From Candidatus Krumholzibacteriia bacterium (lineage in GTDB: Bacteria > Krumholzibacteriota > Krumholzibacteriia > JAJRXK01): 40,464 nucleotides of DNA. The position numbers and the translations under genes were made by a program. Where the stretch lies: assembly GCA_035268685.1 (NCBI GenBank), contig DATFKK010000066.1, forward strand, positions 1 to 40,464, written 5' to 3'. The notes beneath the pieces are model-generated. The model ran no database searches and was not told the origin of the DNA. It was given only the letters and a program-made list of their open reading frames with translations. Below, one piece after another: positions 1-40,464 of the stretch (position 1 is its first letter; every line of letters begins with the position of its first letter).

Positions 1-1624
1 CGCGGAACAGGTGCCAGTCGGGATCGACGGCGACCGCGGTGGCGTCGGCGGGCACCGCCAGCTCGTGGCGCCGCTCCGCGGTGGAGATCACGCGGTCGAT
101 CACACCTTCGGTCGTCTCGATCCGCACGGGGATCTCGAGCAGATAGGGATCACCCTCCTGCTCGATCGTCACCGTCCATCCCTCGTCGCGCGGTTCGGGC
201 CGGCCGACGCGCAGCGAGGGTGCCCCCACGCGCCGCACCCACTGCTCGAACCACGCCGTCAGGTCGCGGCCGCTGATCTCCTCGAAGCTCTCCTCGAGAT
301 CGGTCCACGACGAGGGCTCGAAGGTGTGCGTGCGGTAGAAGCGCCGCAGACCCTCGCGGAAGTCCTCCGCCCCGAGCAGGCGCTTGGTCATGTGGAAGAC
401 CATCATGGCCTTGCCGTAGCCGATCGCCTGCGTTCCGAAGTCACTGCGCTCGCGGAACCCGCTCAGGGCGAAGTCGCGCCCGGGCTGGCTGGCGAAATCG
501 AGGTATCCCACCAGCTGGTTGCGACGGTGGTCGCGCGCGGCGGCCTCGCTCTCCCAGGTCTTGTAGAGGTAGTCGGCGCCGTAGGCGGTCAGACCCTCGC
601 ACCAGTTGCCGGTCTCGTAGTCGACGTACACGCCGTTGCCCCACCAGCAGTGCAGGATCTCGTGTCCGTAGCTGGTGTCGACGATGAAGGGCAGACGGAT
701 CACGCGGTCGCCGAGCAGGGTGAACGACGGCATCCCGAAGCCGGTCTGCCACCAGTTCTCGACCATGGCCCACTTGCCGAAGGGATAGGGCCCGTACATC
801 TCCTCGTACAGATCGAGGTACCGATCCGCGCCCTCGAGGTAGGTCCCCGCGAGTTCGTCGTCGGTGTCCGCGTAGGTGTAGGTGTACAGGTCGACGTCAC
901 CGTGCCGGCGTTCGCGGATCGTGTAGGGACCGGCGATCAGGTAGACCAGTTCCTGCGGATGGGTCTCCTCCCACACCGTCACGTTCGTGCCGTCGGCGCT
1001 GCGATGTTCGACGCGCGTGCCCTGGCTCATGGAGTGCCACCCGTCGTCGAGTTCGGTGCGCAGACGGAAGGTGAAGCGCTCGCCGCTCGTCCACGGGATC
1101 CAGAAGGTCTCGCCGGTGAGGAAGGCGCCGCGCGGATCGATCAGGCCGCGCGTCGTCTCGAAGCCGCGCGCGTAGGCCACCTCGGGGGGCTTCAGGCTGT
1201 CGTACACCGCCCCGGCGTACTCGATCTCGACGGTCACCGGATCGTCGGGCCAGCCGCCGTCGGGCGCGGCGATTTCGTGCTGGCGGACGATCGCGAAGCC
1301 ACCGAGTTCGGAGTAGTCGGGCCGCCGGTAGAAGTCGCGCGGACGCCAGCGGTCGCGCGACTGCACGCTCACCGCGCGTCCGTCGACGCGCGCACCAGTG
1401 ATCTCGAGATCGCGGTGCAGGACGAAGTGCAGCGGATGCTCGCGATCCTCGGCCGCGGCGAGTTCGAAGCGATCGCGGACCTCCAGACGCGCGCTGACCG
1501 GGTCGAGACGAACGTCGAGATCGTGGTGGCGGATCGGCCATCCGCGCGCGGTCGCGGCGTGACCGTCCGGCACGCAGGCCACGACGACCGACAAGAACAC
1601 CAGGAACGAGGATGCCCGGATCAC
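1..1624 (-). CDS. M1-family (gluzincin) metallopeptidase, partial
   Basis: Zinc aminopeptidase-like protein. It is cut by the window edge, so the C-terminus is missing and 541 residues are visible. The zinc motif HEILH is at residues 321-325 and a downstream glutamate, in NWCEG, at 343. A substrate-binding MVEN segment (residues 287-290), corresponding to the GAMEN motif of the family, precedes it. The spacing between HEXXH and the second glutamate is 17 residues, not the textbook 18. The likely start is a GTG whose last bases overlap the upstream stop codon (GTGA). The first 17 codons encode a hydrophobic segment ending in VVVAC, which fits a lipobox, so the protein may be an exported lipoprotein. 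It probably trims peptides in the periplasm or outside the cell; this is inferred from the family. It is translationally coupled to the secreted protein at 1621-2595. Confidence 0.85.
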   Translation of the reverse strand, partial: MIRASSFLVFLSVVVACVPDGHAATARGWPIRHHDLDVRLDPVSARLEVRDRFELAAAEDREHPLHFVLHRDLEITGARVDGRAVSVQSRDRWRPRDFYRRPDYSELGGFAIVRQHEIAAPDGGWPDDPVTVEIEYAGAVYDSLKPPEVAYARGFETTRGLIDPRGAFLTGETFWIPWTSGERFTFRLRTELDDGWHSMSQGTRVEHRSADGTNVTVWEETHPQELVYLIAGPYTIRERRHGDVDLYTYTYADTDDELAGTYLEGADRYLDLYEEMYGPYPFGKWAMVENWWQTGFGMPSFTLLGDRVIRLPFIVDTSYGHEILHCWWGNGVYVDYETGNWCEGLTAYGADYLYKTWESEAAARDHRRNQLVGYLDFASQPGRDFALSGFRERSDFGTQAIGYGKAMMVFHMTKRLLGAEDFREGLRRFYRTHTFEPSSWTDLEESFEEISGRDLTAWFEQWVRRVGAPSLRVGRPEPRDEGWTVTIEQEGDPYLLEIPVRIETTEGVIDRVISTAERRHELAVPADATAVAVDPDWHLFR

Positions 1625-2595
1625 GAGTCCTCGCCCCCCTCCACGGGACGCCACCGGTTCCGGATCTCGGTCTCGATGCGGGCGTGATCGAGTTCGGGCT
1701 GCGCCACCGGTACCAGCGTGGTCTGTTCGACCGACTGGAACAGCAGCTGGCCCGTCGAGGGCTGCACCACGGTCACGATCTTGCCGCGCATGTCGAGCTG
1801 GTGGTTCCGCTCCTGGATGGGATCGTCGCCCCGGCGCGAGATGGTCCGCGTGATCTCGTCCTCGTGCGCGGCGAACACCTCTCCGAGGGCGTCGAACTCG
1901 TACGTCACCGTCACTCCCGGCTCACCGTCGAGTTCGGTCCATTCGCCGACCGTGAGGACACCCTCGGTCTTCAGTGGTTGCCCCTGCATGTCCGCCACGT
2001 CGAGCACACCGATCTTCTCGCCCACCGTCAGCTCGAGGCCACGCAGACCCTCGAGCGCGCCGTTCCACTTCTCGATCTCTCCTTCGGCCATGCTCCGGGC
2101 CGACATCTGTTCCCGTGCGCGCTGCAGGAGCTGAGGATCGAGTTCGCGCTCGTAGCGGCGCATGAGTTCCCGGAATCCCAGTGCATCGACCGCCTGTCCC
2201 CCGGAGTTCAGGACGATCTCGATCGGCTGCGTCTGCAGGATCGGCAACATGGGGTTGTTCATCGGCTCTTCGTTCATGCGCATCTCGACCGACTCGACGG
2301 TCTGGACGACGTGCCACGAGCCGTCGGGCTGCGATTCGTAGCGCTGCACGGCCTCGATCTCGGTGACCTGCTCGCTGATCGGAGCCATGGTGCCGTAGTC
2401 GCGCAGACGCCGATCGTAGGTCGACTTGTGCCACACCGCGCCGTCGGTGGGCGAGAAGTCGATCACGAAGGTCTGGTCCCCCGCCCGGGCGGGGGACGCG
2501 GCCGGGCCGGAGCCGATCACGAGCGTGACCGTGGTCAGCAGGAGCAGGACCGCCCACGCGGAACGCGGGCGCAGCAGCGGGTGTCGAGATCTCAT
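1621..2595 (-). CDS. Secreted protein of unknown function
   Basis: 324-residue protein with a clear Sec signal peptide: MRSR, then a hydrophobic stretch (about residues 13-28), ending at an AxA-type site near SPARAG. The mature part looks beta-rich. It contains phrases such as TYDRRLRDYG, GEKIGV and VTYEFDALGE and a helical middle rich in Glu and Arg. It resembles exported DUF6263-like proteins in general style, but I cannot confirm membership. The ATG at 2595 was chosen because it sits directly before the signal peptide; the frame stays open upstream but with low-quality sequence. It overlaps the M1 peptidase by 4 bp, so the two may act together outside the cytoplasm. A TATACT element lies about 45 bp upstream of the start. 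Confidence 0.7.
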   Translation of the reverse strand: MRSRHPLLRPRSAWAVLLLLTTVTLVIGSGPAASPARAGDQTFVIDFSPTDGAVWHKSTYDRRLRDYGTMAPISEQVTEIEAVQRYESQPDGSWHVVQTVESVEMRMNEEPMNNPMLPILQTQPIEIVLNSGGQAVDALGFRELMRRYERELDPQLLQRAREQMSARSMAEGEIEKWNGALEGLRGLELTVGEKIGVLDVADMQGQPLKTEGVLTVGEWTELDGEPGVTVTYEFDALGEVFAAHEDEITRTISRRGDDPIQERNHQLDMRGKIVTVVQPSTGQLLFQSVEQTTLVPVAQPELDHARIETEIRNRWRPVEGGEDS

Positions 2596-2639
2596 GATCC
2601 GGTCCAGGGTCTGGGGTCGAGAAGGGCGAACGAACCTGC

Positions 2640-2645
2640 AGTATA
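2640..2645 (-). promoter_or_regulatory. Candidate -10 element upstream of secreted protein
   Basis: On the minus strand this reads TATACT, five of six bases of the sigma70 -10 consensus, in the 61-bp gap between two genes. No good -35 hexamer is found 16-18 bp upstream, where the sequence is G-rich, so the assignment is tentative. Confidence 0.3.
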
Positions 2646-2656
2646 CAGCAGGGCTC

Positions 2657-3364
2657 CTACACGTCGCCCCCCGGGACGGTTCCCCCCGCCGGGCCGGCCG
2701 TACGGGTCGCCGGATCGTCGTCGACGCGCTCGAGTGCAGCCGACAGCACGGCGCGCCGGTCGCGGAGACCGACCGCTTCGACCAGCGAGCGGTGGATCGA
2801 GAGTCCACCGACCAGTTCGACGAGCTCACTCCCCCGCAGGGCGCAGGGCCAGTCGAGCAGCCCGGCGCTACCCAGAGGAACCTCCAGGTCGACCAGTCGT
2901 TCGTCCGACGGCCAGTGGTCGAGGTGCCGCAGGACCACCGTCTCGGCCATCACGAAGGCGTCCTCGGCGGCCACCTCGGCCGGTTCGACGGGGACACCGG
3001 CCACGCCGTCCCACTCCAGGGGTTCGAGCGGAGCACGAGTGAGGTTCCGTGCGAACTGCAGAAGGAGAGGCAGACGCGCCACCCCCACCGCCGGGACGAA
3101 GACACGACGAGGAAGGGCTTCCCCGACCCCTCCCAGGTCCTCGGTCTGCACGGTCACCGACCACACCGGCAGCAGGACCACCGGCTCGGTGATCGCTGGT
3201 CGCCGGGTGGGTCGGATCGTCCGACGGGGGACCACGGCCAGGCCGTCGGCGGACGGGGACACGGCGAGGGTGCGTCCACAACCCTCGCAGACGAACAGGC
3301 AGCGCTCGTCGGCGGCGCCGAGAGCAACGGCACAGGCGGGGCAGTTCAGGGCGATCAGCGTCAT
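2657..3364 (-). CDS. Zinc-ribbon protein, paralogue 1 of 3
   Basis: 235 residues. The N-terminus is a zinc ribbon with CX2C at residues 8-11 and CX2C at 26-29, separated by 14 residues. The rest has no recognised domain. It contains VVLLPVWSV, equivalent to the 'PFW' or 'PVW' beta segment seen in the next protein, and no obvious membrane span. The start is supported by a GGGAGAGG ribosome-binding site just before ATG. It lies 18 bp after the second paralogue, in the same direction. The function is unknown. Zinc ribbons of this kind often occur in small proteins that assemble with membrane or nucleic-acid partners, but nothing here decides that. Confidence 0.7.
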   Translation of the reverse strand: MTLIALNCPACAVALGAADERCLFVCEGCGRTLAVSPSADGLAVVPRRTIRPTRRPAITEPVVLLPVWSVTVQTEDLGGVGEALPRRVFVPAVGVARLPLLLQFARNLTRAPLEPLEWDGVAGVPVEPAEVAAEDAFVMAETVVLRHLDHWPSDERLVDLEVPLGSAGLLDWPCALRGSELVELVGGLSIHRSLVEAVGLRDRRAVLSAALERVDDDPATRTAGPAGGTVPGGDV

Positions 3365-3382
3365 GATCCTCTCCCGTCGCGG

Positions 3383-4351
3383 TCACAGACCGCCGAGATC
3401 GACCCGGCGAAGACGCCGGTGCACGAGTTCGCGACTCAACCACGCGCTCGGGCTGCACGAGCCCGGAACCTCGCGGCGAAAACGATCCGCGGACCACGCC
3501 GCCAGCCCGAGGGCTCCCAGCGCCGGGTGCAGGCCGGCGACCCATCCGGCGGCAGCGGCGGTGGCGTGCCAGAGGAGCGGGCCGCGGGACACCCCCTCCA
3601 CGATGGCGTCCCCCTGGATGACCCGGGCACGGACACCGTCGACATCCACCTCGCCCGGACGACCGGCCACCGTGAAGCGCAGCTTCCACACCGGGTAGTA
3701 GATCAGGCGCATGCGGACCCGGGCCAACGACAACCTCTGCCGCAGCCGAACGGCACCGCGTGGCACGACGCCCGTGCTTCGCAAGAGCTCGGCCTGCCGG
3801 CGCGCGGAGGCTCGAGGGACGATCACGCTGCACACCGTGGCACGCGCGGCCTCGCGATCCACGGCCAACGGGCGCAGGCGCAACGACGAGAGCCGATCGG
3901 CCACGCCCACCAGTCCCCATCGTCGTGCGTCGCACCCCGGCAACGTGACGTCGACGTCACGGGCCACCAGTTCTTCGAACCGTTCCTGGTGCCGGACCGC
4001 GGCGGTCGGAGCCGCCTCGCCGGGGACGGCCTCGATCGGTCGCCGGTACACCTGCCAACCCACGAGCTTGGCGCGGACGTGCCAGAAGGGGAGCCAGGCC
4101 ATGCGCGCACCCTCGACGGCGAAGCCCTCGATCCCCCGCTCCCGCAGGGCGTCCGCCAGGACGCGTCGTGCACGTCGGCGCCCGATCCGGCCGGCGGGCG
4201 CGAAGGCCGCGACGTCGTCGCCCTGTCCGGCATGGAGGTGATGCGTGTCGCAGTACGAGCACTGCAGCCGTTCCGGATCCTCCGTCGCCCGCAACGTCCC
4301 CCCGCATCGCAGGCATGCGAGCCCACGAACGGTCGCCACCGCGCCGGTCAT
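3383..4351 (-). CDS. Zinc-ribbon protein, paralogue 2 of 3
   Basis: 322 residues. The zinc ribbon is at residues 13-34 (CX2C, 14-residue spacer, CX2C), followed by a basic linker. Two 'W-x-V/L' beta elements follow: LPFWHVRAK and the characteristic YYPVWKLRF with GRPGEVDVDG, a pattern I associate with uncharacterised zinc-ribbon membrane-associated proteins. A weakly hydrophobic Ala/Gly-rich stretch near the C-terminus (WHATAAAAGWVAGLHPALG) may be a membrane-contacting hairpin. The start is the ATG at 4351, which overlaps the stop of paralogue 3 (ATGA), so translation is coupled. The function is unknown. Confidence 0.7.
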   Translation of the reverse strand: MTGAVATVRGLACLRCGGTLRATEDPERLQCSYCDTHHLHAGQGDDVAAFAPAGRIGRRRARRVLADALRERGIEGFAVEGARMAWLPFWHVRAKLVGWQVYRRPIEAVPGEAAPTAAVRHQERFEELVARDVDVTLPGCDARRWGLVGVADRLSSLRLRPLAVDREAARATVCSVIVPRASARRQAELLRSTGVVPRGAVRLRQRLSLARVRMRLIYYPVWKLRFTVAGRPGEVDVDGVRARVIQGDAIVEGVSRGPLLWHATAAAAGWVAGLHPALGALGLAAWSADRFRREVPGSCSPSAWLSRELVHRRLRRVDLGGL

Positions 4352-5100
4352 CGTGCCACCGTCCGATCGAGACCCCACGGCAGGGCGGTGGCCACGATCA
4401 GCAATCCACCGAGCACGAACGCACGCAGCCACGGGTCGTCGACGAGCGTCCCCGTGACCATCGCGATCATGGCGAAGCCGACCCAGCCGGCGACACGAGC
4501 GGGCTCGACCGGCGGCGACGCGGCCCCGGCGGGCAAGGGCGCGAGCGCGACGTCGTCGGCACCGCCCACGTACAGACCCTCGACATCACCGTCGCGGGTC
4601 CGGACGCGCAGATCGCAGACCTGAATCCAGACGAGCCGCACGGCGGAGAGTGATTGGTCGGAGTCGTCGAATCCCGCACGTGCCGACGCGAGGATCTCGT
4701 CGAGCTCCAGTTCGGGTCGATCGGGAACGTCATCGCCGTCGAGAACGGGTCGGAAGGCGGCTGTGGGAAGGCCCATGGCCATTTCCAGACGGGACGCATC
4801 GCGCCGGCCGCACTGCTCGACGCTCTCGCCGTCCTCCCCCACGACCTGCCAACAGGCCGTCCAGCGCGCCGGTGCCGCGGCCACCACCGCTCCTTCGACC
4901 CCGCGCCGTCGCAGCAGTTCCAACGCACGCTCGCGGGCCACCCGGGGCTCGCAGGGTCCGTCGATCACGAGGACCTCGGGGCCACGGTGTGTGGACGCGT
5001 GGACGTTCTCGCCGCCGCACCACTCACAGGTGTAGCGGGTCTGGCCCCGGACGGGTCGGTGGGGTGCTCCACAGTGATGACAGGCGACGATCCGGCTCAC
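4348..5100 (-). CDS. Zinc-ribbon membrane protein, paralogue 3 of 3
   Basis: 250 residues. A zinc ribbon occupies residues 7-28 with the same CX2C-X14-CX2C spacing as its two neighbours. The C-terminus has two hydrophobic spans (VGFAMIAMVTGTLV and FVLGGLLIVATALPWGL), so this member is probably anchored in the inner membrane with the ribbon in the cytoplasm. The middle is acidic. The chosen start is GTG at 5100, immediately before the ribbon; the upstream in-frame extension is Arg-rich and looks non-coding. It is first of the three in transcription order, so it may anchor a complex with the other two. That is inference. Confidence 0.7.
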   Translation of the reverse strand: MSRIVACHHCGAPHRPVRGQTRYTCEWCGGENVHASTHRGPEVLVIDGPCEPRVARERALELLRRRGVEGAVVAAAPARWTACWQVVGEDGESVEQCGRRDASRLEMAMGLPTAAFRPVLDGDDVPDRPELELDEILASARAGFDDSDQSLSAVRLVWIQVCDLRVRTRDGDVEGLYVGGADDVALAPLPAGAASPPVEPARVAGWVGFAMIAMVTGTLVDDPWLRAFVLGGLLIVATALPWGLDRTVAR

Positions 5101-5199
5101 GGTCCGGCTCCCGAGGAGACGGGGTCGCGGGCCGCCCCGGGCGCGGCGCCGCGGTTCGCGACACCGGCCGGTCTGCAAGGCACATGCCTCGCCGGAGAC

Positions 5200-6006
5200 T
5201 CAGGCCCCGCCGCGGACGAGCAGGAAGACCGCCCCGACGGTCACGACCGCGGCGAGGTACCACGCGAATCGATACAGCTCCATGCGCCGCACCAGCACCA
5301 CGAGCCAACGCAGACTGAACAACCCGGTGATCGCGGCGACGACGAAGCCCAGGGCGAGGGACGAGGCAGGAGACGCCACGTTCTCGACGTCGGACAGTTG
5401 CAGGACCGTGGCACCGGCGATGGCCGGAATCGACAGCAGGAACGAGAACCGGGCCGCTGCCACCGGCGAGAGCCCCAGGGCGAGCGCCATCGCGATCGTC
5501 CAGCCACTGCGGCTCGCCCCGGGCAGGATCGCCAGGGCCTGCGCGCATCCGATCGCCACGGCCCTCCAGGCGTCGACCGGAGCGTTCCGACGCTGCAGAC
5601 GCCGCGTGAACGCGAGCATGACCGCCGTGGCGCCCAGCGCGACCAGGACGGCCACGGGCGAGTCGAACAGCACCTCGATCCGGTCCTTCAGCGTCAGCCC
5701 GATCACACCCGCGGGCACGTTGCCCAACAGGAGCAGGGCGACGTATCGCCGCGAGCCGATCCCGTCGACCGCTCCCTGCCGCCACAATCCGAGGACCAGC
5801 TCCACCAGGTCGCGTCGGTAGAACACCAGGACGGCGACCAGGGTCCCTGCGTGCAGCACCACGTCCTCGACGAGACTCCCCTCGCCCACGCGCAGGATCA
5901 TCTGTCCCAGAGCCAGATGTCCCGAACTGCTGACGGGCAGGAACTCCGTCACGCCCTGCACGACCGCGAGGACGAACATGGATAGATGGTTCTGCAGTTC
6001 GCTCAC
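5200..6006 (-). CDS. uppP: Undecaprenyl-diphosphatase UppP (BacA)
   Basis: Integral membrane phosphatase that converts undecaprenyl diphosphate to undecaprenyl phosphate, recycling the lipid carrier used by MraY and by polysaccharide assembly. At 268 residues it is the usual length. Both family signatures are intact: QGVTEFLPVSSSGH, giving Glu21, Ser27 and His30 as in E. coli BacA, and PGASRSG with Arg166. About eight hydrophobic spans can be seen. The start is GTG at 6006, which overlaps the trpA stop (GTGA). The carrier-lipid link to the dcw cluster 11 kb away is functional, not positional. Confidence 0.96.
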   Translation of the reverse strand: MSELQNHLSMFVLAVVQGVTEFLPVSSSGHLALGQMILRVGEGSLVEDVVLHAGTLVAVLVFYRRDLVELVLGLWRQGAVDGIGSRRYVALLLLGNVPAGVIGLTLKDRIEVLFDSPVAVLVALGATAVMLAFTRRLQRRNAPVDAWRAVAIGCAQALAILPGASRSGWTIAMALALGLSPVAAARFSFLLSIPAIAGATVLQLSDVENVASPASSLALGFVVAAITGLFSLRWLVVLVRRMELYRFAWYLAAVVTVGAVFLLVRGGA

Positions 6007-6845
6007 CGGTGTGCAGCCTCGAGCACGGGCTCCAGGAAGCGCCGCGCACGGTCGACGACCGCATCGGGCGTCGTCGCGTCGGCGATCGCGTTCATGAGTG
6101 CACTGCCGATGACCACGCCGTCGGAGAAGGCGCGAACGGCACGCACGTCCTCGGGACCACGAATTCCGAACCCGACGGCGACCGGCGCATCGGTGACGGC
6201 ACGGACACGCCCCACCGTCTCGCGCGCCGCAGCGTCGAGCGCGGTGCGCACGCCGGTGACACCGAGCGTCGACACGGTGTAGACGAAGCCGGTGGTCGCC
6301 TCGGCGACGAGACGCAGCCGGGCCTCACTGCTCGTCGGCGCCACCAGGAAACAGGTCTCGATGCCTCCGTCGGCCGCACATCCGATCCACTCGCCCGCTT
6401 CCTCGGGTACGAGGTCGGTCACGAGCACCGCCCCCACCCCGGCGTCGGGCAGCGACTCCGTCAGTGGACCCAGTCCGTAGGCGAGCAATGGATTCAGGTA
6501 GCTGAACAACACACGCGCACAGTTCTCGTGCGATGACGTCGCCCGCAGCGCCTCCAGACATCGCCTCAGGTTCACACCCTGCGACAGGGCGTGGTCGGTG
6601 GTGCGCTGGATCGTGGGGCCGTCGGCCACGGGATCACTGAAGGGAACTCCGATCTCGATGGCATCGACACCGAGGTCCTGCATCGCCTCCACGAGGGCCA
6701 CGCTCGAATCGAGATCCGGGTAACCCATGGTGAGATACGGAACGAGCGCGCAACGGCCCTCTTCGCGCGCTCGCAGCAGAGCACGTCGGACACCGGGCAC
6801 GGACGGCGACCCGGCATCTCCGGCGCGGTGCGGGGACGGAGTCAA
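6003..6845 (-). CDS. trpA: Tryptophan synthase alpha subunit
   Basis: Cleaves indole-3-glycerol phosphate to indole and glyceraldehyde-3-phosphate; indole normally channels to TrpB. It is a TIM-barrel protein with catalytic Glu64 and Asp75 in the conserved IEIGVPFSDPVADGP block, and later family blocks such as GFVYTVSTLGVTG and PVAVGFGI. As drawn, from a TTG at 6845, it is 280 residues. A GTG at 6800 would give the same N-terminal length as E. coli TrpA and is a serious alternative start. No trpB, trpF or other trp gene lies beside it: the neighbours are a TPR gene 30 bp upstream and uppP, overlapping by 4 bp, downstream. The partner must be elsewhere. Confidence 0.95.
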   Translation of the reverse strand: MTPSPHRAGDAGSPSVPGVRRALLRAREEGRCALVPYLTMGYPDLDSSVALVEAMQDLGVDAIEIGVPFSDPVADGPTIQRTTDHALSQGVNLRRCLEALRATSSHENCARVLFSYLNPLLAYGLGPLTESLPDAGVGAVLVTDLVPEEAGEWIGCAADGGIETCFLVAPTSSEARLRLVAEATTGFVYTVSTLGVTGVRTALDAAARETVGRVRAVTDAPVAVGFGIRGPEDVRAVRAFSDGVVIGSALMNAIADATTPDAVVDRARRFLEPVLEAAHR

Positions 6846-6875
6846 GGAGTGCTCTCGTTCACTGCGGGGACGGGG

Positions 6876-7730
6876 TCAGCTCGCACAGGTGCGCGCGCGA
6901 CGGTAGCACTCGCGTGCGCGTGACTTGTCGGCCATCGCATCGTACGCGATTCCCAGTTGATAGTGGACCTTTCCTTCGTCGGGAAGGGCCTTTGCGGCGC
7001 GTTCGAGTTCGGCGATCGCATCGCGATGCCGACCGAGCGCGTTCAGCGCCATGCCGAGCGTGAACCGCGCCTGCACCAGATCGGGTTCGATGCGTAGTGC
7101 CTCGGTCAGTGCCTCGACGGCCGCGGCCTTGCGACCGAGTTTCTGACGACACCGCCCCAGGTAGAACAGCGCGAGCGGCGAATTGCGATCGTAGTGCACG
7201 GCGACCTCGAGCAGACGCTGGGCTTCCTGCAGCTCCCCCTGCCGAAGGCGCACGATGGCCAGGTTGAAGGCGGGATCGAAACCGGGATGCAGCTCGAGAC
7301 ACCGGACGAGCCAACGACCCGCGTCGTCGTAACGACCCATCTCCCCGTACAGTGCCCCGAGGTTGAGCAGGGCCACGGCATCGTCGGGCGCGAGCTGGAG
7401 TGCACGGCGGAACGAACGAACGGCCTCGTCGCTGCGACCGAGCTGGTCGAGCACCACGCCCAGGTTGGTGTGGAAGCGCGCGTCCTCCTGACGCGTGGCG
7501 ATCGCCCTTCGCAGCAGGGTCTCGGCGTCGGCCAGCCGTTGCTGACGCACGCGGACGCAACCGAGCCGGTACAGGATCTCGGGCGACGCAGTCGGGGTCT
7601 CGATCCGGGGCTCGAGCAGGTCGGCGGCCTCGTCCAGGCGGCCGGCCTTCTCCAGGGATCGGGCGGACGCGGCGAGTTCGGCCTCGGAGGACATGTCTCC
7701 GTCGACCGCACGGCGCTCGGGTCGTGTCAT
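6876..7730 (-). CDS. TPR-repeat protein
   Basis: 284 residues, almost entirely tetratricopeptide repeats (about seven), for example LGVVLDQLGRSDEAVRSFRRAL and LGMALNALGRHRDAIAELERA, each with the W/L-G-Y/F-A-P spacing. No signal peptide is visible, so it is probably cytoplasmic and acts as a protein-interaction scaffold; the partner is unknown. The ATG at 7730 is used, and ATG 7694 is an alternative that removes 12 residues. It is the first gene after the promoter at 7782-7810 and probably leads an operon with trpA and uppP. Confidence 0.8.
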   Translation of the reverse strand: MTRPERRAVDGDMSSEAELAASARSLEKAGRLDEAADLLEPRIETPTASPEILYRLGCVRVRQQRLADAETLLRRAIATRQEDARFHTNLGVVLDQLGRSDEAVRSFRRALQLAPDDAVALLNLGALYGEMGRYDDAGRWLVRCLELHPGFDPAFNLAIVRLRQGELQEAQRLLEVAVHYDRNSPLALFYLGRCRQKLGRKAAAVEALTEALRIEPDLVQARFTLGMALNALGRHRDAIAELERAAKALPDEGKVHYQLGIAYDAMADKSRARECYRRARTCAS

Positions 7731-7781
7731 CGGGAAGCGACCTCTCGGGACGCGCTCGCGGGGTGTGGGGCACCGGGCCGC

Positions 7782-7810
7782 AGGCTAGGAGTGCGCCGCC
7801 CCGCTGTCAA
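7782..7810 (-). promoter_or_regulatory. Sigma70-type promoter for TPR-trpA-uppP
   Basis: On the minus strand, a perfect -35 TTGACA (7805-7810) is followed by a 17-bp spacer and TAGCCT (7782-7787) as -10. Transcription would start near 7775, about 45 nt before the TPR start codon. It lies in the gap after the GTPase gene, where a new transcript would be expected. Confidence 0.55.
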
Positions 7811-7829
7811 CGACGCTCCGCGCCCCGAC

Positions 7830-9503
7830 TCAGCGCCGGACCTGGACGTTCAACACGATTCGCAGGGGCGTGTCGTCGTCGAGCATGTCGGCGTCGATGG
7901 TCACGGGGATCTCCAGCACCCCGGACCGGCCCAATGTCGCCACCGAACCACTCACCGGTGCCGAGCCAGTGGTCGGCAGGCGCCTGGGATCGGTGATCAA
8001 CTCGAGGTCGTCGTCGGACGCTTCCTCGGGTCCGTCCGCGTCCGCGTCGTCGGGCGTGGGAACGGTCTCGGGGTCGTCCTCCGCCACCGGCGCGACGGGA
8101 CCTCCGGTCGTCGGCTCGAAGGCGCCGGACCCCTCGACGGTCTTGAGTTCGGCGAAGACGTCGACGTCGTGCTCGACCGCGAATCCCTCGCGGTCGGGCG
8201 ACCCGGCCTCACGGTCCGGCGGGAGCTCCGCTGCCCCGGGCGACGACCCGTCGTCGGCCGCGGTCGCGCCTTCCTCGTCCGTGACGGGCGAAACCGCGCC
8301 CGAGGCCCCGATCCCCTCGAAGAATCGATCCAGGCGTTCGGCCAGTGGTCGCCGCTCCTCGGGCGACGGTTCGGGTACCGGCTCGGATGACGGTTCGGGC
8401 GACGGGTCGGGCACCGGCTCGGGCGCGCGGTCGGGGCCGTCGTCGGGCACCGGGTCGACGGATCGGCTCGACGCGGCGTCGATGGTCGCCAGGTCGTCCC
8501 GTTCGTCCAGAGAGCTGAGCACCTCGTCGACGAGTCCTCCGAGATTCTCCGAATCGAGGACGGAAGGGTCCACCGAACCCGAGGATTCCGGGTCGTTTCC
8601 GGGACCGCTCTCGTCGACCGTCCGCTGTGGCCCGGACGGTTCGGGGCGCGCGGGTTCGGGAGCGGATGCGTCTTCGTGCGCAGTGGCCGACGGCACGGGA
8701 TCGCCCGGTGTCGCGGCCGAGGACGACGGGGCGCCGGAGCCGGGGTCCAGTCCGAGGATCGCGCCGAGCGGATCGGAGGGTGCCGCGCTCCGCATCGAAC
8801 CGGCATCGGCACCGATGGCCACCGACTCCGGTTCGGGTTCGGGCTTGTCGACGTCCTGCAGGCACAGGGCGATCGAATCGCCGAAGAGCGAGACGTTCTC
8901 GTCCTCACCGGCGCCCGCCTGCGTCCCCGTGAGCTTCGTGTAGATCAACCGGGAACCCTTGTGCAGGGTCTCGTAGACGCCTTCGCCGGTCAGGGCACAG
9001 GCTTCGAAACTCGGCAGGCCCCGTGGGTTGAGCCGTGTCTCGAGGTCGGCCACCGACATGCAGTTCGGCAGGTCCCGTTTGTTCCACTGCATGACCAGCG
9101 GCAAGGAGTCGGGATTCATCCCCAACTCCTGCAGGTTGTCCCGCAGGTTCTGCAGGCTCTCGAGGTTGTCCTGCATGCGTCCCGGTTCGGAGTCGGCCAC
9201 GAAGACCAGACCGTCCACACCCTTCAGCACCATCTTCCGTGTGGCGTTGTAGTGCACCTGTCCCGGAACGGTGTAGAGCATGAACCGCGTGCGGAATCCG
9301 TCGATCATCCCCAGGTCGAGAGGAAGGAAGTCGAAGAAGATCGTGCGGTCGGCCTGGGTGCGCAGCGACACCATCTTGCCGGAGTACTCCACGGGGATCT
9401 TCGAGTAGATCCACTCGAGGTTCGTGGTCTTCCCGCTGAGCGCGGGGCCGTAGTAGACGATCTTCGCGTTGATTTCCTTGCCGCTGTAATTGTAGACGAC
9501 CAT
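7830..9503 (-). CDS. MglA-like small GTPase with long acidic C-terminal extension
   Basis: Residues 1 to about 195 match the MglA/Arf-like bacterial GTPases that set cell polarity. The P-loop is GPALSGKTTN (19-28), Arg53 lies in DRTIFFDFLPL, the switch is TVPGQ with Gln82, and the base-recognition motif is NKRD (141-144). Residues from about 200 to 495 are a low-complexity Pro/Glu/Asp/Ser-rich tail, and the last 30 residues return to an ordered, beta-like segment (LEIPVTIDADML, IVLNVQV). Known MglA proteins are about 195 residues, so this one (557) is nearly three times as long. P-loop position 21 is Ala where M. xanthus MglA has Gly. The ATG at 9503 was chosen because it starts exactly where MglA proteins start (MVVYNYSGKEIN). 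No roadblock protein (MglB) is adjacent. It probably switches a localisation or motility process; this is inferred. Confidence 0.88.
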   Translation of the reverse strand: MVVYNYSGKEINAKIVYYGPALSGKTTNLEWIYSKIPVEYSGKMVSLRTQADRTIFFDFLPLDLGMIDGFRTRFMLYTVPGQVHYNATRKMVLKGVDGLVFVADSEPGRMQDNLESLQNLRDNLQELGMNPDSLPLVMQWNKRDLPNCMSVADLETRLNPRGLPSFEACALTGEGVYETLHKGSRLIYTKLTGTQAGAGEDENVSLFGDSIALCLQDVDKPEPEPESVAIGADAGSMRSAAPSDPLGAILGLDPGSGAPSSSAATPGDPVPSATAHEDASAPEPARPEPSGPQRTVDESGPGNDPESSGSVDPSVLDSENLGGLVDEVLSSLDERDDLATIDAASSRSVDPVPDDGPDRAPEPVPDPSPEPSSEPVPEPSPEERRPLAERLDRFFEGIGASGAVSPVTDEEGATAADDGSSPGAAELPPDREAGSPDREGFAVEHDVDVFAELKTVEGSGAFEPTTGGPVAPVAEDDPETVPTPDDADADGPEEASDDDLELITDPRRLPTTGSAPVSGSVATLGRSGVLEIPVTIDADMLDDDTPLRIVLNVQVRR

Positions 9504-9859
9504 GTCGCTCGATCCGGATCGGAGGAATCGGAACGCCCTCGGGAACGCACGGGTAGCGCCGGAAGGACTGGCAAGCGTCGTGCCACGGGGCGTTGCCGAA
9601 CCGCGCGCCCGCCGGGGCTCGGCGGACGAGTGGCGGGGAACCGCGCAGCCCGTGCGCGATGTGCCCCGGTCCGGGCCCCGTTCCGTGCGGACACCCTGGA
9701 TCGACCGGCCCCGATCGGGCACCAGGCGCCCTTCTCCGCGCTTCCGCCCCCGCGCGTGTCGAGCGGCACCTCCCTTGCAGACCCGCCCGGTGTATCGGCC
9801 GCCCCGAGAGCCCGGATTCCCGACCGGGACGGGTCGAGCGCGCCGCCTGGGAGGAATGG
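9504..9859. other. Divergent intergenic region
   Basis: 356 bp between the MglA-like gene (leftward) and the unknown gene at 9860 (rightward). It must carry the 5' signals of both, but I find no convincing -35/-10 pair on either strand. Open frames run through it on both strands, but they are Arg/Pro/Gly-rich with no initiation signals and look like GC-rich noise. Confidence 0.4.
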
Positions 9860-10351
9860 ATGACAACGACGACGAACACCGACCGGATCCTCACGGAGAT
9901 GTTCAGCCGACTCCTGAACATCCGGGTCAGTCCGGCACAGGTGAAGCGGCTCACGCACGTGATCGACGGGGTGATCGACAAGGTCGAGGGGTCGATGGAC
10001 CTGGAGACGTCCCAGGGTCGGAACACCTTCCGCGCCCTCGTCTGTTCGATGGTGGTCCACGGCTGGGGCCTGGGAATGCATCCCGACGGGAACCCGGCCC
10101 AGGACCTCGACGGCAAGGAGATCGAGGTCAAGGTCTGCAAGGACATCCTCGTCCCGATGGGATCCCTGCAGTCGCTGCGCTACGTGAAGAAGGACAAGTA
10201 CGGGCGAGTGAAGAAGGCACTCTTCGAGCCCGATCAGAACGCCCGGATCCGCGGCCACATCGACAGCATCCTCGACGACATCGCCACCCGTCGGTGGCCC
10301 GACGAGAACGGCGATCCCGAGAACGACGGGGACCCGACGGATCCGAACTGA
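9860..10351 (+). CDS. Hypothetical protein, divergent to the MglA-like GTPase
   Basis: 163 residues, one of only two plus-strand genes. A strong ribosome-binding site (GGGAGGA) sits just before the ATG, which fixes the start. The composition is balanced (Lys, Asp, Ile), unlike the spurious frames around it. The N-terminal half appears helical (ILTEMFSRLLNI, VKRLTHVIDGVIDKVEG). The middle has a basic segment (YVKKDKYGRVKKALF) that could contact nucleic acid, and the tail is acidic (about the last 18 residues). I recognise no family; it is not a roadblock/MglB domain. It ends tail-to-tail with the kinase gene at a shared hairpin. Confidence 0.65.
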   Translation: MTTTTNTDRILTEMFSRLLNIRVSPAQVKRLTHVIDGVIDKVEGSMDLETSQGRNTFRALVCSMVVHGWGLGMHPDGNPAQDLDGKEIEVKVCKDILVPMGSLQSLRYVKKDKYGRVKKALFEPDQNARIRGHIDSILDDIATRRWPDENGDPENDGDPTDPN

Positions 10352-10371
10352 CCGGCGCGCCGCGGGTCAGT
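10347..10371. terminator. Bidirectional hairpin between convergent genes
   Basis: A perfect 7-bp inverted repeat, ACTGACC (10347-10353) and GGTCAGT (10365-10371), with an 11-nt GC-rich loop. Each arm contains the stop codon of one of the two converging genes. There is no U-tract on either side, so any termination would not be a classic intrinsic one. Confidence 0.45.
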
Positions 10372-11215
10372 CCACGCGGAGGGGCGCCGACGGCACCAGG
10401 TCCTTCTGCAGGACGATCGTCCGCCCACCGTCGTGGTACTGCACGGAATCCATGATCGACTCCATCAGGAACAGACCGCGGCCACCTTCACGGCTGCGGT
10501 TGTCCGCGTGCAGCGGATCACGCACGTCGGAACGATCGAAGCCTCGCCCTCGATCGCGAACCTCGAGTTCGATGGCCGTCGGCGTCAGGGCGGCGCGGAA
10601 TTCGACGGCGGTCGAAGCGTCCCAACCGTTGCCGTGCTTCATCGCGTTGGTCAGTGCCTCGTCGACCACCAACGGAAGCTGCGACCGCACGAAGTCGTTG
10701 GGATGACCCATGGCGTCGGCGCGTTCGCAGACCGAACGCACCACGCCGGGGATCGCCGAGGTGGTCGCCGGGACCTCGAACTCGACCGTCTCGCGACGCA
10801 AGCCGCGGACCTCGCCGGGGAAGAGCGCGGCCAGGTGACAGCGGTCGTGGAACATGACCTCGAGGCGATGCGGGGCCAGTGGAAGACTCTCGACGCGTCC
10901 GATCCCCTGCTGCAGGAGTTCCCGGTGACGCTGCGGTTCGATCGCAGTGATCGCCAGGAACACGTCGATCCGGCGCGGGGAGAGCTGGAGCGCACGTAGA
11001 CGTTGCACGTCGAGGACCGAGGCGTCGTGGGCCGCGACGGCCAACCGGAACGACTGGTCGCACTCGGTGCTCTCGACGAAGTCGACGAAGGCCTCGAGGG
11101 ACTCCCACTCGCGCACGGTCCAGTCCACCGCACCCGGCAGGGCGAGAACGGCCGCCGCCGCCGTGCGGTCGAGGACCAGGAGGTCCAGGTGATGCGCAAG
11201 AGGAGTCACGGACAT
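10367..11215 (-). CDS. RsbW-like GHKL kinase with degenerate receiver-like N-terminus
   Basis: 282 residues. The C-terminal part (about 150-275) is a HATPase_c_2/RsbW-type ATP-binding domain: N-box VDEALTNAMKHGNG, G1 box DRGRGFD and G2 box EGGRGLFLME. Such domains act as anti-sigma factors or serine kinases that inhibit a partner by binding. The N-terminal part (about 1-125) has the alternating strand-helix pattern of a receiver (DLLVLDR, WTVREW, VFLAITA). It lacks a recognisable acidic pocket and the KP lysine, so it would be a pseudo-receiver; this is inference from pattern only. No sigma factor or STAS antagonist is adjacent, although a STAS-like gene lies in the dcw cluster. It is cytoplasmic. 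Confidence 0.8.
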   Translation of the reverse strand: MSVTPLAHHLDLLVLDRTAAAAVLALPGAVDWTVREWESLEAFVDFVESTECDQSFRLAVAAHDASVLDVQRLRALQLSPRRIDVFLAITAIEPQRHRELLQQGIGRVESLPLAPHRLEVMFHDRCHLAALFPGEVRGLRRETVEFEVPATTSAIPGVVRSVCERADAMGHPNDFVRSQLPLVVDEALTNAMKHGNGWDASTAVEFRAALTPTAIELEVRDRGRGFDRSDVRDPLHADNRSREGGRGLFLMESIMDSVQYHDGGRTIVLQKDLVPSAPLRVD

Positions 11216-11237
11216 CGAACACAGCCGGGAGACAGGG

Positions 11238-11924
11238 TCAGAAGATCTTCTGGCCGTCGGCCAGGATCTCGTTCAGCGCTTCACGGAAGTCGTTGTTGCT
11301 GTTGGCGACCTCGGGCGTGACGCGCTCCTTGTAGAGTTCCCACGATTTCTTGATCTCGACGCCGAGCGCCGGGACCAGGTTTCCCTCGGCCAGCGCCTTG
11401 TCACGGACATCGCGATTGTAGACGAGGATGTCCGACACGAGAGCACGCGCCAGACGGCGGGCCTTCTTGCGCGCCGGATCCTCCTCGGCCGTGTTCTTCG
11501 CCGGAGACTCCGGCTCGGCCTTCGGAGCCTCGGGTGTCGTCTCGGCCCGCGGGGGCTCGGCCACGGCCACGCTCGCGTCCTCGGCCTCGGACTCGGGTCG
11601 CGGGCCCACCGGGGTCACCGCGGGAGACGGCCGCTCGATCTCGAGGTCCAGGGAATTCGGATCGGCGGACCCGGAAGCCCCCGACTCCATGGCCGGCTCG
11701 GCGACCGGCGCGGGCGCGGGTTCCGGTGACGGCTGCGGCTGCGGTGCCGGTGGCGGCGTCGCGGCGACGCTCGGTGCGACGTCGACGTCCGGCATCGGGG
11801 CGAGCGTGCCGTCGATGGGAAAGACGTACCGGCACTTCTGGCAACGGACACGGATCCGCGCGCGCGGCACGCGTTCGGGGTCGAGCTGATAGCGGGTGCT
11901 GCAATCCGGGCACTGAACGATCAT
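11238..11924 (-). CDS. MJ0042-type zinc-finger protein
   Basis: 228 residues in three parts. The N-terminal MJ0042 finger has CPDC at 5-8 and CQKC at 28-31 (CX2C-X19-CX2C, with the typical MIVQCPDCSTRYQLD start). A Pro/Ala/Glu-rich linker runs from about residue 45 to 150. A conserved-looking helical C-terminal domain follows (KKARRLARALVSDILVYN through ILADGQKIF). This architecture recurs in deltaproteobacterial-type genomes, but its function is not established. A GGAGG site lies upstream of the ATG at 11924. It is 22 bp before the kinase gene and probably co-transcribed with it. Confidence 0.8.
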   Translation of the reverse strand: MIVQCPDCSTRYQLDPERVPRARIRVRCQKCRYVFPIDGTLAPMPDVDVAPSVAATPPPAPQPQPSPEPAPAPVAEPAMESGASGSADPNSLDLEIERPSPAVTPVGPRPESEAEDASVAVAEPPRAETTPEAPKAEPESPAKNTAEEDPARKKARRLARALVSDILVYNRDVRDKALAEGNLVPALGVEIKKSWELYKERVTPEVANSNNDFREALNEILADGQKIF

Positions 11925-12022
11925 GGCGCGCGCTGCCTCCAGGGATCTCGACGTCGATGGTTCCGCTCGAGCGAGGGACGATGGCCGTCCGGACTCCGGG
12001 CTGGTGACGCGACCGCACCCGG

Positions 12023-12051
12023 AGTTTCCGATTCCTCCCCGAGGGGTGCAA
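12023..12051 (-). promoter_or_regulatory. Candidate promoter for zinc-finger/kinase pair
   Basis: On the minus strand, TTGCAC (12046-12051), a 17-bp spacer, then GAAACT (12023-12028). The -10 is a weak match to TATAAT but resembles the GAGACT proposed for the mraZ promoter. It lies in the 159-bp gap after the HDOD gene. Confidence 0.3.
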
Positions 12052-12083
12052 GCTTCACGCCACGAGCCCCGGATCGACCGGGT

Positions 12084-12980
12084 TCACACGTTGGCCAGAT
12101 CGTCGGCGACCTCGTTCTTCTCGTCCTCGTCCCAAAAGCTGAGCATGACGAGGGCGTCCTTGTACTCGGCGTGGACCGCCGCCAGGGCGTCGGGCAGGTG
12201 GTGCGGCCCGATCCCCGTCATCTCGATCGCCTCGGGTCGGAGCGCGGGCACACAACCGTTCCCGCTGCTGCCGAGGTGCATTCCGTTCGCCACGGCGTCG
12301 GCGATGTGGACCGTCGCGGCGTAGCGGGGGTGCTTGTCGGCCAGGCGCGGATCGTGGTGCCACGCGATGGTCTCGACCAGGCGCTCCGGCAGTCCCCAGC
12401 GCTTGGCGAGCATGCGACCCGCCCGCGCGTGGGTGAAGTTCATGACCTTCTGCTCGGCCTCGAACATGGTGATCCGCTTCTCGTGGGCGAGCGACAGCAC
12501 CTCGTACAGCTCCACGTGGAAGTGCTCCATCCACACGATCTTGCCGATGTCGTGGATCAGACCTGCCACGAAGTACTCCTCGGCCTCGTCCCCGTAGCCC
12601 AGGGTCTTCGCCAGGGCACTCGTGGTGACGGCGGTACCCAGACTGTGCCGCCAGAACTCGGCGGTGGTCCAGTTCTCGAGCTGGTGGTCGTGGAACAGGT
12701 CCATGACGGTGGTCGCGAGCACCAGGTCCTTCACGGCCTGCATGCCCACCAGACTCACGGCGCGGTTGATGGTCTCGACCTTCTCGGGGAAGCCGTAGTG
12801 CGCCGAGTTGACCAGACGCAGGAGCTTGGTGGTGATCACCTGATCCTCGCTCACGACCGCGGCGACGTCGGAGGCCGAGGTGTACGGATTGCGCAGCAGG
12901 TCGCTGACACGCTTGTAGACCAGCGGCAGGGTCGGGAGGTCGTGGATCCGCTTGACGATCTTGTCGACCTGATCACGCAT
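12084..12980 (-). CDS. HDOD-domain signalling protein
   Basis: 298 residues. The HDOD core spans about residues 15-210, starting with the typical LPTLPLVYKRVSDLL and LLRLVNSAHYGFP segments. Many HDOD proteins have lost the HD metal ligands; this one keeps HDIGK (143-147), His112, His184, the His208-His209 pair in AWHHDP, and Asp228. Metal-dependent phosphohydrolase activity is therefore possible, but the GYP signature of HD-GYP c-di-GMP phosphodiesterases is absent. Its ATG overlaps the end of the small gene at 12973-13308 by 8 bp, so the two are coupled and may form a pair. It is a cytoplasmic regulator; the target is unknown. Confidence 0.88.
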   Translation of the reverse strand: MRDQVDKIVKRIHDLPTLPLVYKRVSDLLRNPYTSASDVAAVVSEDQVITTKLLRLVNSAHYGFPEKVETINRAVSLVGMQAVKDLVLATTVMDLFHDHQLENWTTAEFWRHSLGTAVTTSALAKTLGYGDEAEEYFVAGLIHDIGKIVWMEHFHVELYEVLSLAHEKRITMFEAEQKVMNFTHARAGRMLAKRWGLPERLVETIAWHHDPRLADKHPRYAATVHIADAVANGMHLGSSGNGCVPALRPEAIEMTGIGPHHLPDALAAVHAEYKDALVMLSFWDEDEKNEVADDLANV

Positions 12981-13308
12981 CGGCCGCCCCCCCAGTCCGG
13001 CTCGACACGACCCAGCGGAAGACCTCTGACAGGATCGGGTCCTTGCGGGCCTCGCCGAACCACCGGCCCTCCTCGAGCACGATCCGCTTCAGCTCGTCGG
13101 GATCGAGCGTTCCCGGGGTCGGCGTCGTGGGCGGACCGTCCTCGTCCACCACGGTCACGAGCAGTACACCCCGCTGGCGCAGCATCTCGAGGTGCTGCTC
13201 GCCCAGTTCCGTGCCGGCGACCAGCAGCATTTGCCCCTCGCCGTGTACCACGGGTTCCGCGAGGACGTCGCCGACCCTGGCTCGGCCGGTGGGAATCTTC
13301 TTCGCCAT
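12973..13308 (-). CDS. Small protein of unknown function coupled to the HDOD gene
   Basis: 111 residues. The first 50 residues look like a short beta domain: MAKKIP, VGDVLAEPVVHGEGQMLLVAGTEL, then HLEMLRQRGVLLVTVVD. This resembles the 'preface' segment found before some HD-GYP domains (DUF3391-like, 'G..L...V....G..L...G..l'), here as a separate gene. An acidic helical C-terminus follows. The start has a good AGGAGA site 7 bp upstream. Being next to an HDOD gene, it may supply that protein's regulatory part; this is inference. Confidence 0.65.
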   Translation of the reverse strand: MAKKIPTGRARVGDVLAEPVVHGEGQMLLVAGTELGEQHLEMLRQRGVLLVTVVDEDGPPTTPTPGTLDPDELKRIVLEEGRWFGEARKDPILSEVFRWVVSSRTGGAADA

Positions 13309-13351
13309 GTCGAATCTCCTGCCGGGTCCGCGTACCGCTCATGGATTCCGG

Positions 13352-13392
13352 CGGCACGTGATCTCGTGCCGGGGCTTCGGCCTGCCGGAGCC
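13352..13392 (-). terminator. Tandem hairpins downstream of recG
   Basis: Two inverted repeats in the 130-bp gap after recG: a perfect 7-bp stem CGGCACG/CGTGCCG (13352-13358 with 13365-13371) and a stem of about 9 bp, including one wobble pair, at 13373-13392. Neither has a U-tract, so their role as a terminator is uncertain. The same gap must also hold the promoter of the 12973-13308 gene, which I could not identify. Confidence 0.35.
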
Positions 13393-13438
13393 TCCCCTTG
13401 AGGGAATTCCCCGCGCCGACACGGCACCACGGAACGGT

Positions 13439-15529
13439 TCAGCCGGCGGCGCTCCACACCGGGTTGCGATTGCCCATCTCCTGCAACCACGAGGCCAGAT
13501 CGCGGTGTCGGGGCGCGGTGAGCTCGGGATCGTCGTCGAGAACGCGGTCGGCGAGTTCGCGCGCGCGCTCCACGAGCGCGGAGTCACGCAGGGGATTCAG
13601 GAGTCGGAAGAGCACGTCGCCGTGCTGCCGGATCCCGTGCAGATCGCCCATACCCCGCTCGCCCAGGTCGAGCTCGCTCACCTCGAAACCGTTGCGGCTG
13701 GCCGCGAGCCGCTCGAGACGCTGACTGCCCTGCGGACCGGCGTCGACACTGGGGACCAGCACGCACCGGCTCCGCGCCCGGCCCCGCCCTACCCGGCCAC
13801 GTAGCTGGTGCAACTGGGCGAGCCCGAAGCGCTCGGCATGGTGGATCACCATCAGGCTGGCCTGCGGGACGTCGATCCCCACCTCGATCACCGTGGTCGC
13901 CACCAGGGCGTCGAGCTCGCGGCGTGCGAACAGATCGGCCACGTGCTCCTTCTCGTCGGGCTTCATGCGACCGTGCAGGATTCCGAGACGGACTCCCGCC
14001 AGAGGCCCTGCGGCGAGTTCCTCGAACGCCTGCTCGGCACTGGTCATGCCCAGCGCCTCGCTCTCCTCGACGAGCGGGAACACGAGGAAGCTCTGCTCCC
14101 CCCGCGCAGCGCGGTCCCTCACGTCGGCATAGACGCGGTCGAGCCCGCGGACGTCGACGACCTCCGACTCCACTGGAGTGCGGCCCGGCGGGATCTCGTC
14201 GATCACCGAGAGGTCGAGGTCTCCGTACACCGTGAGCGCGAGGCTGCGCGGGATCGGCGTGGCCGACATGACCAGCACGTGCGCCCCGGCCTGGGCCAGG
14301 GCCGCGCGCTGGAGGACTCCGAAGCGGTGCTGTTCGTCGACGATGGCCAAGCCCAGACGAGCGAAACCGACATCGTCCTGGATCAGCGCGTGCGTTCCGA
14401 AGACGCACTGGATGCTTCCGTCGGCGAGTCCCTGCTGGATCCGGCGCCGCTCGGATGCCGGCGTGCTGCCGGTCAACACCTCGGCGCGGACCCCGATCGC
14501 CTCGAGCAGCGGGATCTGACGCTTTCCGTGCTGCCGCGCGAGGACCTCGGTCGGTGCCATGAACGCGGCCTGCCCGCCGGCTTCGACGGCGAACAGCATC
14601 GCGACCACCGCGACCACCGTCTTGCCGCTCCCGACGTCGCCCTGCAGCAGGCGATGCATCGCGGTGTCCGAGCGCAGGTCACGCGCGATCGCGGCCAGGA
14701 CACGGCGCTGGGCACCCGTCAGGTCGAAGCCCAGATCCTTCACGTAGCGAGTCGAGAGTCCGGTGTGCTCGTCGAGGACCACGGCCGCCCGCCGCCGCAG
14801 CAGCCGTCCACGGCGGATCCCCACGGCCAGTTGCAGGGCGAAGGCCTCGTCGAAGGCAAGGCGCAGACGGGCGGGCTCCACGTCGTCGATCGAGTCGGGC
14901 AGATGCAGCTGCGCCAGGGCACGGGCGCGTTCGAGCAGGCCGAGTTCGTCGCGCCACCCCGGTGGCAATGGGTCACGAACGTCGGGCAGCAGGCCTTCGA
15001 GGGCAGCCCGGACCAACTTGCGTACGGTACCCTGCCGGAGCCCCGCGGTCAGAGGATAGCGCGCCTGCGGCCTCGGGTCGGTCAGGTCGCCGTCGAGACG
15101 GTCCTCCTGCGGCGATTCGGTCTCGGGGTTGACCATCTGCAGGCGTCCGCCCCACGCCGTGATCTCGCCCGCCACCACCAGTTCGCGCCCGATGCGCAGC
15201 CGATCGGCCATGTAAGGGGCGTTGAACCAGGTCAGGCGCAGGCGAGCCGACCCGTCTCCCACGACGGCCACGACCATCGAACGCCCACGCCGCGTGCGGC
15301 GGTTCTGCACGTCGAGCAACCGCCCCCGGGTCACCACGCGTTCGTGCTCGCGAACCTCCGCCAGCGGCTTCTCGACACCGCGGTGGCGGTAGTCGCTCGG
15401 ATAGTGGTGCACGAGATCGAGCGCGGTCTCGATCCCGAGACGCCGCAACAGACGTGCGCGGTTGGGGCCGACCCCCTTCAGGTACTGGACGTCGGTCTCG
15501 GCGGTCAGCGCCGGTGCGGGACGGTTCAC
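13439..15529 (-). CDS. recG: ATP-dependent DNA helicase RecG
   Basis: Branch-migrating superfamily 2 helicase that regresses stalled forks and processes Holliday junctions. The 696 residues are full length. An N-terminal wedge/OB region (about 60-160, VVTRGRLLDVQNRRTRRGRSM) precedes the helicase core. The core has Walker A GDVGSGKT (297-304), the family-specific DEQH box followed by RFGV (398-404), motif III VMSATPIPRSLALT and motif VI LHQLRGRVGRG. The start is GTG at 15529 with a GGAGG site. It lies 23 bp after the TPR-parvulin gene in the same direction, so read-through is likely. Confidence 0.97.
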   Translation of the reverse strand: MNRPAPALTAETDVQYLKGVGPNRARLLRRLGIETALDLVHHYPSDYRHRGVEKPLAEVREHERVVTRGRLLDVQNRRTRRGRSMVVAVVGDGSARLRLTWFNAPYMADRLRIGRELVVAGEITAWGGRLQMVNPETESPQEDRLDGDLTDPRPQARYPLTAGLRQGTVRKLVRAALEGLLPDVRDPLPPGWRDELGLLERARALAQLHLPDSIDDVEPARLRLAFDEAFALQLAVGIRRGRLLRRRAAVVLDEHTGLSTRYVKDLGFDLTGAQRRVLAAIARDLRSDTAMHRLLQGDVGSGKTVVAVVAMLFAVEAGGQAAFMAPTEVLARQHGKRQIPLLEAIGVRAEVLTGSTPASERRRIQQGLADGSIQCVFGTHALIQDDVGFARLGLAIVDEQHRFGVLQRAALAQAGAHVLVMSATPIPRSLALTVYGDLDLSVIDEIPPGRTPVESEVVDVRGLDRVYADVRDRAARGEQSFLVFPLVEESEALGMTSAEQAFEELAAGPLAGVRLGILHGRMKPDEKEHVADLFARRELDALVATTVIEVGIDVPQASLMVIHHAERFGLAQLHQLRGRVGRGRARSRCVLVPSVDAGPQGSQRLERLAASRNGFEVSELDLGERGMGDLHGIRQHGDVLFRLLNPLRDSALVERARELADRVLDDDPELTAPRHRDLASWLQEMGNRNPVWSAAG

Positions 15530-15552
15530 GCCTGCCTCCTCCGGCCGGCAGA

Positions 15553-17004
15553 CTACTCGACGCGCATGAAGACGTGGTAGCCCCGATCGGTGGCGATCGG
15601 CTCCGTGAACTCTCCGACCGACAGCTTCCGCACGGGCTCGCGGAAGGCCTCCTGGATCGACCCGACCTCGATGAAGCCGACGTCGACCCCTGCGGTCTCG
15701 GCGATCTCGGACTCCTGGTGCGCGAGAACGTAGAAGTCCTCGCCGCGACGCAGGCGGACGATCAGCTCGCGCGCGCGCTCCTCGGTGCCGACCATGAGTT
15801 GCAGGAGATGGACCTTACCGGCGGCACGAGCGGCCTCCGAACGTTCCGCGCGCGTGCGCAGGGACTCGATCACCTCGGCGATCCGCTGCTTCTCCTGGGG
15901 ATCCCGGACCCGCGCGCGGTAGGCCGAGTAGTGCCGGATGGCATCCTCGAAGGCATAGCGCGCTCCCGCGATCCGCCCCAGGTGGAGATGCGGCGAGGCC
16001 TGGCGCCGATCGAGCTGGACGGCCAGACGAAGATGCTGCTCGGCCTCGGTCACGGCGAACCGGTTCAACAGCAGGACGGCCAGGTTGGTGTGCGCGAGCG
16101 CCGACTCGGGGTCGAGGTCGAGGGCCCTTCGGTAGGCCTCCTCGGCCTCTTCCAGCCGCTCGCTCTGCGCCAGGACGTTGCCCAGGTTGTAGTGCAGGTC
16201 GGGGTCGTCGGGGGCGAACTCGATCGCGCGGCGGAAGGCCTGGATCGATTTGGCGCGCTCGCCGCGGAGGGAATGGATCGTCGCCAACCCTCCCCAGGCA
16301 TCGGCGTTGGCTTCCACGGCGTTCGATGCACGGAAGGCCTGCACCGCGTCGTCCTGCCGCCCGGCCCCCAGGTGGGCCTTTCCGATCAGTGCCTGGCACA
16401 TCGAGGCGTCGGCCCCCCTCGACTCGGCATCCCGGAACGACCGCAGCGCCTCGTCGAACTGCCCGCGGCTCAGCAACACGCGGCCCACGTCGACCCGGTA
16501 GTCGGGCCGGTCGGGCTCGATGCGGATCAACTCGCGCAGCAGACCCACCGCCTCGGCCCAGCGACCCAGGTCGAGAGCCATGGTGGCCATGGTGCGGAGC
16601 ACCTCGGCGTCCTCCGGCGAGCGCTCCAGGGATTCGCGCAAGCTCTCCATCGCACCGTCGGCATCCCCCAGCGCGGCGCGGATCTGGGCCCGCATGAAGA
16701 AGGGATCGAGCGCATCGTCGGCGAGTTCCACGGAGCGCTCCGACGCATCGAGCGCCGCGTCGGCATTGCCCGACTGCAACTCGACCCACGCGATCCTCAG
16801 CCACAGACCCCAGTCGTCACCGTGCTGGGCGGAGAGCTCGCGGTACGCTTCGCGCGCCGCCTCGATCCGCCCCTCACGCAGCAGCTGATCCGCCTCGCTC
16901 GCCCACGGACGGTCCCGATCGAGCACCATGTCCGGAGACTGGGCCACGCCGAGAGCCGGCAGCAGCAGGAGGACCAGGACCGTCGATCGTACGACGGTAT
17001 GCAT
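15553..17004 (-). CDS. Exported TPR protein with C-terminal parvulin (PpiC) domain
   Basis: 483 residues from the ATG at 17004; an in-frame ATG at 17034 would add ten. A signal peptide (VLVLLLLPALGVAQ) is followed by about nine TPR units up to about residue 380, then a peptidyl-prolyl isomerase domain of the parvulin type: VHLLQLMVG, ARELIVRLRRGEDFYVLA, VGFIEVGSIQEAF, LSVGEFTEPI and the C-terminal GYHVFMRV. The isomerase would help fold or present exported proteins and the TPRs would bind them. The location is periplasmic or envelope. This fusion order (TPR then parvulin) is unusual. It is divergent from the receiver gene at 17068, with only a short gap. Confidence 0.85.
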   Translation of the reverse strand: MHTVVRSTVLVLLLLPALGVAQSPDMVLDRDRPWASEADQLLREGRIEAAREAYRELSAQHGDDWGLWLRIAWVELQSGNADAALDASERSVELADDALDPFFMRAQIRAALGDADGAMESLRESLERSPEDAEVLRTMATMALDLGRWAEAVGLLRELIRIEPDRPDYRVDVGRVLLSRGQFDEALRSFRDAESRGADASMCQALIGKAHLGAGRQDDAVQAFRASNAVEANADAWGGLATIHSLRGERAKSIQAFRRAIEFAPDDPDLHYNLGNVLAQSERLEEAEEAYRRALDLDPESALAHTNLAVLLLNRFAVTEAEQHLRLAVQLDRRQASPHLHLGRIAGARYAFEDAIRHYSAYRARVRDPQEKQRIAEVIESLRTRAERSEAARAAGKVHLLQLMVGTEERARELIVRLRRGEDFYVLAHQESEIAETAGVDVGFIEVGSIQEAFREPVRKLSVGEFTEPIATDRGYHVFMRVE

Positions 17005-17067
17005 CTTGCGAAACTCGTTGAAGTTCGTCGTCATCGCACTCGCATTCGCGCGAACCGGGAGTCGCCC

Positions 17068-17463
17068 ATGGACACCGTGCACGATCGTCCCCTCGTACTC
17101 GTCGTGGAGGACGACCCCGACCTCCGGCGTATCCTCTGCCTGCAGCTGGCCAAGATCGGCTACGCCACCGTCGAGGCCGAGAACGGACGCGTCGGCTTCG
17201 ATCGAGCGAAGAACGCCGCTCCCGACCTGATCCTGCTCGACCTCATGATGCCCGAGCTCGACGGTTTCCAGGTCCTGAAACGCATCAAGAGCCTGGACTC
17301 ACTGACCGAGATCCCCGTGCTGATCCTGACGGCCAGCCACGACGATCACCATCGGCGCAAGAGCGTCTCGCACATGGCCAACGGCTTCATGACCAAGCCG
17401 TACACGTTGGACCAGCTGCGCGAAGAGATCGGTCGTCTGCTCGCTCCGGCCGAGAAGGCCTGA
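17068..17463 (+). CDS. Stand-alone response-regulator receiver protein
   Basis: 131 residues consisting only of a receiver domain. The acidic pair is Asp15-Asp16 in VVEDDPDLRR, the phospho-acceptor is Asp58 in LLDLMMPELDG, Thr88 is in LILTAS, and Lys110-Pro111 is in FMTKPY; all catalytic residues are present. With no output domain it probably works by protein contact, as CheY-like or DivK-like proteins do. The start has GGGAG upstream. It is one of two plus-strand genes, divergent from the TPR-parvulin gene and convergent with the TPR gene that ends the dcw cluster. No histidine kinase is nearby. Confidence 0.93.
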   Translation: MDTVHDRPLVLVVEDDPDLRRILCLQLAKIGYATVEAENGRVGFDRAKNAAPDLILLDLMMPELDGFQVLKRIKSLDSLTEIPVLILTASHDDHHRRKSVSHMANGFMTKPYTLDQLREEIGRLLAPAEKA

Positions 17464-17517
17464 CCGAGCTCGATCGCCTGGATCCAACACCTGACGGCAC
17501 CGGACGTTCCCGCCGGG

Positions 17518-19164
17518 CTACGCGTCGGCCGGTCCGTCCGCCCACGAGGGCCACACCGGAATCGGGCCCAGCCAGCGCCGGGGATCCTGCAACCTCCACT
17601 GCAGATGGAGCTCCGTCAACGGCGCCCAACGGTCCCAGAGTGCATCGGCGGCGGCGGAATCGCCGAGCTGGCGGTGGGAGAAGAGCAGCTCGAGAGCCGT
17701 CTCCGCGGTGGTTTCGGCCGTCGCTCCGGCCTCGAGTGCCTCCACGGCGGCGCGCGTGTCTCCCCGGCTCCGGAGCAGCCGACCGGTCAGTGCCGCCGAC
17801 CCCGGCACGTGACTCCCCATGGCCTCGATGTTGGCCAGACGGCGTAGAGCGACCTCGTGGTCGCCCCGCTCGGCGTGTGCCCGTGCGAGCTCCCAGAGGA
17901 CCCCGGGATGCCGCGGATGGTCCGCGGTCGCGGCTTCGAGCACGTCGACGGCACGGGCGGGATCGCCCTGCGTCCGGAGGAGCCGCGCCCTGGCCAGTGC
18001 CGGCCCCGGCGAGGAACCGCCGGACGGACAGGCCTCGAGGGCACGGCGGGCGAGGTCGGGGTGTCCCGACGCCAGGCCCCAGGCGGCGGCGTCGAGGAGC
18101 AGCGGCACGGCGTCCGTGATCGCGACCAGCTCGCCGTACTGGCGCGTGGCCGCGAGCCCGTCGCCGGTGAGCGCGGTGAGTGCGGCGCGGAGGAAGCTGG
18201 CCTCGACCCCGGGCCGCTCGGATTCCCACACCGTCTCGAGACGGCGCCGGGCCTCGACGAGCTCCCCCGCGCGGAGCTCGCAGAGCGCGGCTCCGTAGCG
18301 AGCGGGCGATGGCGCGTGTCCCAGGTCGTGGGCCCGGGAGAAGTGCTCGGCGGCGCGCCGCACCTGCGATCGACGCAGATCCACGATCCCGGCGAGCACC
18401 CTCGCGTCCGCGAAGTCCGGGTTGCGCTCCAGAGCGGCATCGAGGTGGGCACCGGCCCCGTCCGAGTCCCCCTGCGCCGCCATGCAGGCGGCCATGCGCA
18501 GCCGGAGGTCCGGGTAGTGCGGGGTCTGCTCCAGAAGGGGCTCCAGCAGTTCCTGCGCCTGGGCCCAGAGGCCCTCGTGGAGGAGCGACTCGGCCCGCTC
18601 GACCCGTTGGCGCCGCTCGACCTGGCGCGCCCGATGCGCGCGCAGACCTTCCAGGGCCGTATCGGGTTCGTCGAAGAGACCGGTCAGGGGACTTCCCTGC
18701 TGGCTGGCCCGCTCCCGCCAGTCGCTGGCCAGCTCGCGAGCCATGGCCGCCTGCCCTCGACGCCCGAGTGCGATGACCCGCACGAGCGCCGCGTCGACCA
18801 GGCCGTCGTTGATCTCCAACGCACGCCGGGCGGCTTCCGCGGCCGCTACGTCGTCCTCGAGTTCGAGCAACGCCACGCTGCGCTGCAGGTGGAGGTCGGG
18901 ATACGCGGGATGGTCGCGCAGGGCGGCGTCGACGTGCTCGAGCGCGCGGCCCGGTTTGCCTTCCTCCAGGCACGTCCGTCCGAGGCGCGCGTGCGCCTCA
19001 CCGCGGTAGAAGCGCGCGAGCGTGACGTCGGGATCGGCGTCGTCTCCGCCGACGACGGCCTCGTCGAAGCAACGGATGGCCTCCACCAGTCGCCCGGCAT
19101 TGAAGTGATCGATGCCCACTCCGTACCGATCCCGCGCCCGGCTGCCGAAGAGCCGCCGAAGCAT
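17518..19164 (-). CDS. TPR protein at the end of the dcw operon
   Basis: 548 residues with many degenerate TPR units (for example GVGIDHFNAGRLVEAIRCFDEAV, YGAALCELRAGELVEARRRL and LWELARAHAERGDHEVALRRL). There is no signal peptide or membrane span, so it is probably cytoplasmic. It is rich in Ala, Arg and Leu. It begins 3 bp after the ftsZ stop, so it is almost certainly translated from the dcw transcript. The position suggests a division- or envelope-related scaffold, but there is no direct evidence for a role. The C-terminal region (WAPLTELHLQWRL, PRRWLGPIPVWPSW) is aromatic and not TPR-like. Confidence 0.8.
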   Translation of the reverse strand: MLRRLFGSRARDRYGVGIDHFNAGRLVEAIRCFDEAVVGGDDADPDVTLARFYRGEAHARLGRTCLEEGKPGRALEHVDAALRDHPAYPDLHLQRSVALLELEDDVAAAEAARRALEINDGLVDAALVRVIALGRRGQAAMARELASDWRERASQQGSPLTGLFDEPDTALEGLRAHRARQVERRQRVERAESLLHEGLWAQAQELLEPLLEQTPHYPDLRLRMAACMAAQGDSDGAGAHLDAALERNPDFADARVLAGIVDLRRSQVRRAAEHFSRAHDLGHAPSPARYGAALCELRAGELVEARRRLETVWESERPGVEASFLRAALTALTGDGLAATRQYGELVAITDAVPLLLDAAAWGLASGHPDLARRALEACPSGGSSPGPALARARLLRTQGDPARAVDVLEAATADHPRHPGVLWELARAHAERGDHEVALRRLANIEAMGSHVPGSAALTGRLLRSRGDTRAAVEALEAGATAETTAETALELLFSHRQLGDSAAADALWDRWAPLTELHLQWRLQDPRRWLGPIPVWPSWADGPADA

Positions 19165-19167
19165 GGA

Positions 19168-20628
19168 TCAGTCACGCAGACGGCGGAGGAAAGTCGGCAG
19201 ATCGAGATCGTCGCGGTTCGGCAGTCGCCCGCCCTGACCCTCGCTCTCGCCCTCTCCGTTCGATCCGCCTTCGGTGCTCCGGCGGGACTGTCCCCGATCG
19301 CCGAAGGCGCGTGGTGCCGGGGTCTCGGAGGGATCCAGCAGGCGGCGGATACCCTCCTCGCGACGAGCCCTCTCGGCATCGGCGGCGTCTCGGCGGGTCT
19401 CCCCCTTCGGTTCCGGGGTATCTCCGTCGGCGGCTTCCATGGCCCGCAACGGTGTACGATCGGGTTCGGAGCGCGGTGCGTCGACGGGTGTCGGCTCGGG
19501 CGATTCGGCGAAGGTCTCTTCCCGCGGGGCTGGCCGCGGGGCCGGCCGAGGCTCCCGACGGGGGCTCGCACCGAAGGACGCCGCGGCCGCTCGGGGTTCG
19601 GAGTCTTCCCGTCGCGCGGTGGCGCCGCGGGTCGAACGCTCGGCGGTGATGCCGCGCGGCTGCTCGGCCATGTTGCCGAAACCGGTGGCGATGACGGTGA
19701 CGCGCAGGTCGTCCTCGGCGTCGCCGTCGATCACCGCACCAAAGATCATGTTCGCGTCGGCACCGACGGCCTCCTGCACGATGTTCGTGACCTCACTCAC
19801 CTCGTGCAGGCTCATGTCGTGCCCGCCGGTGATGTTCACCAGCACGCCCTGCGCTCCGCGGACGTCGACGTCCTCGAGCAGAGGACTGCTGATGGCCGCA
19901 CTCGCGGCCTCCACCGCTCTGCTCTCGCCCCGCGCGTGGCCACTGCCCATGATCGCGTCGCCCATGCCCGCCATGATGCTGCGGACGTCGGCGAAGTCGA
20001 GGTTCACCAGCCCCGGCACTGTGATCAGGTCACTGATGCCCTTCGTGGCCTGATACAGGACGTTGTCGGCGACACGGAAGGCTTCGAGCAGGGGTGTTCC
20101 CGCCGGGACCACCTTCAGCAGGCGGTCGTTGGGGATCACGATGATCGTGTCGACCTCTTCGCGCAGTTCCTCGAGCCCGTCCGTCGCCTGCCCCCCGCGC
20201 TTGCGGCCCTCGAAGGTGAAGGGCAGGGTGACGATGCCCACCACCAGCGCGCCCAGCTCACGAGCCACGCGCGCGACCGACGGAGCGGCACCGGTTCCGG
20301 TGCCTCCGCCCATGCCGGCCGTGACGAAGACCATGTCCGAGCCGTTGAGGGCCTCGGCGACCTGCGAGGAGTCCTCCTCCATGGCCCGCGAGCCCACGCG
20401 GGGGTCGCCACCACTCCCGAGGCCACGCGTGACCTGCGTCCCGATCTGGATGCGCGTGGTCGCCGCGCTCTCCTGAAGGGCCTGGGCATCGGTGTTGACC
20501 GCGATGAACTCGACCCCGGTCAGTCCCGAGTCGACCATGCCGTTCACGGCGTTGCCACCCGCGCCGCCGACGCCGGCGACCCGGATCCGGGCCTGCCCGG
20601 AGAATTCCTCTTCGAACTGCAGCTTCAT
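19168..20628 (-). CDS. ftsZ: Cell division protein FtsZ
   Basis: Tubulin-like GTPase that forms the Z-ring. The GTP-binding signature GGGTGTG is at 107-113 within [14 protein letters not shown], and the T7 loop NLDFAD at 209-214 supplies the catalytic Asp residues (Asp211 and Asp214). The globular part ends near residue 320. A linker of about 150 residues, very rich in Arg, Glu and Pro, follows, and then the conserved C-terminal peptide [11 protein letters not shown] that binds FtsA and other tethers. At 486 residues it is about 100 longer than E. coli FtsZ because of the linker. It lies 51 bp after ftsA and 3 bp before the TPR gene. Confidence 0.98.
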
Positions 20629-20679
20629 GTGAGCTCCTTCGTCCTCGGGCGATGACGCGTCCGGATGCGTGGGGATGCT

Positions 20680-21882
20680 TCAGACGAGATGACTGATCCA
20701 CCCCTGGACGGCGCCCCAGAAGCCGCCGGATCCGGACGTCTCGACCGTCTCACGCCGGGGGCCTCCCGCCGCCACGAATCGGGCGGCGCCGAAGGCCTGG
20801 GCCCAGCTGTCGGGCTCGACATCGGTGTCGTCGGGCGTGGACCGGCGGCACTCGGTGCGCGTGCCGAACACCTGTTCGGCCAGGGCGTCGGAGCCACGGA
20901 GTCGGGAGCCGCCCCCCGTGAGGACGATCCCGGATGCCAACGCCGGTCTCGTTATACCCCACTGGAGTCCCTGTGCAACAAGTTCCATGAGCTCCTGCTG
21001 GCGGGCCTCGCAGATCGCCGCGAGCCGCGCCACGACCTCGTCGGGCGGATTCGTACCGTCGTCCGCGGTCGAGCCGACCCCGACCGTACGCAGAGCCGTC
21101 CCCCAGCGCCGCTTGAGACGCTCCGCCATGCGCTCGTCGACCTCGAGACCCCACGCCACGTCGCGCGTCACGTGGTTGCCACCCACCGGCACCGCACCGC
21201 TCCGCCGCAGGCGGCCTCGGCAGTAGAGCGCGAAGTGGGTGGTCTCGGCCCCGATGTCGATGGCGAGACACCCTCCGTTCCGTTCGTCCTCACTGACGAG
21301 GTAATCGCCGCTGGCGCAAGCCGCGAAGACGTGACCCGCGATGTCGGCGTCCGCGCGTTCCACGGCCTGCTGCACGGATCCGAGACGTGATTGTTCCGCC
21401 GTGATCACGTGTGCCTCCAACGCGACCCGCGTGCCCACCATGCCCACCGGGTTCTCGATGCCGGTCCGATCGTCGACGGCGTAACCCACCGGCAGGCAGT
21501 GCAGGATCATGCGGTCGAAGGGGACGTCCATCGAACGTACCTGCTCGAGCAGCGAATGGAGATGCTGGGAACGGACCTTCGCGCCCGTCGACCCCAGGGC
21601 CACCGATCCCCGGCTGTCGAGACTGTGCACGTGCTCCCCGCCCACGGTCAGGTGCACGGGCTGGGGATCCACGTCGGCGCGCGTCCACACCTCGTGCAAC
21701 AACTCGCGCACGGCGGTCGCCGTGGCGGGCAGGTCGACGACCTCTCCACGGCGCGTGCCCATCGCGGGACGGGACGCCCACCCCATCGGCGTGACCTCGC
21801 CGGAGACGTCGGCGACCACGGCACGGAAGCGCGAGGCTCCGAGGTCGAGCGTCGTGACGGTGTCGGGGTCGGATTCGTACAT
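20680..21882 (-). CDS. ftsA: Cell division protein FtsA
   Basis: Actin-like ATPase that tethers FtsZ to the membrane and recruits later division proteins. It has 400 residues from the ATG at 21882. The phosphate-1 motif is TLDLGASRFRAVVAD (11-25), the phosphate-2 motif is AIDIGAETTHFALY (about 207-220), the family motif GGNHVTRDVAWGL follows, and the adenosine motif is VLTGGGSRLRG (about 320-330). The end (GGFWGAVQGWISHLV) is an amphipathic membrane-targeting helix. It starts 4 bp after the ftsQ stop. Confidence 0.96.
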   Translation of the reverse strand: MYESDPDTVTTLDLGASRFRAVVADVSGEVTPMGWASRPAMGTRRGEVVDLPATATAVRELLHEVWTRADVDPQPVHLTVGGEHVHSLDSRGSVALGSTGAKVRSQHLHSLLEQVRSMDVPFDRMILHCLPVGYAVDDRTGIENPVGMVGTRVALEAHVITAEQSRLGSVQQAVERADADIAGHVFAACASGDYLVSEDERNGGCLAIDIGAETTHFALYCRGRLRRSGAVPVGGNHVTRDVAWGLEVDERMAERLKRRWGTALRTVGVGSTADDGTNPPDEVVARLAAICEARQQELMELVAQGLQWGITRPALASGIVLTGGGSRLRGSDALAEQVFGTRTECRRSTPDDTDVEPDSWAQAFGAARFVAAGGPRRETVETSGSGGFWGAVQGWISHLV

Positions 21883-21886
21883 GCGC

Positions 21887-22759
21887 TCAACCTCCGGCGG
21901 GAGGGTCGTCCCGGCTTCGATCGGCCGCGGGGCGGTCCGCGGCGCGGGTGAGAACGGCCTGGCGCTCGAAGCGCAGGTCCAGACGATCGCCGGGCGAGGG
22001 GTCGAGATGGTCCCAGGCAACGGCGGCCACGCGCAGTTGCTCGGCCGTACCCTGCGGGCCCAACCAGACCTCGATGGCGTCGTTCGTGCGCAGTGCGATG
22101 CCGTCCCGCGGCCCCAGGGCGATGCTCGCGAGTCCGGCGTCGAAGGGCCAGCCGCCCTCGCGCACGGCGGACAGGAGACGACCGAGGCGCTGACGCGCGG
22201 CGTCGCGCACGACACCGTTCGCGCCGACCAATCCCTCGACCCGCGGCATTCCGTGAACGATCACCGACGAAGGGAGTGGCGCCACCCGGCCTTCGGCATC
22301 CACACCCCATCGCGCCCCGTCGACATCGGTCCAGGCCACGGGCGAGGACTCCTCGACGCGCAGCGTGATGCCGGCCGGCAGACGGCGCACGACGTCGACC
22401 ACGCGGACCCAGGCCAGGGCTTCCGCGTCGGCTCGCACGTCCTCGGCACCCGGATCGATCCATCGGCGGCCCTCGAGCTCGGCGGCGACGGCTTCGACGG
22501 CGTCCCGGTCCGCGATGGCCACACCAGTCACGTCGACCTCGAGCACCCGCTGATTCCACAGACCCAGGCCGAAGACGACGATCGACGTCACGAGGGCCAG
22601 ACGTGCGAGCCGCACCGTCCACCCGTCACGACGTCGGTGCTCGCGGCGCGCGCGCAACGGCGCACCATCGGTGCCGACGAGCTTCGTGCGCGGCTTCGCC
22701 CGCGCGTTGCGAAGACGATTGCGGTGCATCAGTCGATCCACGCGGTGAACACGGGTCAT
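21887..22759 (-). CDS. ftsQ: Cell division protein FtsQ
   Basis: Bitopic membrane protein linking cytoplasmic and periplasmic parts of the divisome (FtsQLB). It has 290 residues: a very basic N-terminal cytoplasmic tail of about 47 residues, one membrane span (LARLALVTSIVVFGLGLW), a POTRA-like domain (VLEVDVTGVAIADRDAV to VRVVDVVRRLPAGITLRVEE), then the FtsQ beta domain. The start ATG at 22759 overlaps the murC stop (ATGA). The family is weakly conserved, so identification rests on topology, the POTRA pattern and position between murC and ftsA. Confidence 0.9.
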   Translation of the reverse strand: MTRVHRVDRLMHRNRLRNARAKPRTKLVGTDGAPLRARREHRRRDGWTVRLARLALVTSIVVFGLGLWNQRVLEVDVTGVAIADRDAVEAVAAELEGRRWIDPGAEDVRADAEALAWVRVVDVVRRLPAGITLRVEESSPVAWTDVDGARWGVDAEGRVAPLPSSVIVHGMPRVEGLVGANGVVRDAARQRLGRLLSAVREGGWPFDAGLASIALGPRDGIALRTNDAIEVWLGPQGTAEQLRVAAVAWDHLDPSPGDRLDLRFERQAVLTRAADRPAADRSRDDPPAGG

Positions 22760-24201
22760 GCGTCCGTTCCTTCCGCTCGGTCCCGGCGCAGTCGCTGCAG
22801 GAGCGGGTCGGCGAGGCGTGCAATGTCCCCGGCTCCCTGCGTGAGCCACAGATCCCCGGGGCGCGCTTCCTCGCACGCCCAGTCACATGCGTCGTCCACG
22901 CCGACCAGGGAGCGTGTGCGCACGCCGTGATCGTCGCGCAGGCGCGAGGTGATGAGGTCGCTGTCCACACCGACGATCGGTGTTTCGCTCGCAGGGTAGA
23001 TCGGCAGCAGTCCCACGACGTCGGCCTGGGCGAGCACGTCGGCGAACTCGGCGTGGTGATCACGCGTGCGCGTGAAGCGATGCGGTTGGAACACCACGAC
23101 GAGACGCCGGTCGGGGAAGTTGGAACGCAGGGCGCGAAGGGTGACCGAGAGTTCGGTGGGATGGTGCCCGTAGTCGTCGACGACCAGGACGTCGTCGACC
23201 TCGCCCTTCATCTCGAGCCGACGTCCCACGCCGCGGAATCCTTCGAGGGCTCCGGCGATGCGATCGAAGTCCAGGCCCAGCTCCAGGCCGCAGGCCACGG
23301 CGCCCGCGGCGTTGAGTGCATTGTGCGCACCGAAGAGAGGTAACCGGCAGCTACCCATCTCCACTTCCTGGTGCCACAGGCGGATGGTCGTGCCCAGCGC
23401 GTCGGTGCCGGCCACCTGGACACGGACGTCGACGCCCTCGGCCGTCCCGTAGGTGATCGCCGGCCAACGGACCCGCGGCAAGAGGCGTGCGAGCTCGGGG
23501 TCGTCGGCACACGCGATGACCTTGCCGTAGAAGGGCACGCGATCCATGAAATCCACGAAGGCCTGACGGATCGCGTCCATGTCCTTGTAGTGGTCGAGGT
23601 GTTCGCGATCGACGTTGGTCACCACGGCGATCGTGGGTGACAGGCGCAGGAAGGTGCCGTCGCTCTCGTCGGCCTCGGCGACCAGGTAGTCTCCCTTGCC
23701 CAACGTGGCCGTACTCGCCAGCGCGAGCAGTCGGCCACCCACGATGACCGTGGGGTCGAGTCCGCCGCCGTGCAGCACCGTGGCCACCAGACTCGAAGTG
23801 GTGGTCTTGCCGTGCGAGCCGGCCACGGCCACCCCGTGCTTCAAACGCATGAGTTCGGCCAGCATCTCGGCGCGACGGATCACGGGAATGCCGCGCTCAC
23901 GTGCGGCGACGAGTTCCGGGTTGTTGCGAGGCACGGCCGAGCTGAAGACGACGACCTCGGCATCGCCCAGGTTCGCGGCGTCGTGACCCAGGTGCACCTC
24001 GGCCCCGAGGGTCTGCAATCGTTCCACGTTCGCCGATCGTGTGATGTCACTGCCCGACACGGAGAAGCCGAGTTGCAACAGGACCTCGGCGATCCCACTC
24101 ATCCCCACGCCGCCGATCGCCACGAAATGGATCCGCTCGACCAGGCGAAAGGGTCCGACCGCCGTCGTGTCGTCCTGTTGTCCACGTGCCTCCCAGTTCA
24201 T
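22756..24201 (-). CDS. murC: UDP-N-acetylmuramate--L-alanine ligase MurC
   Basis: ATP-dependent cytoplasmic ligase that adds the first residue, L-alanine, of the peptidoglycan stem peptide. It has 481 residues. The N-terminal Rossmann-like part is HFVAIGGVGMSGIAEVLL, the ATP loop GSHGKTTT is at 128-135, and the domain-3 motif DDYGHHPTE is present, with HRFTRT downstream. The start ATG at 24201 overlaps the murG stop. The ligase is not fused to ddl or murB, and neither gene is found between murC and ftsQ. Confidence 0.97.
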   Translation of the reverse strand: MNWEARGQQDDTTAVGPFRLVERIHFVAIGGVGMSGIAEVLLQLGFSVSGSDITRSANVERLQTLGAEVHLGHDAANLGDAEVVVFSSAVPRNNPELVAARERGIPVIRRAEMLAELMRLKHGVAVAGSHGKTTTSSLVATVLHGGGLDPTVIVGGRLLALASTATLGKGDYLVAEADESDGTFLRLSPTIAVVTNVDREHLDHYKDMDAIRQAFVDFMDRVPFYGKVIACADDPELARLLPRVRWPAITYGTAEGVDVRVQVAGTDALGTTIRLWHQEVEMGSCRLPLFGAHNALNAAGAVACGLELGLDFDRIAGALEGFRGVGRRLEMKGEVDDVLVVDDYGHHPTELSVTLRALRSNFPDRRLVVVFQPHRFTRTRDHHAEFADVLAQADVVGLLPIYPASETPIVGVDSDLITSRLRDDHGVRTRSLVGVDDACDWACEEARPGDLWLTQGAGDIARLADPLLQRLRRDRAEGTDA

Positions 24202-25334
24202 CGACCCCTCTTCCCTTCGATCCGCGTGAGTGCGTCGCGCGCAATGGTCTCGGCTCCGTCGGTCTCGCCACCCCAATGACGGGCCGCGGCGGCCATCGTG
24301 GCCAACGTGTCGGCATCCTCGCCGAGAGCGACGACTTCGTCGACCAGTCGTTCTCCGTCGAACTCCGCATCGTCCACCCAACGCGCCGCACCCGCCTCGG
24401 CCAGCACCTCGGCGTTGCGTCGCTGGTGGTCGTCGGTCGCGTGGGGAAAGGGAACGAGAAGCGACGGACGACCGACGGCGGCCAGCTCGGCCAGCGTGAG
24501 TGCCCCCGCCCGGCACACCACCAGATCGGCGATCCGGTACGCCGCCGCCATGTCGTCGATGTACGAGAGCACCCGCGCCCGTAGGGCGTCGTCCTGAGCG
24601 CGGTTGACGACAGCGCGGGTGCTCTCGAGATCCTGCTCACCCGTCTGGAGCAGGACCTGCCATGCGGTTTCGTCGCGCAGACGCGGCCATCCCTCGGCCA
24701 CGGCGCGGTTCAGCGTGGCCGCTCCCCGACTGCCGCCGAAGACGAGCAGCGTGGGGCGGTCCGGGCGTAGATCGAAGCGGGCGTAGTCGGACTCGCTCGG
24801 GGCGACACCATGGCTCTCGCGCACAGAGGCCCGCACGGGATTCGGGGCGTCGGAGATCTCCCGCGCCGCACTCAGTGGGGCGCGCGCCGGGGCGAAGGCG
24901 ACATAGGCGCGCTCGGCGAAACGGGCCAGGATCCGGTTGGTGGAACCCGGAGCCGAGTTCTGTTCCTGCAGCCAGAGCGGCACGCCGAGCAACGCGGCCA
25001 CGACGGCCGGCGCGGCGCTCGCGTAGCCGCCGGTGGCGATCACCAGATCGGGACGCCACCGCATCACCAGGGCCAACGAGAGCGCCGACGCCACGCCGAA
25101 GGCCACCGCGAATCGCAGGGCTCCGGCCAGGCCCAGGCCACGCAGCCCTGCCGCGGGATATCGGTGCAGGCGGAAACCGTGTTCGGGGACCAACCGCCCC
25201 TCGATCCCCCGACGACCACCGACGAAACGGATCGAGGTCCGGGGTGCGAGCCGTTGCAGGGCCTCCGCGATCGCGACCGCGGGGTACACGTGCCCGCCGG
25301 TGCCACCCCCCACCATGAGAACACGTACACTCAT
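24198..25334 (-). CDS. murG: Lipid II synthase (GlcNAc transferase) MurG
   Basis: Peripheral inner-membrane GT-B glycosyltransferase that adds GlcNAc to lipid I, giving lipid II. It has 378 residues. The N-terminal G-loop VGGGTGGHVYPA begins at residue 8; later family features include LWLQEQNSAPGSTNRIL, LLVFGGSRGAATLN and the donor-binding VVCRAGALTLAELAAVGRPSLLVPFP. The start is the ATG at 25334, which overlaps the ftsW stop by 4 bp. Confidence 0.97.
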   Translation of the reverse strand: MSVRVLMVGGGTGGHVYPAVAIAEALQRLAPRTSIRFVGGRRGIEGRLVPEHGFRLHRYPAAGLRGLGLAGALRFAVAFGVASALSLALVMRWRPDLVIATGGYASAAPAVVAALLGVPLWLQEQNSAPGSTNRILARFAERAYVAFAPARAPLSAAREISDAPNPVRASVRESHGVAPSESDYARFDLRPDRPTLLVFGGSRGAATLNRAVAEGWPRLRDETAWQVLLQTGEQDLESTRAVVNRAQDDALRARVLSYIDDMAAAYRIADLVVCRAGALTLAELAAVGRPSLLVPFPHATDDHQRRNAEVLAEAGAARWVDDAEFDGERLVDEVVALGEDADTLATMAAAARHWGGETDGAETIARDALTRIEGKRGR

Positions 25335-26479
25335 GCGCGCGCCCCCTGCCACCGGGCGTCCACGCGGCGGGGACGCCGCACCGAACGAGCAACGTTCAGC
25401 AGTACGCCCACGCCGATCATGTTCGTGAGCAACGCCGTTCCGCCCCAGCTGACGAAGGGAAGCGGTAGACCCATGACCGGCACGAGACTGCTGACCATCG
25501 CAAGGTTCAGGAACGCGTAGACACCGATCATCGTCGACACGGCAACGGCCGTGAGATAGGCGTGTCCGTCCCGCGCGGCATGCGCGACCTTCAGCCCGCG
25601 CGCGACCAGGAATCCGAACGCGAGGACCACCAGCACCACGCCCACGAACCCGAACTGCTCGCCCGCAATGGCGAACACGAAGTCCGTGTCGGACTCGGGC
25701 ACGAAGGCGAAACGCGTGATGCCCTCACCGGCGCGCACGCCGAACAGTCCACCGTTGCCCATACCCATGACCGCGTGGAAGGACTGGAAGTCGGCGTCGA
25801 GCGCGGTCTGTTCGCGCAGGAAGACGTTCCGCCACGCCTCGGCGCGGGTGATCAGCTTCGGGTAGTGCGTGAACGCGAGCCACGCCGCCCCCACGATCGC
25901 CGTTGCGCCCGCCGTCACCCAGCGCAGTGGCATTCCGCCGACCCAGAGGATCGTGGCGACGATCAGACACAGGGCCAGCGCGCTGCCGAAGTTCGGTTGG
26001 GCGGCGATGAGTCCTCCGACCACCAACGGCATCGCCACGATCGGCGCCCACGAACGCAGGGGGCCCCGCAGACGACCCGGATCGCGATCGATCCAGGACG
26101 GAAGGGCCAGCACCAGGAAGATCTTGGCGAACTCGGCGGGCTGGAAGGGCACACCGGCTATGTCGAGCCAGCGATCGATGCCGGCGTTGCCGAAGGCGAA
26201 GGCCCCGAACTCGACCATCAGGAGGGCGGCGACCGAGAGGACGACCCCCACCTCGGCGTACCGCGCCACCAGCCGGTAGTCGATCTGCGACACGAACAGG
26301 CAGGCGACCAGCGCCACACCGATGCGCACCAGATGCGCGGGCAGAGCACCCACGGATCCCGGATCGGCGGTCCCGGGATCGTACGCACTCGCGCCGTGGA
26401 CGAGCACCGCGCCGAGCACCAGCAGCGACGCCACCAACACGACGATCCGACGGTCGAACTCGGCCAGCCACGAACTCAC
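25331..26479 (-). CDS. ftsW: SEDS peptidoglycan polymerase FtsW
   Basis: Polytopic membrane glycosyltransferase that polymerises lipid II at the septum together with FtsI. It has 382 residues and about ten hydrophobic spans. SEDS features: FQPAEFAKIFLVLALP after the fourth span, the extracellular loop with DFQSFHAVMGMGNGGLFG, FVPESDTDFVFAIAGEQFGFVG, and the C-terminal GLPLPFVSWGGTALL. The start is GTG at 26479, overlapping the murD stop (GTGA). Position in dcw favours FtsW over RodA. Confidence 0.95.
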   Translation of the reverse strand: MSSWLAEFDRRIVVLVASLLVLGAVLVHGASAYDPGTADPGSVGALPAHLVRIGVALVACLFVSQIDYRLVARYAEVGVVLSVAALLMVEFGAFAFGNAGIDRWLDIAGVPFQPAEFAKIFLVLALPSWIDRDPGRLRGPLRSWAPIVAMPLVVGGLIAAQPNFGSALALCLIVATILWVGGMPLRWVTAGATAIVGAAWLAFTHYPKLITRAEAWRNVFLREQTALDADFQSFHAVMGMGNGGLFGVRAGEGITRFAFVPESDTDFVFAIAGEQFGFVGVVLVVLAFGFLVARGLKVAHAARDGHAYLTAVAVSTMIGVYAFLNLAMVSSLVPVMGLPLPFVSWGGTALLTNMIGVGVLLNVARSVRRPRRVDARWQGARA

Positions 26480-27867
26480 GACGCACCTCCCACGTGCGTG
26501 CGGACCCACTCCTGGAAGACCTCACCGCGCTCGGCGAAGCTGCCGAATTCGTCGAAGCTCGCGCAGGCCGGACTCAGGAGAACCGTGTCGCCGACCTCGG
26601 CCAGTTGGCAGGCCCGGGAGAGGGCGGTCCGCATGTCCGCACACGTGATGCACCGAACCCGGTCACCGATCGCCTCGGCCACCACCTGACCTTCCTCGCC
26701 GAAGCACACCGCGACCCGGAGTCGATCGGAATGATCGGCCAGGGGTGTGTAGTCCTCGCCCTTGCCGCGTCCGCCGAAGAGCGCGACCACTCGACCGCTC
26801 AGCCCGCGCAGAGTGGCGGTCGCCGCGTGCACGTTCGTGGCCTTGCTGTCGTCGATCCAGGTGCGTCCGTCATCGGTGTCCACGGTCACCGCACGGTGGG
26901 GAAGACCCCGGAAACCTGCGACCGCCTCGGCGATCCCGCCGGGATCGAGATCGAGATCGTGGACCATCGCGACCGCCGCGAGGACGTTCATCTGGTTGTG
27001 GCCTCCGACCAGCGGGATGGTGTCGAGCGCGAGCACGCGCTCGGGCCCTGCTTCCGAGCGACGCACGATCCAGCCGTCTTCGATCCATGTCACCGTGTTC
27101 TCGGCGCGATCCCGGGCGAATCCGGCGCGCCGGGCCGGCGTGTCCTCGGCCCACTGGTTCATGGGCGCCTGGTCCACCGGATACACGTAGGCAGTGGAGG
27201 GCGTGGACGCACGGAGGATGTTGCGCTTGGCCTCACCGTAGGCCTCGAAGGACGGGTAGCGATCGAGATGATCGGGAGCCAGGTTCAGCACCGCGGCCAC
27301 GGCCGGCGCGAAGTGTTCCACCCGCTCGAGTTGGAAGCTACTGCACTCGATCACGAGCAGGCCGTTCTCGTCGACCTCTTCCACGTGATCGCTCACGGCG
27401 GTGCCGATGTTGCCCACGAGGACCGCATCGTGTCCGGCCTGCCGAAGGATCGCGTGGACGAGACTCACGGTGGTGCTCTTGCCGTTGGTGCCGGTCACGG
27501 CCAGGATCCGGCCGCGGGCACGGCGCGAGGCGAGTTCGAGTTCTCCGATCACCGAGGTGCCGCGCTGCTCGGCGGCGCGCACCAGCGGATGCTCGGACGG
27601 CACGCCGGGACTGACGACGAGCGCGTCGAGGACGGAGACCGTGCCGCGCACGTCGTCGCGCGCGGCACGGAACTCCACCCCCCACTCGGCCAGTTCGGCC
27701 ACCACGTCACCGGGGAGATCCGCGGGCGAACGGTCGTCGAAGGCGATCGCCTGCGCACCGTGGCGCTCGAGCAGCGCCACCGCGCCGCGTCCGGAGCGTC
27801 CCAGACCGAGCACACCGACCACGGTGTCCGTCCAGGCTTCGTGCGCGGGCAGGACCTTCGACGTCAC
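26476..27867 (-). CDS. murD: UDP-MurNAc-L-alanine--D-glutamate ligase MurD
   Basis: Cytoplasmic ligase adding D-glutamate to UDP-MurNAc-L-Ala. It has 463 residues. The N-terminal dinucleotide-like fold is VVGVLGLGRSGRGAV, the ATP loop TGTNGKSTT is at 125-133, ECSSFQLE and LAPDHLDRYPSFEAY follow, and the C-terminal substrate region is DDSKATN with SPACASFDEF. The chosen start is GTG at 27867, 8 bp after the mraY stop; the frame is open further upstream but only as antisense-like sequence inside mraY. Confidence 0.97.
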   Translation of the reverse strand: MTSKVLPAHEAWTDTVVGVLGLGRSGRGAVALLERHGAQAIAFDDRSPADLPGDVVAELAEWGVEFRAARDDVRGTVSVLDALVVSPGVPSEHPLVRAAEQRGTSVIGELELASRRARGRILAVTGTNGKSTTVSLVHAILRQAGHDAVLVGNIGTAVSDHVEEVDENGLLVIECSSFQLERVEHFAPAVAAVLNLAPDHLDRYPSFEAYGEAKRNILRASTPSTAYVYPVDQAPMNQWAEDTPARRAGFARDRAENTVTWIEDGWIVRRSEAGPERVLALDTIPLVGGHNQMNVLAAVAMVHDLDLDPGGIAEAVAGFRGLPHRAVTVDTDDGRTWIDDSKATNVHAATATLRGLSGRVVALFGGRGKGEDYTPLADHSDRLRVAVCFGEEGQVVAEAIGDRVRCITCADMRTALSRACQLAEVGDTVLLSPACASFDEFGSFAERGEVFQEWVRTHVGGAS

Positions 27868-27875
27868 CGTCGCTC

Positions 27876-28958
27876 CTAGCGGATCTTGAGGGTGCTGATC
27901 GTCAACAGCGCCAACATGGCGCCGACGATCCAGAATCGGATGACGACCTTGGTCTCGCTCCACCCCAGCAGCTCGAAGTGGTGATGGAGCGGAGCCATCT
28001 TGAACACGCGCTTGCCACGCATCTTGTAGCTGACGACCTGGATGAAGGTGCTCGCAGCCTCGGCCACGAAGACACCGCCGACGATCACCAGCAGCAGTTC
28101 GTGCTTGGTCAACAGTGCCAGCGAGGCCAGAGCGCCACCGAGTGCCATCGATCCCGTGTCGCCCATGAAGACCTGGGCCGGATGACTGTTGTACCAGAGG
28201 AAGCCGAGGCAGGCGCCGACCGTGGCCGTTGCGAACACGGCCAGTTCGCCGACCCCGGGGATGAACGGAATCCGCAGGTAGTCCGCGAAGACGGCGTTGC
28301 CGGTCACGTAACCCAGGCCGGCGTAGGCGATGAAGCAGAACAGACACAAACCCACCGCCAGACCGTCGAGGCCGTCGGCCAGGTTCACCGCATTCGTCGT
28401 TCCCGAGAACACGAGCACCGCCAGAGGCAGGTACAGCCATCCCCAGTCCAGCGTGATCTCGGCCAGGAAGGGCACGGTGGTCTTCGTGGCCATCGGACCG
28501 AACTCGGGCTGGCGCATGATCCAGTAGCCCACGACCAGACCGAAGAGTGCCTGGAAGAGCAACTTCCAGCGCCCACTCAACCCCGACTTGTGCCGGCGCA
28601 GCTTGAAGTAGTCGTCGAGGAAGCCGAGCAGGCCCATGTACAGGGTCGCGGCCAGCGCCATGATCACCGGCTGACTCCGCAGATCACCCCACAACAGCAC
28701 GGGGATCACGATCGCGGCCACGATGAGCAGACCGCCCATGGTGGGCGTGCCCGCCTTCGACCGGTGATGCTCGGGGCCCTCTTCGCGGATGCTCTCGCCG
28801 ATCTGCTTCTCGCGCAGCATCCGAATGGTCCAGTTGCCGAAGAAGAAGCAGATGAGCAGGGCCGTGAGCGTGGCGTAGGCGCTGCGGAACGTGATGTACC
28901 GGAACACATTGAAGGGACTCCACAGGTCCACGAGCTGCTCGACGAACACGTGGAACAT
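27876..28958 (-). CDS. mraY: Phospho-MurNAc-pentapeptide translocase MraY
   Basis: Integral membrane enzyme that joins UDP-MurNAc-pentapeptide to undecaprenyl phosphate, forming lipid I. It has 360 residues, the same as the E. coli enzyme, and about ten spans. Conserved residues: Asp115-Asp116 in FLDDYFKLR, NAVNLADGLDGLA at 189-201, and the APLHHHFE histidine loop near the C-terminus. Its ATG shares one base with the murF stop (TGATG). Confidence 0.98.
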   Translation of the reverse strand: MFHVFVEQLVDLWSPFNVFRYITFRSAYATLTALLICFFFGNWTIRMLREKQIGESIREEGPEHHRSKAGTPTMGGLLIVAAIVIPVLLWGDLRSQPVIMALAATLYMGLLGFLDDYFKLRRHKSGLSGRWKLLFQALFGLVVGYWIMRQPEFGPMATKTTVPFLAEITLDWGWLYLPLAVLVFSGTTNAVNLADGLDGLAVGLCLFCFIAYAGLGYVTGNAVFADYLRIPFIPGVGELAVFATATVGACLGFLWYNSHPAQVFMGDTGSMALGGALASLALLTKHELLLVIVGGVFVAEAASTFIQVVSYKMRGKRVFKMAPLHHHFELLGWSETKVVIRFWIVGAMLALLTISTLKIR

Positions 28959-30373
28959 CAGTCGTCCCCCTTCGTGGGACCGGCGACGCGTTCGACGAAT
29001 GCGTCGAGGATCCGCTCGAGTGCTCCACTGCGACTACCCTTGAACAGAACGGCATCGCCTTCATCGGTCGCTGCGTCCAACCAGGCGGCGATCTCCGCGG
29101 GCTCCTGACGATCGAAGCGGACGATGCGCGCGTCCTCCGCGCCAACGGCGGCGGCGGCGTAGGAGTCCCCGATCACCACGACTCGGTCGAGCCCCGACTC
29201 CAGAGCGACGCCCAGGACCTCGCGGTGCATGGGCACCGCGTCGGGACCGAGTTCGGCCATCTCGCCCAGTACGACGACACGCCGCACGGCCCGGGTGGCG
29301 GCGAGGCTTCCCAGGGCCTCGCGCACGCTGGCGGGATTCGCGTTGTAGCTGTCGTCGATCAGGGTCCTCCCGGCCGCCTGGAGTCGGCGGCTCCGATGCG
29401 GCGACAGCGATGCTGCGGCAAGACGCTCGAGTGCGTCCTCACGACGAACACCGAGGGCCTCGGCCATGGCCATGGCTGCTGCTGCGTTGTCGGCGTTCAC
29501 CGTCCCGAACACCGGCAGCACTCCCTCGACCCCTCCGATGCGTACGGCGATGCCGTCGTCGACACTCTCGGCCCGCTCCACGCGGAGGTCCGCCGTCGGA
29601 TCCGCCCCGAAGGAGATCACGTTCTGGGCGCCACTACGGGCGCGCAACGATTCGAAACGCGGATCGTCGCGGTTCAACACCGCGACTCCGTTCGAGGGCA
29701 GCGCCTCGATCAGCTGACCCTTGGTCCGTGCGACCTCGTCGACACTACCGAAGAATTCCAGGTGCGCCGGCGCGACGTTCGTGATGCACCCCATCCACGG
29801 CGATGCGATCTGCGCCAGACGACCGATCTCATCGGGACCCGACGCCCCCATCTCGAGCACGAGCACGTCCTCGTCGCCCGAGAAACCCAGGATCGCCGCG
29901 GGCATGCCCCAGCGACTGTTGAGATTGCCGGGGCTGGCGGCGGCAACTCGATCACCCGCGAGCGCAGCTGCGAGGAAGTCCTTGGTCGTGGTCTTGCCGT
30001 TGCTCCCGGTGATGCCCACGACCACGGGGTCGTGCGCGCGCAACCACTGCGTCGCCGCGGTGGCCAGGGCGATCCTGGCGTCGGGCACCTCGACCACCAC
30101 GCCGTTCACCTCGTCGTGGAACGGTGCCCGGCCTTCGACCAACGCCACCGGCACGCCGGCCACGAAGGCGTCGCGGAGGAAGCGGACGCCGTGCGTCGAC
30201 TCGCCCTGCACCGCGCAGAACATGGTGTCGGTGTCGCAGAGGCGGTGGTCGTAGGCGGCGCGCGCGAGGACGCGCGCGGGCGGTTCGATACGGGCTCCGG
30301 CCGCATCGCGCACGACGACGTCGATCCCGGCGTCGCGCCACCAGGCGACCAGCTCGCGCAGGTCGAAACTCAT
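28958..30373 (-). CDS. murF: UDP-MurNAc-tripeptide--D-Ala-D-Ala ligase MurF
   Basis: Cytoplasmic ligase that adds the D-Ala-D-Ala dipeptide and completes the stem peptide. It has 471 residues. The ATP loop ITGSNGKTTTK is at 121-131, LEMGASGPDEIG and ITNVAPAHLEFFGS follow, and IDDSYNANPASVREAL marks the C-terminal domain. The ATG at 30373 overlaps the murE stop (ATGA). The D-Ala-D-Ala ligase (ddl) that makes its substrate is not in the window. Confidence 0.97.
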   Translation of the reverse strand: MSFDLRELVAWWRDAGIDVVVRDAAGARIEPPARVLARAAYDHRLCDTDTMFCAVQGESTHGVRFLRDAFVAGVPVALVEGRAPFHDEVNGVVVEVPDARIALATAATQWLRAHDPVVVGITGSNGKTTTKDFLAAALAGDRVAAASPGNLNSRWGMPAAILGFSGDEDVLVLEMGASGPDEIGRLAQIASPWMGCITNVAPAHLEFFGSVDEVARTKGQLIEALPSNGVAVLNRDDPRFESLRARSGAQNVISFGADPTADLRVERAESVDDGIAVRIGGVEGVLPVFGTVNADNAAAAMAMAEALGVRREDALERLAAASLSPHRSRRLQAAGRTLIDDSYNANPASVREALGSLAATRAVRRVVVLGEMAELGPDAVPMHREVLGVALESGLDRVVVIGDSYAAAAVGAEDARIVRFDRQEPAEIAAWLDAATDEGDAVLFKGSRSGALERILDAFVERVAGPTKGDD

Positions 30374-31863
30374 CGCGCGTCTCCGATCTCGCGCCACACG
30401 TCCCGGAGGACCACGCGATCGTCCCAGGGGATCTTCTCGGTGCCGACGATCTGGTAGGTCTCGTGCCCCTTGCCGCAGATCAGGACGGTGTCCGCCGGCC
30501 CGGCTTCGCGCAGCACCTCGGCGACGGCGTCGGCGCGGTCGTCGATGCGCCGCGCCCGCTCCGGCGCCGCGGCGAACCCCGGCTCGGCGTCGGCGAAGAT
30601 CCGCGCGGGATCCTCGGTCCGCGGGTTGTCCAGCGTGAGGACGACCCGGTCGGCGCGCTCGACCGCGATCGACGCCATGGCCGGGCGTTTGGCGCGGTCG
30701 CGGTCACCACCGCACCCGAAGACCACGAACAGCCTCCCGTCGACGATCGAGCGCACCGTGTCCAGTGCGCTCCGCATGCCCTCCGGCGTGTGGGCGTAGT
30801 CGATCAGCACCTGGGGACCGCCCTCGAGCTCCACGGGCTCCAACCGCCCGGGCACGGGGCGGAGCGCGGGGAAGGACGCGGCCAGATCGGCGGGTGCGAT
30901 CCCGAGCGCGGTCCCGATCCCGGCCACGACCAGCAGGTTCGCCGCGTTGTAATCACCGAGCAGAACGCTGCTCAGACGATGTTCGACACCATCGAGTTCC
31001 ACGTCGAGGGTGATTCCCTCGGCGTCGCAGCGGATCGAGCGTGCACGGACTCGGCAATCGTTGCCGGTCCCGACACGGATGGCGTCGGAGGGCCATTCGC
31101 GAACACCCAGGAACGGATCATCGGCGTACACGACCGCATGCCCGGCCGGCTTCTCGCGCCCGGGCTGATCGAGATGGGCGAGCAGGCGACGCTTCGCCGC
31201 GAAGTAGGACTCGAGGTCGCCGTGGTAGTCGAGGTGTTCGTGCGAGAGGTTCGTGAACGCCGCCACGTCGACCTCGATTCCCGCCAGACGGCGCTGGTCG
31301 AGGGCATGGCTGCTGGCCTCCATCGACACCGCTTGGCCACCGTGGTCGCGGATGGTCGCGAGCAACGGCAGCAGTTCCTCGGGCGCGGGTGTGGTCAGGG
31401 GCGCGGCGTACTCGCGGTCGAGTACGTCGTAGCGGATCGTCCCGATCAGGCCACAGCGACGCCCCGTTTGATCGAGGAGATCCCTCACGAGATGACTGAC
31501 CGTGGTCTTCCCGTTCGTCCCGGTGACCGCGACCACGGTCAACGCGCGGTCCGGATGACCGGAGCGACGACGGACCATGTGACCGAGTGCGGCACGGGAG
31601 TCCTCGACGACCACCCGGGTCACTTCTTCGCCGAGTTCGAGTCCGATCGCACCGGCCGTGTCGACCACGACCGCGCTCGCGCCCGCCTCGACGGCGCCGG
31701 AGAGGAAGGCGTGGCCGTCGACCTGCGATCCTCGTACGGCCACGAAGGCACTTCCCGGCCCGACGCGACGGCTGTCGGACGTGACGTCGTGGATCGCCAC
31801 GTCGGGATCGCCGATGATCCGGTGATCGAATCCCTCGATCAGATCGCGCAGACGATCGGTCAT
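30370..31863 (-). CDS. murE: UDP-MurNAc-L-Ala-D-Glu--meso-diaminopimelate ligase MurE
   Basis: Adds the third stem residue. It has 497 residues with ATP loop TGTNGKTT at 114-121, the lysine expected to be carbamylated at 224 (FAAKRRL), and the specificity motif DNPR at 412-415. DNPR is the hallmark of meso-diaminopimelate enzymes, so the organism should have DAP-type peptidoglycan and not the lysine type. The start ATG at 31863 overlaps the ftsI stop by 4 bp. Confidence 0.97.
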   Translation of the reverse strand: MTDRLRDLIEGFDHRIIGDPDVAIHDVTSDSRRVGPGSAFVAVRGSQVDGHAFLSGAVEAGASAVVVDTAGAIGLELGEEVTRVVVEDSRAALGHMVRRRSGHPDRALTVVAVTGTNGKTTVSHLVRDLLDQTGRRCGLIGTIRYDVLDREYAAPLTTPAPEELLPLLATIRDHGGQAVSMEASSHALDQRRLAGIEVDVAAFTNLSHEHLDYHGDLESYFAAKRRLLAHLDQPGREKPAGHAVVYADDPFLGVREWPSDAIRVGTGNDCRVRARSIRCDAEGITLDVELDGVEHRLSSVLLGDYNAANLLVVAGIGTALGIAPADLAASFPALRPVPGRLEPVELEGGPQVLIDYAHTPEGMRSALDTVRSIVDGRLFVVFGCGGDRDRAKRPAMASIAVERADRVVLTLDNPRTEDPARIFADAEPGFAAAPERARRIDDRADAVAEVLREAGPADTVLICGKGHETYQIVGTEKIPWDDRVVLRDVWREIGDAR

Positions 31864-33791
31864 CGTCCCTCCCGACCGAAGGCGACCTGGATCCGCGCGC
31901 CCGGACGCATGGGCGTGCCCGGGGGTGGAATCTGCGCCACGACCGATCCCTGTTCGGGAAGACTCCCCAGGGACTCTCCCCAGGAGGCACGCACGGCCAG
32001 TTCGCGGATCTCGGCCACACTGCGACCGACGAGGTGCGGTGCCTGGATCATGGCAGCGGGAGTCACGGTCTCGCGAACGCCCTCGTCGAGCAGCCTCGTG
32101 CTCGCCGCGACCTCGCGCACGATCGACGCGAAGACCGGCGCCGCCACACCACCCCCGGTCGCCGTCCGACCGGGCGCGCGATGGAACACCACGACCATCA
32201 CCAGTCGCGGATCGCGCGCGGGAGCGAGGCCGATGAAGGTCGGATTGTAGATCCCGTCGATGTAGCCGCCGCCCCGTTCGGCGACCTGCGCGGTCCCCGT
32301 CTTGCCCCCGACCTCGAGGCCGGCAACTCGTGCCCGGCTGCCGGTTCCGTAGTCGGTGGCCACGACGTCGGTCGTCATGGCGCGGAGACGTGAGGTGACC
32401 TCGGCACCCACGACGCCCCGCCGGCGCACGACGGGCGGGAGGGACTCGACCGTCCCGTCGGTGCGTTCGATCGTGCTCACGAAGCGCGGCCGTCTCAGGT
32501 TCCCGTCACCCAGAACGGCAGCGGCTCCGGCCCCGAGCTGGAGCAGGCTGACCGCGACCTCCTGGCCGATCGCCAGCGTACTCTTCGTACGCTTCGACCA
32601 GCGCGGGTCGTCGGGGCTGCGCAGGATTCCGGCGGTCTCGCCGGGGAAGCCCACGCCGGGATATTCGCCGAAGCCGAAGGCCCGGAAGTCGTCGTGGATC
32701 TCGGTCCGCTCGAGGAGCTCGAGCGCGGCGGTGGCGAAGACGATGTTGCTGCTGCGCGCGAAGGCATGACGGAGGGACACGCGTCCCACCGGGTGCACGT
32801 CGCGGATCGTGTAGCCGCCGGGGAACTCCTTCTTGCTGCGATACTGGTCCGGATGCTCGCGCATGCCGTCGAAGACCGTCGACGTGTCGCAGACACCGCG
32901 CCGCAGCAACGACGCGGCCGTGAAGAGCTTGAACACGCTTCCGGGCTCGAAGACGTCGGTGGCCGGCATCACGCGCCAGCGACTCATCTCCGGATCGTCC
33001 GGAAGGGGTTCGGGATCCGCGGGCGTCTGCGCCAGGGCGATCACGTCCCCCGTCGAGGGATCGAGTACCATGGCCTGCGCCCGGTGCGCTCCGGCCTCGA
33101 GCCGCGCGCTCTCCAGTTCACGCTCCACGATCGCCTGCACGTGCAGGTCGACCGTGAGACGCAGATCGGCACCGTCGACGGGCGGCTCCAGGACACGACG
33201 GTCCCGCACGATGCGTGCGGCGTCGCGGCGCTCGAGCACCCTTCCCGGCTCACCCGACAGAACGTCGTCGAACACGGCCTCGAGTCCCGTGACACCGTCG
33301 CCGCTCTCGCGCACCAGACCGAGGAGCGAAACGGCCACGTCCCCGTGCGGGTACACCCGCCGTGCTCGACGTTCGAAGGAGACCGGCGCGACCTCGAGCA
33401 GTTCCTTGCGTGTGGCAGCGTCGATGCGGAATTCACCGAGCACGACATGGCGCACGTCGCGCCGCAAGCGGCGATCGATCTCTTCCACCGTGCATCCGAG
33501 CAGTGCCGCCAGTCGTGCGACGTCTCCCTCGCGACGCCAGCGGGTGGGTCGGGACACGCCCACCACCGTCCACTCCTCGGTCGCGGCCAGCACCCGCCCC
33601 GACCGGTCGAGCAGGCGCCCACGGCGTGCCGGCTCGTCGACGACATCGGTCGAGCGCACCTGCGCCCGCGCACGCCAGTGATCGGAACGGACGACCTGGA
33701 TCCATGCGAAGCGCCCGAGCAACGCGACGAAGGCGAGCGCGAACACGGTCGCGACGACGGCGAAGCGCCCGGTCGAGTAGCGTCGACTCAT
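31860..33791 (-). CDS. ftsI: Septal transpeptidase FtsI (class B PBP) with C-terminal PASTA domain
   Basis: Cross-links septal peptidoglycan, working with FtsW. It has 643 residues: a short cytoplasmic N-terminus, one span (AVVATVFALAFVALLGRF), a PBP dimer domain, and a transpeptidase domain with catalytic Ser285 in SVFK, the SSN motif at 347-349 and KTGT at 497-500. Residues from about 580 to 640 form one PASTA domain (APHLVGRSVAEIRELA, GSVVAQIPPPGT, GARIQVAFG). PASTA tails are best known in SpoVD/PBP2x-type proteins of Gram-positives. E. coli FtsI (588 residues) lacks one. The ATG at 33791 overlaps the ftsL stop. Confidence 0.96.
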   Translation of the reverse strand: MSRRYSTGRFAVVATVFALAFVALLGRFAWIQVVRSDHWRARAQVRSTDVVDEPARRGRLLDRSGRVLAATEEWTVVGVSRPTRWRREGDVARLAALLGCTVEEIDRRLRRDVRHVVLGEFRIDAATRKELLEVAPVSFERRARRVYPHGDVAVSLLGLVRESGDGVTGLEAVFDDVLSGEPGRVLERRDAARIVRDRRVLEPPVDGADLRLTVDLHVQAIVERELESARLEAGAHRAQAMVLDPSTGDVIALAQTPADPEPLPDDPEMSRWRVMPATDVFEPGSVFKLFTAASLLRRGVCDTSTVFDGMREHPDQYRSKKEFPGGYTIRDVHPVGRVSLRHAFARSSNIVFATAALELLERTEIHDDFRAFGFGEYPGVGFPGETAGILRSPDDPRWSKRTKSTLAIGQEVAVSLLQLGAGAAAVLGDGNLRRPRFVSTIERTDGTVESLPPVVRRRGVVGAEVTSRLRAMTTDVVATDYGTGSRARVAGLEVGGKTGTAQVAERGGGYIDGIYNPTFIGLAPARDPRLVMVVVFHRAPGRTATGGGVAAPVFASIVREVAASTRLLDEGVRETVTPAAMIQAPHLVGRSVAEIRELAVRASWGESLGSLPEQGSVVAQIPPPGTPMRPGARIQVAFGREGR

Positions 33792-34210
33792 CGCTCACGC
33801 TCCGCGGCCAGCGAGGCCCGCACGCGTCCGAAGCGGTCCATGGTGTCGGCCAGACGCTCGACGAACCCCGAACCGGCCTCCTCCACGGGGGCGGGCAGTG
33901 CGACGAAGGAGCGCCGCGCGGGATCCGAGTCCACCAGTCCCAGTTCGCGACGCGCGCGCTCGGCGACCACCTCGTACGACCGGGCGTGCAACGCTCGCGT
34001 CTCGGCCGCGTCGCGCAGGACACGTTCGCGCTCCACGTGTTGCTCGAGTTCGACCGCCTGCTGCCGCAGACCGACCAGGCGCTGGGTCTGCAGGGTGGAC
34101 CAGACGAGGACGACCAGCACGACGAGCAGCGTGATCGAGGTGAACGAGCCCAGGAAGCTCCGGGCACGACGTGCGAAACGGCCCCGTGTTCCCGACGTGA
34201 TCGATTTCAT
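33788..34210 (-). CDS. ftsL: FtsL-like cell division protein
   Basis: 140 residues: a basic N-terminus, one membrane span (about residues 25-42, SITLLVVLVVLVWSTL) and a periplasmic coiled coil (LVGLRQQAVELEQHVERERVLRD). The sequence is not conserved enough to prove FtsL, but the topology and the position between rsmH and ftsI are diagnostic. It would form the FtsQLB complex that activates FtsWI. The C-terminal 50 residues go beyond the usual coiled coil. It overlaps both neighbours by 4 bp. Confidence 0.85.
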   Translation of the reverse strand: MKSITSGTRGRFARRARSFLGSFTSITLLVVLVVLVWSTLQTQRLVGLRQQAVELEQHVERERVLRDAAETRALHARSYEVVAERARRELGLVDSDPARRSFVALPAPVEEAGSGFVERLADTMDRFGRVRASLAAERER

Positions 34211-35130
34211 CGCCGCTCCCCCGCCCGCAGGCGCGCCGAACGCGCGCGCGGATTGCGGCGCAACTCCTCGTCGCCCGGCAACACGGGCTTGCGCGTGAGT
34301 TCCACCATGGTCGGTTCCTCGGTCTGCGGCTCGGGCAGATGCCGGCTCCCCCGCGGCACACGACCGCTGGTCCGACGCAGCATCTGCTTCACACGACGGT
34401 CCTCGAGACTGTGATAGCTGATCGCGACGAAACGACCGGCAGGCCTCAAGCGCTCGGGGACGCAGGCCAGCACCGTCTCGAGTTGGGTCAGCTCGTCGTT
34501 CACGGCGATCCGCAGGGCCTGGAAGACGCGCGCCAGTTCGGGCTCGGGCCGGCGACCCCGCGGCAGCGTCGAGCGCACCAGGTCGGCCAGTTGCGTCGTC
34601 GTCCGCAGCTCACCGGCCCGGGCACGATCGACCATCCGCCGGGCGAGGCGGCGCGCCCCGCGGACCTCGCCGTACTCGCGCAACCACCTCTCCACCGTAT
34701 CGGCATCGGCCGCCTCGACGCGTTGCCAGGCCGGGTCGCCGCCCTCGGGACCGAAGCGCAGGTCCAGAGGGCCTTCGAGGCGGAAGGCGAATCCCCGCTG
34801 CGGATCGTCGAGCTGGTCGCTGGAGAGTCCGAGATCCATCAACACACCGTCCACACGGTCGTGTCCGAGTTCGTCGAGAGTACGGGCGAACGAGCCGAAA
34901 TCACGTGGCACGGCCACGTAGCGGTCGCCGTGGGCCTCGTCGAGCCCACGGGTGCGTTCGATGGCGACGGGGTCACGGTCGAATCCGATCACGGTGGCTC
35001 CGGCCTCCAGCAGGGCGCGGGCGTGCCCCGCTCCGCCCAGTGTGAGATCGGCAACCACGCGGCCGCGAGCCGGAGAGAGGAACTCGAGGACCTCCTCGAG
35101 CATCACCGGCACGTGCCGCGTCGGACCCAC
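34207..35130 (-). CDS. rsmH: 16S rRNA (cytosine-1402-N4) methyltransferase RsmH (MraW)
   Basis: SAM-dependent enzyme that methylates N4 of C1402 in 16S rRNA. It has 307 residues. It starts with the family's HVPVML segment, then the SAM loop DLTLGGAGHARALLE, DRDP, DGVLMDLGLSSDQLDDPQRGF and the C-terminal FVAISYHSLEDRRVKQ. The start is GTG at 35130, 2 bp after the STAS-like gene's stop, so it probably depends on that gene for translation. This junction differs from the usual mraZ-rsmH arrangement. Confidence 0.97.
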   Translation of the reverse strand: MGPTRHVPVMLEEVLEFLSPARGRVVADLTLGGAGHARALLEAGATVIGFDRDPVAIERTRGLDEAHGDRYVAVPRDFGSFARTLDELGHDRVDGVLMDLGLSSDQLDDPQRGFAFRLEGPLDLRFGPEGGDPAWQRVEAADADTVERWLREYGEVRGARRLARRMVDRARAGELRTTTQLADLVRSTLPRGRRPEPELARVFQALRIAVNDELTQLETVLACVPERLRPAGRFVAISYHSLEDRRVKQMLRRTSGRVPRGSRHLPEPQTEEPTMVELTRKPVLPGDEELRRNPRARSARLRAGERR

Positions 35131-35132
35131 GA

Positions 35133-35636
35133 TCAGTGCACGAGGTCGCTGTGCGCTTCGAGCCGGCCCCGCGCCACCGACGGTGGACTCTCGGCCACGC
35201 GCGACACGGCGGCGCGTGCGGTCTCCACGTCGGCGAGAGCGGGGATCCGGTGTTCATGACCGCACGCGAGCACCAACAGGTTGGCGAGGTAGGGACCGAG
35301 GGCGACCCAGATCGCCACGACCCCCCGCTGTCGCCAGCGCTGCTCGTACCCGGCCAGATCGTGCGCCACGTCCAACGGAATGTGCTGGAGCTGCGTCGCG
35401 TCGAGCCCGAGGAAGTGGGTGTGTCGGGAGGAGAGCCCCCGCAGGACGCGACGATCGAGCTCGCGCAGCGTGCGTCCGCTCAATCGACCCGTCAGGCGCG
35501 CGTGGATCCAGTTGGGCGCCTGCCGCGTGAGCAGGAATCCGCCCCAGCGCTCGTGGGTCCACGACGACGTGGTCGCCGTCGCGAGAGCGCCTTCTTTCGA
35601 GTCCACGGCCGTCTGTCGGTGGGTCACCTGGTGCAT
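35133..35636 (-). CDS. STAS-like protein inserted between mraZ and rsmH
   Basis: 167 residues. Residues from about 42 to 148 follow the STAS pattern: ARLTGRLSGRTLRELDRRVLRGL, LGLDATQLQHIPLDVAHDL, then RQRGVVAIWVALGPYLANLLVLA and RIPALADVETARAAV. The site where a phosphorylatable serine normally sits (D-S-x-G) reads HIPLD, so switching by an RsbW-type kinase on serine is not expected. No membrane span is seen. The ATG at 35636 has a GAGGGAAC site upstream, and its stop lies 2 bp before rsmH. It is a probable cytoplasmic protein-interaction module. STAS membership is my pattern reading and needs a profile search. Confidence 0.65.
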   Translation of the reverse strand: MHQVTHRQTAVDSKEGALATATTSSWTHERWGGFLLTRQAPNWIHARLTGRLSGRTLRELDRRVLRGLSSRHTHFLGLDATQLQHIPLDVAHDLAGYEQRWRQRGVVAIWVALGPYLANLLVLACGHEHRIPALADVETARAAVSRVAESPPSVARGRLEAHSDLVH

Positions 35637-35643
35637 CGTCGAC

Positions 35644-35671
35644 GTTCCCTCGTGCCGATGGTTCCCTCGTG
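35644..35671 (-). repeat. Two 11-bp direct repeats upstream of the STAS-like gene
   Basis: CACGAGGGAAC on the minus strand occurs twice (35661-35671 and 35644-35654) with a 17-bp period. The copy nearer the gene contains the presumed ribosome-binding site. The other may be chance or a protein-binding half-site. Confidence 0.4.
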
Positions 35672-35764
35672 ACGGTGACCGCGAGCCGGTTGCCGATCCC
35701 GGTCCGCGGATGACCCCACGCGGCTACCCTCCGTGGCCACCGCGCGGGATCACCGTCGAGTATT

Positions 35765-35816
35765 GCCGGGGGCCGCGAACCCGCACCCCGCGCGGACGTT
35801 GTCCGCGACCCCCGGC
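35765..35816 (-). promoter_or_regulatory. Possible mutually exclusive RNA hairpins after mraZ
   Basis: In the 222-bp gap between mraZ and the STAS-like gene. A 13-nt arm at 35804-35816 can pair with 35765-35777 (12 of 13 positions). Part of the same arm (35801-35807) can instead pair perfectly with 35791-35797 (7 bp, 3-nt loop). The two structures exclude each other. No U-tract follows. It could be an attenuator-like leader or chance in GC-rich DNA. I see no promoter or gene in the rest of the gap. Confidence 0.35.
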
Positions 35817-35858
35817 TCCCCTGAAACGATCCCCCTTCGTTCGACGCAGCGTCTCGGC

Positions 35859-36356
35859 TCAGCCGTACAGCGCGTCGTCGATCGAAGAATCCTCCTGCGC
35901 CGCCTCGCTCTCGAGACGGAAGAACGTGTCGGGATCCCATAGCTCCATGAGCTGTCGCGTGCCGACCACGAGCACCTCACCGGTCAGGGAGGCGGACTCG
36001 AGCAGCGGTTGCGGCACCGTCAAACGCCCCTTCGGATCCAAGCCGGCGATCTCGACCGAGCTGTACTGCTGACGGGCCTGCCACTGCCGGTCGGCCCCCG
36101 AGACCTGGCGCTGGCTCCGCTGCTGCTCCACCACGCGGTCCCAGGTCTCGTAGGGGATCACCTGCACGAAGCCCTGCTGCCCCTTCCGCAGGACCAGCAG
36201 CGAATCGTCGCGCGGCTCGTCCCCGTTGGCGGCGACTCCCAGCGCCCGACGGTAGACGGACGGCAGCGTCAGACGCCCCTTGGCGTCGAGCTTGAGGCGG
36301 AAACGGCCGTAGAAGTGGCCGACCCCGTCCTGCCTGCTCGCCGACTCGCGGTCCAT
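35859..36356 (-). CDS. mraZ: Transcriptional regulator MraZ
   Basis: DNA-binding repressor of the dcw operon, forming ring oligomers. It has 165 residues with two SpoVT-AbrB-like halves: FYGRFRLKLDAKGRLTLPSVYR near the N-terminus and VEIAGLDPKGRLTVPQPLL in the second half. It is about 15-20 residues longer than typical MraZ, through an insert near residue 42-50 (ANGDEPRDD) and an acidic C-terminal tail (AAQEDSSIDDALYG). The start ATG at 36356 has GAGGGAG just upstream. It is first in the dcw operon and probably autoregulates through the iterons at 36411-36450. Confidence 0.96.
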   Translation of the reverse strand: MDRESASRQDGVGHFYGRFRLKLDAKGRLTLPSVYRRALGVAANGDEPRDDSLLVLRKGQQGFVQVIPYETWDRVVEQQRSQRQVSGADRQWQARQQYSSVEIAGLDPKGRLTVPQPLLESASLTGEVLVVGTRQLMELWDPDTFFRLESEAAQEDSSIDDALYG

Positions 36357-36410
36357 CGACTCCCTCGATCTACGCCAAGAAGCGTCTTATTATGGAGTTA
36401 TGGATGAAAT

Positions 36411-36450
36411 CCCTTTATTGCCCCTTTTGGCCCTTTTCGGCCCACACGCA
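36411..36450 (-). promoter_or_regulatory. Candidate MraZ operator: four 10-bp-phased GGG iterons
   Basis: On the minus strand four consecutive decamers each end in GGG: TGCGTGTGGG, CCGAAAAGGG, CCAAAAGGGG and CAATAAAGGG. The exact 10-bp period equals that of known MraZ boxes (TGGGN with 5-bp spacers in E. coli; AAAGTG-type decamers in mollicutes). The block starts at the -10 element of the proposed promoter and lies in the leader before mraZ. It is also unusually AT-rich for this window. Confidence 0.65.
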
Positions 36451-36478
36451 GTCTCCCCGAGCCCACTGCTGCTGTCAA
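36450..36478 (-). promoter_or_regulatory. Candidate dcw promoter upstream of mraZ
   Basis: Perfect TTGACA (36473-36478), 17-bp spacer, then GAGACT (36450-36455), on the minus strand. Transcription would start near 36443, inside the first iteron, leaving a leader of about 87 nt. A second possible -10, CATAAT (36391-36396), lies closer to mraZ with only TAAAGG as -35; it would place the iterons over the -35 instead. Confidence 0.5.
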
Positions 36479-36539
36479 CCCCTTGTTCGGGCGACCATCA
36501 CAAAATCCGGAGAACGGCTCGAACGGCCCGGAACGACGA

Positions 36540-36566
36540 CGCCCGCCGGGGTTCGGCCGGCGGGCG
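36540..36566 (-). terminator. GC-rich hairpin ending the polysaccharide operon
   Basis: A perfect 10-bp stem, CGCCCGCCGG (36540-36549) with CCGGCGGGCG (36557-36566), and a 7-nt loop. It lies between the stop of the membrane glycosyltransferase and the dcw promoter, where a terminator is expected. The downstream sequence TCGTCGTTCC is only mildly T-rich. Confidence 0.6.
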
Positions 36567-36621
36567 CGGATCGGGTGGGACACGGTGGGAGGGCCCTCGC
36601 GGGCGGGCGCGGATCCGGTGG
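36559..36621. repeat. 20-bp direct repeat, one mismatch
   Basis: Copies at 36559-36578 and 36602-36621 differ at one base and are 43 bp apart, both in the non-coding gap before mraZ. The first copy includes the right arm of the terminator hairpin, so the second could offer a competing arm. The 36357-36629 gap otherwise holds the dcw promoter, iterons and hairpin. Confidence 0.6.
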
Positions 36622-36629
36622 CGGGCGAC

Positions 36630-38081
36630 TCACCGGTCCTCGACGGCGTACAGCGTGTAGATCACGGGCCGTCCGCGGCTCAGCCCCAGGTTCGCGACCT
36701 GCCGCGAGAGCAACGCGCGCATCCGGACGTCGCCGATCTCCGTGCCCTCGAGAACGGCGGCCTCGTAGGCCCGGTCGACCAGGTAGTCCGGACGCTCGAA
36801 GTCCAGGAAGAGGCCCTCGTGCAGAATGGTCGAGTCGTCGACCCGATCGCGAAGGGCATTGATCTCGGGATGGATCAGACCGCCGAGGTCGATCACGCGG
36901 CGTTCGGAACGGTGTCCCACCAGGCCGATGTCGTAGATCGCCACCGTGGCCTCCGGCGGTGTCCTGGTCCGGAGGTGCTCCGCGATGTCGCCCAGCCCCT
37001 CTTCCAGGGTCGCGCCGAAGGCGCTCGCGCTGGGTGCGATCCAGCTCACCGTGAGACCGTACGCCAACAGGGCCTGCAGCGAGAAGGCGTGGACCCAGAC
37101 TCGACGGCGTGAGTCGAGGGAGACCACGAGCACGGCGAGGACGATCACGGCCGGAAGCACGACCTCGAGATATCGGCTGACGACCTGGACGTCGCGCAGG
37201 AGGTAGACCACCGGAAGAGCGACCGTCCATTGCCACCACATCGGTGCGGCCCAGAAGCTGGTGTCGGGTCGCCAGGCACGTCGTGGCCGGCGTACCAGAC
37301 CGACGATCCAGACGACGGCGGGGATCGCTGCCCCCACCGCGAAGACCTGCCCCAGAACCAGGAGGTTGGACGCGAACCTGCCGGGCTGCAGTCCCAGTGG
37401 GGTGCTCTTGGCCCGCATGGTCTCGGGGAGAACGTGCCCGTAGACCGGCAGGGCGTAGACCGCCCAGGCCACGAACGGGAGCACCGCGAGCAGATACACG
37501 TCGCCCCGCGTACGCGCGCGGGGCGTCCGCAGGACGTGGACACCGAACAGTGCCAACAGCAGGAGTCCCTCGGGCCGCACGAGCGGCAGGACACCGAGCG
37601 CGAGTGCGGCCCGCCGCCAGGCGACCGCGTCGACGGGTCGCAACGTGGCGTCCAGGGCGAGCGCCACCAGGAGTGCCGCCAGTGGAGTCTCCATCCCGGA
37701 CGAGGACCAACGCACCAACCACGGCTCGGTGGCGACCACCGCGGTGACGGCCCACGTCACGAGCGGCCGCTCCGCCAGCAGTCGCGACGCGATGCGAACC
37801 AGGACGAAGACCGTCGCCGCTCCGCAGAGGATCCCGAGCCAGCGCAACCACTCGACACTCTCGAGACCGGCCACGACCCCGAGTGCTCCGAGTCCCGCCC
37901 ACAACGGACTGGTGGCCGCGTGCACGGGCTCGCCGGGGTTGAACGAGAGCTCTCCGAGACGGGCCAGGTTGTCGGCGAAGCGCGCGTAGATGTAGCTGTC
38001 GTCGGTGACGTAGTCGGCGTAGACGGGCGCTTGCACCAGGAACAGGAGCAACGCCACCCACGGCGCGTAGCGAGGATTCAT
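36630..38081 (-). CDS. GT-C-type membrane glycosyltransferase
   Basis: 483 residues with about ten hydrophobic spans and a soluble C-terminal domain. After the first span comes the loop VTDDSYIYARFADNLARLG with FNPGEPVHAATSPLW. This resembles the acidic catalytic loop (DDAYI...FNPGE...NPLW) of GT39/AftB-like enzymes that take sugars from polyprenyl-phosphate donors. The reaction and sugar are unknown. The role is probably adding sugars to an envelope glycan on the outer face of the inner membrane. The start is the ATG at 38081, overlapping the FemAB-like stop (ATGA). The C-terminal part (VAIYDIGLVGHRSERRVIDLGGL) is the soluble end common in this group. Confidence 0.85.
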   Translation of the reverse strand: MNPRYAPWVALLLFLVQAPVYADYVTDDSYIYARFADNLARLGELSFNPGEPVHAATSPLWAGLGALGVVAGLESVEWLRWLGILCGAATVFVLVRIASRLLAERPLVTWAVTAVVATEPWLVRWSSSGMETPLAALLVALALDATLRPVDAVAWRRAALALGVLPLVRPEGLLLLALFGVHVLRTPRARTRGDVYLLAVLPFVAWAVYALPVYGHVLPETMRAKSTPLGLQPGRFASNLLVLGQVFAVGAAIPAVVWIVGLVRRPRRAWRPDTSFWAAPMWWQWTVALPVVYLLRDVQVVSRYLEVVLPAVIVLAVLVVSLDSRRRVWVHAFSLQALLAYGLTVSWIAPSASAFGATLEEGLGDIAEHLRTRTPPEATVAIYDIGLVGHRSERRVIDLGGLIHPEINALRDRVDDSTILHEGLFLDFERPDYLVDRAYEAAVLEGTEIGDVRMRALLSRQVANLGLSRGRPVIYTLYAVEDR

Positions 38082-39031
38082 CGCGACCTCCGTCGCCAGG
38101 GTCGACGGTCCTCGTCGAGGATCCAACGCCGGTCCCACCGCGCACCCAGCCGTTTCTTGTAACGCTCGATGCCGGCCCGTCCGATGCTGCTCCCCAGGTT
38201 GAGCCGCGACCGGCCGTGCCGGTGGCACCATCGCGCTTCCTCACGCACGAGAACGGTCGAGGGAAAGACGTCCTTGCGCCGCTCTGTGGTCCCGACCCAG
38301 GCGAAGAGCTCGTCGCCGAGATCGACACACACGTGCGCACCGATCAGACGATCATCGGCATCGCGGGTCACGAACACCATGGCCTGGTCGACGGTGTCGA
38401 CGAGGGTGGTCAACAGTTCCAACGAGAGCGGCGGTGTCCCCCATTCGCGGCAACGCTCGACGTACAGAGGATGGAACTCGGCGAGCGCCCGCGCGTCGGC
38501 GTGCACCTCGGTGCGCAGGCCGCGTCGATCGCTCCGGTTGCACTCGTTGCGACGGTTCTTGGGAACAACGTCCATGAGGAAGCGATCGAACGATGCATGG
38601 GGGTCGACGTCGAGAACCGCGGCATCGAGAGCCTGCAGTCCGGACCAGTCGCCCCGAGGCGGTTCGCGTCGAGCCCAGACCAGTTCACGATGAACGACGC
38701 GGAGACGGTCGCGGTGCCCGAAGGCCTCTGCGAGCAGGGCCTCCGCCTGGGCGTCGTCGGGCCCGGCCATGGGTCCGCCGTACAATCCGCCCGGTCCGGC
38801 GACGAGGGTCAGGAGTCCACCGCGCGAGCGCACGGCACAGCCCAGACCCGCCCGGAGTCCACCGTCGGAGTCCCGTACCTCGTACCACCGCGGGCGCCAG
38901 CCGGCGGTCGTCACGCAGCGCAGCGCCCGGGGGTGCAACAACCCGTGGGCACGAGGATCACGCCCCGACAGCTCGTCCCACTCGGCGTCGTCGACGACGT
39001 CGACCACCGCGAGTGTGAGTCCGGCCACCAC
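38078..39031 (-). CDS. FemAB/GNAT-like acyltransferase
   Basis: 317 residues. The second half fits FemAB-related proteins of polysaccharide loci: FDRFLMDVVPKNRRNECNRSDRRGL, then REWGTPPLS, VFVTRDADDRLIGAHV, and the C-terminal LNLGSSIGRAGIERYKKRLGA. This matches the R-N...R...GL, GTPP and fGrS...G...fK pattern of the family. Such proteins transfer aminoacyl or acyl groups, or act in exopolysaccharide assembly; the substrate here cannot be told. The start is GTG at 39031, 2 bp after the preceding gene. It is cytoplasmic. Confidence 0.8.
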   Translation of the reverse strand: MVAGLTLAVVDVVDDAEWDELSGRDPRAHGLLHPRALRCVTTAGWRPRWYEVRDSDGGLRAGLGCAVRSRGGLLTLVAGPGGLYGGPMAGPDDAQAEALLAEAFGHRDRLRVVHRELVWARREPPRGDWSGLQALDAAVLDVDPHASFDRFLMDVVPKNRRNECNRSDRRGLRTEVHADARALAEFHPLYVERCREWGTPPLSLELLTTLVDTVDQAMVFVTRDADDRLIGAHVCVDLGDELFAWVGTTERRKDVFPSTVLVREEARWCHRHGRSRLNLGSSIGRAGIERYKKRLGARWDRRWILDEDRRPWRRRSR

Positions 39032-39033
39032 GA

Positions 39034-40464
39034 TCAGCGACCGAGCGGCGAGTGGGCTTCGTGGTCCGGAAGCATCTCCGCCAAGCGACGTCGGATCGCG
39101 TCGCGGTCACAGGCCCCGGCCAGCGCGGCGAGTTCGGCGACACCGGCGGAGCCGTCGAAGTCGATCGGGCTCGGTGGACGCGCCACGAGGATCTGTTCGT
39201 GCGGACCGGCCTCCGTCGGGTCGGTCGCCGCCAGGTACTGCTCGTTCAGCTTTTCGCCCGGGCGAAGACCGACCTCGACGATCCGGACCCCGTCGTCGTC
39301 CCCCAGCCCCGCCAGGGCCACGAGATTCTGCGCGAGCTCGTGGATGTTGATGGCCTCGCCCATGTCCAGGACGAAGATCTCCCGCCCCTGTGCGCACGCC
39401 ATGGCCTGGATCACGAGCATCGCCGCTTCCTTGATCGTCATGAAATAGCGTGTGGCGTCACGATGGGTCACGGTCAGGGGGCCGCCACGACGCAGTTGGC
39501 GCTGGAACAGGGGCACCACGCTCCCACGGCTGCCGAGCACGTTGCCGAAGCGGACCGCGACCGCGCGAAGCTCCTCGTCGGCGGCGTTCTGCACGAGCAT
39601 CTCGGCCATGCGCTTCGTGGCACCCATCACGCTACGTGGTCGCACGGCCTTGTCGGTGCTGAGCATCACGAAACGGGACGCACCGACACGACGCGCGAAC
39701 TCGAGGGTGTTCGCGGTGCCGACCACATTGACCATCACCGCTTCCTCGGGATACTGCTCCATGAGCGGCACGTGCTTGTGGGCGGCAGCGTGGACCACCA
39801 CATGTGCCCGGAGCTCACCGGAGAGATGACGCATGCGCTCGGTGTCGCGCACGTCGGCGAGCACGACGTGGCCATCGGGATAGTCGAAGGCATCACGAAG
39901 CTCCTCTTCGATCTCGAAGAGGCTGTTCTCGCCGCGTCCCAGGAGATGGATCCGGTGCGGGCGGAACCCGGCCAGCAGGCGACAGATCTCGCTGCCGATC
40001 GAACCCCCGGCTCCTGTCACGAGGACCTCACGTCCCTCGACGGCCTCGCGGATGGGACCCTCGTGCAGATCGACGGTCTCGCGGCCCAGGAGATCCTCGG
40101 GTGCGACCTCGCGCACCTGCTCCCACTGCACGATACCCTTCACGATGTCGCGCACCCCGGGCACGATACGCACGGGGATCCGCGCCTTCTGCGCACGCGA
40201 GATCAGGCGCCGGATCACCGCCCCCTCGGCAGACGGGATCGAGAGGATGATCTCGTCCGCCCGTTGCGCCCGCGCGACATCCGCGATCGCCGAGGTGTCG
40301 CCCAGCACCGGCGCGCCCTCGATCGTGCGACCGTGCAGGGCGGGATCGTCGTCGAGGAAGCCACAGACCTCCCTGCCGTACTCCTGACGACCCTCGCGGA
40401 GCGCCCGCGTCACCATGCGCGCCGCGTCGCCGGCGCCCACCATCAGTACCCGCCGCATCATCGC
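39034..40464 (-). CDS. CapD/FlaA1/WbpM-type nucleotide-sugar 4,6-dehydratase, possibly partial
   Basis: Extended SDR enzyme that modifies UDP- or TDP-hexoses for surface polysaccharide. About 475 residues are visible. An N-terminal Rossmann-like domain (RRVLMVGAGDAARMV to VREVAPEDLLGR) is followed by the catalytic domain with VLVTGAGGSIGSE (147-158), STDKAVRP with Thr269-Asp270-Lys271, and VMGATKR. Met replaces the usual Tyr of YxxxK, as in the WbpM/FlaA1 group. Membrane-bound relatives have about four spans before this point. Here the window ends three bases after the first ATG (40461), so such a domain could continue beyond the edge. It is first of the three polysaccharide genes. Confidence 0.9.
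   Translation of the reverse strand, partial: AMMRRVLMVGAGDAARMVTRALREGRQEYGREVCGFLDDDPALHGRTIEGAPVLGDTSAIADVARAQRADEIILSIPSAEGAVIRRLISRAQKARIPVRIVPGVRDIVKGIVQWEQVREVAPEDLLGRETVDLHEGPIREAVEGREVLVTGAGGSIGSEICRLLAGFRPHRIHLLGRGENSLFEIEEELRDAFDYPDGHVVLADVRDTERMRHLSGELRAHVVVHAAAHKHVPLMEQYPEEAVMVNVVGTANTLEFARRVGASRFVMLSTDKAVRPRSVMGATKRMAEMLVQNAADEELRAVAVRFGNVLGSRGSVVPLFQRQLRRGGPLTVTHRDATRYFMTIKEAAMLVIQAMACAQGREIFVLDMGEAINIHELAQNLVALAGLGDDDGVRIVEVGLRPGEKLNEQYLAATDPTEAGPHEQILVARPPSPIDFDGSAGVAELAALAGACDRDAIRRRLAEMLPDHEAHSPLGR

Follow-up and report, generated by a model that had tools for sequence, protein, structure and literature searches.

The window (the whole 40,464-nucleotide stretch that was analysed, from a Candidatus Krumholzibacteriia bacterium) contains a dcw operon on its minus strand. 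The mraZ-rsmH junction at the head of this operon is among the best-known bacterial gene pairs. An earlier note on this DNA had described an open reading frame between these two genes, 2 bp from rsmH, and had read a STAS-like pattern in its product. We confirmed the open reading frame. The features on which our analysis depends are as follows.

36450 to 36478, minus strand: candidate operon promoter, TTGACA-17 nt-GAGACT, 5' of mraZ, read from the sequence.
36411 to 36443, minus strand: four runs of GGG at a spacing of 10 bp, between the promoter candidate and mraZ.
35859 to 36356, minus strand: mraZ (PF02381, 2.1e-19).
35637 to 35858, minus strand: mraZ-STAS spacer of 222 bp, with repeats and no promoter- or terminator-like site found.
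35133 to 35636, minus strand: dcw-linked STAS gene, 167 aa, ATG start, with orthologues in the same place.
35373 to 35384, minus strand: codons of residues 85 to 88 (H-I-P-L), located by counting from 35636, where the ORF begins, and verified on the sequence.
35289 to 35291, minus strand: codon of Tyr116, coordinates calculated from the ORF start.
34207 to 35130, minus strand: rsmH (mraW; PF01795, 5.4e-79), GTG start at 35130.
10370 to 11215, minus strand: RsbW-like GHKL ATPase (PF13581, 4.5e-24), a possible partner.

The stop codon of the STAS gene lies 2 bp from the GTG of rsmH, and the spacing from mraZ to the STAS gene is 222 bp. Downstream dcw genes with Pfam support are an ftsL/divIC-like gene (33791-34210), mraY, ftsW, murG, and ftsZ (19171-20628). 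Other ORFs downstream of rsmH were named by reading their translations as a penicillin-binding protein and murE/murF-like proteins. An orthologue of the STAS gene is directly 5' of rsmH in a genome of the same genus (G001, 47% identity) and in one of the same family (G003, 43% by search and 41% when aligned). Between close pairs, dN/dS for the STAS gene was 0.06 to 0.36, and in most of these pairs selection was slightly weaker than on mraZ and rsmH. By these substitution ratios, the STAS gene is under purifying selection.

To survey the spacer in relatives, as the earlier note had recommended, we took the mraZ-rsmH region from approximately 90 genomes and read every ORF between both genes. An iterated profile built from the window protein collected 62 sequences at these loci. 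One of them (L100) is missing its N-terminal part and was omitted from the alignment, which has 61 rows. Counting only genomes of the class in which a single contig holds both mraZ and rsmH, the order mraZ-STAS-rsmH was present in 57 of 65, with the open frame kept at the same position. G002, from the window's own family, was not counted because its contig ends just 5' of rsmH. The eight exceptions were five genomes of family f6 and three of family f7, in which mraZ and rsmH are 53 to 96 bp apart. Only lower-scoring STAS matches were present in the f6 and f7 genomes. Among the loci read, no STAS domain fused to MraZ or RsmH was noticed. Same-place orthologues, class-wide homologues in the gap, and the dN/dS values together argue that this is a real gene and not a chance ORF. 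A chance or GC-driven ORF was considered and ruled out by the homologues, the fixed spacing, and dN/dS, and a contaminant or lineage-specific insertion was ruled out by synteny across the class. The STAS gene probably belongs to the division operon and has been overlooked there.

The same arrangement recurs in other phyla, so it is not particular to this genome. A profile search of 387 genomes, followed by reading of the regions at rsmH, found 18 loci outside the phylum, in 12 families (f9, f14, f32, f35, f71, f76, f99, f137, f147, f180, f189, and f221). We also read a further 80 rsmH loci from other phyla. Of these, 47 had mraZ within 150 bp, 16 had a gap without a STAS gene, 15 had no mraZ, and 2 had a STAS gene. 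A frequency of 2 in 80 suggests that the arrangement is exceptional outside the class. The same sample bears out the statement that mraZ and rsmH are normally adjacent, because the gap was below 150 bp in 47 of the 65 loci that have mraZ. Two loci from other phyla (L189 and L243) have a different ORF of approximately 100 to 115 aa between mraZ and rsmH, without a STAS domain, that looks like a histidine-kinase dimerisation helix region.

In two other phyla, every locus read has the arrangement. In the phylum of G106, mraZ-STAS-rsmH was found in three of three genomes. The phylum of G109, which looks like Myxococcota, was represented by 195 genomes, many of them 9 to 13.8 Mb in size. Of these 195, 115 match the profile at 1e-13, and the arrangement was present at all eight drawn loci and in G109 itself. 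We built a tree from 77 dcw-linked and 29 other STAS proteins (126 columns). The dcw label changed once on this tree versus 25.8 times in shuffles, with a support of 7 for the dividing branch; out-of-class members had been recruited by the family profile, which biases this comparison toward similar ones. A common origin of all the dcw-linked members is likely from these sequences.

Spacing was compared across 78 dcw-STAS loci. mraZ is 5' of the STAS gene in 76 of them, and the remaining two are at contig ends. The median STAS-rsmH distance is -1, with start codons set by rule, so that single values may be off. For the window, the rule placed the rsmH start further in, and the 2-bp gap refers to the GTG at 35130. 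In 33 of the 78 loci, 30 of them in family f5, the end of the STAS gene runs 4 nt into the start of rsmH. The mraZ-STAS spacer contains an inverted repeat of 16 nt (35765-35780/35801-35816; 88% complementarity) and, immediately 5' of the STAS start, a tandem direct repeat of 17 nt. Sigma-70 and terminator scans of 35000 to 36700 returned nothing, and the spacer showed no promoter. The promoter candidate 5' of mraZ is weak, since a stricter consensus scan did not report it, and a similar sequence is found in G001 and G003. We take the GGG runs to be possible MraZ-binding repeats (operator). L064 likewise has GGG runs at this spacing between a TTGACA candidate and mraZ.

This organization suggests that the STAS gene shares one transcript with mraZ and is translationally coupled to rsmH. 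The earlier note had gone further and proposed that STAS translation controls entry into the rest of the operon. The anatomy, with a gap of 2 bp here and an overlap of 4 nt in many relatives, is compatible with such control.

The identity of the protein as a STAS protein came from profiles. Searched alone, the window protein had no STAS match in Pfam at E≤10 and nothing useful in NCBIfam. Its weak match to DUF5395 (0.16) was dismissed as chance. However, PF01740 was matched by 52 of 61 family members, STAS_2 by 47 of 61, and TIGR00377 (an anti-sigma antagonist model) by 37 of 61. When the 61-member family profile was searched against all PDB sequences, it found SpoIIAA at 2.9e-14 with the entire domain covered. 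A profile of family f1 only (the window protein and two family orthologues) also had SpoIIAA as its best match in the whole PDB, at 8.6e-4, and hhalign of this three-sequence profile against a profile of 23 other members gave a probability of 96% (E 1.6e-9). These two comparisons avoid circularity. The STAS domain spans approximately residues 35 to 147 of the window protein, and residues 1 to 33 are an extension with poor conservation.

Structure prediction, which the earlier note had also recommended, was informative for an orthologue but not for the window protein. Only two sequences were used as input, with AlphaFold for the window protein. Its model was poor (mean pLDDT, 55.6), and the Foldseek list for it, with RuvC on top and STAS proteins next, is not evidence for the fold. 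For the orthologue L030 (142 aa), one model had a mean pLDDT of 70 and the other four 42 to 46, which is moderate at best. The top PDB matches of the L030 model by Foldseek were SpoIIAA chains, at 6.1e-5 to 4.8e-4. The window protein is among the most divergent members of the family. On the evidence of the profiles it is a STAS protein, as first suggested, with a similarity that Pfam does not detect when this one sequence is searched.

The switch in SpoIIAA-type proteins is phosphorylation of a serine (PMC8256260), and conservation of Ser or Thr at that site has been described as widespread in STAS proteins (PMC7367683). The earlier note had read the phospho-serine site of the window protein as replaced (HIPLD), and in our alignment Leu88 does occupy the position of SpoIIAA Ser58. 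The replacement is not confined to the window. This position is Ser in 96% of the 29 other STAS proteins, versus Tyr in 71% and Phe in 20% of the dcw proteins of the class, and it is Tyr in 77% at the 18 dcw-STAS loci of other phyla. Because Phe and Leu also occur at the site, the family as a whole cannot work by phosphorylation of a tyrosine there. Two further positions stand out. His at position 85 is found in 96% of the class and 50% of the other-phylum proteins versus 6% of other STAS proteins. Tyr at position 116 is found in 96% and 61%, respectively, and is not among the commonest residues there in the 29 other STAS proteins. The window protein keeps His85 and Tyr116, whereas the Tyr88 and Arg89 of the family have been lost; its Leu at the phospho-site is probably a derived state. 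Judging from the loops they occupy, positions 85, 88, and 116 would share one face.

These residues bear on two other explanations. One is that the effect is mainly in cis: translation of the ORF would set how many ribosomes reach rsmH, and its product would be of little importance. The stop-start overlaps described above fit this idea, but the low dN/dS and the near-invariant residues on one predicted face across many lineages speak against it, and we consider it very unlikely. The other is that the protein behaves like MlaB and stabilises or gates an envelope ABC ATPase such as FtsE or one of the Mla type. In MlaB, which consists of a STAS domain only, the face that contacts the ATPase MlaF includes Thr52, the equivalent site, near the middle of the interface (PMC7367683). 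Weak matches to the NCBIfam MlaB model were found in 7 of 61 family members, and MlaB structures were among the Foldseek matches. However, SpoIIAA-type models outscored MlaB in every search and no ABC gene was adjacent at the loci read, so we give this explanation little credence.

The classical partners of STAS-only proteins are GHKL proteins (PMC8256260), and the earlier note had named the RsbW-like kinase as a possible partner. Its gene is approximately 24 kb from the STAS gene in the window, beyond ftsZ. The N-terminal region of its product was read as receiver-like, and the RsbW-like proteins retain the N, G1, and G2 boxes for ATP binding. Relatives of the gene were found in 11 of 11 class genomes tested. 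In the window, G006, G008, G010, and G012, it shares the strand of rsmH and lies approximately 19 to 23 kb downstream of it. After ftsZ, the order TPR protein, 696-aa protein, zinc ribbon, RsbW-like protein recurs in families f1, f2, f4, and f6 where the contig allows. A 413-aa ORF beside the RsbW-like gene (8908-10146, minus strand) has no Pfam match and is conserved in the class.

With this conserved neighbourhood and the intact boxes, partner switching has to be considered: the unphosphorylated STAS protein would bind the RsbW-like GHKL protein and free a sigma factor or other client. However, the RsbW-like gene persists in two f6 genomes (G012 and G015) that have no dcw STAS gene, and its product therefore cannot be an obligate partner. 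Other, ordinary STAS proteins in these genomes could serve the kinase, and the dcw STAS protein does not have the phospho-acceptor. Synteny favours the pairing, but we think partner switching unlikely.

Our preferred reading is that the protein is a phosphorylation-independent STAS adaptor, made together with MraZ and RsmH, that has one dedicated partner, with MraZ as first choice. We put the probability of this at roughly 0.45. The dose of the STAS protein would follow the division operon through the transcript shared with mraZ and coupled translation with rsmH. The regulatory serine, which in SpoIIAA/RsbV-type antagonists lies on the face that binds the partner, is swapped for a large non-serine residue (Tyr or Phe, and Leu here), and the fixed His and Tyr, in two loops, would be expected to flank that face. 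Replacement of the serine, together with fixation of His and Tyr, suggests a constitutive binder of a single dedicated partner. That partner may be MraZ, or MraZ on its operator, in which case the STAS protein would tune MraZ autoregulation of the operon. We rank MraZ first, weakly, because in every lineage mraZ precedes the STAS gene at each locus whose upstream DNA is available. This is co-occurrence of neighbours, and shared operon position alone would give the same. The STAS gene is dispensable for the operon, because families f6 and f7 keep mraZ-rsmH without it. The comparisons show the family, its position, the coupling anatomy, the replaced residue, and selection; from these we infer constitutive binding, the identity of the partner, and any effect on division.

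More broadly, a STAS protein with Tyr for Ser might have joined the division operon long ago and been inherited vertically in many phyla, where, together with MraZ, it would serve specifically to regulate division and cell-wall synthesis; it would have been overlooked because it is absent from the best-studied models. We regard this as doubtful, if worth entertaining. A literature search on STAS with mraZ, dcw, or Myxococcus found no description in open-access papers, with many subscription journals outside its coverage. A family of STAS adaptors that has a fixed place in the division operon and lacks the regulatory serine appears to be undescribed, which this search suggests rather than proves. 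To our knowledge, the signal to which MraZ responds is still unclear. A conserved third gene, apparently cotranslated with rsmH and occurring in a Myxococcota-like phylum, would be a direct handle on that question; Myxococcota include laboratory strains that are amenable to genetics. Replacement of the regulatory serine over a wide range of lineages is also a natural test of phosphorylation-independent STAS binding.

The dcw STAS proteins most resemble SpoIIAA/RsbV (PF01740; TIGR00377, TIGR02886), which are likewise single STAS domains, align over the whole domain, and are the best profile and model match. Unlike SpoIIAA/RsbV, they have no Ser/Thr at the regulatory site (Tyr/Phe in approximately 91% of the class, Leu in the window), they have the extra conserved His85 and Tyr116, and their neighbours are mraZ and rsmH rather than a kinase and a sigma gene. 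MlaB is similar in being a stand-alone STAS adaptor, and both probably act by stable binding. However, MlaB keeps Thr52, is part of the MlaFEDB transporter, and is shorter than the dcw STAS proteins; the MlaB model did not match the window protein, and the operon is dcw, not Mla. The stressosome proteins RsbS and RsbR share the STAS fold, and both were among the Foldseek matches, but they keep a phosphorylatable Ser/Thr and work with RsbT, and no such genes adjoin the dcw STAS gene. Finally, the standard MraZ-RsmH pair has the same operon head with no gene between, whereas here there is a conserved third gene.
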